Source of the DNA: Acidobacteriota bacterium
Lineage (GTDB): Bacteria > Acidobacteriota > Terriglobia > Versatilivoradales > Versatilivoraceae
Reading direction: 5' to 3'
Length of the DNA: 60,309 nucleotides
Assembly: GCA_022821775.1 (NCBI GenBank)
Contig: JAJECY010000307.1
Location: forward strand, 1-60,309
Of the stretch, positions 1-60,309 are shown one piece after another. The translations under genes were made by a program, and so were the position numbers. Under the pieces are notes generated by a model. That model was not told where the DNA came from and ran no database searches. It was given only the letters and a program-made list of their open reading frames with translations. Positions within the stretch are counted from its first letter, which is position 1; each line of letters begins with the position of its first letter.

Positions 1-222
1 GTAACCATGGCGGAGGAAGACAAGCTGGTGGTCCCGGCCAAGGGCTTCAAGCAGATCAACCAGGTCCTGAAGCACGCCCCGGGAATCACCCAGGGCTACA
101 TCCGGATCCGCAAGGCAATGGGAACCAGCCCCAACCCCTACCTGGCCTACGGGGTGGTCAACGACGGCGGGGCCCCCGGTGAGAGGACCGGCGACGGCGC
201 TTATATCCCGGCCAGGCATTAG
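1..222 (+). CDS. C-terminal end of a surface protein with the shared C-terminal module (partial)
   Basis: The reading frame is open from base 1 to the TAA at 220-222, so the gene begins before the window and the ATG at 7 is probably internal. The 73 visible residues match the ends of the proteins at 7754-11461 and 47234-51244: a GYIRIRK segment aligns with GYVRVSR and GFVQVRK, then comes NPYLAYGVVNDG, and the last residues GDGAYIPARH align with GDGAYLPGRE. This is therefore the last sub-unit of a large repeat-built secreted protein. The N-terminal domain type cannot be known from here. Confidence that it is coding is high because the sequence is conserved at protein level with two other genes in the window. 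Confidence 0.8.
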   Translation, partial: VTMAEEDKLVVPAKGFKQINQVLKHAPGITQGYIRIRKAMGTSPNPYLAYGVVNDGGAPGERTGDGAYIPARH

Positions 223-314
223 GACCCGGCAGCTCTCCGCGCTGCGACGGGCAAAGGAAGCATCATCGAGAACCGCTCAGTGCGCTTCTTCTGGGGCAGT
301 AGGGGAAGCAGGGG

Positions 315-1412
315 ATGTTGGCGTACGTAACTATAATGAATTCAATGCTGCCAGCCGATTGGGAGCCATGCTCACAAAGCGGCAGCTTTGAGAGAAGAGC
401 CTCACCAGGTATCGGGCCCGGCTTGTCCCGCATCGCCGCGACCACGGCCACCGTCGTTCTGGCGACCCTTGTTGCCCCCTTCGTATCCTTCGGGCAAGGC
501 GAGTGGCCGCCGGACCGCCATGTCCTGCGCACGTTCCACGAAGAGCACTGGCCAACCGGCCAGCAGTTCCTGGGCAGCCGGATCTGCCAGGACTGCCATC
601 CGGCCGTGTGGGAAAACTTTCCCCGCGATCCGCACTTCAGGTCGGTGGCCCTGGCGAACCGGCCCGCAGGGAGGACCGGCTGCGAGGGATGCCATGGCCC
701 GGCCGGCCTCCACGTCATTGACCCTGATAACGGGAAGATCGTGAAGTTTCCCGAAATCGAACCCAGCCAGGCCCAGGATGTTTGCCTTCGCTGCCACAGC
801 GAGGACATCGGCAAGATGCATATTCGCCGGTCGGCTCACCTGACCGGGGAAATCGGTTGCACGAGCTGCCATTCGATCCACAGCCCCCACGAGGCGGGTG
901 CGCTGCTTTTGGCCGAGCAGCGAAACGTCTGCTACGGCTGCCATCGGGAGATAGAAGCGCGCTTCAACATGCCGTTCAAGCACCGTGTCAACGAGGGGGC
1001 CATGGACTGCTCGGATTGCCACAATCCACACGGAGCCGCGCTCGCTACCTGGCGCACGGCGCACTTTCCGCGCATGGTTTCGCACGGTCTCGGGAATGAC
1101 ATTGCCTGCACCAAGTGCCATTCCGACAAGCGCGGTCCCTTTGTGCACGAGCACCCGCCCGTCCGAGTCGAGGGCTGCCAGGCATGCCACGATCCGCACG
1201 GCAGCACGAATCCACGCCTGCTGAACCGTCCTTCGGCCTTTACTCTGTGCCTGGAATGCCACAACGACGTTGGCGGGTTCGGCTTGCGCGCCGAAGGCAT
1301 CCGTTCGCCGAATCCGTGGTTCCACAACCTGGCGGACCCTGCGTTCCGGGACTGCGTCCTCTGTCACTCGCGGATCCACGGCTCGAACGCCGATCCGAAG
1401 TTTCGACGATGA
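315..1412 (+). CDS. decaheme c-type cytochrome, MtrA/PioA/DmsE type
   Basis: Ten CXXCH heme-binding motifs are visible at residues 91, 123, 157, 182, 206, 232, 265, 288, 312 and 347 of 365, which is the heme number and approximate size of MtrA/DmsE periplasmic decaheme cytochromes. A hydrophobic segment at about residues 40-58 ending near FGQG is a likely export signal. The ATG at 315 has an AGGGGA ribosome site at 301-306; a start closer to the signal (TTG at 423) would give a more typical signal length. The stop codon overlaps the next start (ATGA, 1409-1412), so it is translationally coupled to an outer-membrane barrel gene. Known partners of this family form a trans-outer-membrane electron conduit; direction of electron flow and partner proteins are not shown here. 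Confidence 0.93.
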   Translation: MLAYVTIMNSMLPADWEPCSQSGSFERRASPGIGPGLSRIAATTATVVLATLVAPFVSFGQGEWPPDRHVLRTFHEEHWPTGQQFLGSRICQDCHPAVWENFPRDPHFRSVALANRPAGRTGCEGCHGPAGLHVIDPDNGKIVKFPEIEPSQAQDVCLRCHSEDIGKMHIRRSAHLTGEIGCTSCHSIHSPHEAGALLLAEQRNVCYGCHREIEARFNMPFKHRVNEGAMDCSDCHNPHGAALATWRTAHFPRMVSHGLGNDIACTKCHSDKRGPFVHEHPPVRVEGCQACHDPHGSTNPRLLNRPSAFTLCLECHNDVGGFGLRAEGIRSPNPWFHNLADPAFRDCVLCHSRIHGSNADPKFRR

Positions 1413-3412
1413 GAAGGCACTGCCTCCCATTGCTGCTCCTCTGCCTCCCGGCGGCTGCCCAACAGCCGGTCGCCTATTGGGCCCAGGTTCCAGCTAGCAC
1501 CCGCGAGTTCAGCGGCTACAGCATCTTGAATTCCTTCGAATTCGGGTATCGATTCGCCAACGTCGGCGGGGACCATGACCTGTACCGGGCGAGCGTGAAT
1601 CTGGGCGATGGCTTGCGCTTGTTCCGCGGCAGGCTTCGCGTCAATTCCCTCGATGGCAAGGGAGGCGCATTGGACGAGTTCCGGCTGCGCTCGTCGGGAG
1701 CGGCGGGAGACCCGTACCAGGCACAGGTCATGCGGGTCGAGAAGAATGGCCTGTATCGGTACGACCTGCAGTACCGGCAAGTGAGGTACCACAATCGGTT
1801 GCCGTCGCTGTGGCGAGGCGAGCACGGCCTGACCGTGGAGCGCGCGATGCAAACTCATGACATCACGATCTTCCCCGGGTCGAACTTCGAGCTTCTGCTG
1901 GGCTACGACCGAAACGGACGGTCCGGGCCGGGCTTCGCGTCCGTGGGAACAACCGACAGTTTCGGCCTGCTCGAAGCGCGCAACTACCTTCGCTATCAAG
2001 CCGACCTGCGGCAATCCAACCAGCAGTACAGGGCCGGATTTACGGCGAACTTCCTGGGACTGGCCTTGACCGCGACGCACGCCGTCGACCATTACGAGGA
2101 GGAGGGGAGCCAGACCGACGCCTCCGCGCTTCCCTCCGCCACGTCGAACATCCAGCTTGTCGAGGACTTCACCCGCTCTCAGCCGTTTCGCGGGCGGACT
2201 CCGATCACGACGCTGGCTCTGCGGACCAGGAAGGACCGCGTCATTGGATTCAACTCCCGGTTTGTCTACGCCGGCGGCACGCGAAACTCCGCTCTGAAGG
2301 ACCACATCTCGGTGCCGGGTTCGGCAACGACGAAAGCCGGTTTCCGGGAGTCGTTCATCGTTGGCGATGCCAGCCGGAAGCAGAGTTCGGGCGAGGCCAC
2401 CATCGTGCTGCTGCCAACCCCGCGTTGGACAATCACCAACACCACGGCATTTCACAACACCCGCATCGATGGCGACGCGTCACTTGTAGAGATCGGCTTC
2501 TTCCGGAACGAATACCTGCGATTCAGCCACCTCGGAATTCGTCGCATTTCCAATGCAAGCGAGGCCAACTACAGAGCGCTGAAAGAAGTCAGCCTTTACG
2601 GCGCATACAGGTTCTCAACGAGAAGGGCAAGGTCTTCGGACGCCTTGCGATACCCGGATTTCGGATTCGGCCGGGAGTTGGCGCCCGTCGACAACAAGTT
2701 CCATTCCGGCGGGGCCGGCGTGCGCTGGCTGCCCGGGCGTAACCTTCGGGCTTCGTTCGACTTCGAGGTCGGCAGGGCTGACCGCCCCCTGACCCCGACG
2801 AACGAGCGGCGTTTACACAACCAGTCGGCTCGATTGCACTGGCGCGCGCGGGATTTCAGCGTCAGCGCCTATTTCAAGAATCGAGCTAACGACAACCCAA
2901 CCGAATTGCTGGCCTATAGCTCGAAGAGTCGCAGCCAGGGCGTTCATGCCTCATGGCTGCATCCGAAAACGGGCATGGTCCTGGACGCGGGCTACAGCTT
3001 GCTGAACATGGACGTCTCGACGGGAATCCTGGACCTGTTCGAATTCTCCGGCGAGCCCGAACGCTTGCGCAGCATCTACGCCAGCAGCATTCACAATTTG
3101 AACTTCGCGATTCGCGCGACTCCGGCGCAACGGGTGACACTAAACCTTGCCTACAACCTGACGAAGGACACGGGCGGCGGCGACTTCGACTCGGCATTCG
3201 CCGAGCGATCGGCGTTCTCGCTCGAAGGTGCGTACCTCATGACCAGCCTGCCGATGTCGTACCATTCGCCTCAGGTTCGTCTCTCGGTTGCGATGAAGGC
3301 GAACCTCGCGTGGAACTTCGGCTGGCAGTACTACGGCTATTCGGAGCGGATCGCCGGCATTCGCGGCTTTCGCTCGCATATCGGCTACACGAGCCTGACA
3401 GTCGGCTTTTGA
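1409..3412 (+). CDS. outer-membrane beta-barrel protein, MtrB/PioB-like
   Basis: The frame is open from 1115, but the ATG at 1409 overlaps the cytochrome stop by 4 bp and gives a clear signal peptide (MRRHCLPLLLLCLPAAAQ), so I place the start there (667 aa). The rest has no hydrophobic helices. It shows alternating amphipathic strands rich in Tyr, Arg and Phe and ends LTVGF, an aromatic C-terminus typical of outer-membrane barrels. Length and pairing with a decaheme cytochrome fit MtrB/PioB, the porin that sheathes MtrA/PioA. No extracellular MtrC-like cytochrome and no quinone-linked partner lies next to it; they may be elsewhere or absent as in Pio systems. Assignment rests on context, size and barrel character rather than on a recognised motif. 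Confidence 0.8.
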   Translation: MRRHCLPLLLLCLPAAAQQPVAYWAQVPASTREFSGYSILNSFEFGYRFANVGGDHDLYRASVNLGDGLRLFRGRLRVNSLDGKGGALDEFRLRSSGAAGDPYQAQVMRVEKNGLYRYDLQYRQVRYHNRLPSLWRGEHGLTVERAMQTHDITIFPGSNFELLLGYDRNGRSGPGFASVGTTDSFGLLEARNYLRYQADLRQSNQQYRAGFTANFLGLALTATHAVDHYEEEGSQTDASALPSATSNIQLVEDFTRSQPFRGRTPITTLALRTRKDRVIGFNSRFVYAGGTRNSALKDHISVPGSATTKAGFRESFIVGDASRKQSSGEATIVLLPTPRWTITNTTAFHNTRIDGDASLVEIGFFRNEYLRFSHLGIRRISNASEANYRALKEVSLYGAYRFSTRRARSSDALRYPDFGFGRELAPVDNKFHSGGAGVRWLPGRNLRASFDFEVGRADRPLTPTNERRLHNQSARLHWRARDFSVSAYFKNRANDNPTELLAYSSKSRSQGVHASWLHPKTGMVLDAGYSLLNMDVSTGILDLFEFSGEPERLRSIYASSIHNLNFAIRATPAQRVTLNLAYNLTKDTGGGDFDSAFAERSAFSLEGAYLMTSLPMSYHSPQVRLSVAMKANLAWNFGWQYYGYSERIAGIRGFRSHIGYTSLTVGF

Positions 3413-3829
3413 CCCATGTCCGGGCTGAACGAGCCCGGGCGCTCCACTGGCCGGCTTGTTGACCTTGTTTCATGGGCCGGATTTCTCAATTTGTGGCTTA
3501 ATCCGATCTGTCCAGTTCCCCCATCGGGTCTATTCACGTCGTTGCGCGACCGTGGAAAATTCTTCGAAATTCCCACTTCCCCACGGCCTCGACGACGCCG
3601 ATTGTTTTCCGGCAGCAGACCACGACTCCGGCGTCCCTCAGGCTCTGGCCGGGTTCGATCGCCAGTCACTCCCTGATGAAGAGGTCCACCACGGGGAATG
3701 GCCCACTTCATCACCCTGCCGAGCCGTTGCCGCACTCGCCGGGCCGTCGCCGAGTCGCCGCTCAGGGGGCTTGGCTGCCTTGCCCGGAGATTTTTTCGTG
3801 TGCTAGCATCTTTTGTTCCGGAGTTGACC
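3413..3829. other. intergenic region with a hairpin
   Basis: This 417-base stretch lies between the barrel gene and the NAD synthetase glutaminase gene. It has open frames on both strands but none with credible composition or a ribosome site. The only structure seen is the hairpin at 3420-3438 just after the barrel stop. Confidence 0.5.
3420..3438 (+). terminator. hairpin after the cytochrome/barrel operon
   Basis: CCGGGCT (3420-3426) and AGCCCGG (3432-3438) form a perfect 7-bp stem with a 5-base loop, 8 bases after the barrel stop codon. No T-tract follows, so it may only slow or protect the transcript end. Confidence 0.4.
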
Positions 3830-4693
3830 TTGACTGGCAAATTCACAGTAGCTTTGGCCCAGGTGTCACCCAAGTTGGGGCTGTTAAGCGAGAACCTGCA
3901 ACTTCATCTGGACACTATCCGCCGGGCACAATCGGAAGGGGCGGATCTGGTTGTTTTTCCGGAACTTTCCCTGACCGGGTATATTCTGCAGGACCTGGTG
4001 CCGGACGTCGCCATCGACCCGCTGAACGCTCCAAGTCTCCAGCCGCTGCTGCAGGGCTGCAAGGATATCGCCTGTGTTTTCGGCTTCGTGGAAGTCTCGG
4101 ATCGCTACAACTACTACAACGCCGCTGCATACGTATCCGAGGGCAGGATTCGACATGTGCACCGGAAGCTGTATCTGCCCACTTACGGCATGTTCGACGA
4201 GATGCGCTTTTTCGCCATGGGCGAGAGTTTGCGGACGGTGCCGACTCCCTTCGGGCCGTTGGGCTTGCTGATCTGTGAAGACCTCTGGCATCCCTCCACT
4301 CTTTACCTGCATGTCCAGGATGGAGCCCGGGTGGTGGTGACGCTCTCCTCCAGTCCCGGAAGGGGCGTGAGGACCAACGAAGGGTTCCAGACGTCTCAGG
4401 GATGGGAAACTCTGTTGAAGGCCTTGTCGCAGTTTTACACCGTTTACAACCTTTACGCCAATCGGGCCGGGATCGAGGATGGGGCCTACTTTCCAGGAGG
4501 ATCGATGGTTGTCAGTCCTGTTGGAGAGGTGGTAGCCCGGAGCCAAACCTCCGGAGAGGACCTGGTGCTGGCCGAACTGGACCTGGACGAGATCCGGCGG
4601 GCACGGCTATTCACCCCGGTCTTGAGGGATGAGCGCCTGGATCTGACCCTGAGGGAACTGACTCGAATTGTCCATCAGCGCTCCCAATCCTAG
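3830..4693 (+). CDS. nitrilase-family glutaminase subunit of NAD+ synthetase
   Basis: A carbon-nitrogen hydrolase of 287 aa. From the proposed TTG start at 3830 (GGAG 8 bases upstream) the nitrilase triad is visible as E45 in FPELSLTGY, K113 in HRKLYLPTY and C149 in LLICEDLWHP. In glutamine-dependent NAD+ synthetase this domain hydrolyses glutamine and passes ammonia to the synthetase domain. Here it is a separate gene 170 bp upstream of the synthetase gene on the same strand, so together they look like a split NadE. The frame is open back to 3698 but the extra residues look non-coding. It could act as another amidase, but the adjacency to the synthetase argues against that. Confidence 0.85.
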   Translation: MTGKFTVALAQVSPKLGLLSENLQLHLDTIRRAQSEGADLVVFPELSLTGYILQDLVPDVAIDPLNAPSLQPLLQGCKDIACVFGFVEVSDRYNYYNAAAYVSEGRIRHVHRKLYLPTYGMFDEMRFFAMGESLRTVPTPFGPLGLLICEDLWHPSTLYLHVQDGARVVVTLSSSPGRGVRTNEGFQTSQGWETLLKALSQFYTVYNLYANRAGIEDGAYFPGGSMVVSPVGEVVARSQTSGEDLVLAELDLDEIRRARLFTPVLRDERLDLTLRELTRIVHQRSQS

Positions 4694-4767
4694 TCACGCG
4701 ATCACCGGATAGATCACGAAGGGAATAGTGGCCAGTGGTTAGTTATTTTACCGACACGTTATGCAAC

Positions 4768-4785
4768 TGAAACAAGCCTGTTTCA
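4768..4785 (+). repeat. short hairpin in the nadE intergenic gap
   Basis: TGAAACA and TGTTTCA form a perfect 7-bp inverted repeat with a 4-base loop. It runs directly into the dispersed repeat at 4778-4819. Confidence 0.4.
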
Positions 4786-4819
4786 CTCTCGTATGATCCG
4801 CCCGCCAGGGCGGGGGCAC
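4778..4819 (+). repeat. dispersed intergenic repeat, copy 1
   Basis: The segment from CTGTTTCACTCTCG through GATCCGCCC and a following G-rich tract ending in CGGGGGC reappears with few changes at 11794-11840. The second half is itself near-palindromic (CGCCC...GGGCG). Both copies are between genes. Confidence 0.5.
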
Positions 4820-4863
4820 GGCTATCCACCAGCCACTATCCACTGACCACTGAATAAACGTCC

Positions 4864-5676
4864 ATGCAATTGAACTGCCCGCTGGTAAACCAGGTCCTGA
4901 AGGGCTTTATTCGAGACGAGCTGAGCAAGGCGGGATTTCACCGAGTGGTGGTCGGTCTGTCAGGCGGCATCGACTCGGCGGTCTCCTGCTTTCTGGCGGC
5001 CCGCGCCCTGGGTCCTGAAAATGTTCTGGCCGTCATGATGCCCTACAGGACCAGCAGTCCGGAGAGCCTCTCCGACGCTAGGGCGGTGGTCGAGGCGCTT
5101 GGAGTCAAGAGCGAGATCGTCGAGATCACGTCCATCGTGGACGGCTACTTCGAGGCGCAATCGCGGGCCAACTCCCTGCGCCGCGGCAATGCCATGGCCC
5201 GTGCCCGCATGATCGTCCTCTTCGACAAATCGATGGAGTTCAACGCCCTGGTGCTCGGCACCTCCAACAAGACGGAGCTGCTGCTCGGATACGGTACGCT
5301 TTTCGGAGACATGGCCTCCTCGATCAATCCGATCGGTGACCTTTACAAGGCCGATATCTTCAAGTTGGCCCGTTACCTGCAAGTCCCGCAGTCCATTCTC
5401 GACAAGAAGCCCACGGCCGATCTCTGGGCGGGACAGTCGGACGAAGATGAGCTGGGTTTCACCTATGCCGAAGTGGATGAACTCCTGCACGAGCTCATCG
5501 ACCGCCGCGTCTCCCGGCGAGAGTTGTTGGAAAAGGGCTTCAAAAGGGACTTTGTCCAACTGGTCGTCAACAAGATCCGAGGCTCCCAGTTCAAGCGGCG
5601 CGGGCCAGTGGTATGCAAGCTGTCACCCCGATCCGTCAGTCACGACTTTCACTATCTCCGAGACTGGGGGATGTAA
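4864..5676 (+). CDS. nadE: NAD+ synthetase, ATP-dependent synthetase domain only
   Basis: A 270-aa N-type ATP pyrophosphatase. The SGGIDS P-loop is at residues 33-38, followed by family segments such as VMMPYRTSSPESLSDA, GTSNKTELLLGYGT and KPTADLWAGQSDEDELG. It amidates nicotinic acid adenine dinucleotide to NAD+, the last step of NAD biosynthesis. It lacks the N-terminal glutaminase domain present in bacterial glutamine-dependent NadE, and that domain is supplied by the gene just upstream. The C-terminus (FKRRGPVVCKLSPRSV, then HDFHYLRDWG) matches the end of synthetases that use a nitrilase partner. It ends 14 bases before rsmI. Confidence 0.93.
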   Translation: MQLNCPLVNQVLKGFIRDELSKAGFHRVVVGLSGGIDSAVSCFLAARALGPENVLAVMMPYRTSSPESLSDARAVVEALGVKSEIVEITSIVDGYFEAQSRANSLRRGNAMARARMIVLFDKSMEFNALVLGTSNKTELLLGYGTLFGDMASSINPIGDLYKADIFKLARYLQVPQSILDKKPTADLWAGQSDEDELGFTYAEVDELLHELIDRRVSRRELLEKGFKRDFVQLVVNKIRGSQFKRRGPVVCKLSPRSVSHDFHYLRDWGM

Positions 5677-5690
5677 CCTCCCGGCGACTT

Positions 5691-6545
5691 ATGGCAGGAA
5701 CACTCTTCGTGGTAGCCACACCGATCGGGAACCTGGAAGATATTACCTTGCGCGCACTGCGCATCCTTCGTGAAGCTGACCTCATCGCCTGCGAGGACAC
5801 CCGCCACACCAGAAAACTGCTGGCCCACTACCAGATCACGACTCCGACCTCCAGCTACCACGAACACAATGAGCAACAGCGAACCGGTTGGTTGCTGGAA
5901 CGGCTGGAATCGGGAACGGACATCGCCCTGGTCAGCGACGCGGGAACGCCATCCATCTCCGATCCGGGATATCGCCTGGTTCGGGCCGCCCTGGAGCACG
6001 GCGTCCGCGTTTCTCCAATCCCCGGAGCCTGCGCGATCATTTCCGCCCTGAGCATCTCGGGGAGACCCACCGATTCCTTTGCGTTTCTGGGATTTCTTCC
6101 CGGCAGGAAAGTGGCGCGGCGCAATCGGCTGCGAGCCTTGCGGTCGGAATCCCGGACGCTGCTCTTCTTCGAATCTCCACTGAGGCTGGCATCCACCCTG
6201 AGCGACATCGACGAGATTCTGGATTCACGTGAGGTAACCGTCGCCCGGGAGATGACCAAGGTTCACGAGCAACTGGTCACGGGAACGGCGGCCGAGCTGG
6301 CCTCCCTCTTCCGAAGCCGACGCCCAAAGGGAGAGGCGGTGGTGGTCGTGGAAAAGGCATCGCCAGAGGCAGCCGCCGAGGCGGTCAGCGACCGGGAACT
6401 GGATCTTCGTTTCGAGGGACTGGTGGACCGGGGTCTTTCCAGGAAGGATGCCATCAAGCAGTTGGCCAAGGAGTTGGCTTCTCCGAAGCGGGAGCTCTAC
6501 CTTCGCCTGCTCCGGGAGAAAGAGCCTGTGGATGGGAAACGGTAA
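5691..6545 (+). CDS. rsmI: 16S rRNA (cytidine(1402)-2'-O)-methyltransferase
   Basis: 284 aa. The N-terminus MAGTLFVVATPIGNLEDIT is the RsmI signature, followed by ACEDTRHTRKLL, SDAGTPSISDPGY and IPGACAIISALSISG, all hallmarks of the tetrapyrrole-methylase fold used by RsmI. It methylates C1402 in the decoding centre of 16S rRNA using SAM. An upstream frame extends to 5613 inside nadE, but ATG 5691 gives the canonical N-terminus. Cotranscription with nadE and the downstream aminotransferase is likely from spacing. Confidence 0.95.
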   Translation: MAGTLFVVATPIGNLEDITLRALRILREADLIACEDTRHTRKLLAHYQITTPTSSYHEHNEQQRTGWLLERLESGTDIALVSDAGTPSISDPGYRLVRAALEHGVRVSPIPGACAIISALSISGRPTDSFAFLGFLPGRKVARRNRLRALRSESRTLLFFESPLRLASTLSDIDEILDSREVTVAREMTKVHEQLVTGTAAELASLFRSRRPKGEAVVVVEKASPEAAAEAVSDRELDLRFEGLVDRGLSRKDAIKQLAKELASPKRELYLRLLREKEPVDGKR

Positions 6546-6583
6546 CAACCACACAGTTGGACGAAGGAAGAAAGGAAAGAGAG

Positions 6584-7753
6584 ATGATGGAAAAACTGGC
6601 TAGCCGCATGGGGAGGCTGGGAACGGAAACGGCTTTCGACGTCCTGGTAAAGGCCAAGGCGCTGGAAGCGAAGGGACGCAGCGTGGTTCACCTGGAACTG
6701 GGTGAACCGGACTTCGATACCCCCTCGAACGTGATCCGGGCCGCCAGTACCGCCATGGAGGAAGGATACACCCATTACTGCGCTTCGGCGGGCCTGGTGG
6801 AACTGCGGGAAGCCATTGCCGACCACGTGGGGCAAACTCGCTCGGTAAGCATCGATCCGGACTGGGTCGTCGTCACGCCGGGAGCCAAGCCCATCATGTT
6901 CTTTCTGATCCTGGCCCTGGTGGAGGAAGGCGACGAAGTCATCTACCCGAACCCGGGCTTTCCCATCTACGAGTCCATGATCCGCTTTTGCGGGGGAACC
7001 CCGGTCCCCTTGCCCTTGCTGGAGGAGTTCGAGTTCCGTTTCGACCCCGAGCAACTCGAGTCCAAAGTCTCGTCCAGAACCAAGTTGATCATTATCAACT
7101 CCCCGCAAAACCCGACCGGAGGACTGCTGACGGAGAACGACCTGGCAACCGTCGCGGATCTGGCCACCCGGCATGACATCACCGTTCTATCGGATGAAAT
7201 CTACTCCTGCATCATCTACGAAGGAGAGCATCACAGTATCACCTCGATTCCGGGGATGATGGACCGCACCGTCATCCTGGACGGGTTCTCCAAGACCTTC
7301 GCCATGACCGGGTGGCGGCTCGGATACGGCATCATGAGGCCGGAACTGCAGACCCATATCTCAAAGCTGGCGACCAACAGCGTTTCCTGCACGGCGCCTT
7401 TTGCCCAGCGGGCGGGGCTGGAAGCATTGGCCAACGCCGAGGGCGCCACGGCTTCGATGGTGGCGGAATTTCGCAAGCGCAGGGACTTTCTGGTCGAGGC
7501 GCTGAATCGAATACCGGGAATGAGCTGCCTGAACCCTCCTGGAGCCTTCTACGTATTCCCCAACGTTCGCTCCTTCGGCAAAAGCAGCGACGAAATTGCC
7601 GACTATCTGTTGCAGGAAGCCGGTGTGGCCCTGCTCTCGGGAACAGCCTTCGGAGCCTTTGGAGAAGGCTACCTCAGACTCTCCTACGCAACATCCATGG
7701 AAAACCTTGCCGAGGGTAGCCAACGGATAGCAGAGGGTCTGGCGGGATTCTGA
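6584..7753 (+). CDS. PLP-dependent class I/II aminotransferase (aspartate aminotransferase type)
   Basis: 389 aa from ATG 6584, which follows a purine-rich ribosome site (GGAAAGAGAG); a TTG at 6557 is in frame but less likely. Fold-type I features are visible: the HLELGEPDFDTP substrate-site segment, NSPQNPTGG, DEIYSCIIY, the PLP lysine near residue 237 in DGFSKTFAMTGWRLGYG, and an RLSYA arginine region near the end. Substrate preference (aspartate, aromatic or other) cannot be fixed by eye. It ends exactly one base before the stop of the convergent gene at 7754. Confidence 0.9.
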   Translation: MMEKLASRMGRLGTETAFDVLVKAKALEAKGRSVVHLELGEPDFDTPSNVIRAASTAMEEGYTHYCASAGLVELREAIADHVGQTRSVSIDPDWVVVTPGAKPIMFFLILALVEEGDEVIYPNPGFPIYESMIRFCGGTPVPLPLLEEFEFRFDPEQLESKVSSRTKLIIINSPQNPTGGLLTENDLATVADLATRHDITVLSDEIYSCIIYEGEHHSITSIPGMMDRTVILDGFSKTFAMTGWRLGYGIMRPELQTHISKLATNSVSCTAPFAQRAGLEALANAEGATASMVAEFRKRRDFLVEALNRIPGMSCLNPPGAFYVFPNVRSFGKSSDEIADYLLQEAGVALLSGTAFGAFGEGYLRLSYATSMENLAEGSQRIAEGLAGF

Positions 7754-10700
7754 TCAGGGAACGCCGTAAATGAAGAACGCGTCCCCGGAGGACTGACTGT
7801 CCTGGAATCCGTCGGAAACGACGGCAAAGGTCACGAACGGGTTGGACCCGGAAATTCGGGAGACGCGAACATAGCCCTGGCTGGTTTCCGGAGCATTCTG
7901 CTCGAGAATCGACGCCAACCGGATCGACTTCCGGGCCTCGAGTTCCACTTCCTCGATCGTATGGGCCAGCATCCCGGTTTCTCCGTCGTAGATCTTGACG
8001 CTGAAGAGGCTGGTCTCGTCGCTCAACTCTCCCGTATTGACGATTCCCAGATCGGTTTGGTTCTCCTGGTCCCGGCGCAACCCGTACACCCAGGCCGAGG
8101 TATGGTGGGAGTCTCCATAAGGTACGGCCGCGTGGACAAATCCGTTGCGGCGGCCGCCCATGAGAGTTGAATTCCTCGCACCCACGTAATAACCGCTATC
8201 CTCGCCGGCTCCATCAACGGTGACAAAGATGGAACCGGAGAAATCCTCACCGGCAGCACCCAACCCCGGGAAGAATGACCCCGGCAGGCTCCCCTGTTGC
8301 CGCAGCCAGCTTACGAATCCCGGCATGATGATCTGCTCGCCAGGTCTCACGGAGACGAATCGAGCACCCTGCGGATTCTGAATGCCGTCAGACAGAACCG
8401 AAAAGCCCACCACCTTCCAGGACTTCGACCAGTTTGTCACCACCAGCTCGCTGTTGAACCGGGCGGTTTTCTCCACGGCGAGCAGTGTCTGTCCCTTTCT
8501 GCCGACGGTCGCTCTTTCCGAAACAGGCGCAATAAAGGAACCATCGGAACCGCCCTTGCCAGAGAGGAGGGCATAGGCATAGAAGGGCGCTTGCCCTTCA
8601 ATCTTCTCGACGCGCACATAGCCATTTTCCAGCGAAAGACCGCTGGACCGGAGAACATCTTCGATCTCACTGAATGAACCCGGCTCCAACGTCTGATCTT
8701 CCAGAACCAGAAAATCCGGCTCCAGCGTCTGATCCTCAAGAACCAGGGAATCCGGCTGTCGAGGATCGCCGGAGACGATGGTCAGCCTCAAGGTGATTTC
8801 GCCGCTCTCCTGTGCCCCCAGGTTGTGAATCACAAGGCTGCTGCGATCCGCGTCGTTGTGGCGGAGTCCGCAGAGATACACCGGCTGGTGAAATCCGGTT
8901 GAAACGCCCGGATGGGCCCAACCGCTTCGGCCGCCATCGACCGTCCTGATGGTTCGCACGGCCACCGCCCCTTCCAATTCGGAGTTCAGTCCGGAAAAAC
9001 GAACCGACAGACTGCCTTCCCGGTCTCCCGAATCCGGAATGGGAACCCCCAATTCTCTCAGGTATTCAATAGCATCGGGCACGATGCGCTGCCGGCCCGC
9101 CGGCAGGTTGTCCGTGGCGGCGCCGCTTCCCCCGCCAATGGCCGCCGTGTAGGTGAATTCCAGCGTGGCCGGCCGAGTGCCCCGATTGCTGAGGGTCAGC
9201 TCCGAATTGACCGTAGCGCCATCGGACTCGGTGGTTGCGAGCACAATGGGCACAAAGACTTCAGCATCGCCAATGAGCCTCGCCACAAAGGCTCCATTTC
9301 CTTCCGAAGCCTGATAGGCCCCGGTGGTCAAGGTAACGTCGGAGCCCGCCTGCCCCGTGATGGTGGCGCTTCCCCGAGGGCTGACCCAAAGACCACTGCC
9401 TCCCTCGACGCTCTCGCCGCTTCCCGCCCTGACCGAGTAGACAATCTCCTCTCCCTCCGGGTCCAGTTTGCTTACAAAAATCTGTCCATCGGAAGACCCC
9501 GGGCCTTGTACCTCCGGGAAGTCGGAGGAAAGCGTCACACCCGTGACATAGGCGTTTCCTTGCAGATCCACACCCACGCCATTGGCGTAGTCGATGGAGC
9601 TGCCTCCCAGGTAAGTGGAGTAGACCAGCTCCGTCCCCTCCCGGTTCAGCTTGGAGACGAAGGCATCCAGGCACAGGGAGCTTCCGCAGATTCCGGCTCC
9701 GGGAGCCGTTTCGGAAAAAGCGCCGGCAGTCGTGGGAAAGTCCTGATAGGCCGTGTAACCGGTCACGTAGGCGTAGCCCTGGGCGTCGACAGCGATTCCC
9801 GTGATCGCCTCCAGTTCCTGGGGGGACGCATCGAAGGGGACGGAGGTCCCTCCCAGGCGGAAGCTGTAAAGGATCTCGGCCCCCTCGGAATCCAGCTTGG
9901 TCACGTAGGACTCGTTCCCGTTCCTGCCGGAGAGATAGGCATTGTTATGGGAATCCAGGGACACACCGGTGCCCCCCACGCCCTGGACCGAATAGATCAG
10001 CGATGTCCCCTCCGAGTGGAGCTTGGCCACAAACCCGCCGTCGGCGCCGTCCCCCGTGACGTAGGCGGATCCGTGGGCGTCGACGGCAACTCCGTTTCCG
10101 CCCAGTCCGCCTTCGTTGCCACCGAGATAAGTCGAGTAGAGCAGAGCCGTCCCGGTGGCATTGACCTTGGTGACAAAGGCACTGGTGCAGAACTGGCCCG
10201 CAAGGTCGGCAGGGCACTGCTCGCTTGACAGGGCCGACTGCCAGGCATCGGATGACACGGGGAAGTCGGAAGAGTTGGTGGTGCCGGTGAGAAAGGCATT
10301 GCCCTGAAAATCCACGGCAACTCCATACCCGTAATCGAATCCCGAACCGCCCAAGAAGGTGGAATAGATCAATTCCGTTCCCTCGGGGTTCAGTTTGGCC
10401 AAGAGAACGTCGGGACAGCGAACCAGGTTCGGCCCGTCATAACACTCCCCTTCGCTATGAAGACCTTGAAGGGCTCCGGCGGAGGTGAGAAAGGCGGGGT
10501 TGGCAATCCCCGTCACGTAGGCGCTCCCCTCCCGATCGACAGCGACGGCAAGCCCCCCGATCCCGCCGGCAGAATAGGTCAGCACGGGATCGATCACCAG
10601 AGGCCTGGCCGGATCATGGGCGCCCAATCGGAATCCTACCTCGCCGTTGCCACCGAGCTCGTACTGCACGCGGACCTCCTGGCGAACGCCACCCTCTTCC

Positions 10701-11461
10701 TGAAACGCCAGGGGACGCATCAGCCGGAGACCACCCGGGAGAATGAGGTTCCCCTGTTCATCCAGCGACACCCCGAGATGGGCCGGAATGCCCCTCATCC
10801 CCTCAAAGCGGAGGCGGATCGCGCCGGGATCGACACCCGAATCGAGCCGGAAATCGAACTCCAAACGCCGGCCGTTGCCGTAAAAGATCAAGTCGATCCC
10901 CGGATAGACCTGCTGGTAGCGGACCTTGGAAAAGGTCGGAACGTCCAATCGCCACTGCCCTGGGTCCGTGCCGCGCAAGTAGTGACTCTTGCTTCGGAGC
11001 CGGTTTTCGCCACGGATCCCGGGCCGAGGCTTGCCGTTGACGAGCCGCATCCGCAACGCCGATATCCCCCCAGCCGCCCCCTGCAGCCTGGACCCTCCCG
11101 GGGACCCGCCGGACTGAAATTGAAAGACCAGCTCGCGGTCGAGCAGCAGGTAGCTGTAGCCGGGTCCCCGGGAAAGGAAACGAACCTGCTTCCCTGCCTG
11201 GCCCCGATTCGGTTCGAAGCCAAGTGGCAATTCGGCATAGGTCTGCCGCACCTCGGCCTTGCGGAAAGTTTGCAGCCCATCCGGAAGAATCTCGGGTGCA
11301 GCAATGGCCGGCCGGCCTTGGGTTCGGGCCAAAGGCCGCGGACCCGCACCCCCCGGCGCAAGCTCTCCGGCCGCAAGCGGAGACATGCCACCGCCGGCTC
11401 CAATAAGTGCAGCCAAACCGAGAACAGCTTTCGGAACTAATACCCGGCAACACAATGACAT
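7754..11461 (-). CDS. SBBP-repeat beta-propeller surface protein with shared C-terminal module
   Basis: About 1235 aa from ATG 11461, which opens with a signal peptide (MSLCCRVLVPKAVLGLAAL, small residues to about 31). The frame continues to 11656 but that part is unlike a protein. Region order: an N-terminal DUF7948-like domain (LPLGFEPNRGQ, then IDLIFYG and RRLEFDF); SBBP repeats of the form YSTFLGGSxxDYGxGVAVDxQGNAFLTG, built as a beta-propeller; then a C-terminal module of about 500 aa encoded by 7757-9262. That module is homologous to the ends of the proteins at 1-222 and 47234-51244 and contains four units with cores SELTLSNRG, SSLVIHNLG, SELVVTNWS and TDLGIVNTG. The product is probably exported and displayed. 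No ligand can be inferred. Confidence 0.88.
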   Translation of the reverse strand: MSLCCRVLVPKAVLGLAALIGAGGGMSPLAAGELAPGGAGPRPLARTQGRPAIAAPEILPDGLQTFRKAEVRQTYAELPLGFEPNRGQAGKQVRFLSRGPGYSYLLLDRELVFQFQSGGSPGGSRLQGAAGGISALRMRLVNGKPRPGIRGENRLRSKSHYLRGTDPGQWRLDVPTFSKVRYQQVYPGIDLIFYGNGRRLEFDFRLDSGVDPGAIRLRFEGMRGIPAHLGVSLDEQGNLILPGGLRLMRPLAFQEEGGVRQEVRVQYELGGNGEVGFRLGAHDPARPLVIDPVLTYSAGGIGGLAVAVDREGSAYVTGIANPAFLTSAGALQGLHSEGECYDGPNLVRCPDVLLAKLNPEGTELIYSTFLGGSGFDYGYGVAVDFQGNAFLTGTTNSSDFPVSSDAWQSALSSEQCPADLAGQFCTSAFVTKVNATGTALLYSTYLGGNEGGLGGNGVAVDAHGSAYVTGDGADGGFVAKLHSEGTSLIYSVQGVGGTGVSLDSHNNAYLSGRNGNESYVTKLDSEGAEILYSFRLGGTSVPFDASPQELEAITGIAVDAQGYAYVTGYTAYQDFPTTAGAFSETAPGAGICGSSLCLDAFVSKLNREGTELVYSTYLGGSSIDYANGVGVDLQGNAYVTGVTLSSDFPEVQGPGSSDGQIFVSKLDPEGEEIVYSVRAGSGESVEGGSGLWVSPRGSATITGQAGSDVTLTTGAYQASEGNGAFVARLIGDAEVFVPIVLATTESDGATVNSELTLSNRGTRPATLEFTYTAAIGGGSGAATDNLPAGRQRIVPDAIEYLRELGVPIPDSGDREGSLSVRFSGLNSELEGAVAVRTIRTVDGGRSGWAHPGVSTGFHQPVYLCGLRHNDADRSSLVIHNLGAQESGEITLRLTIVSGDPRQPDSLVLEDQTLEPDFLVLEDQTLEPGSFSEIEDVLRSSGLSLENGYVRVEKIEGQAPFYAYALLSGKGGSDGSFIAPVSERATVGRKGQTLLAVEKTARFNSELVVTNWSKSWKVVGFSVLSDGIQNPQGARFVSVRPGEQIIMPGFVSWLRQQGSLPGSFFPGLGAAGEDFSGSIFVTVDGAGEDSGYYVGARNSTLMGGRRNGFVHAAVPYGDSHHTSAWVYGLRRDQENQTDLGIVNTGELSDETSLFSVKIYDGETGMLAHTIEEVELEARKSIRLASILEQNAPETSQGYVRVSRISGSNPFVTFAVVSDGFQDSQSSGDAFFIYGVP
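8681..8752 (-). repeat. 36-bp tandem duplication inside the shared module
   Basis: Two adjacent 36-bp units (8681-8716, 8717-8752) encode DSLVLEDQTLEP and DFLVLEDQTLEP. The homologous protein at 47234-51244 has only one equivalent segment, so this is a recent in-frame duplication. Confidence 0.7.
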
Positions 11462-11489
11462 CAGGCTGGTCTGAAACAACAGAAAAAAA

Positions 11490-11668
11490 GAGTTATCCAC
11501 GAAGACACACGAAGGACGACGAAGGGCCACTAAGAAAGACCATGTTCTTGACCCACTCAAAGGGAACGCCCCTTGGGTTCGCGTGAGGGGAAACGCAGCC
11601 AATCGGCTTCCCCTGCGACAGCCTCTCGTCCTGTTAATCCTGTGCATCCTGTGCATCGATGTTCAATA
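11490..11668 (+). repeat. A-B dispersed intergenic repeat element, copy 1
   Basis: It starts GAGTTATCCACGAAGA and ends CCTGTGCATCGATGTTCAAT. The same two ends in the same order and orientation bound 52378-52610, with different central sequence. Confidence 0.55.
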
Positions 11669-11793
11669 GGTAGATAACCGGATCAACGGGACAGGGTCCT
11701 TGTTGCCGATAGGCCACGAAGAAAAACCGAAAGAGATCCATTCGTATTCGTGTCAATTCGTGTTCATTCGTGGTTCGTCTTTATTAACGCCCC

Positions 11794-11840
11794 TCTGTTT
11801 CAATCTCGAATGATCCGCCCATCGTGGGAGGCGGGGGCGA
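11794..11840 (+). repeat. dispersed intergenic repeat, copy 2
   Basis: TCTGTTTCAATCTCG, GATCCGCCC and a G-rich end (GCGGGGGC) match 4778-4819 with a few substitutions and a small insertion. Confidence 0.5.
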
Positions 11841-12081
11841 AACTTGTCTCAATCATTCCCGTTTGACCCTGTATCAACCACCCAGCCGTCTGTGACGCCG
11901 GCGCGGCCAGGTGAAAAGCGGATAGTCATTCGATCGACAGGTTGAGCATCTTGCCGGTCTCGGTGTAACCGTTCAAGCGCATCCACGTCACAGGGCGCTT
12001 GCCTGTTCCGAAAACCCCCGGCTGACCCCTCCCCACTCTCCACCCTTCACACTTCAAACTTCAAACTTCCCACTTCAAACT

Positions 12082-15000
12082 TCAAAAGATCAATTTAACG
12101 GCCAGGACGATCTGGCGGGCTTCCTGGGGAAAACCCGCGGGCGTCCCGAAGGAGGCCACCACTCCCGGCACTCGAGACCCCAGGTCCGTGTTGAAGGACG
12201 AGGCCGCCACGTTGGTCGTCGCCGGCTTCACATACAGGTTGGAGTGGTTGAAGAGATTGTAGAACTCCGCCCGGAGTTGAAGCTGCGATCCTTCCACCCC
12301 GCCCATCTCGGGTAGATCGATATTTTTCGCCAGCGCAACGTTCTGGAAGTGGGTACCCGGGCGCCGGAAGGTGTTGCGACCCAGAGACCCGTCAAACGGC
12401 CCATTGACGGAGAGTTGACAGCCAAAGGGCTCGGCATCGGCAATACAGCTCCCATTGGAGTTGCGGACCCGGTTGACGGGCAGGACCAGAAAGGCGTTCG
12501 GCGTCCGGACATCGACCTGACGTTCCCCGGCACCCAGCATTTCCGGCGCCTGTCCCATGAGTCGCGGCCGGGTGTTGTCGGACAACTCTCGATCGAAGAC
12601 CCGGCCATCCCGAAGACTGAAAGGCTGGCCGCTCTGAAAGGAAACGATCCCGCTGAACTGCCAGCCTGCCAACAAAAGGCGCGTCAATCCCCGGGTTCGA
12701 GCCGCACCCGGAATCTGCCAGACGAAGTGGCCGACCATGCGGTGGCGAACGTCGTGATCGGAGGGGCCCTTGTCCAGATCGGGATCAAAGGCATCCAGCG
12801 GCAACCCGGCGCCGCCGCTCACGCTGTCGTCACCCACCAGCGAGCTCACGTTGTCCAGGGAGTGGCTCCAGGTGTAATTCAGGCCGTACTGCAACCCGAA
12901 CCTGCGCAGGCGCAGGCTGTCAATTCTGAGCTGCATCCCGTGGTAGGAAGACCGGGCCTGATTCCCTACCGTTATCAACGCGGCGACGTGGCTGACCAGC
13001 CTTTCCTCCGGGCGCCCCAGAAACCGGCCGCTGCCCACGCGATTGGCGTTGATGGGCCGGTAGAGATCCTGGCCCCTGGAGCCCACGTAGGAGGCGGCCA
13101 GCAACAGCTTGCTGTCCCAGTCCTGTTGCAGGGTGGCGTTCCAGGCCCAGCTCGAGGCGGTTGCCAGATCCTGGTCCAGGTGGCTGACGGCACTGGGGGG
13201 CATCGACAAGGGACGGGAGGACAACAGGGAGTAGGGATCTTCAAACAGGGCCGGCGCCAACGGGATTCCGGAAATACGGACAACGCTGAAGGCCGGAGGA
13301 TTCAGGTTTTCGTAGACAAAGCCGGGCAATCGCTCGTAGAAGCGTCCAATCCCGGCCCGAAAGACCAGCCGGCCTCTTCCGGTCAAATCATAGGCAAGAC
13401 CCATTCTGGGGGAGATGTTGGTCTTGCCGGGCGGAAAGAAGTGGTTGCGATACCGGCCGGGTGCGTCGACGGTGCGGAGCAATCGTCCGTTGGCCACCTG
13501 CTCCAGGGGAGTGGTCCCGTCCCCTCGATAGAAGCTGGCTTCCAGCAGTTTTTCCTGGCCGATGCGGTGGCCGGAACCAAAATATTCATACCGCACACCC
13601 GGCGACAGGGTCAGCCGGGGCGTTACCTTCCAGGAGTCCTGCATAAAACCGGCCAGGTCGTTAAAGCGATAGTGGCGCCGTGGATTGAAGGGCCCGAAGG
13701 GAGGAGCCAACAGCTCCCCGGGAACCTTGCCTCTCGGATCGAGGTGAATTTGAAAGGAGGATGCCCGGCCGTTCACGAATCGCTGCAGGTCCTTGAACTC
13801 CAGGTGATTGTGACGAGTCAGGACGGACTCGGCAGGGGTCTGGTTGTCCCGGAGATGGACCAGGCTGGCGCCGAACTTGAGGTTGTGCCGACCTCTCACC
13901 CAGTTCGCCATCTGTTGAAACTGGTATTCGTTCTGGGCGCCGCCGTCCCCGTTTCGTCCGGAGGGCAATGCCAGAGATCCCACGGCGCCGCTGATTTCAT
14001 CGCCGGTTATGACGAAAGAGGGGAAGCCTCCAGCAAGCTGGATCGCCCTCCGCCGAAAGAGACGGTTGAAGACCAGGCGGGATTCCGTCAGGAAATTGCC
14101 CGACCAGAACCGCGTCAGGTTGACCGTCATGGTCTGGTTTCTCAAATGAAAGGACCGGTCCAGCAGGGGGGAATAGGGCTGATCGACGGTTGCCAGCCTC
14201 ACATGGTCCTGATAGGCGTAACGGGTGTTCAGCACCGTGCGGGGACCGATGCTGGTGTCAACCCGCGCCGTCCAGAGGTAGGTGTCCTGGGGCGGACCGG
14301 CGCCGGCATCCACCGGTCCGGTTCGAGAGGTCGAAGCCAATGCCGGCAACGTGACAAAGCCCGCCCCGAACCTGGACCCGCAGGCTCTTCCGAAGGGACA
14401 GACGGTCCGGGTGCTGATGTCTGTGTCGGAGAGGTTGGTGGGCAAGGGAAAGCGCTCGAAGATGGCATTGGTTCCGGGTGAACTGGCCGAGAGCAGTTGC
14501 GGGGTTGGGACATAGTAGCTGAGAGGGGCGGAACTCCGTACCAGGATGGGTTCGAACGCCGCAAAGAAGAAGACCTTGTCCCGGTAGACGGGCCCGCCCA
14601 GCGTGCCCCCGAGCTGCCGCCGGTTGAAAACCGGCCGGGGCAGACCCCTGGAGTTGTTCTCGAACGTATTGGCCGCCAGCCCGGAGTGGCGCAGAAAATA
14701 GTAGGCGTTCCCGTGAAACTCGTTCACGCCGCTCTTGGTGATGGCGTTGGCGATGAAGCCCGCGTTGCGGCCATACTCGGCGGTGAAGTTGTTGGTGAGC
14801 AACCGGTACTCCTGCACGGCATCCAGGGGAACGATCTGGCTCGGACCGGAGTTGTAGGGATCGTTGTTGGCGCTTCCGTCCAGCAGGAAGCCCCCGCTCT
14901 CGGCCCGCTGCCCGTTCAAGGCAAAGCCGATGCCCCGCCTCACGCTGGCCTGAGTGGCCCCGGAGCTGACCCCTACAAAATCGTAGGGATTGCGGGTCAA

Positions 15001-15513
15001 CGAGGGCAGCTCCGTCATGACCTGCGGCTTGATGTTGGTGCCCAATGTGGCGGACTCGGTGCGGATGAGCGGGATCCCCCCCAGTTCGGTGACGCTGGCG
15101 ATGACCGATCCCACCTGCATCGAGAAGTTCAGAACCACGGCATCCTGGACGTGGAGCTCCAGGTCGGGCTTCACGATCGTGCGGTACCCCAGCAGGCGGA
15201 TAATCACCCGGTAGTGTCCCGGCGGCAGGTTCGAGAGCCGATAGAGCCCCAGCCGATTGGTCCTGGCCCGAAACCTCTGGTTGGTTTCGATCTGGGTAGC
15301 GGTCACCTGGACCTCGGACAGAACCTGTCCCTGCCTGTCGGTCACCCGGCCGCTGAGCGTTGCCGTGGGATTTGCCAGCAGCGAGCCGGCCAATGCCACC
15401 CACAAGATTGGGACTGGAATCAGACGCACGGTGCGGATCAACCTCCCGTGTGGAGCAAGGATGCAAGCCGGCTCACACCCGAGTATGCCACCCTCGGTTT
15501 CCAACTGCGTCAC
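12082..15513 (-). CDS. TonB-dependent receptor with carboxypeptidase-regulatory N-terminus (Oar-like)
   Basis: 1143 aa from the longest start. A GTG at 15429, just before a hydrophobic signal (LIPVPILWVALAGSLLA), is a better fit for export. After the signal comes a carboxypeptidase-regulatory-like domain (ATLSGRVTDRQGQVLSEVQV, then LYRLSNLPPGHYRV), a plug domain (ELPSLTRNPYDFVGVSSG, VQEYRLLTNNFTAEYGRNAG) and a long barrel ending QIVLAVKLIF with the terminal aromatic residue of outer-membrane proteins. Oar-like receptors are expanded in Acidobacteriota. The ECF sigma and anti-sigma genes lie directly upstream on the same strand, with 90 bp to the anti-sigma stop, suggesting the receptor is part of or controlled by that unit. 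The transported or sensed substrate is unknown. Confidence 0.92.
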   Translation of the reverse strand: MTQLETEGGILGCEPACILAPHGRLIRTVRLIPVPILWVALAGSLLANPTATLSGRVTDRQGQVLSEVQVTATQIETNQRFRARTNRLGLYRLSNLPPGHYRVIIRLLGYRTIVKPDLELHVQDAVVLNFSMQVGSVIASVTELGGIPLIRTESATLGTNIKPQVMTELPSLTRNPYDFVGVSSGATQASVRRGIGFALNGQRAESGGFLLDGSANNDPYNSGPSQIVPLDAVQEYRLLTNNFTAEYGRNAGFIANAITKSGVNEFHGNAYYFLRHSGLAANTFENNSRGLPRPVFNRRQLGGTLGGPVYRDKVFFFAAFEPILVRSSAPLSYYVPTPQLLSASSPGTNAIFERFPLPTNLSDTDISTRTVCPFGRACGSRFGAGFVTLPALASTSRTGPVDAGAGPPQDTYLWTARVDTSIGPRTVLNTRYAYQDHVRLATVDQPYSPLLDRSFHLRNQTMTVNLTRFWSGNFLTESRLVFNRLFRRRAIQLAGGFPSFVITGDEISGAVGSLALPSGRNGDGGAQNEYQFQQMANWVRGRHNLKFGASLVHLRDNQTPAESVLTRHNHLEFKDLQRFVNGRASSFQIHLDPRGKVPGELLAPPFGPFNPRRHYRFNDLAGFMQDSWKVTPRLTLSPGVRYEYFGSGHRIGQEKLLEASFYRGDGTTPLEQVANGRLLRTVDAPGRYRNHFFPPGKTNISPRMGLAYDLTGRGRLVFRAGIGRFYERLPGFVYENLNPPAFSVVRISGIPLAPALFEDPYSLLSSRPLSMPPSAVSHLDQDLATASSWAWNATLQQDWDSKLLLAASYVGSRGQDLYRPINANRVGSGRFLGRPEERLVSHVAALITVGNQARSSYHGMQLRIDSLRLRRFGLQYGLNYTWSHSLDNVSSLVGDDSVSGGAGLPLDAFDPDLDKGPSDHDVRHRMVGHFVWQIPGAARTRGLTRLLLAGWQFSGIVSFQSGQPFSLRDGRVFDRELSDNTRPRLMGQAPEMLGAGERQVDVRTPNAFLVLPVNRVRNSNGSCIADAEPFGCQLSVNGPFDGSLGRNTFRRPGTHFQNVALAKNIDLPEMGGVEGSQLQLRAEFYNLFNHSNLYVKPATTNVAASSFNTDLGSRVPGVVASFGTPAGFPQEARQIVLAVKLIF

Positions 15514-15603
15514 TGGGATCTGGCGCTGTGGGCGAACGGAACCACCGGTACCAGGCAGGGTGGGTCCTGGGGTTCGGATCTGCGGATTGGGGAAGTGACC
15601 GGG

Positions 15604-16941
15604 TCAAGGAAGATCGTCATCTGTGGTCAGATAGGAGTACAGCAGCGGTGTGTCTCCCGGCTTCAGGCTGCCTTCCTTGGGCTCCAGCGTAACGAAGACG
15701 GAATCGATCTGGGAAAGAACCTCGGGATCGTCGAACTCGAGAATCCAGCCTTCATCGTTCCTGGCGTCTGCATAGAAGATACCCAGACTCTTGGGTGACC
15801 CCGTCAGCGAGGAACTGCGTTCCCCCCAGGCTTGCAGCGAGAAATTTTCCAGCGATTTCCGCCCCCTTGGCGTCTCGTGGGCATAGACGAGCAGTCGCCT
15901 GCCCTCGGCGTAAAATACGTGCGCATCCACGATTCGCTCTCCGGCCGGATCGAGGTCCTTGACGTAACTCACACGCAGGTTACGGTCCGTCAACAGGTCC
16001 CGAATGTCCCGATCTGCGGCCAGCAACTCCTGATCCCGCCGGATGGTCTCTGCCTGCTCGTTCACCTTACGAGCCAACTCGTCGATCTGCTTTTCCTGTA
16101 GCGCCAGGGTCACTTCCCGGGTGGTCCCCTGTTTCCGCAGAGCTTCCAATTCGCCGGTTCGAGTCTGAAGAGCCCTCTCCACCCCTGCCAACTGCTCCGA
16201 CAACTGCGCTTCCGAATGCCTGGCCGCCTCCAGAGCCCGATTCAAGGCATCGGCATCCGCTTGGGTCTCCACCAGCTTGCGGCTCTGACTCCGCAACCTG
16301 GCCAGGGCCCTGCGCCGCTGGCTTTGCGCCCGAGACAGTTCCTCAACCAGCCGATCCATTTCCGCCCCCGACGGATCGGGGACTGCGACAGTGACGGGAG
16401 CCGGTGACAGACCGGCCAGGGACTGGTCGGAAATTTGACGATTGAGCCGGCTGATTTCCTCGCGGAGTTGGCTCACCCTGGTCGTGGCGCTGGACAAGCG
16501 CTCTCCACCCCGGTACCACTGGAACCCGTTCAGCCCCAGCGCCGCCACCAGGAGACCGGCCGCCGCCGGCAGGGCGTATCGGGCCATTCGGGTCGGCCGA
16601 TACCATGGCCCCGCCCCAACCCCTGAGCGGGTTGCGTTTCCGGCTCTGGCGGGAGTAGTGGGAGAACTGCTCTGATCCTCGGTGCGCTGCAGAAATCGCT
16701 GCCTGTAGCTGGATTCATGCAGGGCAACCTTCGAGGAGGAATCGGCAGGCTCCCCCGCGGCAACCAGCGGCAGGTGCTCGTGAAGGATCTCCAGGTAATC
16801 CTGATGACTTCTCCGACAATCCTCGCACGCGATCAGATGGGAGCGAAGTTCGACGTACTCCGCTGCAGAGATCTGGCCTAGTGCCGCCAGGGCACACAAC
16901 TGTTCGATTCGTTCACAGTGCGATTCATCAAACTTGGACAT
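15604..16941 (-). CDS. anti-sigma factor with zinc-binding N-terminus and RskA-like C-terminus
   Basis: 445 aa. The N-terminus carries an HxxxCxxC zinc anti-sigma motif (H35, C39, C42 in RSHLIACEDC). One transmembrane helix is predicted at about residues 121-142, then a long coiled coil (about 145-300, heptad-like with many Leu, Arg and Glu), then a C-terminal domain resembling the RskA anti-sigma-K domain (FSLQAWGERSSSLTGSPKSL, GWILEFDDPEVLSQIDSVFV). This fits a membrane-bound anti-sigma factor holding the ECF sigma encoded 18 bp upstream. The extended coiled coil between helix and sensor domain is longer than in typical RskA. Confidence 0.87.
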   Translation of the reverse strand: MSKFDESHCERIEQLCALAALGQISAAEYVELRSHLIACEDCRRSHQDYLEILHEHLPLVAAGEPADSSSKVALHESSYRQRFLQRTEDQSSSPTTPARAGNATRSGVGAGPWYRPTRMARYALPAAAGLLVAALGLNGFQWYRGGERLSSATTRVSQLREEISRLNRQISDQSLAGLSPAPVTVAVPDPSGAEMDRLVEELSRAQSQRRRALARLRSQSRKLVETQADADALNRALEAARHSEAQLSEQLAGVERALQTRTGELEALRKQGTTREVTLALQEKQIDELARKVNEQAETIRRDQELLAADRDIRDLLTDRNLRVSYVKDLDPAGERIVDAHVFYAEGRRLLVYAHETPRGRKSLENFSLQAWGERSSSLTGSPKSLGIFYADARNDEGWILEFDDPEVLSQIDSVFVTLEPKEGSLKPGDTPLLYSYLTTDDDLP

Positions 16942-16959
16942 GGTGACATCCCCTGAGCA

Positions 16960-17559
16960 TCAACCCGTGGTCCTGTTCATGCAGCCGTGGGCCTGCAAGA
17001 AGGACCGCAACTTTTTGAGACCCCGGTAGTAGTGGTTCCTTATGTTGGACAAGGGCTCCTTCATTTGGACGGCAATTTCTTTCAGGAGCAACCCCTGAAA
17101 ATAGGCCAGGTCCAATGTCCGGCGTTCCCTTTCCGTCAACGTCTGCAATCCTTTTTCGATCATCTGACCCCAATCCTGATAGGTGAGGCCGTTCCACCCC
17201 TTCATGGAGTGGGCGAATTCATGGCTTTCCAGGTCCGATTCTTCCGACTGATCATAGAAGTTGCGCAGGGCCAGGTACTTCCGCCGGTTGAGACTCCTGT
17301 GATAGGCATACTGAAGAATCCAGGTCTTGGCGCTCCCCTTGTCGGGATTGAAGACTTCAATCCGCCGGTAAATCTCAATGAATACCTCCTGCATGAGATC
17401 TTCCGCTTCGCCCCGATCACGAAGAATCTTGAGAGCCACACTGAAGACCAGGCGGTAATAGCGGTCAAACAGAAAGCCCAGAGCTTCCTGACGACCCCGC
17501 TTGAGCTCTTCCATCAACTCTTCGTCGGTCCTGGTATGGAGCTGTTTGTCTGTCAACAT
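16960..17559 (-). CDS. ECF-family RNA polymerase sigma factor
   Basis: 199 aa from ATG 17559 (MLTDKQLHTRTDEELMEELK). The frame runs to 17745 but the extra residues overlap the neighbouring gene and look spurious. Sigma region 2 is visible (LFDRYYRLVFSVALKILRD, AEDLMQEVFIEIYRRI) and region 4 (LTERERRTLDLAYFQGLLLK, EIAVQMKEPLSNIRNHYYRG). The anti-sigma gene follows after 18 bp, so they are cotranscribed. Regulation by the zinc anti-sigma factor is inferred from gene order. Target promoters are unknown; the TonB receptor downstream is the obvious candidate. Confidence 0.93.
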   Translation of the reverse strand: MLTDKQLHTRTDEELMEELKRGRQEALGFLFDRYYRLVFSVALKILRDRGEAEDLMQEVFIEIYRRIEVFNPDKGSAKTWILQYAYHRSLNRRKYLALRNFYDQSEESDLESHEFAHSMKGWNGLTYQDWGQMIEKGLQTLTERERRTLDLAYFQGLLLKEIAVQMKEPLSNIRNHYYRGLKKLRSFLQAHGCMNRTTG

Positions 17560-17719
17560 GAACCCGAAACCTGGACCGGACCGGCAGGGCCCGGGGCGCG
17601 GCTGAAGAAGAAACCAACCCTTTAAAGTATGCCGCCTGTGCCAGGGGTTTGTATCAACCGGCGGGACTCTGCATTGATCCGCCTTCCGTGGAATCCGCCG
17701 CGGTCCAGATATTTTATTG

Positions 17720-19189
17720 TCACTCGGAACGTATTGGAAGGGCAACCACTTCAGCGGTACCGAACCGGTCCCACCCGGAACGGCCCGTCGGATTCGATCC
17801 CGTCACTACCGCGACCGCCCTGGTCGTACTGAGGTGGGCCTTGGCGGCTCCCTGAATGTCTTCCGGGGTCAATCTCCGGACATGGTCGCCGAACCGGTGC
17901 AAGAAATCCTTGGAAAGAGAAAACAGCTCCATCTGCGTCAACTCATCGGCAACGGCTTCGGGGGATCGCATTCTTTCCCCATGACTGGCGATGAGTCGTG
18001 TCTTTGCCGACTCCAGCTCAGCCTCCGAAACCGGAGTTTGCTTGAGGCTTTCAACAGCCTCCAGGATGGCCGTCAGTGCACCCGGGGCAGCCTGCTCGGG
18101 AACCTTGGCCAATACCTGCAACATGCCCCCGATACGGAAAAACCGAATCCGACTGTCGAGAAACAGATAGTTGATCCGGTGAGCCAGAAACACGCGGCTG
18201 AGGCGGGACCCGGTACCCAGCCCTCCCAACAGCAAGTTCAGAACCTCCAGGCTGTAGAAGTCGCTGCTCGATCGTCGTGGAGTCCTGTGGCCGAAGACGA
18301 TTCCCGCTTCCGAGCCGTCCTCTTCTTCACCCACAAGCTGGATAGACAGACGATCCAATCGCGGGAACTCGGGATAACCGGGTTCCTGAGAGACCCCCTT
18401 GGTCCAGGGTCCCAGCTTTTCCCGGGCTGCATCCAACAGCTCCCGCCCGGGAATGGGGCCGACCACAATCAGGGAGGCATCGTTGGGAATGTAGTGGCGC
18501 CGCCGGAAGTCGTCCAGGTCACCGTACAGGATGGCCTCCGCGCCTTTCCTCCTTCCGGAACCGCTTCCATAGGGATGATCTCCGAAGATCGCTCTTCTGA
18601 AACGCCCGTGGTCCAGACCATCCGGAGTATTTCCGGGAGGATCTTCCTTCACCGGTGCGGCGGCCTGCGTGACCTTGTCCTCAAACGGCGGCGGAGCCAA
18701 GGCAGCTCCCAGCAGGTCAAGGAAGGTGCGCAAGCGGCGGGGAGGCATGTCGGCTCGGAGAATGGTGGCATCGGGCTGGACGTCCACCCGCAGCTCGATA
18801 CCCAGCACCTGGAGCTCTTTGGTGTCATCGGGAGATTGGACGAGCAGCCGGCGGGCCGACAGACGCGCCAACCCGGGCTTATGGGACGGCTCAAGGGTCG
18901 ACCCCGACCTGACCAGGAGATTGACAACCAACCGGTCGTCGCCCTGCCGATGCAGGAGCAGGATTCGCAAACCGTTGAGTAGTTGGAACCGCTGAACAGT
19001 TGGGTTTCCTCCGGCGTCGCGCTCCGCGGCCTCCCCGAAACCGGATTCCGGCAGGGCGCCCAGGAGCAGGCCGCTTGCCAATGCCGACCCCAGCCAGACC
19101 AGCCTGCCGACGGCCGCAAGCCCCCTTCGATCGGACCCGATCCACCGGGTGATCGGTCCCCGGAACAACCCCCCAGAGTAACCTTGCAA
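17720..19189 (-). CDS. M16-family peptidase-like protein lacking the zinc-binding motif
   Basis: 489 aa, starting at TTG 19189, chosen because a perfect AGGAGG lies 7 bases upstream. A hydrophobic N-terminal segment (about residues 30-46) suggests export. The fold follows pitrilysin/insulinase proteins: an N-terminal segment FQLLNGLRILLL, then NLLVRSGSTLEPSHKPGLARL, FFRIGGMLQVLAKV, and a second half with ESAKTRLIASHGERMRSP. Where active M16 enzymes have HxxEH, this protein reads GLARLSARRLL, so it should not bind zinc. Such inactive members usually pair with an active M16 subunit, but none is adjacent. The role is therefore open: a non-catalytic partner or a lone scaffold. Confidence 0.82.
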   Translation of the reverse strand: MQGYSGGLFRGPITRWIGSDRRGLAAVGRLVWLGSALASGLLLGALPESGFGEAAERDAGGNPTVQRFQLLNGLRILLLHRQGDDRLVVNLLVRSGSTLEPSHKPGLARLSARRLLVQSPDDTKELQVLGIELRVDVQPDATILRADMPPRRLRTFLDLLGAALAPPPFEDKVTQAAAPVKEDPPGNTPDGLDHGRFRRAIFGDHPYGSGSGRRKGAEAILYGDLDDFRRRHYIPNDASLIVVGPIPGRELLDAAREKLGPWTKGVSQEPGYPEFPRLDRLSIQLVGEEEDGSEAGIVFGHRTPRRSSSDFYSLEVLNLLLGGLGTGSRLSRVFLAHRINYLFLDSRIRFFRIGGMLQVLAKVPEQAAPGALTAILEAVESLKQTPVSEAELESAKTRLIASHGERMRSPEAVADELTQMELFSLSKDFLHRFGDHVRRLTPEDIQGAAKAHLSTTRAVAVVTGSNPTGRSGWDRFGTAEVVALPIRSE

Positions 19190-19612
19190 CGCCTGACCTC
19201 CTGAAATACGGGTCGGCCCGGAGGCGACATCCGGCCCGATTGGAATAGCCGCGGGCCTGTTCGAGCGTTCCCCGAACCCGGGTCAACCTGCCTGTTTCCA
19301 GTGTATCAGACCGATTGCCTGGCTGAAACACATCAGGCGGAGCCCCGGTTGACGGGCCGGGATGGTTTCTGATATGAGTATTGCCCACTTCACGTTATGT
19401 CAGCTCACCCTCATTGCTGCTTGCCTGGAATCGTTCATCCTGCCGCATGTGACGAATCAAAACCTTTGGGCGCCCGGCCGGGCTGGCGACATCCCTGTGG
19501 CCCCAGGTTTCGGAAGGAGAGGTGAGGGCGCTGGCTGCAAGGACAACCTTCCGGGGAAGCGGCTTTCCAGTTGCGACCGGCCAGCGCCGCTGACCTGCCA
19601 ACCAAGGGAGAC
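19190..19612. other. 423-base divergent intergenic region
   Basis: It separates the minus-strand M16-like gene from the plus-strand TPR gene and must hold both promoters. A plus-strand candidate is TTGACG at 19349-19354 with a GATATGA region about 16-17 bases later. No RNA or coding feature is supported. Confidence 0.45.
19349..19377 (+). promoter_or_regulatory. candidate sigma-70-like promoter for the TPR gene
   Basis: TTGACG at 19349-19354 and an AT-rich GATATGA at 19371-19377 are spaced 16 bases apart. The -10 match is poor and the distance to the gene is about 235 bases. Confidence 0.28.
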
Positions 19613-20320
19613 ATGCCCAGAACTCAGCCCAAAGCCAAGGTGAGGACTTCGTCGAAAACAGCGTCGCCCGAACTCAACCCGATCACTGGATCAAAGGCCG
19701 CCGGGTCCACCGGGGACGCGACCGCCAAGCAGACCGCTTCCCCCAAAGCCGTGGGTCCCCGGTCTTCACGGCGTTCCGGCAGAAAAACAGCCCAGCCGCG
19801 AGCCGGCTCGGCCCACCCGGGCCGAAGCTCCCTGATCAAGCAGTACGAGAGGGCGGTTCGTCTGCTTTATCGTCAACAATTCGAGCAGGCGAGAGAAGCG
19901 TTCGAGAAAGTGATCTCCGCCGACGGTGGGGACAAAGAGATAAACGAGCGGGCTCTGACCCACATCAGACTGTGCCAAAACAAGATGGCCCGCCGCCAAC
20001 CTGTCCTCAAGACCACGGAGGAACTTTACAATGTCGCCATTACCCTGATAAACGACGGCCGGATCCAGGAGTCGATCAAGCACCTCAATCGGGCGCAGAA
20101 GCGGAGCCCCAAGTGTGACTACGTGATCTACGCCCTCGCGGTATGCTACTGTCGACTGGGAAACAGGGACCGCGCCCTGAAACATCTCAAGCTTGCTATC
20201 GACCTGAAGGTGGAGAACCGCTTCCTGGCCCAACGAGATACGGACTTCGAGCCGTTCATGAGAGACTCCCGGTTTGCCTCGCTGGTCTTTCCGGAGGAAC
20301 CCCCAGAAGCAACATCGTAG
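19613..20320 (+). CDS. tetratricopeptide-repeat protein
   Basis: 235 aa from ATG 19613, preceded by GGGAG with short spacing. The first 75 residues are low-complexity, rich in Lys, Arg, Ser, Thr and Pro (basic, probably disordered). From about residue 78 there are TPR-type helices: LIKQYERAVRLLYRQQFEQA, YNVAITLINDGRIQESIKHLNRA and YVIYALAVCYCRLGNRDRALKHL. The end (FMRDSRFASLVF) is the usual tail of bacterial TPR proteins of this kind. No signal peptide or membrane helix is seen. Function is not inferable; TPRs act as protein-binding scaffolds. The gene lies upstream of glmU with a 187-base gap. Confidence 0.8.
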   Translation: MPRTQPKAKVRTSSKTASPELNPITGSKAAGSTGDATAKQTASPKAVGPRSSRRSGRKTAQPRAGSAHPGRSSLIKQYERAVRLLYRQQFEQAREAFEKVISADGGDKEINERALTHIRLCQNKMARRQPVLKTTEELYNVAITLINDGRIQESIKHLNRAQKRSPKCDYVIYALAVCYCRLGNRDRALKHLKLAIDLKVENRFLAQRDTDFEPFMRDSRFASLVFPEEPPEATS

Positions 20321-20507
20321 GCGGTTCGCACTCAGTGCTTTCCAAGATCAGCCCATTCTCCCCAGCCATCAGAATCGTCTCCATCGGAGGAGGAACGAGT
20401 CTCTCCCGCCTCCTTTCGGGGCTCAAGCATTTTGTGGCGATATTCGATGCCCGTATGGCCCTCGATCGCCTCCAGCCGCCACTGCCCGCGTCGGCCTCCG
20501 CTCAGAC

Positions 20508-21296
20508 ATGAATCCAACCCGCGTCCTGATCATGGCGGCCGGAAAGGGCACGCGCCTCAAGTCGTCCCTGCCGAAAGTGCTGCAGCCATTGGCGGGACGG
20601 CCGCTGATGGAACACCTTCTGCAGACCGTCGAGGCCTTGAACCCCCGGCACACTCTGGTGGTCGTGGGGCATCAGGCCGCCTTGGTGAAGTCGAGGCTGA
20701 GGCACCGGGCCGTTGAATTCGCCGAGCAGGTTCCCCAACTGGGAACCGGACATGCCGTGCAGGTTGCCAGAGACTGGTGGTCCGGCAAGCCCGGCAACCT
20801 TCTGATCCTGTCGGGCGACGTGCCGTTGATTTCAGCCGGGACCCTCCGGAAAATGATCCAGCTGCACGATCGAACCCGCGCCGGCCTCACGCTGCTTTCG
20901 ACCCGGCTGGACGACCCCACCGGCTATGGCCGGGTGATCCGGGCGGAAGACGGGGGGGTTCGGGGTATCGTCGAACAGAAAGAGGCCGGCCCTTCCGAGC
21001 TGCAGGTCAAGGAGGTCAACACCGGGCTCTATTGCTTTCGAATTCCGGACCTGTCCGAAGTCATCGACCGATTGACCGCCGACAATCGCCAGAAGGAGTA
21101 CTATCTTACCGATTGCGTGGGCCTCTTGAGCCGCCAGGGGAAAGCGGTGGAGGCCGTGGTCTGCGACGATTGGCTGGAGGTCATGGGAGTCAACAGCCCG
21201 ATCGATCTGGCTCGCATGGAAAAAGTCCTCCGGGAACGCCGCTCGGAACATCGGAAATCCCACGCACCCGCCGTCATAGAACCTGGATCCGTTTGA
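20508..21296 (+). CDS. glmU: UDP-GlcNAc pyrophosphorylase-type uridyltransferase (GlmU N-terminal domain only)
   Basis: 262 aa from ATG 20508; the frame extends upstream to 20274 but there overlaps the TPR gene. The nucleotidyltransferase signature MAAGKGTRLKSSLPKVLQP is at residues 9-27. Further GlmU-type segments are GTGHAVQVA, LSGDVPLI, TGYGRVIRAEDGGVRGIVEQ, EVNTGLYCF, and NRQKEYYLTDCV. It forms UDP-GlcNAc from GlcNAc-1-P and UTP for cell-wall synthesis. The left-handed beta-helix acetyltransferase domain of full-length GlmU (about 450 aa) is missing, so acetylation must come from another protein. glmS follows after 12 bp, which supports an amino-sugar operon. Confidence 0.9.
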   Translation: MNPTRVLIMAAGKGTRLKSSLPKVLQPLAGRPLMEHLLQTVEALNPRHTLVVVGHQAALVKSRLRHRAVEFAEQVPQLGTGHAVQVARDWWSGKPGNLLILSGDVPLISAGTLRKMIQLHDRTRAGLTLLSTRLDDPTGYGRVIRAEDGGVRGIVEQKEAGPSELQVKEVNTGLYCFRIPDLSEVIDRLTADNRQKEYYLTDCVGLLSRQGKAVEAVVCDDWLEVMGVNSPIDLARMEKVLRERRSEHRKSHAPAVIEPGSV

Positions 21297-21308
21297 GGCA
21301 ACCGCTCC

Positions 21309-23159
21309 ATGTGCGGAATCATTGGATACGCAGGAAGCGAGCCGGCTGCCCCCGTGCTGTTGGATGGGCTGAAACGCCTGGAGTACCGGGGATACGATTC
21401 AGCCGGAATCGCGGTCATCGGGGACCATGGCCTCCACATCCGCAGGGCGTCGGGCAAGGTCGGAAACCTTGAAGAGGCGGTCAGGGACAACCCCTGTGAG
21501 GGGACTATCGGCATAGGCCACACCCGCTGGGCAACCCACGGCAGACCGACGGAAGAAAACGCCCACCCCCACCGCGACTGCCGGGGGGAATTCGTGGTGG
21601 TCCACAACGGAATCATCGAAAACTACCTGCCCCTCAAGAAAGCCCTGGCGGCCGATGGACATCGCTTCGTCACCGAAACCGACACCGAGGTCATCGCCCA
21701 CCTGGTCGAAAAACACTATGAGGGCTGCCTGGAGGAAGCGGTCCGCAAGGCCGTCGGGAAAATGACCGGCCTCTACGCTCTGGTGGTGCTCTCCCTGCAT
21801 GACCCCGGCAGGCTGGTCGCGGCCCGCCAGGGCCCGCCGGTCGTCATCGGCCTCGGCAACGGGGAGTCCTTTGTCGCCTCGGACATCCCGGCGATCCTGA
21901 GACATACGCGGGACATCGTTTATCTGGGCGACGGCGATCTGGCCGCTATCGGCCCTACCGTGCTCAAGGTGACCGATTCCCGGGGCCGCTCGGTGACACC
22001 CAGAGTGCAGCGCATCACTTGGGACCCCGTCATGACCGAAAAGGGTGGATTCAAGCATTTCATGCTGAAGGAAATTCACGAACAGCCCCAAGCCGTTCGG
22101 GAGGCCACCATGGGGCGTATCTCACGAGATACCGGGAAGATCATCCTCGACGAAATGAAGTTGACGGAGGAGGATTTCCGGCGAGTGGAGCAGATTCGCC
22201 TGATCGGTTGCGGAACCAGCTGGCACGCCGCCCTGGCCGGAAAGTTCATGATCGAGGGCTTGGCCCGGGTGCCGGTCGAGGTGGAGTACGCCTCCGAGTA
22301 CCGCTACCGGGACCCCATCGTTCCTCCCCACACCCTGGGAGTCCTGATCACCCAGTCGGGAGAAACAGCCGACACCTTGGCGGCCCAACGGGAAATCCGG
22401 AGACTGGGAGCCCCCAACATCGCCATCTGCAACGGCGTGGGAAGCATGATCACCCGGGAGGCCGACGGCGTTCTCTACACCCATGCCGGGCCGGAGATCG
22501 GCGTGGCCGCGACCAAGACCTTCACCACCCAGTTGACCTCTCTCTTCCTGTTTGCGCTGTATCTGGCCGGTGTAAGGAAAACCGTCAGTCAGCAGCAGAC
22601 CCAGGCCCTGATCGAAGAACTGGCCCGGGTGCCGCACTTGATGGAGTCGTGCATCGGACAGGCATCCCGTCTGGAGGCCCTTGCCAGGCGTCTGTTTCGA
22701 AGCGTGCACCTCCTGTTCCTGGGACGCGGCATCCACTTTCCCATCGCTTTGGAAGGCGCGCTCAAGTTGAAGGAAGTCTCCTACATTCACGCCTCGGGCT
22801 ACCCGGCAGGCGAAATGAAACATGGCCCCAACGCCCTGATCGACGAAGACCTGCCGGTAGTCGTGATCGCGACCAGCGAAGCCGGCAATCCCCGATCCAC
22901 GATTCTCTACGAAAAGACCCTCAGCAACATCAAGGAGGTCAAGGCCAGAGACGGGCAGGTCGTCTCTCTGGTGACTCCTTCCAACACCGAAGCCAGGGAT
23001 GCCTCCGACTTTCACATTGAAGTCCCCTCGAGCAAGGACCTCCTGCTTCCCATCCTGGAGGCCGTTCCACTCCAGCTCCTGGCCTATTTCATCGCGGTCC
23101 GCCGCGGCTGCGACGTGGATCAACCGCGAAACCTGGCCAAGAGCGTTACCGTGGAATAG
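21309..23159 (+). CDS. glmS: glutamine--fructose-6-phosphate aminotransferase (isomerizing)
   Basis: 616 aa, full family length. The N-terminal nucleophile Cys2 (MCGIIGYAG) starts a class II glutamine amidotransferase domain (LEYRGYDSAGIA, GHTRWATHGRPTEENAHPH). Two SIS sugar-isomerase domains follow (IRLIGCGTSWHAALAGKFMI; LFLGRGIHFPIALEGALKLK, SYIHASGYPAGEMKHGPNAL). The C-terminus DVDQPRNLAKSVTVE is canonical. It makes glucosamine-6-phosphate, the first step to UDP-GlcNAc, and sits 12 bp after glmU. No glmS ribozyme precedes it: the gap is too short. Confidence 0.97.
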   Translation: MCGIIGYAGSEPAAPVLLDGLKRLEYRGYDSAGIAVIGDHGLHIRRASGKVGNLEEAVRDNPCEGTIGIGHTRWATHGRPTEENAHPHRDCRGEFVVVHNGIIENYLPLKKALAADGHRFVTETDTEVIAHLVEKHYEGCLEEAVRKAVGKMTGLYALVVLSLHDPGRLVAARQGPPVVIGLGNGESFVASDIPAILRHTRDIVYLGDGDLAAIGPTVLKVTDSRGRSVTPRVQRITWDPVMTEKGGFKHFMLKEIHEQPQAVREATMGRISRDTGKIILDEMKLTEEDFRRVEQIRLIGCGTSWHAALAGKFMIEGLARVPVEVEYASEYRYRDPIVPPHTLGVLITQSGETADTLAAQREIRRLGAPNIAICNGVGSMITREADGVLYTHAGPEIGVAATKTFTTQLTSLFLFALYLAGVRKTVSQQQTQALIEELARVPHLMESCIGQASRLEALARRLFRSVHLLFLGRGIHFPIALEGALKLKEVSYIHASGYPAGEMKHGPNALIDEDLPVVVIATSEAGNPRSTILYEKTLSNIKEVKARDGQVVSLVTPSNTEARDASDFHIEVPSSKDLLLPILEAVPLQLLAYFIAVRRGCDVDQPRNLAKSVTVE

Positions 23160-23256
23160 CCCATCGGAGGCCGGGATTCTCCCCCCGACAATGCGGTTGT
23201 CAGCCCCCGGGATGGCGCTATAATCAATACCATCGATCGGAAAAAGCGGAATCCGG

Positions 23257-24780
23257 ATGGCATGGACGAAGCCTTCCCGGCAGGACACTTCCATGAGTCG
23301 ACCCAAGACCCTGGGTGAGTTGAAAAGAACCGGATGGGCAGCTCCCGGAATGCGGCGCCGCACGGTGAAGGAGGAAATGCGGGCCAATGCCATCTCTCAG
23401 TTGCAGGCAGGGACCCGACTGTTTCCGGGAATCGTGGGGTATGACGATTCGGTGGTTCCCCAGGTGGTCAACGCCATTCTGTCCCGTCACAACCTGATCC
23501 TGCTGGGGCTGCGCGGTCAGGCCAAGTCCAGGATTCTGCGAGGGCTCACCCAGTTCCTGGACGAGGAAATTCCGGTCATGGCCGGCTGCGAGATCAACTG
23601 CAACCCCTTCTGCCCCCACTGCCGGGCCTGCCGCAACAGGTTGAAAGAGATGGGAGACGAGGCGCCCGTATCCTTTTTGCCCAGGGAAGCCCGCTACGTG
23701 GAGAAGCTGGCCACGCCCGACGTGACCATCGCCGACATGATCGGGGACGTCGACCCCATCCGGGCCGCTCGCAGCGGGCTCAACCTCGCCGACGAGTTGA
23801 CCATCCACTACGGACTGCTTCCACGAGCCAACCGGGGCCTGTTCGCCATCAATGAGCTCCCCGACCTGGCCGGGAAGATCCAGGTGGGACTCTTCAACAT
23901 TCTGCAGGAGGGGGACGTCCAGATCAAAGGTTACCCCGTGCGTTTCGAGTTGGACGTGGTGATGGTCTTTACGGCCAATCCCGAGGACTACACCGCCCGC
24001 GGAAAAATCATTACTCCCTTGAAAGACCGCATTGGGGCCGAAGTGAGGACCCACTATCCGGCCGCCCTCAAGGAGGGCATCCGGATCACCGAGCAGGAAG
24101 CCTGGCTGAACCGGCCGGGGAGTGCAAACCGATTGCGGATTCCCCGCTTTATCCAGGAAGTGGTCGAGACCATCGCCTTTATGGCCCGCCGGGACAAGAA
24201 GGTGGACAAGCGCTCCGGAGTGAGTCAGCGGCTGCCCATCACCGTCCTGGAGAACGTGGTCTCCAATGCCGAGCGCCGCTGCATAGCCAGCGGAGAAAAG
24301 AAAGTGGTTCCTCGCATCAGCGACGTTTACGCCGCCCTGCCCTCCATGACCGGCAAGCTGGAACTGGAATATGAGGGGGAGTTGCGGGGGGCCGAAAAGG
24401 TGGCCCAGGACCTGATTCGCGGCGCCGTGGGAAAGGTTTTTTCCCGCTACTACGACCCGGCGAAGCTCAAGCACATCGTGGACTGGTTCGATCTGGGCGG
24501 AGCCCTGAAGCTTTCCGACACCGCCCCGACCGCCGAAACCTTTGAGCAGATGAACCAGATTCAGGGACTGGTGGAAAAGACAGCCTCTCTGGAACCGCGC
24601 CGGAAGGGACGCAAAGACCCGGCATTCCTGGTTTCCGGCTGCGAATTCATCCTGGACGGGCTTCACGCCTTGCGCAAGATCGATCGCAGCGAGGACAAGG
24701 GTTACTTCGCTTCGGAAAAAAAGAGGCCGCAGGCCTTCATCGACGACCAGCCCGCCCGGCGGCGGCGATCCTTCAACTGA
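23257..24780 (+). CDS. ChlI/MoxR-like AAA+ ATPase
   Basis: 507 aa; an in-frame ATG at 23293 is an alternative start. It resembles magnesium-chelatase ChlI/BchI ATPases: the Walker A loop GLRGQAKS at residues 84-91, the pre-sensor strand region RGLFAINELPDLAGKIQVGL in which the usual Walker B Asp-Glu reads Asn-Glu, and sensor 1 (VFTANPEDY). A cluster of five cysteines (C111, C115, C119, C122, C125) is inserted after Walker A and could bind a metal. The VWA-domain gene follows after 2 bp, so the pair is an AAA/VWA chelatase-like machine. No cobalamin or chlorophyll genes are nearby, so a true chelatase role is doubtful. Confidence 0.85.
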   Translation: MAWTKPSRQDTSMSRPKTLGELKRTGWAAPGMRRRTVKEEMRANAISQLQAGTRLFPGIVGYDDSVVPQVVNAILSRHNLILLGLRGQAKSRILRGLTQFLDEEIPVMAGCEINCNPFCPHCRACRNRLKEMGDEAPVSFLPREARYVEKLATPDVTIADMIGDVDPIRAARSGLNLADELTIHYGLLPRANRGLFAINELPDLAGKIQVGLFNILQEGDVQIKGYPVRFELDVVMVFTANPEDYTARGKIITPLKDRIGAEVRTHYPAALKEGIRITEQEAWLNRPGSANRLRIPRFIQEVVETIAFMARRDKKVDKRSGVSQRLPITVLENVVSNAERRCIASGEKKVVPRISDVYAALPSMTGKLELEYEGELRGAEKVAQDLIRGAVGKVFSRYYDPAKLKHIVDWFDLGGALKLSDTAPTAETFEQMNQIQGLVEKTASLEPRRKGRKDPAFLVSGCEFILDGLHALRKIDRSEDKGYFASEKKRPQAFIDDQPARRRRSFN

Positions 24781-24782
24781 CT

Positions 24783-26039
24783 GTGAAGAACGTCAAATAC
24801 TCCAAGTACACGGGCCTGGATTGGGACTCCCTGAGTCTGGAGGAGCTGCTCAACCACCTCTCCGACTTCCTGCTGCAGAGTGGCTTCTTCCAGAACCCCT
24901 ACGGCCGGCATCCCTTCGACCAGGACCACAACCTGCAGAACCTCCACGACGCCATCCTGGACGCTCTGCTCAACCAGGACATGCTGTCCGAGGAAATGCT
25001 GGAGAAGCTTATGGAGGGCTCCGGCGAGGACCTGGAAGCCAGGCTATCCGAGTTGGTGCAGAAACTGATCGAACGCCTGGAGGAAGAGGGGTACCTTTCC
25101 TACCCCGAGAACCTGCCGGCCGAGGGCGAACCCTCACAGCCGGGGCCGGGCCACGAGAACAGTCAAGCCGGCCAGGTGCGCTTCGAAATGACCAACAAGA
25201 GCCTCGACTTTCTGGGGTACAGGACCCTGAAGGACCTGCTGGGTTCCCTGGGCCGAAGCCAGTTCGGACGGCACGACACCCGGGAGATGTCCTCGGGAAT
25301 CGAAGCCAGCGGAGCCTCCCGACACTATGAATTCGGGGACACCCTGAACCTGGACGTCAGCGGCACGCTGCTGCAGGCCGTCCGGCGCGAAGGACTGGGG
25401 ATGCCCCTGAAGCTGGACTATCCCGACCTCCTGATCCATCAATCGGAGTACCAGAGCTCATGCGCCACCGTTCTGATGCTGGACTGCAGCCACAGCATGA
25501 TTCTCTACGGGGAAGACCGCTTCACCCCGGCCAAGCGCGTGGCCATGGCCCTGGCCCACCTGATTCGGACCCAATACCCCGGGGACTCGCTGAACCTGGT
25601 CCTGTTCCACGACTCGGCGGAAGAGCTTCCCCTGAGCCAACTGGCCCGGGTCCAGGTGGGCCCCTACTACACCAACACCTGCGAGGGGCTGCGCCTGTCC
25701 CAACGCATCCTGGCCCGACAGCGCAAGGACATGAAGCAGATCGTCATGATCACCGACGGCAAGCCTTCGGCTCTCACCCGGGAAGACGGCAGGATCTACA
25801 AGAATTCCTTCGGGCTGGACCCGGAGGTGGTGCGTGAGACCATCCGAGAGGTGGCCGCCTGCCGCAGGTCCGGCATCATGATCAACACCTTCATGCTGGC
25901 CAGGGATTACGAACTGGTCAGCTTCGTCAAGAAGGTCACCGAGATCTGCCGGGGCAAGGCCTACTTCACCACTCCCTACACCCTGGGCCAGTACCTGCTG
26001 CTGGACTACATGCAGAACAAGGTGAAGACCATCCACTGA
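24783..26039 (+). CDS. VWA-domain partner of the AAA+ ATPase
   Basis: 418 aa from GTG 24783, two bases after the AAA+ stop. The N-terminal half is acidic and Leu-rich ([37 protein letters not shown]). The C-terminal half is a von Willebrand factor A domain with the metal-ion-dependent adhesion site DCSHS at residues 234-238, the conserved Thr region YYTNTCEGL and ITDGKPSA. In known AAA/VWA pairs the VWA protein acts as substrate adaptor for the ATPase. No secretion signal is present, so it is probably cytoplasmic. The target is unknown. Confidence 0.87.
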
Positions 26040-26057
26040 CCACCGGCCGGCGGTCAG
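26036..26057 (+). terminator. hairpin at the end of the AAA/VWA operon
   Basis: CTGACC (26036-26041) and GGTCAG (26052-26057) pair around a GC-rich loop that could extend the stem. It overlaps the VWA stop codon; no T-tract follows. Confidence 0.33.
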
Positions 26058-26094
26058 CCGCAATCATCCGTCCCATCGCTCTCCTGCATTCAAC

Positions 26095-26124
26095 TGGATT
26101 TCGCCGAAACGAACGTGCTATAAG
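26095..26124 (+). promoter_or_regulatory. candidate promoter of tRNA-Ser
   Basis: TATAAG at 26119-26124 lies 24 bases before the tRNA, with TGGATT at 26095-26100 as a poor -35 at 18-base spacing. Confidence 0.28.
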
Positions 26125-26148
26125 GTCGGTCCAAAGTCCCACCCCCTC

Positions 26149-26238
<90 letters not shown>

Positions 26239-26265
26239 CGATATTCCACAAGAAATTCAATTCCG

Positions 26266-26643
26266 CTACTTCAATCGGCGGTTGAGACGGACGGCCTTGA
26301 GATGGGGTGAGCGGGCGATGACGGACAACTGGGCGCCGGTGGCTTCGGCGGCAAAGGCTCTTGAAGCTCGCAGCCAGCGCGGGGGCGAATCGAGAACCGT
26401 CTCGAGGAATGCACGGGTCTGGGCGGCCTTCTCTTCGAGATCCGAGAGGTTCCGGGGGGCTTCGGGCATGACCCTGTCGGGCGCGAGACCTCCGGCGCCC
26501 CCCGCGGTCGACTCTCTCAATCCGACTTTTTGGGGAGGAACGTCGAGCTCAATGATGACGCTGGCCTTTTGCTCCAGTCCTTTGCTGGCCATGCGTTGCA
26601 GCTCTTCACCCTGAAGCTTGTCCAGGCGATTGGTCTTGCTCAC
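26266..26643 (-). CDS. small I9-inhibitor-like partner of the adjacent subtilase
   Basis: 125 aa from GTG 26643, with AGGA 7 bases upstream. The same frame is open to 26781 but that part overlaps the subtilase. It starts 40 bp after the subtilase stop on the same strand. Two parts stand out. KASVIIELDVP is a beta strand like HRSVIVRMKLAD near the subtilase N-terminus. The end, AAEATGAQLSVIARSPHLKA followed by VRLNRRLK, has the pattern of I9 propeptide/inhibitor domains, in which a final strand packs on the protease. No signal peptide. I infer a free-standing propeptide-like inhibitor or chaperone for the protease. The homology is weak and judged by eye, so a plain hypothetical protein is the fallback. 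Confidence 0.55.
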   Translation of the reverse strand: MSKTNRLDKLQGEELQRMASKGLEQKASVIIELDVPPQKVGLRESTAGGAGGLAPDRVMPEAPRNLSDLEEKAAQTRAFLETVLDSPPRWLRASRAFAAEATGAQLSVIARSPHLKAVRLNRRLK

Positions 26644-26683
26644 CAATGTCCTCGCTGGGCTATTCCCCTCATTATACTGCGCC

Positions 26684-28195
26684 TCAGAACCCCTTTTCCC
26701 TGGCGAAACCGATCGCCTGCAGGATGTCGAGTCGTCCGAACCCGAAGCGGTGATCCTGTCCGGTTTCTCCCAACTCTTCAACCGATCCGGTCAGCAGGTC
26801 CTGAATCAGGAATGCACGGTTGGTGGGCGCCACCCGCTTCTTGATGGAAGTCGCGCTCAGCAGCAGCGCCATGGCGCCGGCCACATGAGGGGTGGCCATG
26901 GAGGTTCCGTTGAATGCGGCCCACTTGCCGCCCGGCACCGACGAGTAGACTGCCACCCCTGGAGCGCAGATTTCCGGCTTGGAATAGACAAGAGGCAGGT
27001 TTTCCCGGGAAACGAAGTTGGACTCCCGGATGATGTGGGTTCGACCTCCGCTGAAAGCGGCCGCGCAGTCCCGGTAGTCGGTCGCCCCCACCGAAAACGA
27101 AAGAAGATCGTTGCCGGGTGACCCGGTGATCTGCTGGCCGTCGTTTCCTATGGCGGTCACCACGGGGATTCCGGCTCTCAGCGATGTCAGAATGGCTTCC
27201 GTATAGGTGCTCGGCACTTCAGGCCCCAGGGTCAGTCCGCCCAATGACATGTTCAACACATCGACCCCGCGGTCAACGGCCCAGTCGATTGCGGCCAGAA
27301 CCTGAGCATCCGCCCCTCCCCTGGCTCCGTCCAAGGCCATGGCGACCGCCAGCTTGGCGTCCGGGGCCATGCCGATCCAGCGGCCGCTGGCCTTCCCGCC
27401 GGCAATGGTGCCGGCGACGTGGGTTCCGTGCTGAGCCGTGTCATGCGGTTGTGAATCGGGGACCTCCTCTCCGTTGGCATCGAATTCCGCCCAGTCCGCC
27501 ACCCTCCCCTGAAGGTCGGGGTGACTTGCTTCCACACCGGTGTCCAGAACCGCCACCTTGACTCCTCTTCCGCTGGCCCCGTAAGCCCCCCGGGCGGCCA
27601 GCCCTCCGACCGCATGAATCCCCCAGGCGCTGGCCTTGTTCTCCCGCACTCTCTCAGGGAGCGCTTTCAATTCCACCATGCGGGGGACACGCAGCACTCG
27701 GTTGGGATAGATATCTCCGATCAGCGGCTCCTCCACCAATCGATTCAACCGTGCCAGGTCATCCTTGGTCGTTTGCAGCACCACACATCTCGAAGTCCAG
27801 AATGACCGGACGCCGCGAGCTTTCTGCCCCAGCCCGGGCAAGCTCGAGACCAGGGGATTCACTGACCTCAGGCCCCTGGTCCGAAGAACCCTCTTGCTCA
27901 CCGGCCGGATGGCGGTGGCGGCCACTTGAGCCGCCAGACCGCCTTCGTCCCTGAGCGCTTCCCTGGCTCGATCGGAAGGGGTCTCTCGATCGGGTGGAGC
28001 CAACCGGCCCAAGTCGGCCGGCAAGACGTCCCTGGCCGTCAGCAGCAGCGCACGCCGCTGAATGGCGTTGGCAACCACCCCCAGGAGCGTCTCCTCGTCT
28101 CTGTCAGCGAGCTTCATTCGCACAATGACGCTACGGTGATTGCCGGATCCCTCGTCCAGAATCCTTTCCACCTGCCTGGCCAGTCGCTTGGGCAT
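26684..28195 (-). CDS. subtilisin-family serine peptidase (S8)
   Basis: 503 aa. Catalytic triad: D218 in VAVLDTGVEASHPDL, H256 in QHGTHVAGTIAGG and S432 in NGTSMATPHVAG; the oxyanion Asn is N351 in AIGNDG. The 200 residues before the catalytic domain contain an I9-like prodomain (CVVLQTTKDDLARLNRLVEE, PLIGDIYPNRVLRVP) preceded by a basic segment. No N-terminal signal peptide is seen, so it may be cytoplasmic or exported by another route. A small I9-like gene follows in the same direction. Physiological substrate unknown. Confidence 0.93.
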   Translation of the reverse strand: MPKRLARQVERILDEGSGNHRSVIVRMKLADRDEETLLGVVANAIQRRALLLTARDVLPADLGRLAPPDRETPSDRAREALRDEGGLAAQVAATAIRPVSKRVLRTRGLRSVNPLVSSLPGLGQKARGVRSFWTSRCVVLQTTKDDLARLNRLVEEPLIGDIYPNRVLRVPRMVELKALPERVRENKASAWGIHAVGGLAARGAYGASGRGVKVAVLDTGVEASHPDLQGRVADWAEFDANGEEVPDSQPHDTAQHGTHVAGTIAGGKASGRWIGMAPDAKLAVAMALDGARGGADAQVLAAIDWAVDRGVDVLNMSLGGLTLGPEVPSTYTEAILTSLRAGIPVVTAIGNDGQQITGSPGNDLLSFSVGATDYRDCAAAFSGGRTHIIRESNFVSRENLPLVYSKPEICAPGVAVYSSVPGGKWAAFNGTSMATPHVAGAMALLLSATSIKKRVAPTNRAFLIQDLLTGSVEELGETGQDHRFGFGRLDILQAIGFAREKGF

Positions 28196-28366
28196 TTCCC
28201 GATTCCCCCGATAGTTCTACCACGATTGCACGGACCTCACCGCACCCCTGATCCGCAATCAAATCCCGTTCGCCTGCAACTCGGCCAGCATTTTCTTTGC
28301 TCAGAGCGACGCGGCAGTCATATGGGATTGGTCTGCAAAACGGCTCGGCCTCCCTCTGCCTGCATC

Positions 28367-28880
28367 TTATCCGAGAGTCGTGCGTCCTCGGCGGCGGGCC
28401 AGCAACCGCGACAACTCCGCCATGGCCGGATGCCTGGTCGATGCGGCAGGAGGCATATTCTCAATCCGTTCCAACAATTCCGACTCCGAAAATTGCTGCG
28501 GCCAGTCCAGGTTGACCGAAATGCGTCGATCATCCATCGCGATGGCTCGAAGCGCATACAGGGCACCCACGGCAGGTGGTGTTAGCGGACCGCAACTGCC
28601 TCTGGGAACGGGTGAAATCGGAACGCGCTGAAGCACCGGAGGCCAGAGCTTCTTCCTGTTCGCGTTGGGTGAACTCGGCCCCTTCGATACGGGAAGTGCC
28701 GGCTGCTTCCAACCGCAACTGTTCCTCGTGGACCTGCTCGATCCATTGAGGCAGGTATGGCATCCGATTCAGAACGCCGGCGGCGGTTTTGGCCTGGACC
28801 AGCAGGTCCAGAAGCGTCACGGCATCGTAACGAATCCACTGTTGCGGGAGGACATAGCGGCTGACACTATCTGGGGTCAT
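28367..28880 (-). pseudogene. broken Fic-family gene, N-terminal remnant
   Basis: From 28880 a frame encodes a Fic N-terminal domain (LDLLVQAKTAAGVLNRMPYL, LRLEAAGTSRIEGAEFTQRE). TSRIEG fits the [S/T]xxxE[G/N] inhibitory-helix motif of class II Fic proteins. The frame ends at 28530, and the likely continuation is in another frame (ALYALRAIAMDDRRISVNL), which stops at 28367. The FIC core motif HPFxxGNGR is absent between here and the subtilase. This is therefore a frameshifted and truncated gene that has lost its AMP-transferase core. Its upstream DNA (28881-29010) is much more AT-rich than the surroundings, which suggests acquisition by transfer. Confidence 0.6.
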
Positions 28881-29189
28881 TTGGAACTCATTTTAGTCTC
28901 ATTTATGGTTTAGTTCCAGTTCTGTTCTCTCTATCCCATTGTATTTAAAACTCTTATATCGTTAATGTGCTGCTTCAGTTGTATGTCATTTTCAGTTCAT
29001 TTTGAGAACGTGTCGAGTCCGTTCACAGATCGGGTCCGTCCGGCAGCCATAATGGCGGAGCTACCACACATTTGGAATTGGGAAGTGAAAAGCTTGAGGT
29101 CCGGCGTCACACCGCATGATGCCGAAGGAAACTGAGAACCGGCTAATCGAAGGCAGGGAGACTTGCGGAACCGGCAGCCCTCATAGTAC
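28881..29189. other. AT-rich intergenic region
   Basis: This 309-base region lies between the Fic remnant and the aminotransferase stop. Its first 130 bases are strikingly AT-rich for this genome, with poly-pyrimidine runs and an inverted repeat TGGAAC...GTTCCA (about 28884-28920). No coding sequence is seen. Confidence 0.5.
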
Positions 29190-30110
29190 TCAGCAGGCCG
29201 TCAACCAGTGGCGGTACTCGGGCAACTCCCCCCGGGTGGCTTGCAGGTAGGTATTGCGTATGGCCAGGGTCAGCTCGCCGGCCTTCCCTTTGCCTAAAGG
29301 AAAGCGGTCAATCGACAGGATGGGGGCAACCTCCAGGCCGCTGCCGCAGACGAAGGCCTCGTCGGCCACGTAGAACTCGGTGCGGTCGACCTCCCGCTCG
29401 ATCACCTTCACCCCGTGCACCTCGCGAAACAGTTGCATCAGGGTGGCCCGGGTGATGCTCTCCAGGATGTCGCTGGAGACGGTGGGCGTCACCACCTGTC
29501 CCCCGCGGCAGAGGAAGACGCACCCCCTGGGCTCCTCGGCGACCTTGCCGGCCGCGTTGAGCAGCAGGGCGCTGTCATAGCCGTCCAGGCGGGCTTGCAG
29601 CAGCGAGAGGCGGGCGTTCTGGTAGTTGGCCGCGCACTTGACTCTCGGGGGAATGGAGTTGTCCGAGATCCGCTGCCAGGCGCTGATGCAGGCGTGAATT
29701 CCCAACTCCTTTCCCTCGAACCATCCCCCCTTGGGGGTCACGATGACGGCGTGGCTGACCGGTCCGGTCACGAAGGCCTCGCCCGGTCCGTCCACGTAGA
29801 CGATCTGCCGAATGTGGGCAGTGGCCTGCACCCGGTTGGATCGCAGCGCGCGCACCACGGCGGCGCTGTAGTCGCCGGCGGCCAGGGTCGTATCCATCCG
29901 CATGACCCGGACCGATTGTTCCAGGCGCCTGGAGTGGTCATCCAGCCGGAAGACGCTCAGTTGCCGGGTCTGCTCGTTCCAGTAGGCGCGCAGTCCTTCA
30001 AAAACCATGGCCCCATACTTGAAGGCCACGGTGTCCAGCGGAATCACCGCCTCGCTCTTCTCCACCAGGCGGTCGTTCAGCAGCACTTTGGGAACGGAAG
30101 ATTCGTCCAT
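29190..30110 (-). CDS. branched-chain amino acid aminotransferase family (class IV)
   Basis: 306 aa, family length. Class IV features: DTVAFKYGAMVFEGLRAYW near the N-terminus, the PLP lysine K158 in RVKCAANYQNARLSLLQA, and EFYVADEAFVCGSGLEVAPI where IlvE has the FFTGTAAEV-type loop. It probably exchanges amino groups between branched-chain amino acids and 2-oxoglutarate, but the FVCGSG variant leaves a D-amino-acid or other specificity possible. It lies 73 bp downstream of the DUF1501 gene on the same strand. Confidence 0.85.
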   Translation of the reverse strand: MDESSVPKVLLNDRLVEKSEAVIPLDTVAFKYGAMVFEGLRAYWNEQTRQLSVFRLDDHSRRLEQSVRVMRMDTTLAAGDYSAAVVRALRSNRVQATAHIRQIVYVDGPGEAFVTGPVSHAVIVTPKGGWFEGKELGIHACISAWQRISDNSIPPRVKCAANYQNARLSLLQARLDGYDSALLLNAAGKVAEEPRGCVFLCRGGQVVTPTVSSDILESITRATLMQLFREVHGVKVIEREVDRTEFYVADEAFVCGSGLEVAPILSIDRFPLGKGKAGELTLAIRNTYLQATRGELPEYRHWLTAC

Positions 30111-30183
30111 CGTTGCAGAAGAATGCTTTGGGGATTGCCGATCTTTGGTCGGCGTCCGGTGGCGCCCTCGCCCTCTGGCGCCT

Positions 30184-31521
30184 TCAGATCAGCTCTTTGA
30201 TGGGAACCCCGGTGGCGTCGCCGATGGAGTTGGCGATCTTGATCGGCCGGCCGATGGGGGTCATGTAGGTCTTTTCCCAGTCGATGCCCAGGGCCTTGTA
30301 AAGGGTGGCGAACAGGTCCCCGATGGTGACCTGCCGATCGGCCACGTAGCCTCCCTGCTCGTCGCTGGCGCCCACCGCCTGGCCTCCGGCAATGCCGCCG
30401 CCGCCCAGCACCACCGACCAGCACTGGGGCCAGTGATCGCGCCCGTTGCCCGGGTTCACCTGCGGGCCCCGGCCGAACTCTCCCATGGCGATCACCAGGG
30501 TGGTCGGGAGCAGCCCTCGCTGGTCCAGGTCCTCCAGCAGGGCCGAGAAAGTCTGATCGAAGGGCGGAACCAGGATGTCCCGGTGCCGCCGGTCGTTGTC
30601 ACTGTGAGTGTCCCACTCGTTGTACTTGTATCCGGCAGCCGTCACGAAGCGGCTCCCCGCCTCCACCAGCCGCCGGGCCAGCAGGGCACTCTGGCCGAAT
30701 CCGTGCAGCCCGTAGGTCTCCCTGGTCCTGGTGGACTCCCTGGAGAGATCGAATGCGTCCTTGACCGCGGGGTTCAACACCATCTTGAGGGCCTGTTGGG
30801 TGAAAGTGTCCATGCGCCCCGATTCGGCCTTCTGCACCTTGTCCCGGTAGACCTTCTCCACAACCTTGCGAAAGGCGAGCCGATCCTGCAGGCGCTCCGG
30901 AGTGATCGATTTGGGCAGCCGCAGGTCGGGAACCTCGAAGTCGGGTTGGCTGGGGTCGGGAAGCACCATGGGGTCGTACTGGTTGCCCACAAAGGCGGCC
31001 CCGAAATGGTCGATGAAAAAGGTGTCGTTGCCGGTGTCCGGCTGCAGCACGTAGGGCGGCAAATTGTTCCTCGGACCCAATTCCTTGGCCACGATCGAGC
31101 CCAGGCTGGGAAACCGCATGGCCGGGTTGGGCAGGTGGCCGGTGGCCGCGTAGTGGGTGGCCTGGGGGTGGTTGTTCTCCAGTGTGTGGAGGGAACGGAT
31201 GATGGCCAGCTTGTCCATGTGCCCGGCGGTCTTGGGCAGCAGCTCGGAAACCTGGATTCCGGCCACGTTGGTGGCGATGGGCCTGAATGAGCTGTTGGGC
31301 TTGGGGTCCCACATGTCGATTTGGCTGGGCCCCCCTTCCAGCCACAACAGGATGCAGGCCTGGGCCTTGCCCCCGGCCGTTGCCGGCGTGCCGCCCAAGG
31401 CCTGCTGAAGCCTAAGGAACTGGCTCAGGCTCACGCCCAGCAGGCTCAGCGACCCCACTCGCAGGAAGTCCCGCCGCCGCAGAATCGGGTCGTCACTTGC
31501 CAAACACCCTATGTTTCGCAT
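30184..31521 (-). CDS. DUF1501 domain protein with Tat-like signal
   Basis: 445 aa. The N-terminus has a twin-arginine-type signal (ILRRRDFLRVGSLSLLGVSL), as is usual for DUF1501 proteins, which belong to the alkaline-phosphatase/sulfatase superfamily. Family segments include ILLWLEGGPSQIDMWDPKP, SLGSIVAKELGPRNNLPPYV, MGEFGRGPQVNPGNGRDHWP and WSVVLGGGGIAGGQAVGASD. It is encoded 84 bp downstream of a DUF1549/DUF1553 gene, the standard pairing in Planctomycetota and Acidobacteriota. The biochemical role is not established; a periplasmic role with the partner is assumed. Confidence 0.93.
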   Translation of the reverse strand: MRNIGCLASDDPILRRRDFLRVGSLSLLGVSLSQFLRLQQALGGTPATAGGKAQACILLWLEGGPSQIDMWDPKPNSSFRPIATNVAGIQVSELLPKTAGHMDKLAIIRSLHTLENNHPQATHYAATGHLPNPAMRFPSLGSIVAKELGPRNNLPPYVLQPDTGNDTFFIDHFGAAFVGNQYDPMVLPDPSQPDFEVPDLRLPKSITPERLQDRLAFRKVVEKVYRDKVQKAESGRMDTFTQQALKMVLNPAVKDAFDLSRESTRTRETYGLHGFGQSALLARRLVEAGSRFVTAAGYKYNEWDTHSDNDRRHRDILVPPFDQTFSALLEDLDQRGLLPTTLVIAMGEFGRGPQVNPGNGRDHWPQCWSVVLGGGGIAGGQAVGASDEQGGYVADRQVTIGDLFATLYKALGIDWEKTYMTPIGRPIKIANSIGDATGVPIKELI

Positions 31522-31605
31522 GGGTGCAACCTCCTCCCGTTTCCGGCCGCTCCACCCCGGCTTCCGGCGCCGGGGCAGCCACCAATGAAAGTCTACCGGA
31601 AACCC

Positions 31606-34149
31606 TCAATGGTTATGGTAAAACTCCGGGGAATTCAACAACCCCCACAACAGATCCTCCAGGGCCTGGCGGCGCGAGGGGTGCCGTTCGACCATCGCTT
31701 CCAGTTGTTCCCGTTCCTCCTCCCCGGGAAAGCGCACCAGCGCTCTCAGGTAGAGTTCCTCGATGATCTCCCGGTCCGAGCCACCCCCGCCGATCAAGCG
31801 ATCGATGATGCCCCCCTCCCGGGCCAGGTGTTCGGTAAAGGTCGTCCCGGCCAGGCTGTGCAGGGCCCTGCTCAGGTTGGGACGCGGCCGCTTCTCCGGA
31901 AGCATGGAGCGGGGGGCCTTGCCGTAGTTGTCCAGAATCCGGGAGCGGAAGACGTCGGGCAGCTTGACGTTGATGGCCCGGGTGCCTGGGGGCAGCCTGC
32001 CCTCTCCGTCGCCGTAGCTCTCCTGCTCCAGGATCAGGGGAACCCCCGTCACCGAGGCGATGGCATCGAACAGCACCTCGGCATCCAGGGCCCGCGGCAG
32101 CGCATGAGAGTAGTGGGTGCGGTCCTCCCGGTTGGTCCGGTTGGGCCGGCTGCTGAGCTGGTAGGTCCTGGAGGCGACGATGGTCCGGATCATGCGGCGA
32201 AGGTCATGGTCGTGTTCCCGGAAGTCCTTCGCCAGGGCCGCCAGCAGCCTGGGATGGGTCGGGGGATTGGCCGCGCGGAAATCGTCGACCGGCTCCACGA
32301 TGCCTCGCCCGAAAAAGTAGCTCCATATCCGATTGACCGCTGCCTCGGCGAAATAGGGATGCTCGGTGATCCACTCGGCCAGCTCGACCCGCGGGTCGGC
32401 GCGGTCCGTCTCCGGAAGAAGGGAGCCGTTCAGGAAGGCCGGGAACACCTCCTTCCGGGTGCGTGGGTGGAGCACTTTCCGGCTCCTGCCCTTGACGAAC
32501 AGGTCCACCTCCTGGCCGGTCGGGTCCTCGAAGATGACCGTGCCGACCTCCTCCCCCCGGCCTCCCACCAGGTTCATGCGCCCGAAGAATGCGGCCAGCC
32601 CCCAGAACTGATCCTGGCTCCAGGCCTCGAAGGGGTGGTTGTGGCACTCGGCGCAGTCCAGCCGGCGCCCCAGGAAGACCCTGACCTCTTCGGCCATCTT
32701 GTTTTGCGGATAGCGCACCTCCCCATTGGGCAGGAAGTGCCTGGAAGGCGCGCTGTAGCCGATGGCGGCAATGCGTTCGCGGGCCACCCGGTCGTAGGGG
32801 GTGTTGCCGGCGACATGGCCGCGAATCCACTCCCAGTAGGCCTCGGTCCACTGCAGGTTGATCCCGTTCTCGAAGAGAGCCACCCGGAACAACTGGGACA
32901 ACCGATAGGTCCAATAGTCCGTGAACTCGGGGGTCTGCAGGAGCGTATCGACCAGCTTCTCCCTCTTGGCCGGGTCGCTGCTGGTCAAAAACTCCCGGGT
33001 CCTTCGGGGCGGCGGCAGCGTGCCGGTCAAGTCCAGGCAAACCCGACGCACGAATTCGGCGTCGCCGGAAAGCTCGGAGGGAATCCGATGCAGCCGGCTC
33101 AGCTTGTCGAACACCAGGCGGTCGACGAAGTTGTGGGAGGGAACGCGGGGATATCGGGCCAGGGTCTCCTCGATGACGCTGACCCGGGCGGTGGCGGAAT
33201 GGCCTGCCGTGCGAACGGTTACGAAGGTTTCTCCGGGACGCAATCCCCGCAGCCGGCCTTCCGGTTCGACCTCGGCCACGTCGCTGTTGTCGGACAGGTA
33301 GCGCACCTGGCTGGTGAGGTCCCGGCGGGTCCCGTTCTCGAGCAGCGCGCTGACCAGCAACTGCTGCCCGCCTCCCACCTCCAGCACCGCCTCGGCCGGG
33401 TAGACCTCGATGGTCCTGACCCCGGGGCTGGAGGCCGGGGCCGGCTGAAAAGGCGCTCCCTCCTTCACCCACCGCAGCAGCGTGCGGTAGTCTTCCGATT
33501 CCGGCGGCAACCGCAGCCCACCCTGATGGGGCTCGGCCAGGGCCGGCTTTCTCAGCAGCAGGCTCTTTTCGGGTTCTTCCCGATCGATCCGAGGAATCTC
33601 GGTCCCGGGATCGGGCGACAGGACCTGGTAGGTCCCCCCCTTGACGATCCAGCGGTAGTCCTCCTCCGGGTAGATGCCATAGAGCGACAGCTTGAATCCG
33701 CCTCTTCCCTTCACCCCTCCATGGCAATGGGTGTCGTTGCAGCCCCGACGGGTCAATATCCTTTCGACATCCCAGGCAAAGCTCAGGGGAGGCCTGTCAG
33801 CCGTGCCATTCACCCGGAGCCGCACCGTGGCCGACCGAGCTCCCAAGCGAGCCGTCACGTCGGTGACACCCTCGGCCAGGGCCTCGACACTCCCCCCGGG
33901 AGAGACTGCCGCCACACCGGCATCGGAGAATTCCCACCGGATGAGCGAGGTCACATCCCGCTCCAACCGGTCGCTATAGCTGCCCATCACCAGGAGCTGG
34001 CGGGTTGCCCCCGCTCCCTCCAACTCCACCGCCTCGGGCACGATCCGGACCGACAGCAACTCCGGTTGGGCAGTGTCGGCCCCGAGCGCAATGGATCCGG
34101 CGGCGACCAGGGTCCCCAACCACAGGACAGAACTGTAGATTGGCTTCAT
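31606..34149 (-). CDS. DUF1549/DUF1553 protein with PSCyt heme motif and BIG2 domains
   Basis: 847 aa with a signal peptide (MKPIYSSVLWLGTLVAAGSI). Domain order: a BIG2 Ig-like domain (about 28-120), a Planctomycete-cytochrome segment with GCNDTHCHG (a CX4CH heme site), a second BIG2-like domain (about 275-355), DUF1549 (DRLVFDKLSRLHRIPSELSG onward, with a CAECHNHPFEAWSQDQFWGL motif), and DUF1553 (AVNRIWSYFFGRGIVEPVDD). The product is probably periplasmic and carries covalent heme. It starts 7 bp after the PPC gene stop and precedes the DUF1501 gene, forming a conserved trio. Confidence 0.92.
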   Translation of the reverse strand: MKPIYSSVLWLGTLVAAGSIALGADTAQPELLSVRIVPEAVELEGAGATRQLLVMGSYSDRLERDVTSLIRWEFSDAGVAAVSPGGSVEALAEGVTDVTARLGARSATVRLRVNGTADRPPLSFAWDVERILTRRGCNDTHCHGGVKGRGGFKLSLYGIYPEEDYRWIVKGGTYQVLSPDPGTEIPRIDREEPEKSLLLRKPALAEPHQGGLRLPPESEDYRTLLRWVKEGAPFQPAPASSPGVRTIEVYPAEAVLEVGGGQQLLVSALLENGTRRDLTSQVRYLSDNSDVAEVEPEGRLRGLRPGETFVTVRTAGHSATARVSVIEETLARYPRVPSHNFVDRLVFDKLSRLHRIPSELSGDAEFVRRVCLDLTGTLPPPRRTREFLTSSDPAKREKLVDTLLQTPEFTDYWTYRLSQLFRVALFENGINLQWTEAYWEWIRGHVAGNTPYDRVARERIAAIGYSAPSRHFLPNGEVRYPQNKMAEEVRVFLGRRLDCAECHNHPFEAWSQDQFWGLAAFFGRMNLVGGRGEEVGTVIFEDPTGQEVDLFVKGRSRKVLHPRTRKEVFPAFLNGSLLPETDRADPRVELAEWITEHPYFAEAAVNRIWSYFFGRGIVEPVDDFRAANPPTHPRLLAALAKDFREHDHDLRRMIRTIVASRTYQLSSRPNRTNREDRTHYSHALPRALDAEVLFDAIASVTGVPLILEQESYGDGEGRLPPGTRAINVKLPDVFRSRILDNYGKAPRSMLPEKRPRPNLSRALHSLAGTTFTEHLAREGGIIDRLIGGGGSDREIIEELYLRALVRFPGEEEREQLEAMVERHPSRRQALEDLLWGLLNSPEFYHNH

Positions 34150-34156
34150 TTGAAGG

Positions 34157-36049
34157 TCACTCTCCCAACACCATCACCAACAGTTCGCCGGCTGCGATCG
34201 CCTCACCCACTTTGCCTCCGACCACGGGACGGGCGCTGAGTCGGACCCGCGCCGGCATCCGGGTGGAGGGCGCCCCGGGGGCCGCCACCAGCAGCACGGT
34301 GGTCGTCTGGTTCCTAGGCACGAACCGCTCCTTGTGAATTTCCGGAAGAGGGGGCTCCTTGTGGGGCTCGACCTCGGCGCCCGGCAAAAACCGCACCCGG
34401 CTGGGCAGGCCGGCGGCGCTGAAGAGGATGTCGCCGCCGAAACCTTCCTCCTGATCGGAGAGAATGGTGACTTTTTTGGCCTGCCCCGGGCGCAGGTTCA
34501 CCACCTCCGGCGTGGCCTCGATCCGGCCCACGTGGGGAACCTGGGGTCGCAGCAGCAGGCGGTAGCGGAAAGCCGGCTCCCCCAATCTCGGGGTGATGTC
34601 GCGCACCTGCAGCTTGTAGAGGCCGGCCCTGTCGAAGGTATAGAGGGTCTTGGCCTGGATGAGCCGCACCCAGTCGTCGCCGTCACCCGCGATCTTTCTG
34701 AAATAGTTGGTCAACACTTCCCGGCCGTCCCCATCCAGCACGGCCACCCGGGGATTGAATCGGGGCGGGGCGGCCTCGGGCGTCTCCAGCTCCAGGGCCA
34801 GAGAGGTGCCGGACTTCACTTCGAACCGGAACCAGTCCACGTCTCCGGGACTCTGGATGGCTCCTTCCAGAAGCTGAGGCGGAAGAATCGGGGCGGCCTG
34901 CTCCGCCAGGTCGTTGGGCTCCGCTTCGCTCAACAATCCGCTCGCGGCGCCTTTGGCAGACGCCGCTCTCTCGGGCGAAGCGCCCGAGCCGGAGGATGGG
35001 CCGGTCGAGCCTGCGCCGGCCGCGGCTTGCGGGCTTCCGTTCTCGCGGGCCTTCCCGGCCGGGACGGCTCGCGATTCCAGCCAGTCCAGCCGGGATAGGT
35101 CCAGCTTTCGACGAAACGGCTGCTCGATTTCCGCCAGGGCCGATGGAGGGATGAGAGCAACCTCCGGCGCCCCGGGGCCTGCCGGCTCGGAAGTCGCCAC
35201 CCGGAGCTGGTAGAAGAAATCGGGTCCTCCCACGCCCAGGTTGGAACTGACCTCGACCAGGTAACGCCCGGAGTCCCGGCACTGGTGGGTGATTCGGGAC
35301 CGCGGAGAAAACAATAGCCGCTCGGGCCGCTCCGGGTCGAACCAACTGCCGCCTTCCTTGTAGAGCGTCAGGCGAACCCCGTCGAACTTGGTGACGGTGG
35401 TGTTGGAGAGGGCCTGGATAACCAGCCTGTCGCCGCTTGAAGCCTCGAAGGAGTAGAAGTCGACCTCGCCGTGCCGGCTCAGCCTGCCGTTGAGCAGGGT
35501 CGGGATCTCAAGGGACTGGGCTTGGGCCGGACGACCATGCGGCCCGGGAGCCTCCAGGCTGACCGGCTCGTCCACCACCACCATCCCCAGGGCGTTGGAA
35601 ACCCCGGCCGGAGTGACCAACCGGAGTTCGTGCTTCCCCAGCGGCGCTTCCGATGCCACCTGAACCCGCAATGACACCCTCTGCCCCTGAACCCACAGCT
35701 TCCGCGCCCGCAGGTTTTTCTTCTCCCGGAACTGCATGCCCTCGATCCGGGCGACCTGGCCGCTCAGACCCCCGGTCGCGAACCACACTGCATAGCATTT
35801 TTCGAGGTCCTTGCCCCGGACCTCCAACTCGAGTACCCTTCCCCGCTGTACACTGACCGGAAACAGGGAGCGCAACTCCGGCGCCCCGGGCTCGGCGGGC
35901 GGCGCCTCGGCGGCCCGCGTGCCTCGATCGGGCGCCAAAGCGAAACACAGCACCCACCCCGCCAGAGCCACCACCCGTTTTCGGGTACCCCAAGAGCACT
36001 TGGAATGGGTGGGATCGGCGAAGGATTGGCGGCGGGGGAGTACGAGCAC
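34157..36049 (-). CDS. secreted PPC-domain protein of the DUF1501/DUF1549 operon
   Basis: 630 aa. A hydrophobic stretch (VVALAGWVLCFALAP, about 26-40) is a probable export signal, though the start may be internal. The first domain resembles an IPT/Ig fold (LRSLFPVSVQRGRVLELEVR). Two pre-peptidase C-terminal-like domains follow: LLNGRLSRHGEVDFYSFEAS and LLEGAIQSPGDVDWFRFEVK, each with the GDVDxxxF pattern. A Gly/Ala/Ser/Pro-rich linker separates them (about 335-370). It is the first gene of the minus-strand run 36049-29190 and overlaps nothing upstream; the divergent symporter starts 84 bp away. Such genes accompany DUF1549/1501 pairs in related genomes, but the function is unknown. Confidence 0.85.
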   Translation of the reverse strand: MLVLPRRQSFADPTHSKCSWGTRKRVVALAGWVLCFALAPDRGTRAAEAPPAEPGAPELRSLFPVSVQRGRVLELEVRGKDLEKCYAVWFATGGLSGQVARIEGMQFREKKNLRARKLWVQGQRVSLRVQVASEAPLGKHELRLVTPAGVSNALGMVVVDEPVSLEAPGPHGRPAQAQSLEIPTLLNGRLSRHGEVDFYSFEASSGDRLVIQALSNTTVTKFDGVRLTLYKEGGSWFDPERPERLLFSPRSRITHQCRDSGRYLVEVSSNLGVGGPDFFYQLRVATSEPAGPGAPEVALIPPSALAEIEQPFRRKLDLSRLDWLESRAVPAGKARENGSPQAAAGAGSTGPSSGSGASPERAASAKGAASGLLSEAEPNDLAEQAAPILPPQLLEGAIQSPGDVDWFRFEVKSGTSLALELETPEAAPPRFNPRVAVLDGDGREVLTNYFRKIAGDGDDWVRLIQAKTLYTFDRAGLYKLQVRDITPRLGEPAFRYRLLLRPQVPHVGRIEATPEVVNLRPGQAKKVTILSDQEEGFGGDILFSAAGLPSRVRFLPGAEVEPHKEPPLPEIHKERFVPRNQTTTVLLVAAPGAPSTRMPARVRLSARPVVGGKVGEAIAAGELLVMVLGE

Positions 36050-36065
36050 CGGCAGCTCCCAGTCA

Positions 36066-36095
36066 GCGCATTGGGCGGGAAACGCAACCTATAAT
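36066..36095 (+). promoter_or_regulatory. candidate -10 element for the AGCS symporter
   Basis: A perfect TATAAT at 36090-36095 lies 38 bases before the proposed start. No -35 hexamer is convincing at the right spacing (TTGGGC at 36071 is only 13 bases away). Confidence 0.35.
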
Positions 36096-36133
36096 CTACC
36101 TTGAGGCTCCGCCGGGGGTCAAGGAGAGTGCCC

Positions 36134-37495
36134 GTGCACCTGCAAGAGTTTCTGGAAACGCTGGCCAACCTGGTCTGGGGCCCCCCGATGCTGGCCCTGA
36201 CCGTGGGCACGGGCCTGTTCCTGACCGTCCGCTTGCGGGGACTTCAGTTCCGGAGGCTCTGGTCCTCCCTCTACCTGGCCCTGGTAACGCGCAGGGAGAG
36301 CGGAGCCCGGGGCGACGTCACCCACTTCCAGGCCCTGATGACCGCCCTGTCGGCAACGGTGGGCACCGGAAACATTGCCGGGGTGGCCACCGCCATCGTC
36401 TCCGGAGGCCCCGGGGCCCTGTTCTGGATGTGGGTGACCGGACTGGTGGGCATGGCCACCAAGTTCGCCGAAGCCCTGCTGGGGGTCAAGTACCGCATCC
36501 TGGGACCGCGCGGCGAAATGTCGGGCGGACCCATGCACTACCTGAGCCGGGGCTTCAATCAGCCGGTGCTGGCCGCCCTCTATGCCTTTCTGGCAGCCTT
36601 CACCCTCACCGTCGGCGGCAACATGACGCAGGCCCACTCCATCGCCGACGCCATGCAGGCCGGACTGGGAGTACCCACCCTCTGGACCGGCGCCGTTACG
36701 GCCGGCGCCACCGCGGTGGTCATCCTGGGCGGCATCCGCAGCATCGCCCGGGCAGCCAGCGCCTTGGTGCCCACCATGATCGTCATCTATTGCGCGGCCG
36801 GCCTGCTGGCCCTGGCGCTGCATTGGCAGGCGATTCCCTCGGTGCTGGCGGAGGTCTTCCGGGGAGCCTTCACGCCCGCCGCGGCCGTGGGGGGATTTGC
36901 CGGCGCCACCGTCCTGAGGGCCGTCCGCTATGGCGTGGCCCGCGGCGTCAACAGCAACGAGAGCGGCATGGGCACGGCCGGAATCGCCGCCGCTGCCGCC
37001 CAGACCCGCCATCCGGTGACCCAGGCCCTGGTTTCCATGACCCAGACCTTCATCGATACGCTGGTGGTGTGTTCGGTCACCGGCTTCATCATCCTGGGAA
37101 CCGGGGCCTGGAAAGGCGGAGCCAGCGGCGCAGCCCTGACAACGGCCGCCTTCCGGGAGGGCCTTCCCTCGTGGCTGCACGGGGACGTGATTGTCGCCTT
37201 GACGCTGCCCCTCTTCGCCTTTACCACCATCCTGGGCAACAACTACTATTCGGAGAAGGCCCTGGAATACCTCTTTGGCCACGGTCGCTTCGTGCCCTGG
37301 TACCGCTTGATCTGGGTCTGCCTGACCTTTCTGGGACCCATGCTTTCCCTGGAGACCCTGTGGACGTTTCTGGACGTGACCATCGGCAGCATGGTCCTGC
37401 CCAATCTGATCGGCCTGCTGGGCCTGAGCGGGATCGTGGCGGCCGAGACCCGAGGCTATTTTGCCGCGCGGCCGCAGACTTCCCGGGAGCGCTGA
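36134..37495 (+). CDS. alanine/glycine:cation symporter, AGCS family
   Basis: About 453 aa. GTG 36134 has AAGGAG 7 bases upstream, and a GTG at 36128 and a TTG at 36101 are in frame. The AGCS hallmark [20 protein letters not shown] followed by FWMWVTG is present, and [20 protein letters not shown] and [17 protein letters not shown] are typical later segments. About 11 hydrophobic helices can be recognised. It should couple uptake of small neutral amino acids to sodium (or proton) flow. It stands alone after a divergent promoter region and is followed by a good terminator. Confidence 0.94.
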
Positions 37496-37549
37496 AGTCG
37501 TTCTTCTACAGGGCCTGGCCCGGCTACGCCGCTCTCCCCTGCTTCGATC

Positions 37550-37583
37550 AACCGGGAACGCCGCCGGTCCCGGTTGTTTGTGT
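37550..37583 (+). terminator. rho-independent terminator after the symporter gene
   Basis: AACCGGGA (37550-37557) and TCCCGGTT (37568-37575) form a perfect 8-bp stem with a 10-base loop, followed by GTTTGTGT. Confidence 0.6.
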
Positions 37584-37640
37584 AAAGGACTCAAGAAGGA
37601 CTGGAGGAATTGTGCTATTCTACAGGCGAGAGAACACGCC

Positions 37641-37973
37641 ATGGTCACCGCCGTCTTCGATACGCTGAAAGCCAGCCGTACCCTGAAGGCCGCCGGGGTC
37701 GCCGACGCCCAGGCCGAAGCTATTGTCACCACGATGGCTGGGGCCTTCGACGATGCCGTTGCCACCAAGGCCGACATCGCCGGAGTCAAGGTAGACATTT
37801 CCGAAGTCAAGGCCGACATCGCCGGAGTCAGGACGGAGCTGAAGTCCATGGCCACCAAGACCGAAATCGCTGAACTCAAGGCGGACATGCTCAAGGTAGC
37901 TATGGGTGTGGCGATCGCCGTCATCCTGGCCAACGCCACCATGACGATTGCCTTGATACGTTTCCTGCCTTAG
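37641..37973 (+). CDS. small coiled-coil membrane-anchored protein (DUF1640-like)
   Basis: 110 aa from ATG 37641. The N-terminal part (MVTAVFDTLKASRTLKAAGV, ADAQAEAIVTTMAGAF) resembles the CCDC90/DUF1640 family. Residues about 44-90 are a coiled coil whose DNA contains three 21-bp near-repeats (37770-37832), each encoding one heptad (ADIAGVK, VDISEVK, ADIAGVR). A C-terminal hydrophobic helix (VAMGVAIAVILANATMTIAL) would anchor it in a membrane. Similar small proteins are common next to mobile or toxin-antitoxin regions, but the function is not known. No ribosome site is obvious. Confidence 0.75.
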   Translation: MVTAVFDTLKASRTLKAAGVADAQAEAIVTTMAGAFDDAVATKADIAGVKVDISEVKADIAGVRTELKSMATKTEIAELKADMLKVAMGVAIAVILANATMTIALIRFLP

Positions 37974-38001
37974 CCATCTTCTCCAAATACAGCCCCGTTT
38001 A

Positions 38002-38910
38002 GTGACGGCCAGCGGTTTGAGCAGCCAGCGGACGTTATGGCAGTTCCAGGAGGTTGCCGGCCCCTTCGGTCTGACCGAGGGGCCCGCCTGGGACGGCGAG
38101 GCCCTGCTGTTCAGCAACCTCCCCCACAGCCGCATCCTGCGATACCACCCTCAAACGCAAAGGACGGAAATCTACCGGCAGGGCACCCGCATGGCCAACG
38201 GCCTGATGCTGGACAGGCGCGGCCGCATCCATGCCTGCGAAGCCGCCGGAAGATGCATCGCCTGCTACCACCCGGACGGGAGCCGGACGGTCATCGCCGG
38301 CGCCTTCCAGGGCAGCAGGCTCAACAGCCCCAACGACCTGGCCATCGACCCCAAGGGCCGCATCTGGTTCTCCGACCCCGACTACAGCAGCCACTGGGCC
38401 GAAGCCATCGGTCCGCCGGAGCTGGAACACAAGTCGATCTACCGGCTGGATCCCAGAACCGACGGAAGCTGGTCCATTCAACGCATGACCCACGACACCG
38501 CCCGTCCCAACGGCCTGCTGGTCACGCCGGATCTCCGGACACTCTACGTGGCCGAGAGCGACTTCCGGGGAGACCGCCAACTGCGAGCCTATCCCATCCT
38601 GGAAGACAGCGCCCTGGGCCCCTGCGAGGTCCTGTACGATTTCGCCCCCCACCGCGGGATCGACGGCATGTGTCTGGACGCCGAAGGCAACCTGGTGGCC
38701 GCGGCCGGCTGGGAGAAGAGCGGCCCGGGCGGCATGATCTACGTCTTCGACCCTGGGGGGCGCGTCCTGGAACGCCATCCGACCCCCTGCCAGCGGCCCA
38801 CCAACTGCAGTTGGGGCGGCCATGATCTGCGGACGCTCTACCTCACTTCCGTCTGCGGCCGACTGTACCGAATCGAGACCGGGCGGAAAGGCTGGCTGCT
38901 CTACCCCTGA
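38002..38910 (+). CDS. SMP-30/gluconolactonase-like protein
   Basis: 302 aa from GTG 38002. The six-bladed propeller features of SMP-30 are present: LTEGPAWDGEALLFSNLPHS (metal-site Glu), NSPNDLAIDPKGRIWFSDPD, RPNGLLVTPDLRTLYVAES and GIDGMCLDAEGNLVAA. It probably hydrolyses a sugar lactone, such as gluconolactone, in a metal-dependent way. No signal peptide. The HpaI-like aldolase gene follows after 14 bp, which suggests a small sugar-acid catabolic operon. Confidence 0.88.
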   Translation: MTASGLSSQRTLWQFQEVAGPFGLTEGPAWDGEALLFSNLPHSRILRYHPQTQRTEIYRQGTRMANGLMLDRRGRIHACEAAGRCIACYHPDGSRTVIAGAFQGSRLNSPNDLAIDPKGRIWFSDPDYSSHWAEAIGPPELEHKSIYRLDPRTDGSWSIQRMTHDTARPNGLLVTPDLRTLYVAESDFRGDRQLRAYPILEDSALGPCEVLYDFAPHRGIDGMCLDAEGNLVAAAGWEKSGPGGMIYVFDPGGRVLERHPTPCQRPTNCSWGGHDLRTLYLTSVCGRLYRIETGRKGWLLYP

Positions 38911-38924
38911 AGAAGGATCTCGAC

Positions 38925-39686
38925 GTGCGCTCCAACAAGACCAAGGCCAAGCTCAAACGAGGAGAGTCGGTCTACGGCTGCTTCGTGCGCTATCCCGACC
39001 CCGCCCTGGTGGAGTTGCTGGCCCGCTTCGGGTGGGACTTCATGGTCTTCGAAAGCGAGCACGGCCGGCTGGACCCGCGCACCTGCGAGGAGATGGTGAG
39101 GGCGGCCGAGGTCAACGGCATCACCCCCATCGTGCGGGTGACCACCAATTCCCCCTCGATCATACTCAGATTTCTGGACACGGGCGCCCAGGGCATCATC
39201 GTTCCCCAGGTCAACTCGGCCGAAGAAGCCGAACGGGCGGTAGCGGCCGTCAAGTTCCAGCCTCGGGGCAATCGGGGACTGTCGGGATCTCGAGCCGCCG
39301 ATTACGGGCAGAGGCTCTCCCTTGGTGACCACGTCCTCCAGTCCAACCGGGAGATCCTGGTGGTCCTCTACGTGGAGACGGCGGAAGCGGTGCGGGAACT
39401 GCCGCGAATTCTGGCGGTGGAGGGCGTCGACGTGGTCAACGTGGGCCGCACCGATCTCTCCCAGTCGCTGGGCGTGCCCGGACAGCCCGAGCACCCCCGC
39501 ATGCGGCAATGCCTCCAGGAAATCCTGGCCGGCCTGCGCAACTCGCCGGTGGCCCTGGGGATCATGGCGGCCAACCCCGCGGCGGCCCGCCAGTGGCGCG
39601 CTCGGGGAGCACGCTACATCAGCATCAATCTGGAATCGCTACTGAAACAATCGGTGCAAGAGTTCCTGAGCGGTGCCCGCGGGTAA
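38925..39686 (+). CDS. HpcH/HpaI aldolase family protein
   Basis: 253 aa from GTG 38925, with AAGGAT upstream. Family motifs: GWDFMVFESEHGRLDPRT (metal and substrate region), ITPIVRVTTNSPSIILRFLD, GAQGIIVPQVNSAEEAERAV and GVDVVNVGRTDLSQSLGVPG. These class II pyruvate aldolases cleave 2-keto-3-deoxy acids, releasing pyruvate. With the adjacent lactonase it could serve a sugar-acid pathway; the exact substrate is not fixed. The operon ends here and the repeat-rich island begins. Confidence 0.9.
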   Translation: MRSNKTKAKLKRGESVYGCFVRYPDPALVELLARFGWDFMVFESEHGRLDPRTCEEMVRAAEVNGITPIVRVTTNSPSIILRFLDTGAQGIIVPQVNSAEEAERAVAAVKFQPRGNRGLSGSRAADYGQRLSLGDHVLQSNREILVVLYVETAEAVRELPRILAVEGVDVVNVGRTDLSQSLGVPGQPEHPRMRQCLQEILAGLRNSPVALGIMAANPAAARQWRARGARYISINLESLLKQSVQEFLSGARG

Positions 39687-39758
39687 AGGGTGTTGACCCG
39701 CCCTCTTCGGGGCCGGATTCGCAGCCTGGGGCGTTGCGAGAGTCACCCCCGTCCCAAA

Positions 39759-39899
39759 CCGATCGACGAGTGGCGACGACTGGAGAAGAGAGCCAGACCG
39801 GACCTCAAGGAACTCCTTCTCACGCCGGAGGCACGCACCGACGCACTGACGCCGCCCCGGCCGCAGCATCGCCACCGCAGGTCTCCCAGCTTCGAGTAA
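39759..39899 (+). pseudogene. deleted copy of the Phd/YefM-type antitoxin (3' part)
   Basis: From CCGATCGACGAGTGG on, this stretch is nearly identical to 41423-41563, the last 46 codons of the intact antitoxin. The first 40 codons and the promoter are missing: the sequence jumps from a short text (GTCACCCCCGTCCCAAA, also present at 41126-41142) straight into codon 41. The stop sits 4 bases before the toxin remnant, as in the intact copy. Confidence 0.8.
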
Positions 39900-39903
39900 G
39901 TCC

Positions 39904-40047
39904 GTGTATCTGCTCGACACCAATGTTGTATCGGAACTGCGCCGTTTTCATCCGCATCCAAGCGTCGTCCGGCGGATTGAAGACGTATCCGCAGATGAAC
40001 TCTTTCTCCTGAATCCCTTCGACCGCGAATCCGAAATGCAGCGGTAG
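39904..40047 (+). pseudogene. deleted copy of the PIN toxin
   Basis: A 47-aa frame from GTG. The first 34 residues (MYLLDTNVVSELRRFHPHPS, VVRRIEDVSADELFL) match the intact toxin at 41568 with three changes. The sequence then jumps to LNPFDRESEMQR, matching the intact protein's end (LVNPFERP). About 90 central residues, with two of the catalytic acidic residues, are lost, so it is inactive. Confidence 0.8.
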
Positions 40048-40109
40048 GCTGGAGCAACCACCATCCACGGCGCGGGAACTCCCCGAGCTCTCCCTGTGGG
40101 GCGTGAATA

Positions 40110-40224
40110 GGGACGTTGTTGAATTACTGGAATTACTTGTAAAGAGCAGATAGGAGACCTCATTGAATCAAGGCCATTCGCCAGCGGCTGATCAAAGTTA
40201 TTCCAGTAGTTCAACAACGTCCCC
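40110..40224 (+). mobile_element. 115-bp element with terminal inverted repeats, copy 1
   Basis: It begins GGGACGTTGTTGAATTACTG and ends with the inverted complement (a single change, CAGTAGTTCAACAACGTCCC). The 65 bases between the ends carry no frame. It is about 95% identical by eye to 41001-41116. No transposase is present, so it behaves like a MITE or a folded repeat; a target-site duplication is not evident. Confidence 0.7.
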
Positions 40225-40234
40225 GGCGCTCGCA

Positions 40235-40612
40235 CTAAGGTATTCGCTTCCGATACCGAACCCCTTCGATCCCTTCGAAGTCTGAGTCCTGTGTCCAAAG
40301 TTCCGCGCCGTATTGGCGGGCGGTGGCGAGAATGACGCTGTCAGCCAGCGGTAGTCCCAGCTCTGCACTGAGACGGGCCGCGTTCAAAGCAATTGTTGCT
40401 TCCAGATTCACGATGGTCCCTTGCTGCATGACCGCTGCCGCCTCGAGCGCAGTGCTCTCGTCTCGTTGCTGGAGTACCCGTTTGAACACTTCGAAGAGAC
40501 TTAACGTAGGGACCACAAGCGCCTCTACGTCTTCGATAGGCTCCGCGAAGTAGGACGCGTTGGGTCCATCGGCGAAATACTCAAGCCACGCGCTGGAATC
40601 GACGACGTTCAT
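40235..40612 (-). CDS. PIN-domain toxin (VapC-like)
   Basis: 125 aa. PIN acidic residues are visible: D5 in MNVVDSSAWLEYFA, E41 in PTLSLFEVFKR, D90 in GLPLADSVILATAR and D108 in LWTQDSDFEG. Such toxins are Mg-dependent RNases that cleave tRNA, rRNA or mRNA. ATG 40612 overlaps the antitoxin stop by 4 bp (ATGA). The end lies 10 bases from the inverted-repeat element. Confidence 0.92.
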   Translation of the reverse strand: MNVVDSSAWLEYFADGPNASYFAEPIEDVEALVVPTLSLFEVFKRVLQQRDESTALEAAAVMQQGTIVNLEATIALNAARLSAELGLPLADSVILATARQYGAELWTQDSDFEGIEGVRYRKRIP

Positions 40613-40815
40613 TCCCGATCTCCCTCGCGTTCGACCTTCGTATCGATGCCTTTCAGAAAACCCCTCATCTCCAGGGCCGAGCGCACAGGAATGAGCTCAA
40701 TACGGCCGCCATAGGCAATCGCCTGGACCTTTTGGCCCGGCAGGAGGCCGAGCCGATCACGGATCTCCTTCGGAATGACTACCTGATACTTGGGCGAAAT
40801 GGTTACTGTTTGCAC
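40609..40815 (-). CDS. AbrB/MazE-type antitoxin (VapB-like)
   Basis: 68 aa from GTG 40815, which has GGAGGA 3 bases upstream. The longer frame to 40860 starts at a TTG inside the likely -10 region, so I reject it. The SpoVT-AbrB swapped-hairpin fold is recognisable (VTISPKYQVVIPKEIRDRLG, LLPGQKVQAIAYGG). The C-terminal part (ALEMRGFLKGIDTKVERE) would neutralise the toxin. Antitoxins of this type repress their own operon; the inverted repeat at 40827-40840 is the likely site. Confidence 0.9.
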   Translation of the reverse strand: MQTVTISPKYQVVIPKEIRDRLGLLPGQKVQAIAYGGRIELIPVRSALEMRGFLKGIDTKVEREGDRE

Positions 40816-40826
40816 GGGTCCTCCAT

Positions 40827-40857
40827 CGATAGAGCTATCGTAATACTGATATTGTAT
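40827..40857 (-). promoter_or_regulatory. promoter and operator of the AbrB/PIN operon
   Basis: On the minus strand, TACAAT (40852-40857) looks like a -10 element. The inverted repeat CGATAG-AG-CTATCG (40827-40840) lies between it and the GTG start, a usual place for an autoregulatory operator. Confidence 0.45.
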
Positions 40858-40927
40858 CAAACTCTCTCATGTAGGGTCGACTGAAAGGCTTCAGCGGGAG
40901 GGTGGTACGGATAAGTGTATTGGGGGA

Positions 40928-40965
40928 AACCAGGGAACGTTGTTGAATCAAAGGAAATCCTGGTT
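40928..40965 (+). repeat. short stem element containing a solitary repeat end
   Basis: AACCAGG (40928-40934) and CCTGGTT (40959-40965) form a 7-bp stem. The loop holds GAACGTTGTTGAATCAA, a variant of the outer end of the 115-bp elements, without the matching second end. Confidence 0.5.
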
Positions 40966-41000
40966 GGTATAGTAGGGCGAGAAGTACAGACACGTGAATA

Positions 41001-41116
41001 GGGGACGTTGTTGAATTACTGGAATTAGTTGTAAAGAGCAGATAGGAGACGTCATTGAATCAAGGCCATTCACCAGCGGCTGATCGAAGTTATTCCAGTA
41101 ATTCAACAACGTCCCC
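41001..41116 (+). mobile_element. 116-bp element with terminal inverted repeats, copy 2
   Basis: The first 25 bases (starting GGGGACGTTGTTGAATTACT) are the exact inverted complement of the last 25. The body matches copy 1 at 40110-40224. Short flanks are also shared with copy 1 (CGTGAATA before, GGCGCTCG after), so the duplicated unit is slightly longer than the inverted repeat. Confidence 0.75.
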
Positions 41117-41239
41117 GGCGCTCGGGGTCACCCCCGTCCCAAAAATCCCTGCATTTGGGCTCGAATTAATGCGACGGATAGACGTGCCATCGCGCCGGCG
41201 TGCGGCCTTGTGAATTGGCGTCACTCGGTCGGATCCGGG

Positions 41240-41279
41240 TTGCATTTTCAAGACAGGCAAACTAGTCTTATGTCTAGTC
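41240..41279 (+). promoter_or_regulatory. promoter/operator of the Phd/PIN operon
   Basis: TTGCAT (41240-41245) and TAGTCT (41263-41268) are spaced 17 bases apart. CTAGTC occurs twice (41262-41267, 41274-41279), and ACTAG/CTAGT also reads as an inverted repeat, so this is a plausible site for the antitoxin to repress its own operon. GGAGG at 41289-41293 is the ribosome site. Confidence 0.45.
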
Positions 41280-41302
41280 ATTTTTGACGGAGGTAACGTC
41301 GC

Positions 41303-41563
41303 ATGAGCAGGACTTGGCAGGTGCAGGATGCCAAGGCGCGTTTCAGTGAGTTGCTTGAGAGAAGCTTGGCCGAAGGCCCCCAGATCGTGACCAAACGGGG
41401 TGTCGAGACAGCCGTGCTGGTACCGATCGACGAGTGGCGACGACTGGAGAAGAGAGCCAGACCGGACCTCAAGGAACTCCTTCTCACGCCGGAGGCACGC
41501 ACCGACGCACTGACGCCACCCCGGCCGCAGCATCGCCACCGCAGGTCTCCCAGCTTAGAGTAA
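41303..41563 (+). CDS. Phd/YefM-family antitoxin
   Basis: 86 aa from ATG 41303, with GGAGG 9 bases upstream. The N-terminus MSRTWQVQDAKARFSELLER and ...GPQIVTKRGVETAVLVPIDE is the typical Phd/YefM DNA-binding and dimer fold, followed by a Pro/Arg/His-rich tail that would bind the toxin. The toxin GTG follows 4 bases after the stop. Its last 46 codons are duplicated in the remnant at 39759-39899. Confidence 0.93.
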   Translation: MSRTWQVQDAKARFSELLERSLAEGPQIVTKRGVETAVLVPIDEWRRLEKRARPDLKELLLTPEARTDALTPPRPQHRHRRSPSLE

Positions 41564-41567
41564 GTCC

Positions 41568-41993
41568 GTGTATCTGCTCGACACCAATGTTGTTTCGGAA
41601 CTGCGCCGTTTTCATCCGCATCCAAGCGTCGTCCGTTGGATTGAAGACGTATCCGCTGAAGAACTCTTCCTGTCCGCGGTAACTATCGGCGAAATCCAGG
41701 CGGGCATCGAACTCACGCGCGAGCAGGATGTCGCCAAGGCAGAAGAACTGGAAGCGTGGCTCAGCGCGGTGTTGGTCTCCTATAACGTCCTGCCAATGGA
41801 CGCAGACATATTCCGGGAATGGGCGCGACTCAAGCATCGCCGTTCCGACACGCTGCTGGAAGACGCCATGATCGCGGCGACGGCCATAGTACATAGGATG
41901 ACGATCGTGACCCGCAACGTGCGCGATTTTGACAAACTCGGGGCAGAACTCGTGAACCCCTTCGAACGTCCCTTTCGAAAGGATCAGCCGTGA
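41568..41993 (+). CDS. PIN-domain toxin (VapC/FitB-like)
   Basis: 141 aa from GTG 41568. The PIN core residues are visible: D5 in MYLLDTNVVSELRR, E42 in AVTIGEIQAGIEL, D100 in TLLEDAMIAATAI and N117-D120 in VTRNVRDFDKLG. It should be a metal-dependent RNase held by the Phd-type antitoxin encoded just upstream. Its stop codon overlaps the GTG of a tiny DUF2283-like frame (GTGA). A copy with its centre deleted lies at 39904-40047. Confidence 0.94.
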   Translation: MYLLDTNVVSELRRFHPHPSVVRWIEDVSAEELFLSAVTIGEIQAGIELTREQDVAKAEELEAWLSAVLVSYNVLPMDADIFREWARLKHRRSDTLLEDAMIAATAIVHRMTIVTRNVRDFDKLGAELVNPFERPFRKDQP

Positions 41994-42067
41994 AACTTTA
42001 CTACTGTCCCGAGACGGACAGTCTCTATGTTCGATCTCCATCCGACCTCTTTCAACTTTTGGTGTGA
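41990..42067 (+). pseudogene. DUF2283-like stub
   Basis: A GTG overlapping the toxin stop starts a 25-aa frame, MKLYYCPETDSLYVRSPSDL followed by FQLLV. The first 14 residues fit the usual DUF2283 beginning (MKxxYYPETDSLYI). The rest of that ~60-aa family is missing, and a solitary repeat end lies just downstream, so this appears to be a truncated gene. Confidence 0.5.
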
Positions 42068-42076
42068 GCAAAGTTT

Positions 42077-42105
42077 CTCCAGCAACTCAACAACGTCCCC
42101 TTTTC
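42077..42105 (+). repeat. solitary repeat end
   Basis: CTCCAGCAACTCAACAACGT followed by CCCC resembles the right end of the elements at 40110-40224 and 41001-41116. No left end is nearby. Confidence 0.5.
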
Positions 42106-42137
42106 CTTCGCCCGCGTGGAGAACTCCGGGCATACAT

Positions 42138-44093
42138 ATGATTCGACTTTCCGCGGCCAGAAAACACTTCGGCTCCAAGAGCCTATTCGAAGATCTCGAC
42201 TGGCTCATCACGCCGACGGATCGCATTGGACTGGTGGGCGGGAACGGGACAGGCAAGACAACACTGCTGAAGATCCTGGGGGGGATGGAGCCCCTGGATG
42301 GCGGTCTGTTTTCTGCGCCGAAAGATATTACCGCCGGATACCTTCCTCAGGATGGCCTGTCACTGTCAGGGCGCACGGTTCTGGAAGAATGCCTCTCTGT
42401 CTTTGGCGATCTGCTCGAACTCGAGGAAGAAATGAAAGCCCTGACTCACCAGATGGCGGAAGTCGATCCGCGCAGCGATGAGTACGGCCGGATCACGGAG
42501 CGTTATCACCGGATCGAGACCGAATTCCAGGGTCGGGACGGCTACTCATTGGAGGCGCAGGCCGGCACGGTACTGAATGGCCTGGGCTTTGCGCCCGCAG
42601 ATTTGAACCGTCCGACGGAATCACTCTCCGGCGGCTGGCAAATGCGCGTGGCGCTGGCCAAGCTCTTGCTGGTCAAGCCCAAGCTCCTCTTGCTGGACGA
42701 GCCGACCAATCACCTCGATCTCGAGGCCCGCAACTGGTTGCAACAGTATCTGAATGAGTATCCGCACGCCTTCGTGCTGGTCTCCCACGACCGTTACATG
42801 CTGGATGCCACGGTGAACAAGATTCTCGAGTTGTGGAATCGTCGCGCCTACTCTTACAGCGGCAACTACGAACGCTACCTGGCACAGAAGTCCGCGCGCC
42901 AAGCGCAACTTCAGGCGGCCTATCGCAACCAGCGGGAAAAGATCGAACGCCTTGAACTCTTCATCAATCGCTTCCGCTACCAGGCCACCAGGGCGAAGCA
43001 GGTACAGAGCCGAATCAAGGAGCTCGAGAAGATCAAACGGATCGAATTACCCGCCCGGGAAAAGACGATCCGATTCGAGTTTCCTCAGCCGCCCAGGAGC
43101 GGACGCATGGTGGCCGAGTTTCGCGGGGTCGCCAAGAGCTATGAAGGCAAACAAGTTTTCCACGGCATGAGCTTCGTCATCAACCGCGGGGATCGCATAG
43201 GCCTGGTGGGGGTGAATGGAGCGGGGAAGTCCACGCTGATCAAGATACTGGCGGGAAGCGAACCCGTGACGGCAGGTGAATTTCGGCTGGGACACAACGT
43301 GAAGGTCGACCATTTCGCACAGGACCAGTACAAGGAGCTCGACCCTGGCGCCCGCCTGATCGACGATGTCTCCAGCATCGCACCCAGTGCCCTGAGCGAC
43401 CGGACGCAACTGCGCACGCTGCTCGGCTGCTTCCTGTTTTCCAGTGACGAGGTCTTCAAACAGATCCGCGTTCTTTCGGGTGGCGAGCGCAACCGCTATG
43501 CGCTCCTCCGCATGTTGCTGCGGCCTCGAAATTTTCTGTTGCTCGACGAGCCCACCAACCACCTCGACCTGCGAGCCAAGGACGTACTGCTCGAAGCCCT
43601 GCAAGAGTTCAGTGGGACGGTAGTCTTTGTTTCCCACGATCGTTACTTCATCGACAAGCTGGCAACGCGGATCTTTGAGATCGATGGCGGCAGGTTCCAG
43701 GACTATTCCGGCAATTATGAAGACTACTTGCGGCAAAAGGACCAGGTCACGCTCCAACAGGACGATCGAGAGGAGCCGCCGGGCGCAGAGAATTCAGGGA
43801 GATCCGGCGACCGGAATGGAACACCGTTGCGACGGAACAAGATAAATCCTGTTCTGGTGCGGAGAATGAAGGAGCGGCACCAGGGGTTGGAGGAAGAAAT
43901 CACCCGGTGTGAAGTGGAAATTGCCACGCAGGAGTCGGATTTGGGCACTTTCAAGAGTGCAACGGAATCCATCCGCCTCGTCAAACTGGTGGAGCGCAAT
44001 CGCAAGCGGTTGGATGAAATGATCAGAGAGTGGGAGGAACTTTCGAGAACTCTGGAAGAATCGGACAGGAAGTCTTCCGTATTACGGAGTTAA
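42138..44093 (+). CDS. ABC-F family ATPase (ribosome-associated)
   Basis: 651 aa from ATG 42138. It has two ABC domains and no membrane helices: Walker A GGNGTGKTT and GVNGAGKST, signatures LSGGW and LSGGE, and two copies of LLLDEPTNHLDL, followed by LVSHDRYML and FVSHDRYFI. The linker between domains is a long charged helix pair (NQREKIERLELFINRFRYQA, TRAKQVQSRIKELEKIKRIE), the arm that reaches the peptidyl-transferase centre in this family. A C-terminal coiled-coil extension (about 560-651) resembles the Uup type. Expected role: translation factor or ribosome protection. The frame is open upstream to 42027, but ATG 42138 begins the ABC fold. Confidence 0.93.
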   Translation: MIRLSAARKHFGSKSLFEDLDWLITPTDRIGLVGGNGTGKTTLLKILGGMEPLDGGLFSAPKDITAGYLPQDGLSLSGRTVLEECLSVFGDLLELEEEMKALTHQMAEVDPRSDEYGRITERYHRIETEFQGRDGYSLEAQAGTVLNGLGFAPADLNRPTESLSGGWQMRVALAKLLLVKPKLLLLDEPTNHLDLEARNWLQQYLNEYPHAFVLVSHDRYMLDATVNKILELWNRRAYSYSGNYERYLAQKSARQAQLQAAYRNQREKIERLELFINRFRYQATRAKQVQSRIKELEKIKRIELPAREKTIRFEFPQPPRSGRMVAEFRGVAKSYEGKQVFHGMSFVINRGDRIGLVGVNGAGKSTLIKILAGSEPVTAGEFRLGHNVKVDHFAQDQYKELDPGARLIDDVSSIAPSALSDRTQLRTLLGCFLFSSDEVFKQIRVLSGGERNRYALLRMLLRPRNFLLLDEPTNHLDLRAKDVLLEALQEFSGTVVFVSHDRYFIDKLATRIFEIDGGRFQDYSGNYEDYLRQKDQVTLQQDDREEPPGAENSGRSGDRNGTPLRRNKINPVLVRRMKERHQGLEEEITRCEVEIATQESDLGTFKSATESIRLVKLVERNRKRLDEMIREWEELSRTLEESDRKSSVLRS

Positions 44094-44148
44094 GCGGTCT
44101 CCATGTCGTGTTGTTGTACCCCATATCCCTCGAGGACGGCACGCCCCC

Positions 44149-45156
44149 TCACCTCACCAACCACCGGATCGGGTAGTGCCCCTGGCTCCGTTCGAACTTC
44201 AGGGTGTAGGGGTTGAGCAGCAGGCGGGCTACGTATCCGTCGGTGCGGGCCATCAGCCATCCGAAGTCCCACCCCCGACTCTCGTACTGCAACGGCACCC
44301 CAGGCTTGACCCGGACCAGGGGATGGCTTCCGGCGATGAACAGCCGCTGCTCCGTATAGTAGTAGTTGGACCCGGTCTTGACGAAGACCTCGTGGTCGAC
44401 GGTCTCCTCGTCCCGGCCCGCCAGGTCGGCGCAGAGCCCCCGGACGGCCACCTTGACTTCTTTCCCGTCCGCCACCTGCCGGCCCAGCTCCACGGCTGAG
44501 CCCGAGAGCACCTTCCCCTCGGCGGTGTGGGCCAGCACCTCCTCCCAATCGTCCCTCACCAGGTAGTCGAAGAGATCGAAATCGTAGATGAAGTTGCTGC
44601 TGGGGGCATTGGTTCCCTGGTCCCAGCCGTCCAGTTGGTGGTACTTGGGCATGCTGCCATGGTCGGCCGGTTCCGACGGACCCGGCTGGGCCGTGATCTC
44701 TCCCCCGTCCAGATAGGGGCGGGCGATGGCCTGGCGGCCGTCCTGGTTGTAGAGGAAGAAGGACATGGAGGGCCGGGACCCGAAGCCGTCCGGCAGGCTG
44801 ATGGGCTGGCGCAGGGTCATGATTCCCGCCACCCACCGGTCCTCGAGCAGATAGGTGCCGGCAAACTCCGCCACTTCCTCGATCAACTCGGCGCTGTCGG
44901 AGCCGGTATCGATGTGTTCGTTGTTCTTGAATTCAGTCTTGATGCGCAAGTCCGCCCCCCGGCGGATGGCCGCCGCCAGCGCCTCCCCGCTTCCCGAGAC
45001 CGGCTTTCTGGAGGCATCCAGCCGGAGGGCGGACTTCCAGGGGTTTTCTTTCTCCCGCGGCTTGGCGCAGCCGGCCAGGCTCGCCAGGGCCGACCCCGCC
45101 AAACTCCCCAAACCGGCTCCCAGCAACCGCCTGCGGCCTTGTCCCTTGAATGTCAT
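44149..45156 (-). CDS. lipoprotein of unknown function
   Basis: 335 aa. The N-terminus (RRRLLGAGLGSLAGSALASL, then AGC) combines twin-arginine-like residues with a lipobox ending at Cys, so it is probably a lipid-anchored periplasmic or surface protein. The mature part has many Trp, Tyr and Asp and ends YTLKFERSQGHYPIRWLVR. No known domain is recognised by eye. It lies 74 bp downstream of an Nramp-like transporter gene on the same strand and may be cotranscribed. Confidence 0.75.
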   Translation of the reverse strand: MTFKGQGRRRLLGAGLGSLAGSALASLAGCAKPREKENPWKSALRLDASRKPVSGSGEALAAAIRRGADLRIKTEFKNNEHIDTGSDSAELIEEVAEFAGTYLLEDRWVAGIMTLRQPISLPDGFGSRPSMSFFLYNQDGRQAIARPYLDGGEITAQPGPSEPADHGSMPKYHQLDGWDQGTNAPSSNFIYDFDLFDYLVRDDWEEVLAHTAEGKVLSGSAVELGRQVADGKEVKVAVRGLCADLAGRDEETVDHEVFVKTGSNYYYTEQRLFIAGSHPLVRVKPGVPLQYESRGWDFGWLMARTDGYVARLLLNPYTLKFERSQGHYPIRWLVR

Positions 45157-45230
45157 CGGCAGACCCTCCCTTTCTTACGGTTTCACTCGACTCCCACGTC
45201 TCAGCGGGCCGCACTCGGCGCCATGAAGAC

Positions 45231-47117
45231 TCAAATCTGCCCCAGTTCCCTCAAGGTCGCCGCCAGCCCCAACAGGAAAAAGAAGAGGCCTCCCAGCATC
45301 ATGGCGATCCGGACGAACCAGCCCGGCCTCAGTTCCCGCGGAAGCAGGACCGTGTTGAGAATCAGGGTATGGCAGCAACTGATGCCCAGCGCGAAATTGT
45401 AGCTGATGGTGGCGAACTTGATCAGCGCCGTCGGCGCGTTCAGCCAGAGCATGGCCAGGCCCAGAACGGAGTAGCCCATGATCAGCCCGAAGTAGATCCT
45501 GCCGATCCTGGCCGGGTCCACCTTCCGGAGCGTGGAACTGGAGGTCCAGATGGTATCCAGCCAGCGGCGGACCACCCCGTCGATGTGTCCGACCATGGTG
45601 GGGGCCAACACCAGGAACCCGCAAAAGAGGGTGGAGGCCCAGAAAAGATTCCCCCAGGCAGTACCTCCCAGGATCTCGGAGAGCCCCGTCATGGAGGCCA
45701 GCACGCCCTCGGGAGGGTTGGCGGCCTGCCTGCCCACCCCCTCGGCCGTCAGCGCCGCCGCGTTCCAGCGGTCGGCCTCGGTGCCGCGCCGGAGAAATTC
45801 CACCGACAGCATGCTGGGCAGGGCCAGGCCAACGAAACAGGCGGGAATCCAGATGGCGCACTGGTCGCGCACCACGTGCCGGTACCAGCGCCGCCAGCGC
45901 GGCAGGGATTCCCGGCTCACCTCGAACACCGACCCTACGTGGGAGAGGGTGATCCCCTGGCCTCCCACCATGCTGGGGATGGCGCCCACATGGTGTCCCA
46001 TGCCCCAACCCTGGTCGCGGGTGAAGTTGCTGATGGGAGTGTTGCTCAGCCCTCCGTTGCCCGCGATGGCGGCCATGGCGGCGATGAAGGCGATCAGTGT
46101 GAAATCGATGGTGGGAAGAACACCCTTGCCGAACCAGGACGCGAACACGTTTTCCACGTTGGGGCCGTCCAGAAATCCATCCCCGTCCAGGTCCTCGTGT
46201 TTCAGCAGTTGCCCCCGAGGGCCCCGCTCCCAGGTGTCGGGCCGGCCGTCGCCGTCGGAGTCGACGGTAGGCTCCAGCCTGCGTTCCACCACGTCCAGGT
46301 GGCCGTCCCCATCCCAGTCCTCGCCGGGGTCCAGCCTTCCGTTGCCGTTGCGGTCCTCGCCGCTGAGCACGGGAACGGTTCCCAACTTGAAGAACCCGCT
46401 CCCGATGTCGACCCAGGTCGAGGGGCTGGAGTAGAGCAGCGCCACAATCAGAAGGAATCCGAAGACCGTGACCAGCTTGACCGACATCACCGCCTTCAGC
46501 GAGTTGTAGACCTTGCCTCCGAAGATCAGCGGAATCACCGAGGCCACGAATATGCCGGTGGCGGTGAGCTTGTGCATCCACCAGTGCAGCGGCACCGCGT
46601 CCGGATCGGGCATCTGACCGCCGAGCAGGAGAATCATCACCGGCGTGGCCGCGGTGGCGGCCAGGTAGGGAAAGACCGACCCGAAATCCAGGATCAGGTA
46701 GACGACCAGCCAGAATCGCGGCCCCGGCGCCGTCCGGAACTTTCCGGTGAAGATGGGCTCGCCGGTGTAGAGGGTGTAGCGGCTGATCTCGATGTTGTAG
46801 AGCCCCTGGGCCAGGATGCTGAGGGTGGCCAGCCACAGCAGCGCGCCCCCGTAGCGGGCCGTCACCAGCGGACCCAGCAGCCACTCGCCCCCGCCGATGG
46901 CCCCCGCCCCCGCCACCAGGCCGGGGCCCAGGAAAGCATACCAGTGCTTCCGCACGAACCTGGGGGCGTCGATCAGCTCGCCGGAATTCCAGCGCGGCAT
47001 CTTCCTGGACCCGGGATGGGGAGGAACGAAACCGGTCGGGCCCGGGGCGGCCCCGCCGCCGGCGAAACTCTCCGGCGCCGGAGGATCATCGCGTCTCAGT
47101 TTGCTTTCATCGGTCAT
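45231..47117 (-). CDS. Nramp-related transporter with inserted EF-hand-like calcium loops
   Basis: 628 aa with about 11-12 hydrophobic helices of the Nramp/LeuT-like kind (FLGPGLVAGAGAIGGGEWLL in helix 1, VYLILDFGSVFPYLAATAAT, ending FFFLLGLAATLREL). The helix-1 motif DPGN that binds the metal in true Nramp proteins is replaced by GAGAIGG, so the substrate may not be Mn/Fe. Residues 255-320 form an extra loop with four EF-hand-like calcium sites: DRNGNGRLDPGE, DWDGDGHLDVVE, DSDGDGRPDTWE and DLDGDGFLDGPN. A soluble N-terminal 50-aa segment precedes the membrane part. Together with the downstream lipoprotein it may form a two-gene unit. Confidence 0.82.
   Translation of the reverse strand: MTDESKLRRDDPPAPESFAGGGAAPGPTGFVPPHPGSRKMPRWNSGELIDAPRFVRKHWYAFLGPGLVAGAGAIGGGEWLLGPLVTARYGGALLWLATLSILAQGLYNIEISRYTLYTGEPIFTGKFRTAPGPRFWLVVYLILDFGSVFPYLAATAATPVMILLLGGQMPDPDAVPLHWWMHKLTATGIFVASVIPLIFGGKVYNSLKAVMSVKLVTVFGFLLIVALLYSSPSTWVDIGSGFFKLGTVPVLSGEDRNGNGRLDPGEDWDGDGHLDVVERRLEPTVDSDGDGRPDTWERGPRGQLLKHEDLDGDGFLDGPNVENVFASWFGKGVLPTIDFTLIAFIAAMAAIAGNGGLSNTPISNFTRDQGWGMGHHVGAIPSMVGGQGITLSHVGSVFEVSRESLPRWRRWYRHVVRDQCAIWIPACFVGLALPSMLSVEFLRRGTEADRWNAAALTAEGVGRQAANPPEGVLASMTGLSEILGGTAWGNLFWASTLFCGFLVLAPTMVGHIDGVVRRWLDTIWTSSSTLRKVDPARIGRIYFGLIMGYSVLGLAMLWLNAPTALIKFATISYNFALGISCCHTLILNTVLLPRELRPGWFVRIAMMLGGLFFFLLGLAATLRELGQI
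46158..46355 (-). other. calcium-loop insertion inside the Nramp-like gene
   Basis: This segment encodes residues 255-320, four tandem D-x-[DN]-x-[DN]-G loops of the EF-hand/thrombospondin-type-3 kind, placed between two membrane helices. The second Nramp-like protein (54394-55959) lacks it. Confidence 0.75.
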
Positions 47118-47233
47118 CGTATCTCTTCAGCCCCGCAATGGGGCGCGCAAGGACTTCCGATACTGGCGAGTTCAAGCCCGCCAGGCACTCCTTCCGGATT
47201 GGGACTCGATCGTCCCACTCTCTATCCCTAAGC

Positions 47234-50200
47234 CTATTCCCTGCCCGGCAGGTAGGCGCCGTCGCCGCTGCGCTCTCCGGGCCCGCCACCGTCGTTGATC
47301 ACACCATAGGCAACGAACGGATTATTGCCCGAGACCTTCCTCACCTGAACGAAACCTTGCCTGGTTCTCCCCAGAATCCCGTTGACCTGATGCCAACCGC
47401 GGGCGGTGACGATTCGGGTGATAGTTCTCGGTTGAGCACTGCCGCTGCCGTCGTAAATGGTGATCTCGAAGGTGCTGGAACTGTCGTCGATTTCGCCCGT
47501 GTTGACCAGGGCCAGGTTGCTGCGGTTCTCTTCGTTCTGCTGCAGCCCGTAGACCCAGGCGCTTTCAAGCGAAGCTGCCCCGTAGGGCACCGCATTATAG
47601 AAGAGGCTGTATTGCCCGCCTCGATTGTCCGGAGATCCCGTGCGGGCTCCGATCACAATCCCGCTCAGGTCGCCCTCGGCTGGCGTGGCGAACAGGGCTC
47701 CCACGTAGGTGCGACCCGCCGGACCGATGCCGTCCACCTTCCCCTCGCGTAGCCAACTGACGAGGTTAGGCAGGATACGCTGTTCCCCGGCCTTAATCTC
47801 CAGGCTGAAGCTGGCCGTGTCATCTGAGGTCGCAACGCCGCCCGCCGCGAAACTGAAATCGATGGTTTTGTCCGAGGTCGAGAAGTTGGTGACGGTCAGC
47901 TCGCTTTGGAAGTTTCCGGTTTCGACGACGACCGGCAGCGTCTGTCCCCTGGCTCCCACCAGGGAGGATTCGGTCACCGGAAAAACGAAGGAGCCATCGG
48001 AGTTAAAGTTGTCGTTGATGACCCCGTAAGCGTAGAAAGGGGCATCTCCCTCGATCTTTTCCACCTTGACGTAGCCCTGCGCCGGAGTGCCCAGCCTTGC
48101 CAGCAGTCCCGAGTACTGGTGGAAGCCGCCCGGCGGGAGCGTCTCTTCATTCACGAGATGAAAGGTGGTGTCGTCCGCCTCTCCAGAGAAGACGATGGTT
48201 CTCAGGGTGATGGGGCCGTCTCCGGGAGTCCCCATGTTCTGCAGGGCCACGTTGGAGCGGTCCTGGGTGTTCTGGCGCAGCCCGCACAGGTAGACGGGTT
48301 CCTGGAAACCCTCTGCTTCGGGGATGCCGGGATAGGCCAGGCCGGCGCGGCCTTCGGGGACGCCGGTGGTGGTGCGCGCCACCACGCTCATTGATGAAGA
48401 CCCTGAAACTTCCACCCTCAGAGTCCCGATCCGGTTCCCCGTCTCCGGAATCGGCACGCCCAAGCCCATCAGGTATCCCAGGGTATCGGACTGGATTCTC
48501 TGGCGCCAGGGGGCCAGCCTGTCGGTAACCGTTCCGCTTCCACCTCCCGCGTGGGCGGTGTAGGTGTAGTGAAGGACCGCCTCCTCGGCGCCCCGGTTGG
48601 CGAGGGTCAGCTCCGAGGTGAAGAAGGAGCTTTTGCGTCCGGCCGAGGTCAGAAGGACAGGGACGAAGACGGAAGAGCAATCCGGACCTCGAACATCCCC
48701 GATGCCATTGAGCCAGGTCCGGATGGAGGTGTCCGCCTGAGCGCAGAGACCGGAGTTCCGGTGGAACCGGAAGTGTTGCAATGCTACGAGGTTGGTGAAC
48801 GATGGGGGAACCATCCCGGCCAGTCGATTGCCCCGAAGATCCAGTCCTTCGAGATGGATCAGGTTGCCCAACTGGGAAGGGAGGGTCCCAGTCAGATGGT
48901 TGTTGGAGAGGTCCAAATGCGTCACACATCCGTTGAAGTCGACAGTGACCCCGTACCACTCGGACAGAGGCCTGACACTCAACCAGTTCATGCCGTTGGT
49001 CCATTCGGTCCCGCCGGTCGAGTCGTAGAGAGCCTTCAGTGCCGCCCGGTCCCTGGCTGCGCACGACACCCGGTCGTTCAGGTCAAGGAAGGCCGAACCT
49101 CCGATTTTTGCTCCCTGGAGGTCTCGCAGCCTGCCCCCGACAAAGGCTTGGAGCAGGATGTATTCCGTGCCCTCGATCAGGCTGTCGGACCGCGGGACAA
49201 AAGTCAGGGTCGCGGTTCCGCTGGAGCTATTGGCCGGAATGGTCAGAATGTTGAGCATAGTGTCGAATGACCCGGAGAAACCGACAAGCGTGTAGTCGTG
49301 GCTCTCTCCCAGCGTCGCCGTGCCGCCGATGAGCAGATGAACCCTGGTCAACCTGCTCACCGGTGTGTGCTTGGCCGTTACCATTACGCGGGTGGCGCCG
49401 CCACCCTCGACCAGACCGGATGGAGTGACCGACAGAGTGAGCGAAGGGGAGCAGTCCGGACCCAGAGACTCTCCAATATCATCAAGCCAGTTCCGGATGA
49501 CTCTGTCCGCCCCGGCACACAGACCGGGGTTCAAAAAGAACCGGAACAGGCGCAACGCTTCCAGGTTGGCGAAAGAAAGGGGAATGGGCTCTGTCAGCAG
49601 GTTGGTGTCGAGAATCAGTGCCCGAAGGTTGCCGAGTTTGCCCAGCTCCGCCGGCAGAGATCCCGTCAGTCGATTGTCACCCAGATACAGCGTCTCGAGG
49701 TTGACGAGATCGCCCAGCTCCGGCGGAATCGGCCCCGTCAATCGGTTGGTGTCGACAGACAGCACCTGAAGGTTGCCGAGATTGCCCAACTCCGGCGGTA
49801 TAGACCCCGTCAGTCGGTTGTCAACCATAGTCAGCGTCTCAAGGTTGGCGAGATCGCCCAGTTCCGGCGGTATGGACCCCGTTAGCTGGTTGGTGCCGAG
49901 AGACAACTGCCGAAGCTTGGTGAGATTGCTAAACTCCGGCGGGATGGGCCCGGTCAGCTGATTGTCGGACAACCAAAGCAGCTCAAGGTCGGTGAGATTA
50001 CCCAGTTGCGGTGGTATGGAACCCGTTAGTTGGTTATCTGACACGAAAAGATTCTGAAGGTTGGCCAGATTGCCCAGTTCCCGCGGTAGGTGGCCTGACA
50101 GCCGGTTCTTGTTGAACCACAGCAGCTCGAGGCTGGCGAGATTGCCCAACTCCGGCGGCAGGGGTCCGGTCAGTTGGTTGCCGACGAGAAAGAAATGCCG

Positions 50201-51244
50201 CAGGTTGGAAAGGTTGCCCAACTCCGGCGGCAGGTGCCCCGTCAGTTCGTTGCCTATGAGAGCCAACGTCTCAAGTTTTGCCAGACTGCCGAGCTCCGGC
50301 GGTATCGACCCCGTCAGTTGGCTGGAGGTGAGACCCAAAGTCAGCAGGCTGGCGAGACTGCCCAACTCGGGCGGTATGGGCCCGCTCAGTGGGTTGTTGC
50401 TGAGAGCCAACCTCTGCAGGTTGGCCAGATTTCCCAACTCCGGTGGTATGGGTCCCGCCAGTTGGTTTTGTTCGAGACTGAGCTCCCGCAGACCGGCGAG
50501 ATTGTCCAGCTCCGGCGGTATAGCCCCTGTCAATTGGTTGGCAGCCAGAATGAGCAGCTCAAGGCCGGCCAGACGGCTCAACTCGGACGGCACCGAACCC
50601 GTCAGTCTGTTGAAGCCGAGATCCAGTTCCCGTAGATTGCCGAGATTGCCCAGTTCCGGCGGTACGGATCCCGTCAGTTGGTTGCTGCCCAGAATCAGCC
50701 TTTCAAGTTGGGCAAGACGGCTCAGCGCCGACGGTATCGACCCCGTCAGCCGGTTGCTGGAGAGAATCAGCCACTTGATGTTGGCGAGATTCCCCAGTTG
50801 GGACGGTATGGACCCCCTCAGTTGATTGCCGGAGAAAGACAGTCGCTCGAGCTCGGAGAGATTGCCCAGCTCCGGCGGAATGCGCCCCTTCAGGCGATTG
50901 CCGAGAAGAAGCAACCCCGTGACCCTCCCATTGCGGACGGCTACGCCATTCCACTGGTCCAGCGGCAGGTTGCTCAACCAGTTTCTCCTATTGCGCCAAT
51001 TGGGACCATCGGTGGCGTTGTAGAGCGCCACCAGAGCCGCCCTGTCGGATGCAAGACCTTGAGCTCGGGCCTCGGCGGCCAGCAACAGGCTCCCCAGCAG
51101 CGCCACAAGGCCGATCAGCACTGTCGGAGGCACGGTATGGAGGCGCCAACGACACTGCCGTCCACCCGAACGGGAGGTGCACTCAGGACGAGATTCAGTA
51201 GCGACTACATCACATCCTTGTGAAATCAGCACCTCGCCTCCCAT
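47234..51244 (-). CDS. giant plant-type LRR surface protein with shared C-terminal module
   Basis: About 1336 aa from ATG 51244. GTG 51232 has GGGAGG upstream and is an alternative start. The frame continues to 52441, but that part is antisense-frame text inside the dehydrogenase gene. A hydrophobic signal (TVLIGLVALLGSLLLAAEA, about 41-59) is followed by an LRR cap (DRAALVALYNATDGPNWRNR), 19 tandem 24-residue repeats of the form LxxLxLxxNxLTGxIPPELGN, a Calx-beta/Ig-like domain (LTLSVTPSGLVEGGGATRVM), a second cap plus two LRRs, and the C-terminal module shared with the genes at 1-222 and 7754-11461. Probably exported. LRR proteins of this kind bind other proteins; the ligand is unknown. Confidence 0.88.
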   Translation of the reverse strand: MGGEVLISQGCDVVATESRPECTSRSGGRQCRWRLHTVPPTVLIGLVALLGSLLLAAEARAQGLASDRAALVALYNATDGPNWRNRRNWLSNLPLDQWNGVAVRNGRVTGLLLLGNRLKGRIPPELGNLSELERLSFSGNQLRGSIPSQLGNLANIKWLILSSNRLTGSIPSALSRLAQLERLILGSNQLTGSVPPELGNLGNLRELDLGFNRLTGSVPSELSRLAGLELLILAANQLTGAIPPELDNLAGLRELSLEQNQLAGPIPPELGNLANLQRLALSNNPLSGPIPPELGSLASLLTLGLTSSQLTGSIPPELGSLAKLETLALIGNELTGHLPPELGNLSNLRHFFLVGNQLTGPLPPELGNLASLELLWFNKNRLSGHLPRELGNLANLQNLFVSDNQLTGSIPPQLGNLTDLELLWLSDNQLTGPIPPEFSNLTKLRQLSLGTNQLTGSIPPELGDLANLETLTMVDNRLTGSIPPELGNLGNLQVLSVDTNRLTGPIPPELGDLVNLETLYLGDNRLTGSLPAELGKLGNLRALILDTNLLTEPIPLSFANLEALRLFRFFLNPGLCAGADRVIRNWLDDIGESLGPDCSPSLTLSVTPSGLVEGGGATRVMVTAKHTPVSRLTRVHLLIGGTATLGESHDYTLVGFSGSFDTMLNILTIPANSSSGTATLTFVPRSDSLIEGTEYILLQAFVGGRLRDLQGAKIGGSAFLDLNDRVSCAARDRAALKALYDSTGGTEWTNGMNWLSVRPLSEWYGVTVDFNGCVTHLDLSNNHLTGTLPSQLGNLIHLEGLDLRGNRLAGMVPPSFTNLVALQHFRFHRNSGLCAQADTSIRTWLNGIGDVRGPDCSSVFVPVLLTSAGRKSSFFTSELTLANRGAEEAVLHYTYTAHAGGGSGTVTDRLAPWRQRIQSDTLGYLMGLGVPIPETGNRIGTLRVEVSGSSSMSVVARTTTGVPEGRAGLAYPGIPEAEGFQEPVYLCGLRQNTQDRSNVALQNMGTPGDGPITLRTIVFSGEADDTTFHLVNEETLPPGGFHQYSGLLARLGTPAQGYVKVEKIEGDAPFYAYGVINDNFNSDGSFVFPVTESSLVGARGQTLPVVVETGNFQSELTVTNFSTSDKTIDFSFAAGGVATSDDTASFSLEIKAGEQRILPNLVSWLREGKVDGIGPAGRTYVGALFATPAEGDLSGIVIGARTGSPDNRGGQYSLFYNAVPYGAASLESAWVYGLQQNEENRSNLALVNTGEIDDSSSTFEITIYDGSGSAQPRTITRIVTARGWHQVNGILGRTRQGFVQVRKVSGNNPFVAYGVINDGGGPGERSGDGAYLPGRE
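49555..50930 (-). repeat. 72-bp tandem repeat array encoding LRRs
   Basis: Nineteen units, each about 72 bp and encoding 24 residues. Frequent text such as 'cccaactccggcgg' marks the PPELGN part. Units are diverged, so the array is not freshly expanded. Confidence 0.85.
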
Positions 51245-51285
51245 AAATCGTGAGGTTGACCAATAACCATCAGCCCTCGGGCACG

Positions 51286-52242
51286 TCAGAATCCGGCCCG
51301 CTTGTCGCAGATGTTCAGCAGGGGCTCTCCCTTGAGGTAGCGGGCCAGGTTGTCCTTGAAGATCCGGTAGCGGCGCTCCCAGGTCTGGGGGGAGTCGCCC
51401 GAGACGTGGGGGGAGATGAGGACGTTGGGCATGTCCCAGAGCGGGCTGTCGTCGGCCGGGGGTTCGGGCCTGGTGGCGTCGAAGCCGGCCCCGGCGATGC
51501 GTCCCGACCTCAGCCCGTCCGCCACCGCCGCCTCGTCCACGATGCCGCCCCGGGAGATGACGATCAGGCGGCTGCCCTGCTTGAGCCGGCCGATCCTCTC
51601 CCGGTTCAGCAGGCCTTCGGTGCCGTCGGTGAGGGGGGCCGTCACCACGAACCAGTCGGAGATCTGGAGCAACCGCTCCAGGTCCTCCAGGGTCCAGGCC
51701 TCGGCCACTCCCGGCGGCGGCTCCATGGGCTTCACGTCCACGCCATAGACCCGCATGCCGAAGGCCTGGGCCCGCACGGCCACCGCCCGGCCTATGGCGC
51801 CCAGGGCCAGAATCCCCATGGTGGCGCCGTCGAGCTCGGTGATCTGTGCCCGGTACTTGTCGACGTCCCAGCGGTGGGCCCGCTGATCGTCCAGCATGTC
51901 CACCATCCGGTGGGCGAGCATCAGAATGATGCCCATGACGTGGTCGGCCATGGCGATGGCATGGGTGGCGGGCGCGTTGGTCAGGACCACGTCGCTGGCC
52001 ACGAAGGCGGGATTGCCTCGCACCAGCGGGTCGAACCCCGCCCCCACGAAGTGGCACCAGCGCAACTTGCCGGCCGCCTCGAAGACGGCCGGGGTGATGG
52101 CCCCGAACAAGACCTCGGCGTCGGGGATCTCCCGGATCTGATCGGCCTGGGTGGGCGCCTCGCAAAATTCGACTGATGGGAAAGAGTTCCTGAGATCCGC
52201 GACAAACTCGCGGTCGGCTTCGCTGTCGAGGACGACTTTCAT
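51286..52242 (-). CDS. D-isomer-specific 2-hydroxyacid dehydrogenase family protein
   Basis: 318 aa. NAD-binding segment MGILALGAIGRAVAVRAQAF followed by GMRVYGVD, and the catalytic segments VISRGGIVDEAAVADGL (Arg), GAGFDATRPEPPADDSPLWD (Glu region, altered from the usual LDVFxxEP), and PNVLISPHVSG (His). It should reduce a 2-ketoacid or oxidise a 2-hydroxyacid, with unknown substrate. The LRR gene starts 41 bp downstream on the same strand, so they may share a transcript, though functional linkage is not obvious. Confidence 0.88.
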   Translation of the reverse strand: MKVVLDSEADREFVADLRNSFPSVEFCEAPTQADQIREIPDAEVLFGAITPAVFEAAGKLRWCHFVGAGFDPLVRGNPAFVASDVVLTNAPATHAIAMADHVMGIILMLAHRMVDMLDDQRAHRWDVDKYRAQITELDGATMGILALGAIGRAVAVRAQAFGMRVYGVDVKPMEPPPGVAEAWTLEDLERLLQISDWFVVTAPLTDGTEGLLNRERIGRLKQGSRLIVISRGGIVDEAAVADGLRSGRIAGAGFDATRPEPPADDSPLWDMPNVLISPHVSGDSPQTWERRYRIFKDNLARYLKGEPLLNICDKRAGF

Positions 52243-52820
52243 GGATTTGAGCCCCCATGGTTGTTTGGATCGGCAAGAAAATTTGACCGAAGTTACCGCA
52301 CCGCCGGGCGACCGTCAAGCCTGGCGTCGGTTCAGCCCCGGAAGATCCCACCCTTGCCCGAAACAACGATAAGAACAGAGTTATCCACGAAGATACACGA
52401 AGAAAGACGAAGGGCCACGAAGCGGGACGGATCTGCGTCAACGGCCCGCACCGCCACGAAACGGATTATCAACATCGATGCACAGGATTTTTTCAGGAAA
52501 CGACCGGCATCTGTTCCGGGGCATCCGCAATCCCGAACCGCATCATCGCCGAAGTCGGCTTTTCGTGCAGAAGCATTCCGTCCTGCTTATCCTGTGCATC
52601 GATGTTCAATGCTTGGTCCTCCTCGATTGAACTGGCCCGTCCGAGATGCCCGCTACGCCCAACACTCCGTTGCGGCGCTTGGTTTCAGCAAGGTTCGGTA
52701 ACCGAACCTTCGAAACAGGGTGTACAATGCCGTTCCTGCTTTCCGTGATCGACGGTCGGGTGACGACCACCCCAGGGAGCCTCGCCCTTGGCTTTGCTCT
52801 GCCAGATTCAACTGCAGGGG
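52243..52820. other. 578-base divergent intergenic region with dispersed repeats
   Basis: It separates the minus-strand dehydrogenase from the plus-strand symporter. It holds the A-B repeat element (52378-52610) and an inverted partner of its B end at about 52466-52485. No gene is seen. Confidence 0.55.
52378..52610 (+). repeat. A-B dispersed intergenic repeat element, copy 2
   Basis: It starts GAGTTATCCACGAAGA and ends ATCCTGTGCATCGATGTTCA, matching the ends of 11490-11668. Inside, ACATCGATGCACAGGAT (about 52468-52484) is the inverted form of the right end. Confidence 0.55.
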
Positions 52821-54392
52821 ATGGACTACGGGTTGATCCTGGTCTATGCGCTGCTGGTGATGGCGATCGGCTTCGGATTTTCGCGCCAGCAGGGAAGCTC
52901 GGCCAACTACCTGCTGGCGGGACGATCCATGGGCTGGGCGGCCGTGGGCATCTCCCAACTGGCCAGCCTGCTGTCGGCCATCAGCTACCTGGGCACCCCG
53001 GGCGAGGCCTACGGCTACGACCTGCAGTATCTCCTCTTCAGCATCTGCGGCTTTCTGTGCGTGCCCCTGGCAATCTATTTCTTCCTGGACTTCTTCTATC
53101 GACTGAACCTGACCTCCATCTACGAGTACCTGGAACGGAGGTTCAATTATCCCACCCGGCTCCTGGCCAGCGCGGTCTTCATCATCTCCCGGCTGGCCTG
53201 GATGGCCACCATCGTGGTGGCCGTCTCCCTGGCCATCGAGGAACTCACCGGGATCGAGCCGGCGGTCTCCATCGTCCTGACCACGGCGGTGGCCACCGCC
53301 TATACCCTGGTGGGCGGCATGAAGGCCATCATCTGGACCGACGTGCTGCAGTTTTTCCTCTTCACCCTGGGCCTGGCCGCGGCGGTCGCCCTGATCTTCT
53401 GGAAGGACCCGGCCTCCGAGCTGCTGGCCGTGATGGTCCGCGACGACAAGCTGAGGATGTTCAACTTCAGCCTGGATCCCACAACCCGCATCACCGTCTG
53501 GATGGCCGTGACCGCGGGAGCCGTCAACGGCGTCGCCAACCTGACCGACCAGGTCAGCATGCAGCGCTACCTCTCCTGCGGGTCGCTGCGGGAGGCCCGG
53601 CGGGCGGTGTGGTTCAAGCCCTTCCTGTCGATACCGGTCACCGTGCTGATCTACGGCCTGGGGCTGGCTCTCTACGCCCACCACCAGTTGAACCCGGAAC
53701 TGGCCGTGGGGATCGGGAGCGCCGACCGGGCCTTTCCCCACTTTGTCCTGAACGAAATGCGGGGCGGCCTGGCGGGCCTCATCCTGGCCGCCATATTCGC
53801 GGCCGCCATGTCGAGCATCGATTCGGGGACCCACACCATCAGCACGGTCTGCGTGGAAGACTACTACAAGCGGCTGATTCGTCCCGATGCTCCCGACGGA
53901 CTCTGCCTGCGGCTGGCCCGCGGGCTGACATTGGTCTGGGCCGTCGTCATCGCGGTGCTGGCCCAGACCCTGACCGGGCAGGACACCATCGTGGGGACCA
54001 TGGCCACGGTGGCGGCCCCGTTTTTCGGGTGCGCGGTGGGCATGTTCGTGCTGGGAACCGCCACCCGTCGGGCCACGGGTTGGGGGACCTCATTGGGAGC
54101 CCTGGTCGGCTACGGACTGGTGCTGGTGACCAGGTACTGGCTGTTCAAGATCGACGGGCAGTGGCTCCTGCTGCCGGGAGGGCCGGACCCCTACACGGCC
54201 GGCACCGTCGAGCAGGTCTCCAAGTTCTGGCTGACCTTCATCAGCTTCGCGGGCACGGTCATTCCGGGCTACCTGATCAGCCTGGCTTCTCCCGCTCCCT
54301 CCAGGGACCGGCTGCGCGGCCTGACCCTGTGGGACGGGAAAGGGGAGGCTCGAGCCGAGGCCGGGCCAGGCAGCGAGCCAAAGCAGGACTGA
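52821..54392 (+). CDS. sodium:solute symporter (SSS family)
   Basis: 523 aa from ATG 52821, which gives the standard N-terminus MDYGLILVYALLVMAIGFGF; a TTG at 52788 is in frame. SSS features: SSANYLLAGRSMGWAAVGIS, YTLVGGMKAIIWTDVLQFFL and MSSIDSGTHTISTV (sodium-site serines). About 13 hydrophobic helices. The transported solute is not inferable. One base separates its stop from the second Nramp-like transporter, so they are cotranscribed. Confidence 0.93.
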   Translation: MDYGLILVYALLVMAIGFGFSRQQGSSANYLLAGRSMGWAAVGISQLASLLSAISYLGTPGEAYGYDLQYLLFSICGFLCVPLAIYFFLDFFYRLNLTSIYEYLERRFNYPTRLLASAVFIISRLAWMATIVVAVSLAIEELTGIEPAVSIVLTTAVATAYTLVGGMKAIIWTDVLQFFLFTLGLAAAVALIFWKDPASELLAVMVRDDKLRMFNFSLDPTTRITVWMAVTAGAVNGVANLTDQVSMQRYLSCGSLREARRAVWFKPFLSIPVTVLIYGLGLALYAHHQLNPELAVGIGSADRAFPHFVLNEMRGGLAGLILAAIFAAAMSSIDSGTHTISTVCVEDYYKRLIRPDAPDGLCLRLARGLTLVWAVVIAVLAQTLTGQDTIVGTMATVAAPFFGCAVGMFVLGTATRRATGWGTSLGALVGYGLVLVTRYWLFKIDGQWLLLPGGPDPYTAGTVEQVSKFWLTFISFAGTVIPGYLISLASPAPSRDRLRGLTLWDGKGEARAEAGPGSEPKQD

Positions 54393-54393
54393 C

Positions 54394-55959
54394 ATGCCTC
54401 AGCCGGAATCGGAAGCAGCCGTCCCCGGCCCGCCCGCGGACCAGGCGGCCCGGCAAGAGCCGCGCATCGACGATCCCCCGGCGGCGCTGTGGTCGCGCAA
54501 CCCGCTGGCCTGGTTTCGCTTCTTCGGCCCCGGCGCCATCGTGGCCTCGGTGACGGTGGGCAGCGGAGAGATCGTCTTCCCCTCCCGGGGCGGCGCCCTC
54601 TTCGGCTACCAGCTTCTGTGGATCTACCCGGCGGTGGCCCTGCTGAAGTGGGGCATGGCCTATGCCAGCATGCGCCACATGATCCTCAGCGGCGCCCATC
54701 CCTTCCAGCGTTGGACCCACCTGCCCGGCCCCCGCGGATGGCTCCCCCTGTCCATCGTGACGGTGTCCGTCCTCTGCCTGCCGCTCTGGTACTCCTGGCT
54801 GTCCGGCATCCTGGGAACCCACTGCGCCCAGGTCTCGGGCTTTGCCGACCACTGCTTCTGGGCCACCGCCTGGGCGCTGGTGGCCATGGCCCTGCTGTGG
54901 CGGGGCGGCTACCGTTTTCTGGAGAAGGCCCAGCTCCTCATCCTGGCCATCATGCTGCTGGCGGTCTTCGTGGCCGTCTTCTTCGTTCGGCCCGACTGGC
55001 TGGAGGCCCTCGAGGGGTTCCTGGTTCCCCATGCCCTGCAGTACCCCGACTGGGCCTTCCAGGTGGTCCCCAAGCTGAGCCGGCGCTCCGAGTGGGTGGA
55101 AGTGCTGGTCTACGTGGCCGTCATCGGCGGGGGTACCGAAGACTACCTCGCCTACGTGGCCTTCCTGCGGGAAAAACGCTGGGGGCGCAGCCACCTGCCG
55201 CCCGTGGCCGGCAGTCGACTGCAGGAGGTGGCCGCCCGCGGGAACCACCCTGGACGGATCTGGATTCGGGCGGCGCTGATCGACACGGTCACCAGCTTCG
55301 TCTGCGTGGTCCTGATCGCGGTGGCCTTCACCCTCATGGGAACGCTCATCCTGCAGCCCCAGCGGCTGGTCCCGGACGGACTGGAGCTGGTCAGCTACCA
55401 GGCGGCCTTCCTGACCGGCCTGGCCGCCTGGCTCAAGCCGCTCTACGACCTGGCCATCTTCCTGGCCTTCTTCGGCATCCTGCTGGGCGGGCCCGAGATG
55501 GCCTACCGGCTCTGGTCCGCCTACCTGGAAAGCGTTCCCGCGCTGGCCCGCCGGGTGAAACCCCGGCTGGTTCGGGCCGCCGCCATCGGCTGGACGCTCC
55601 TCCCGGCCCTGATCATTCTCTGGACCCTCCGTTGGCTGCAGCAAACCGGGGCGGTGGAGCCGGGGTTCGACCTGCTCGACCTGGTCACCCCGGCCGGCAT
55701 CTTCACCAGCTTCGTGGCCAGCTTCTTCTGTTTCGCCAACCTCTGGGCCGACCGAAGGTTCCTTCCGCCGCCACTGCGGGCTCCCCTGTTCCTCCAGGCC
55801 GTCAACCTGGCGGCCGGAAGCGCCTTCCTGTTCACCGCCGTCCGGGCCATGGCAAGCTACCAGGGGGTGCTGGGCTACGGATTCCTCCTCCTGCTGCTGG
55901 CCGGCTGCATGCTGGCGGCCTGGAGAATGCAGTCCCTGCACGAGGAAAGCCCGGCTTGA
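54394..55959 (+). CDS. Nramp-related transporter, second copy
   Basis: 521 aa. After a 45-aa Pro/Ala-rich soluble start come about 11 hydrophobic helices. Helix 1 reads FFGPGAIVASVTVGSGEIVF, again lacking DPGN but with the same GPG and GxxE positions as the first Nramp-like protein. A loop YVAVIGGGTEDYLAYVAFLR lies where Nramp has its helix-6 metal site. There is no EF-hand insertion. Cotranscription with the SSS symporter suggests both serve uptake of related solutes. Its DNA is distinct from the copy at 45231-47117, so the two are not a recent duplication. Confidence 0.83.
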   Translation: MPQPESEAAVPGPPADQAARQEPRIDDPPAALWSRNPLAWFRFFGPGAIVASVTVGSGEIVFPSRGGALFGYQLLWIYPAVALLKWGMAYASMRHMILSGAHPFQRWTHLPGPRGWLPLSIVTVSVLCLPLWYSWLSGILGTHCAQVSGFADHCFWATAWALVAMALLWRGGYRFLEKAQLLILAIMLLAVFVAVFFVRPDWLEALEGFLVPHALQYPDWAFQVVPKLSRRSEWVEVLVYVAVIGGGTEDYLAYVAFLREKRWGRSHLPPVAGSRLQEVAARGNHPGRIWIRAALIDTVTSFVCVVLIAVAFTLMGTLILQPQRLVPDGLELVSYQAAFLTGLAAWLKPLYDLAIFLAFFGILLGGPEMAYRLWSAYLESVPALARRVKPRLVRAAAIGWTLLPALIILWTLRWLQQTGAVEPGFDLLDLVTPAGIFTSFVASFFCFANLWADRRFLPPPLRAPLFLQAVNLAAGSAFLFTAVRAMASYQGVLGYGFLLLLLAGCMLAAWRMQSLHEESPA

Positions 55960-55963
55960 GGGG

Positions 55964-55994
55964 CCGCTGCTGCCAACGGACCGGGTCGCAGCGG
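55964..55994. terminator. hairpin between convergent genes
   Basis: CCGCTGC (55964-55970) and GCAGCGG (55988-55994) pair just after the transporter stop. It could serve both strands; no T-tract is clear. Confidence 0.33.
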
Positions 55995-56042
55995 GCAGCC
56001 GGGGCTGCGGCAACGGGATGCCCAGGCGGGTGGGGATCAGGC

Positions 56043-59000
56043 TCAGAACGGAATGGACATGCGGAAGCGCACCCCCATGTCCGCGCCCCGGCTGCTCTTC
56101 GCTCGAGTACCCTCCAGCTCCAGGTTCAATGGGTTGGTGTCGGAATCGGTGGGTTGAAGGCCGAACTCGCTCCCGACACTCCATTGCTTCCCGTGGCCGG
56201 TCCAGCGGAGGCGGCTGAAGGGGGTCAACATTCCTCGTCCCTGCAACACCTCCAAACCGTAGGCGGCTTCGCTGTCGATCCGGCTCACGGGAACAAGGCT
56301 CGACGGCAGTCCCCGACCCTGGCCACGGGAATCAGCATAGGAGTGATCCCACAAAGCCGCCCCGCCCCGGCCATTTTGCCCATGAGAGGCGAGGGCTGAC
56401 ATCCGCAGACCCCTCCGCTTGTTCCCCGGATCCCAACTCGCCTGCAGGCCGGCTCCCCAGTCCTGGTAGCCGCCATCGTGAAACAGCAACATTCGCCCCT
56501 GCAGGGCCAGACCCAGGCCTGTCGGGCTATCGATGAACCCCAGGCGCAAACCGCTTTCCACAGACGTGCCGTGCACCGCTTCCCCTCGATCCAGTCGGCC
56601 GCCGATTTCGCTTTTCAGGCTGAAGGAACGCTTCCTGCCGCCGCGTTGGTGAATGACCTCCAGCATGGCCCGCGCTCGCGATGCTTTCCCGTATACCTCA
56701 CCAATCCGCTCAAACGGGTCGATCCCGATGTTGGACATGAATCCATCCACGCGAAGGCCCAACTCATTGTTGCCGGGCCTGGTCAAAAGCGAACGCAGCC
56801 CCCCGGCCCACATCCGAAATTCGGCGTTGAAGATGTGCGCCAGCCGGGGGTCCCGTATGTCGACAGAACCGCGTCCCACACCCCCGATGCCCCAGAGGCT
56901 GAGGCGGCGGTGGGGCTGCCAGTGCAGGTAGGGATGAAACGTGTTGAAACTGGCCGCCAACCGCCCCTCTCGACTGTCGCTATATTTCATCGAGCCCCAG
57001 CTTCGAGCAAAGGACAGTCCGGTCAGTAACTGCCGGTTGGAAAGAAGGTCCATCCCGACGTGGGTCGCCCCAAGTCCTCCACGGAATTCGATCTGGGAGC
57101 TGTTTCCGTCGAAGTGCTGGAAATCGCCGTGGCCCCACAACACGGGTCGCCGATAGCTACCGGCAAAGGCATTGCCTGCAAGAGGGAAGCCGAATGATGT
57201 GCCAGAAAGGATCGGTCCCGTTTCAGGTCCTCCGGAAGCATCCAGTCCCGGCGAATGCCGGGATCGATCCTGATGGTAGGTGGGCATCCACCAGCCCTGT
57301 TCCTGCTTCATGCGTTGCAACTGGCGCCAGCGTTCGAAACGGGATTCAATGGCAGTCTGAGCGCTCTCCGCCAGCGCCCCCGACATGGCCGACATGAGCA
57401 CTGGAAGTGCACGGGTGAGTTCTTCGGCGGTGAGATCGGTAATGGTAACCCTGAGCGGTGTGACAGAAATGCTCTCATAGTGTGGATCGTAACTATTGGC
57501 GCTATGGCTGAACACTTCGTTTTCATCCAGGGTGTTTTCGTCGTAGAAGGTATCGAATCCCACGGCTTGAGCGATGTTCCAGTTGTCCTGGGTAAAGGTT
57601 ACCTGATCGATGATGGCGGTCAGCATCTTGGGGTTGGAGCTCAAGATGGAAACAGTCACGGTGGCCATTGGTTGAGAGAGCAGAACGACGGTATAGGTCG
57701 CGGATTCGCCCTCGGGAACGCTCATGTGCGGGTTGGGAACGACTTTGACCCCGGCGTTGTCGTCGTCGTTAATGTCGACCGAAACTGTGGGGACGGGAAT
57801 CCCGTGATAGGTGGGATCGGAACTGGTGGCCGAAAAGGTCAACGTGCCGACCTCGTGGGTAGCATCATCATCCTTGGAAACCGGAACCGACACCTGTTGA
57901 GTGGTGGACCAGGTTGCCGGGCTGAAGGTCAACGAGACCGGCAAGGTGGAGATGTCGCTGTTGTTGCTTCTCAGGGAGAGACGAACCTCTTCCGAGGGCT
58001 TGCTTGTCAGCACTACCGTGACGGTCCCGGAGTCTCCCTCCGATAGGGTGAGTTCTCGGGGAGAGACGCTCACCCCGACCGCGTCATCATCGATGACCGA
58101 TACCGAAACATCCGGGACCGCCATACCGCCATACGCGCTGTCCGAGCTGGTGGTCGAGTGGCCCAGGATAGCGATGTCGTCCACGGCGTCCGGATCCTGC
58201 AGGGCTTGAACGGTGACTGTCTGGGGCTCATCCCAGTTTGAAACGTCAAAGGTCAAGGAGTCGGGCCGTGGAACAACGTCCTCGTCTCCTCGCCGTTCAA
58301 CCTCAACCACGACGTCCCGAGACGGCTTCGAGGTCAGTACCACGGTGTAGGTCCGGGAACCTCCCTCGTCAATGGTGAGATTCAGGGGAGAGACAGCCAC
58401 CCCCGCAGAATCAAGGTCGCCGACCGTGATCCGCACCGGGTCAACCGGCGCACCGTCATAGGTCGAATCGGCACTGGTCGCCGAGTGACTCAAGGTAGCG
58501 ACGTCGTCGACCGCATCCGAATCCGGGGAGGCCCGTACGGTTACGGTCCCCGGGTTATCCCATTCCGAAGGCTCAAAGGAAACCTGGTCCACATTCGCGG
58601 ATATGTCCGGGTCACCGTTATGGCTAAGCACGACGACAACCGGCTGGGACGGCCTCGACGTCAGCGCCACCGTATAGGTTGTGGAGGCGTCCTCGGGCAT
58701 TTCCAATCGGGTTGGTGTGACCTTCACACGGGCGGAGTCATTGTCGCTGACCCTGATCACTACCTCCTCCACGGGAGTTCCCTGGTAGGTTGGGTCCGCA
58801 CTGGTGGCGGCATGGCTGAACCGGGCTTTTTCGTCAAGGGCATCATCGTCTTGAGCCGCCTGTGCCCGCACTGTCTGCGGAGCGTTCCAATCATTCGGGG
58901 CAAAGGTCAGCGAGGCCGGCGAAGGAGTCAGATCTCGGTTATCACTACTTACTGCGAGATAGACGGTGTTTGCGGGCCTGCTCTTCAGCACAACGGTGTA

Positions 59001-60309
59001 GGTTCCCGACGCGCCTTCAGGAACTGACAAGGTGGTGGGAGTTATACTGACACCAGCCAGGTCATCATCACCTACAGAGATCCGCACATCGCTCAAAACC
59101 AAGCCATCATAGGCCCCATCGGAGCTGGTGGATGAGTGGACCAACGTTGCGGTGTCATTGACCGCGTCGTCGTCGGGCAGGGCCTCGACCCTTACAGCCT
59201 GAGGTTCGTTCCAATTAGTTGCCGCAAAGGTCAGGGAGCCTGCATCGATGCCGACGTCAGGGTCCCCGCTGTGGGTGATGACGACGGTCACGTCGTGGGT
59301 GGGTTGCGAAGTCAGGACCATCTGGTAGTGGTCACTTCCTCCTTCGGAGATGGTCAGTAGTGTTGGCGTAATCGACACATTGGTCGTCTCGTCGTCTGTG
59401 GCAGTGACGTTTACTTCCGGAACCTTGGTCCCGTCGTAGTCCGCATCGGTGCTGGCTGCCGTGTGGCTGAACGTCCCCGTGTCATTGATGGCGTCGTCAT
59501 CCTGCAAGGCCAAGACGGTCACCGTTTGAGCCGTGTCCCAATCGGAAGACGAAAATGTCAGCCTGTCCGTGTTGCTGTCTATTTCTGCATCCCCATTGTG
59601 ACTGATCATGACCTTTACGTCGTGGGCGGGTTGGGAGGTCAGGACTACCTGGTAGCCGCCACTGCCTCCTTCGGAGATGGTCAGCTCCGTCGGTGTAATT
59701 GAAACGCTGGCCGTGTCATCGTCGGCGACGGAGACGTCCACATCCAAAACCGTGGTTCCGTTGTAGTCCGCATCGGTGCTGACTGCCGCATGGCTGAATG
59801 TCCCCGTGTCATCGATGGCGTCGTGATCCTGCAAGGCCAAGACCGTCACCGTCTGCGCCGTGTCCCAGTCGGAGCCAGTGAAGATCAATTCTTGGTCATG
59901 GATGCTGATGTCCCCGTCGCCGCTGGGACTGATGGTGATGGCCACTTCATGGGTAGGTTGCGAGGTCAGGACCACCTCATAGCTGTCGCTGCCTCCTTCG
60001 GAGATGGTCAGCTCCGTTGGTGTGATTGACACGCCGGCCGTCTCATCGTCGGTGACGGAGACGTCCACATCCAAAACCGTAGTTCCGTTGTAGTCCGCAT
60101 CGGTGCTGACTGCCGTGTGGCTGAATGTCCCCGTGTCATCGATGGCGTCGTCATCCTGCAAAGCCAAGACCGTCACCGTCTGCGCCGTGTCCCAGTCGGA
60201 GTCAGTGAAGGTCAACTCCTGGTCATGGATGCTGATGTCCCCGTCGCCGCTGGGACTGATGGTGATGGCCACTTCATGGGTAGGTTGCGAGGTCAGGACC
60301 ACCTCATAG
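56043..60309 (-). CDS. Calx-beta-like repeat protein with C-terminal outer-membrane barrel (partial)
   Basis: The frame is open to the window end, so the N-terminus lies outside; at least 1420 aa are visible. Eight complete repeats of about 109 residues and part of a ninth are seen, each starting like VSITPTELTISEGGSDSYEV and containing a FxxxDWDxAQTVTVLALQDD segment, a Calx-beta-like or cadherin-like fold with likely calcium sites. The last 400 residues form a beta-barrel (FRGGLGATHVGMDLLSNRQL, LRVDGFMSNIGIDPFERIGE) ending RFRMSIPF with a terminal Phe, as in autotransporters. It is probably a large surface adhesin anchored by its own barrel. The repeats nearest the window end are almost identical at DNA level. 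Confidence 0.88.
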   Translation of the reverse strand, partial: YEVVLTSQPTHEVAITISPSGDGDISIHDQELTFTDSDWDTAQTVTVLALQDDDAIDDTGTFSHTAVSTDADYNGTTVLDVDVSVTDDETAGVSITPTELTISEGGSDSYEVVLTSQPTHEVAITISPSGDGDISIHDQELIFTGSDWDTAQTVTVLALQDHDAIDDTGTFSHAAVSTDADYNGTTVLDVDVSVADDDTASVSITPTELTISEGGSGGYQVVLTSQPAHDVKVMISHNGDAEIDSNTDRLTFSSSDWDTAQTVTVLALQDDDAINDTGTFSHTAASTDADYDGTKVPEVNVTATDDETTNVSITPTLLTISEGGSDHYQMVLTSQPTHDVTVVITHSGDPDVGIDAGSLTFAATNWNEPQAVRVEALPDDDAVNDTATLVHSSTSSDGAYDGLVLSDVRISVGDDDLAGVSITPTTLSVPEGASGTYTVVLKSRPANTVYLAVSSDNRDLTPSPASLTFAPNDWNAPQTVRAQAAQDDDALDEKARFSHAATSADPTYQGTPVEEVVIRVSDNDSARVKVTPTRLEMPEDASTTYTVALTSRPSQPVVVVLSHNGDPDISANVDQVSFEPSEWDNPGTVTVRASPDSDAVDDVATLSHSATSADSTYDGAPVDPVRITVGDLDSAGVAVSPLNLTIDEGGSRTYTVVLTSKPSRDVVVEVERRGDEDVVPRPDSLTFDVSNWDEPQTVTVQALQDPDAVDDIAILGHSTTSSDSAYGGMAVPDVSVSVIDDDAVGVSVSPRELTLSEGDSGTVTVVLTSKPSEEVRLSLRSNNSDISTLPVSLTFSPATWSTTQQVSVPVSKDDDATHEVGTLTFSATSSDPTYHGIPVPTVSVDINDDDNAGVKVVPNPHMSVPEGESATYTVVLLSQPMATVTVSILSSNPKMLTAIIDQVTFTQDNWNIAQAVGFDTFYDENTLDENEVFSHSANSYDPHYESISVTPLRVTITDLTAEELTRALPVLMSAMSGALAESAQTAIESRFERWRQLQRMKQEQGWWMPTYHQDRSRHSPGLDASGGPETGPILSGTSFGFPLAGNAFAGSYRRPVLWGHGDFQHFDGNSSQIEFRGGLGATHVGMDLLSNRQLLTGLSFARSWGSMKYSDSREGRLAASFNTFHPYLHWQPHRRLSLWGIGGVGRGSVDIRDPRLAHIFNAEFRMWAGGLRSLLTRPGNNELGLRVDGFMSNIGIDPFERIGEVYGKASRARAMLEVIHQRGGRKRSFSLKSEIGGRLDRGEAVHGTSVESGLRLGFIDSPTGLGLALQGRMLLFHDGGYQDWGAGLQASWDPGNKRRGLRMSALASHGQNGRGGAALWDHSYADSRGQGRGLPSSLVPVSRIDSEAAYGLEVLQGRGMLTPFSRLRWTGHGKQWSVGSEFGLQPTDSDTNPLNLELEGTRAKSSRGADMGVRFRMSIPF
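57400..60309 (-). repeat. ~327-bp tandem repeat array encoding Calx-beta-like units
   Basis: The sequence GAGATGGTCAG recurs at about 59347, 59674 and 60001, exactly 327 bp (109 codons) apart, and similar units continue to about 57400. The distal copies (59674-60309) are nearly identical, the proximal ones diverged. Confidence 0.85.

Follow-up and report, generated by a model that had tools for sequence, protein, structure and literature searches.

Several conduits are known that move electrons across the bacterial outer membrane by a cytochrome inside a barrel. In the Mtr complex of Shewanella, the 26 strands of the MtrB barrel enclose MtrA, and the hemes of MtrA are bis-histidine ligated (PMC7198977). 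MtrAB can carry electrons over the outer membrane without MtrC (PMC4245776), and MtoAB and PioAB of Fe(II) oxidisers are likewise MtrA-MtrB cores without MtrC (PMC4245776, PMC10654088). Geobacter possesses the pair GSU2203 (OmcK) and GSU2204, the latter described as a member of the MtrB/PioB family (PMC13188914). The Acidobacteriota contain the Bryobacterales Group 5 mtrCAB, and movement of mtrCAB from one genome to another is on record (PMC8805035). Another report describes MtrA/MtrB candidates in the phylum that lack the rest of the operon, mostly in cultured terrestrial strains (PMC5900883).

The locus described here lies near the 5' end of the window, by which we mean the whole analysed stretch of 60,309 nucleotides. 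The window is one entire contig (C187) of the 4.4-Mb genome of an uncultured acidobacterium, assembled in 312 contigs and rated 100% complete. Two overlapping genes on the forward strand, 423..1412 and 1409..3412, very probably encode a minimal MtrAB-type porin-cytochrome conduit with a divergent barrel subfamily, working without a dedicated MtrC. The contig begins 314 bp upstream of position 315, so that the view of partners within the window is one-sided; statements about the whole genome are based on family searches.

The locus resembles each of the described systems in part. Like Shewanella MtrAB (6R2Q), it has a decaheme cytochrome, with homology along nearly its entire length, and a barrel whose best fold match is MtrB and which is related to it by profile; however, this barrel is too divergent for PF11854 and TIGR03509 and has no CXXC, and the genus is without MtrC. 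It shares the two-gene core with MtoAB and PioAB, whereas its genome has no HiPIP PioC, no CymA or MtoD gene is linked to the pair, and the barrel is of another subfamily. The likeness to GSU2203/GSU2204 consists of a match of the cytochrome to NF041028 and contact of family barrels with NF041027, although the pair itself stays below the NCBI cut-offs of 325 and 350 bits and the barrel carries neither CXXCH nor CXXC.

With Group 5 the locus has in common an acidobacterial MtrA and a barrel of the same family, but Group 5 also has MtrC and a tetraheme cytochrome, neither of which is found in the window. One relative in our set (genome G431, contig C8, locus L112) carries genes for a decaheme MtrC-type protein, the cytochrome, the barrel and a downstream tetraheme protein, matching the Group 5 description, and we infer that it is the Group 5 mtrCAB. 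MtrC-less MtrAB pairs and acidobacterial mtrA/mtrB are already known, the latter from the available part of PMC5900883, which describes neither the present barrel subfamily nor the way its position changes. What seems to be new is a subfamily of barrels, missed by the curated models and associated with a cytochrome clade of its own, and a stand-alone, apparently relocating form in the genus.

The decaheme cytochrome

An earlier note on this DNA, made from its letters, had described a cytochrome with ten CXXCH motifs in the region 315-3412, and this count was borne out: all ten lie in one frame, in the forward-strand ORF 315-1412. Shuffled copies of the protein hold a mean of 0.08 such motifs (never more than 2 in 2000 shuffles), and every other ORF of the window has at most one. 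The start of the ORF at ATG 315, however, is probably too far upstream. We place it at TTG 423, giving a precursor of 329 aa, because the starts of the homologous genes in congeners (ATG, GTG or TTG) align there, ahead of a hydrophobic, signal-peptide-like segment; sequence comparison shows the signal-peptide-like N terminus that accompanies the TTG 423 start in four congeners.

The heme motifs extend from 585 to 1367 on the forward strand, and all ten CXXCH histidines are conserved in 26/26 relatives. Ten further histidines (71, 97, 139, 153, 187, 203, 244, 259, 301 and 319 in the numbering of the 329-aa precursor) occur in 24-26 of the 26, each remaining histidine in at most four. These ten are likely to be the distal heme ligands, and the resulting pattern of 10 + 10 histidines is what ten hemes with bis-histidine ligation, such as those of MtrA, would be expected to show. 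In the alignment to 6R2Q_A, the ten motifs and the ten putative distal histidines follow the MtrA order.

The cytochrome scores 239 bits with TIGR03508 ('DmsE family decaheme'), above the cut-off of 192.2, and reaches 208 bits with NF041028, below its 325-bit cut-off. A profile built from 26 relatives finds as its best PDB match 6R2Q_A, over almost the whole length (E 5.4e-57); this chain is the MtrA subunit in the Mtr structure, and the database entry evidently names the molecule wrongly. Judged by its sequence, we assign the gene product to the MtrA/DmsE family. The AlphaFold2 model of the cytochrome alone is unusable (pLDDT 35.6, pTM 0.19), probably for want of hemes and a deep alignment. 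A plasmid search returned two weak matches to the cytochrome and none to the barrel.

The outer-membrane barrel

The second gene (1409..3412, forward strand) encodes a protein of 667 aa that ends in Phe, and both its length and its end at 3412 agree with the earlier reading. So does the 4-bp overlap with the cytochrome gene, in which ATGA at 1409-1412 contains the start codon of the barrel gene as well as the stop codon of the cytochrome gene and through which the two genes are probably translationally coupled. The predicted strand region comprises residues 38-666 (1520..3406) in an AlphaFold2 model of low confidence. The protein contains no CXXCH and no CXXC motif.

Against Pfam the barrel has zero matches, to PF11854 (MtrB_PioB) or any other family; against NCBIfam it has only a trivial match, with no MtrB model (TIGR03509, OMP_MtrB_PioB) reached, and it scores 9.9 bits with NF041027, whose cut-off is 350. 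Searching PDB sequences with the profile of the barrel gave no match. Among 32 members of the barrel family, PF11854 is touched by 4 (best 3.7e-4) and TIGR03509 by 2, all weakly and below cut-off, and NF041027, the model of the GSU2204 family, by 19 (best 1.5e-6). Nominally, then, the barrel does not score as MtrB/PioB, the outcome that the earlier note had named as telling against its proposal, but this holds for the curated models only.

Profile-profile comparison gave a different result. We aligned the family of the window barrel (A2) with 18 acidobacterial barrels that belong to PF11854 (A4), whose profile itself matches MtrB 6R2Q_B at 2.3e-92. The two alignments match over their full length, 598 columns, with an hhalign probability of 99.6% and an E value of 6.6e-24, whereas the negative controls were clean, LptD giving 0.5% and reversed A4 2.1%. 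LptD is also a 26-strand barrel.

The AlphaFold2 model of the barrel, computed from an alignment of 7 sequences, has a mean pLDDT of 50.6 and a pTM of 0.50; it shows about 24-26 strands, with the C-terminal half better supported. Despite the low confidence of this model, the first PDB match in a fold search was 6R2Q_B, i.e. MtrB (E 1.5e-9), and TonB-dependent receptors came second, two orders of magnitude behind. Because of the full-length match between A2 and A4, the clean controls and MtrB as the first fold match, we conclude that the barrel is a divergent MtrB/PioB homologue.

The pair in other Acidobacteriota

Relatives of the barrel were found in 89 of 396 Acidobacteriota genomes. At all 26 loci examined the barrel adjoins a homologous cytochrome, which has ten CXXCH motifs in 25; in the remaining one, L039, the gene is cut by a contig end. 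The order of the two genes is swapped in L064 only. The division of the cytochrome tree coincides exactly with barrel type, the partners of this barrel on one side and those of PF11854 barrels on the other (support 100/100), with the long branches of L064 and L112 being of unsure position. Two loci contain both barrel types in tandem, each with its own decaheme cytochrome (L146 7635-14193; L147 7489-14376).

In L061 and L146, the two relatives tested by model, an OmcA/MtrC protein adjoins the pair (TIGR03507, 5.6e-151 and 1.1e-153, respectively). Many relatives have near the pair an NrfH/NapC-type protein with 5-7 hemes, octa- to nonaheme cytochromes, a fusion of cytochrome b561 with a multiheme domain or a Crp-type regulator. 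The MtrC and NrfH/NapC-type neighbours, together with the cytochrome family model, the match to the MtrA crystal structure and the profile homology of the barrel, support the view of the earlier note that the two genes form the core MtrAB/PioAB arrangement.

Several of the nearer relatives (L042-L045 and L102) have no MtrC or NapC gene beside the pair. Directly after the barrel, they carry a gene for a protein of roughly 104 aa that is uncharacterised and probably membrane-bound (L042 9883-10197, L043 3550-3858, L044 4918-5232, L045 8581-8898, L102 9966-10301). The two of these proteins that were searched belong to no Pfam family, and no such protein follows the barrel in the genus of the window.

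Distribution and partners within the genus

The barrel is present in 5 of 7 genomes of the genus; G396 and G401 are without the barrel and without the cytochrome, and neither gene occurs in the five further family genomes that were sampled. In the congeners that have the pair, both reading frames are intact, and dN/dS values of 0.16-0.26 for both genes indicate purifying selection. A promoter scan upstream of the pair found nothing.

The pair was originally described as having neither an MtrC-like surface cytochrome nor a quinone dehydrogenase nearby. The former statement holds well beyond the window: OmcA/MtrC is above cut-off in none of the 7 genomes of the genus, PF22113 stays below cut-off in the scan of the window's own genome, and one congener with about 9 kb of upstream DNA has no other multiheme gene there. 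The latter is correct for the neighbourhood, where no donor or acceptor gene is linked, but a NapC/NirT-type tetraheme protein is encoded elsewhere in the genome, on contig C21. A PioC-like partner, suggested as a further thing to look for, was absent from the genome, with zero matches to PF01355 for HiPIP.

Other multiheme genes are scattered over the genome. On C21 the NapC/NirT-type gene lies beside one for an octaheme protein of the Multi-haem_cyto family (L106 1041-3007), whose weak similarity to the model for hydrazine dehydrogenase lies far below the cut-off. Contig C112 encodes a protein with fifteen CXXCH motifs (L107 8526-9965), distantly similar to multiheme proteins that adjoin the pair in relatives. 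Several 7-heme cytochrome proteins are found on other contigs (L109, L110, L111, L114), and some of them look like fusions to TPR-like repeats.

Flanks of the conserved unit

Comparison of congeners delimits a conserved unit at 335..3455 of the window, with about 90% DNA identity. Homology ends at its downstream edge in every congener that reaches that far, and the downstream neighbours are different and unrelated in each species (the window, L039, L040, L097 and L099). In the LptD region, taken as a control, gene order is kept over at least 10 kb in the congeners with enough sequence. The upstream side of the unit is partly shared between congeners. No convincing terminal repeats were found at the edges. 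These observations fit repeated relocation of the unit, although, the contigs being short, some of them could instead reflect assembly breaks.

In the window, positions 1-222 resemble the terminal part of an SBBP/DUF7948-type protein present in several copies, being similar to 47233-47311 (77%) and to the SBBP/DUF7948-type protein at 7754-11656, and this multi-copy sequence is probably the reason why the contig breaks at its 5' end. Downstream, separate genes for a carbon-nitrogen hydrolase and an NAD synthase adjoin (3698-5676), which may together represent a split glutamine-dependent NAD synthetase.

Mode of action and direction of electron flow

In the minimal MtrAB-type conduit that we favour, the cytochrome, with ten bis-histidine hemes, would be secreted and threaded through the divergent MtrB/PioB-family barrel, which would have about 26 strands and sit in the outer membrane. 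The result would be an insulated heme wire between periplasm and cell surface, along which electrons could flow across the outer membrane. MtrC would not be needed for the transfer, because MtrAB alone conducts (PMC4245776), and the one NapC-type protein encoded on C21 is a candidate periplasmic partner. What speaks against a conduit is that the barrel has no direct match to an MtrB model, its fold is of low confidence, no donor or acceptor is linked and the pair is missing from two congeners.

Oxidative and reductive MtrAB cannot be told apart on published trees (PMC8805035), and the sequence therefore cannot decide in which direction such a conduit works. We give close to an even chance to an outward conduit, in which electrons pass from quinol via a NapC/NrfH-type protein and the cytochrome to acceptors that are soluble or mineral, such as Fe(III), Mn(IV), humics or flavin-like shuttles. 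The coupling of the pair in relatives with OmcA/MtrC and NrfH/NapC-type proteins points this way, as does the single NapC/NirT-type tetraheme protein of the genome itself, and in Shewanella extracellular Fe(III) reduction proceeds with MtrAB alone (PMC4245776). However, the NapC-type gene adjoins that of the octaheme cytochrome, a more obvious partner, and Eichorst et al. (PMC5900883) judged iron reduction in the manner of Shewanella unlikely for acidobacteria with mtrA/mtrB only.

An inward conduit similar to MtoAB/PioAB, drawing electrons from Fe(II), Mn(II) or a different reduced donor outside the cell and supplying a respiratory chain with oxygen as its terminal acceptor, is possible but more doubtful. 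The genus resembles the Fe(II)-oxidising mto and pio clusters in having no MtrC (PMC4245776, PMC10654088), and an ORF like oxidase subunit I was recognised by eye in the genome (contig C90, L113). On the other hand, the genome has no PioC-like HiPIP, the genes that accompany the pair in relatives, for MtrC, NrfH/NapC-type and Crp-type proteins, suggest anaerobic reduction, and MtoAB and PioAB form no clades of their own on MtrA/MtrB trees (PMC8805035).

The passing score with the model named for DmsE would also suit a pair that powers a surface molybdoenzyme, e.g. a DMSO or iodate reductase, in the way that DmsE-DmsF serves the surface-anchored DmsAB of Shewanella (PMC11302344); this is very unlikely, since a survey of the relatives by heme counts and sequence starts recognised no molybdoenzyme gene beside the pair. 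We give little credence to chance neighbourhood of an ordinary porin or receptor barrel and a soluble periplasmic cytochrome carrier. The failure of the MtrB models and the second place of TonB receptors in the fold search would agree with it, but the pair is kept at every locus examined, the barrel family is homologous over its full length to MtrB and not to LptD, and the cytochrome tree is split by barrel type. Decay from a larger mtrCAB cluster, which could explain the missing linked partners, the patchy occurrence in the genus and the absence from the five other family members, is scarcely credible with frames intact in congeners and was rejected on the dN/dS of both genes.

Implications

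We consider it unlikely, but worth stating, that the unit is a self-sufficient, relocating 3.1-kb 'wire cassette' in which a distinct barrel subfamily and its own MtrA clade move as two genes within one genus and exchange electrons without MtrC or a dedicated quinol dehydrogenase. If so, it would let otherwise ordinary acidobacteria swap electrons with their surroundings.

This barrel type will escape surveys of conduits that use the standard MtrB/PioB models, to which most of the 32 members checked have no match. If the pair works alone, it would be a natural case for learning what MtrA and MtrB do without MtrC, and in which direction.
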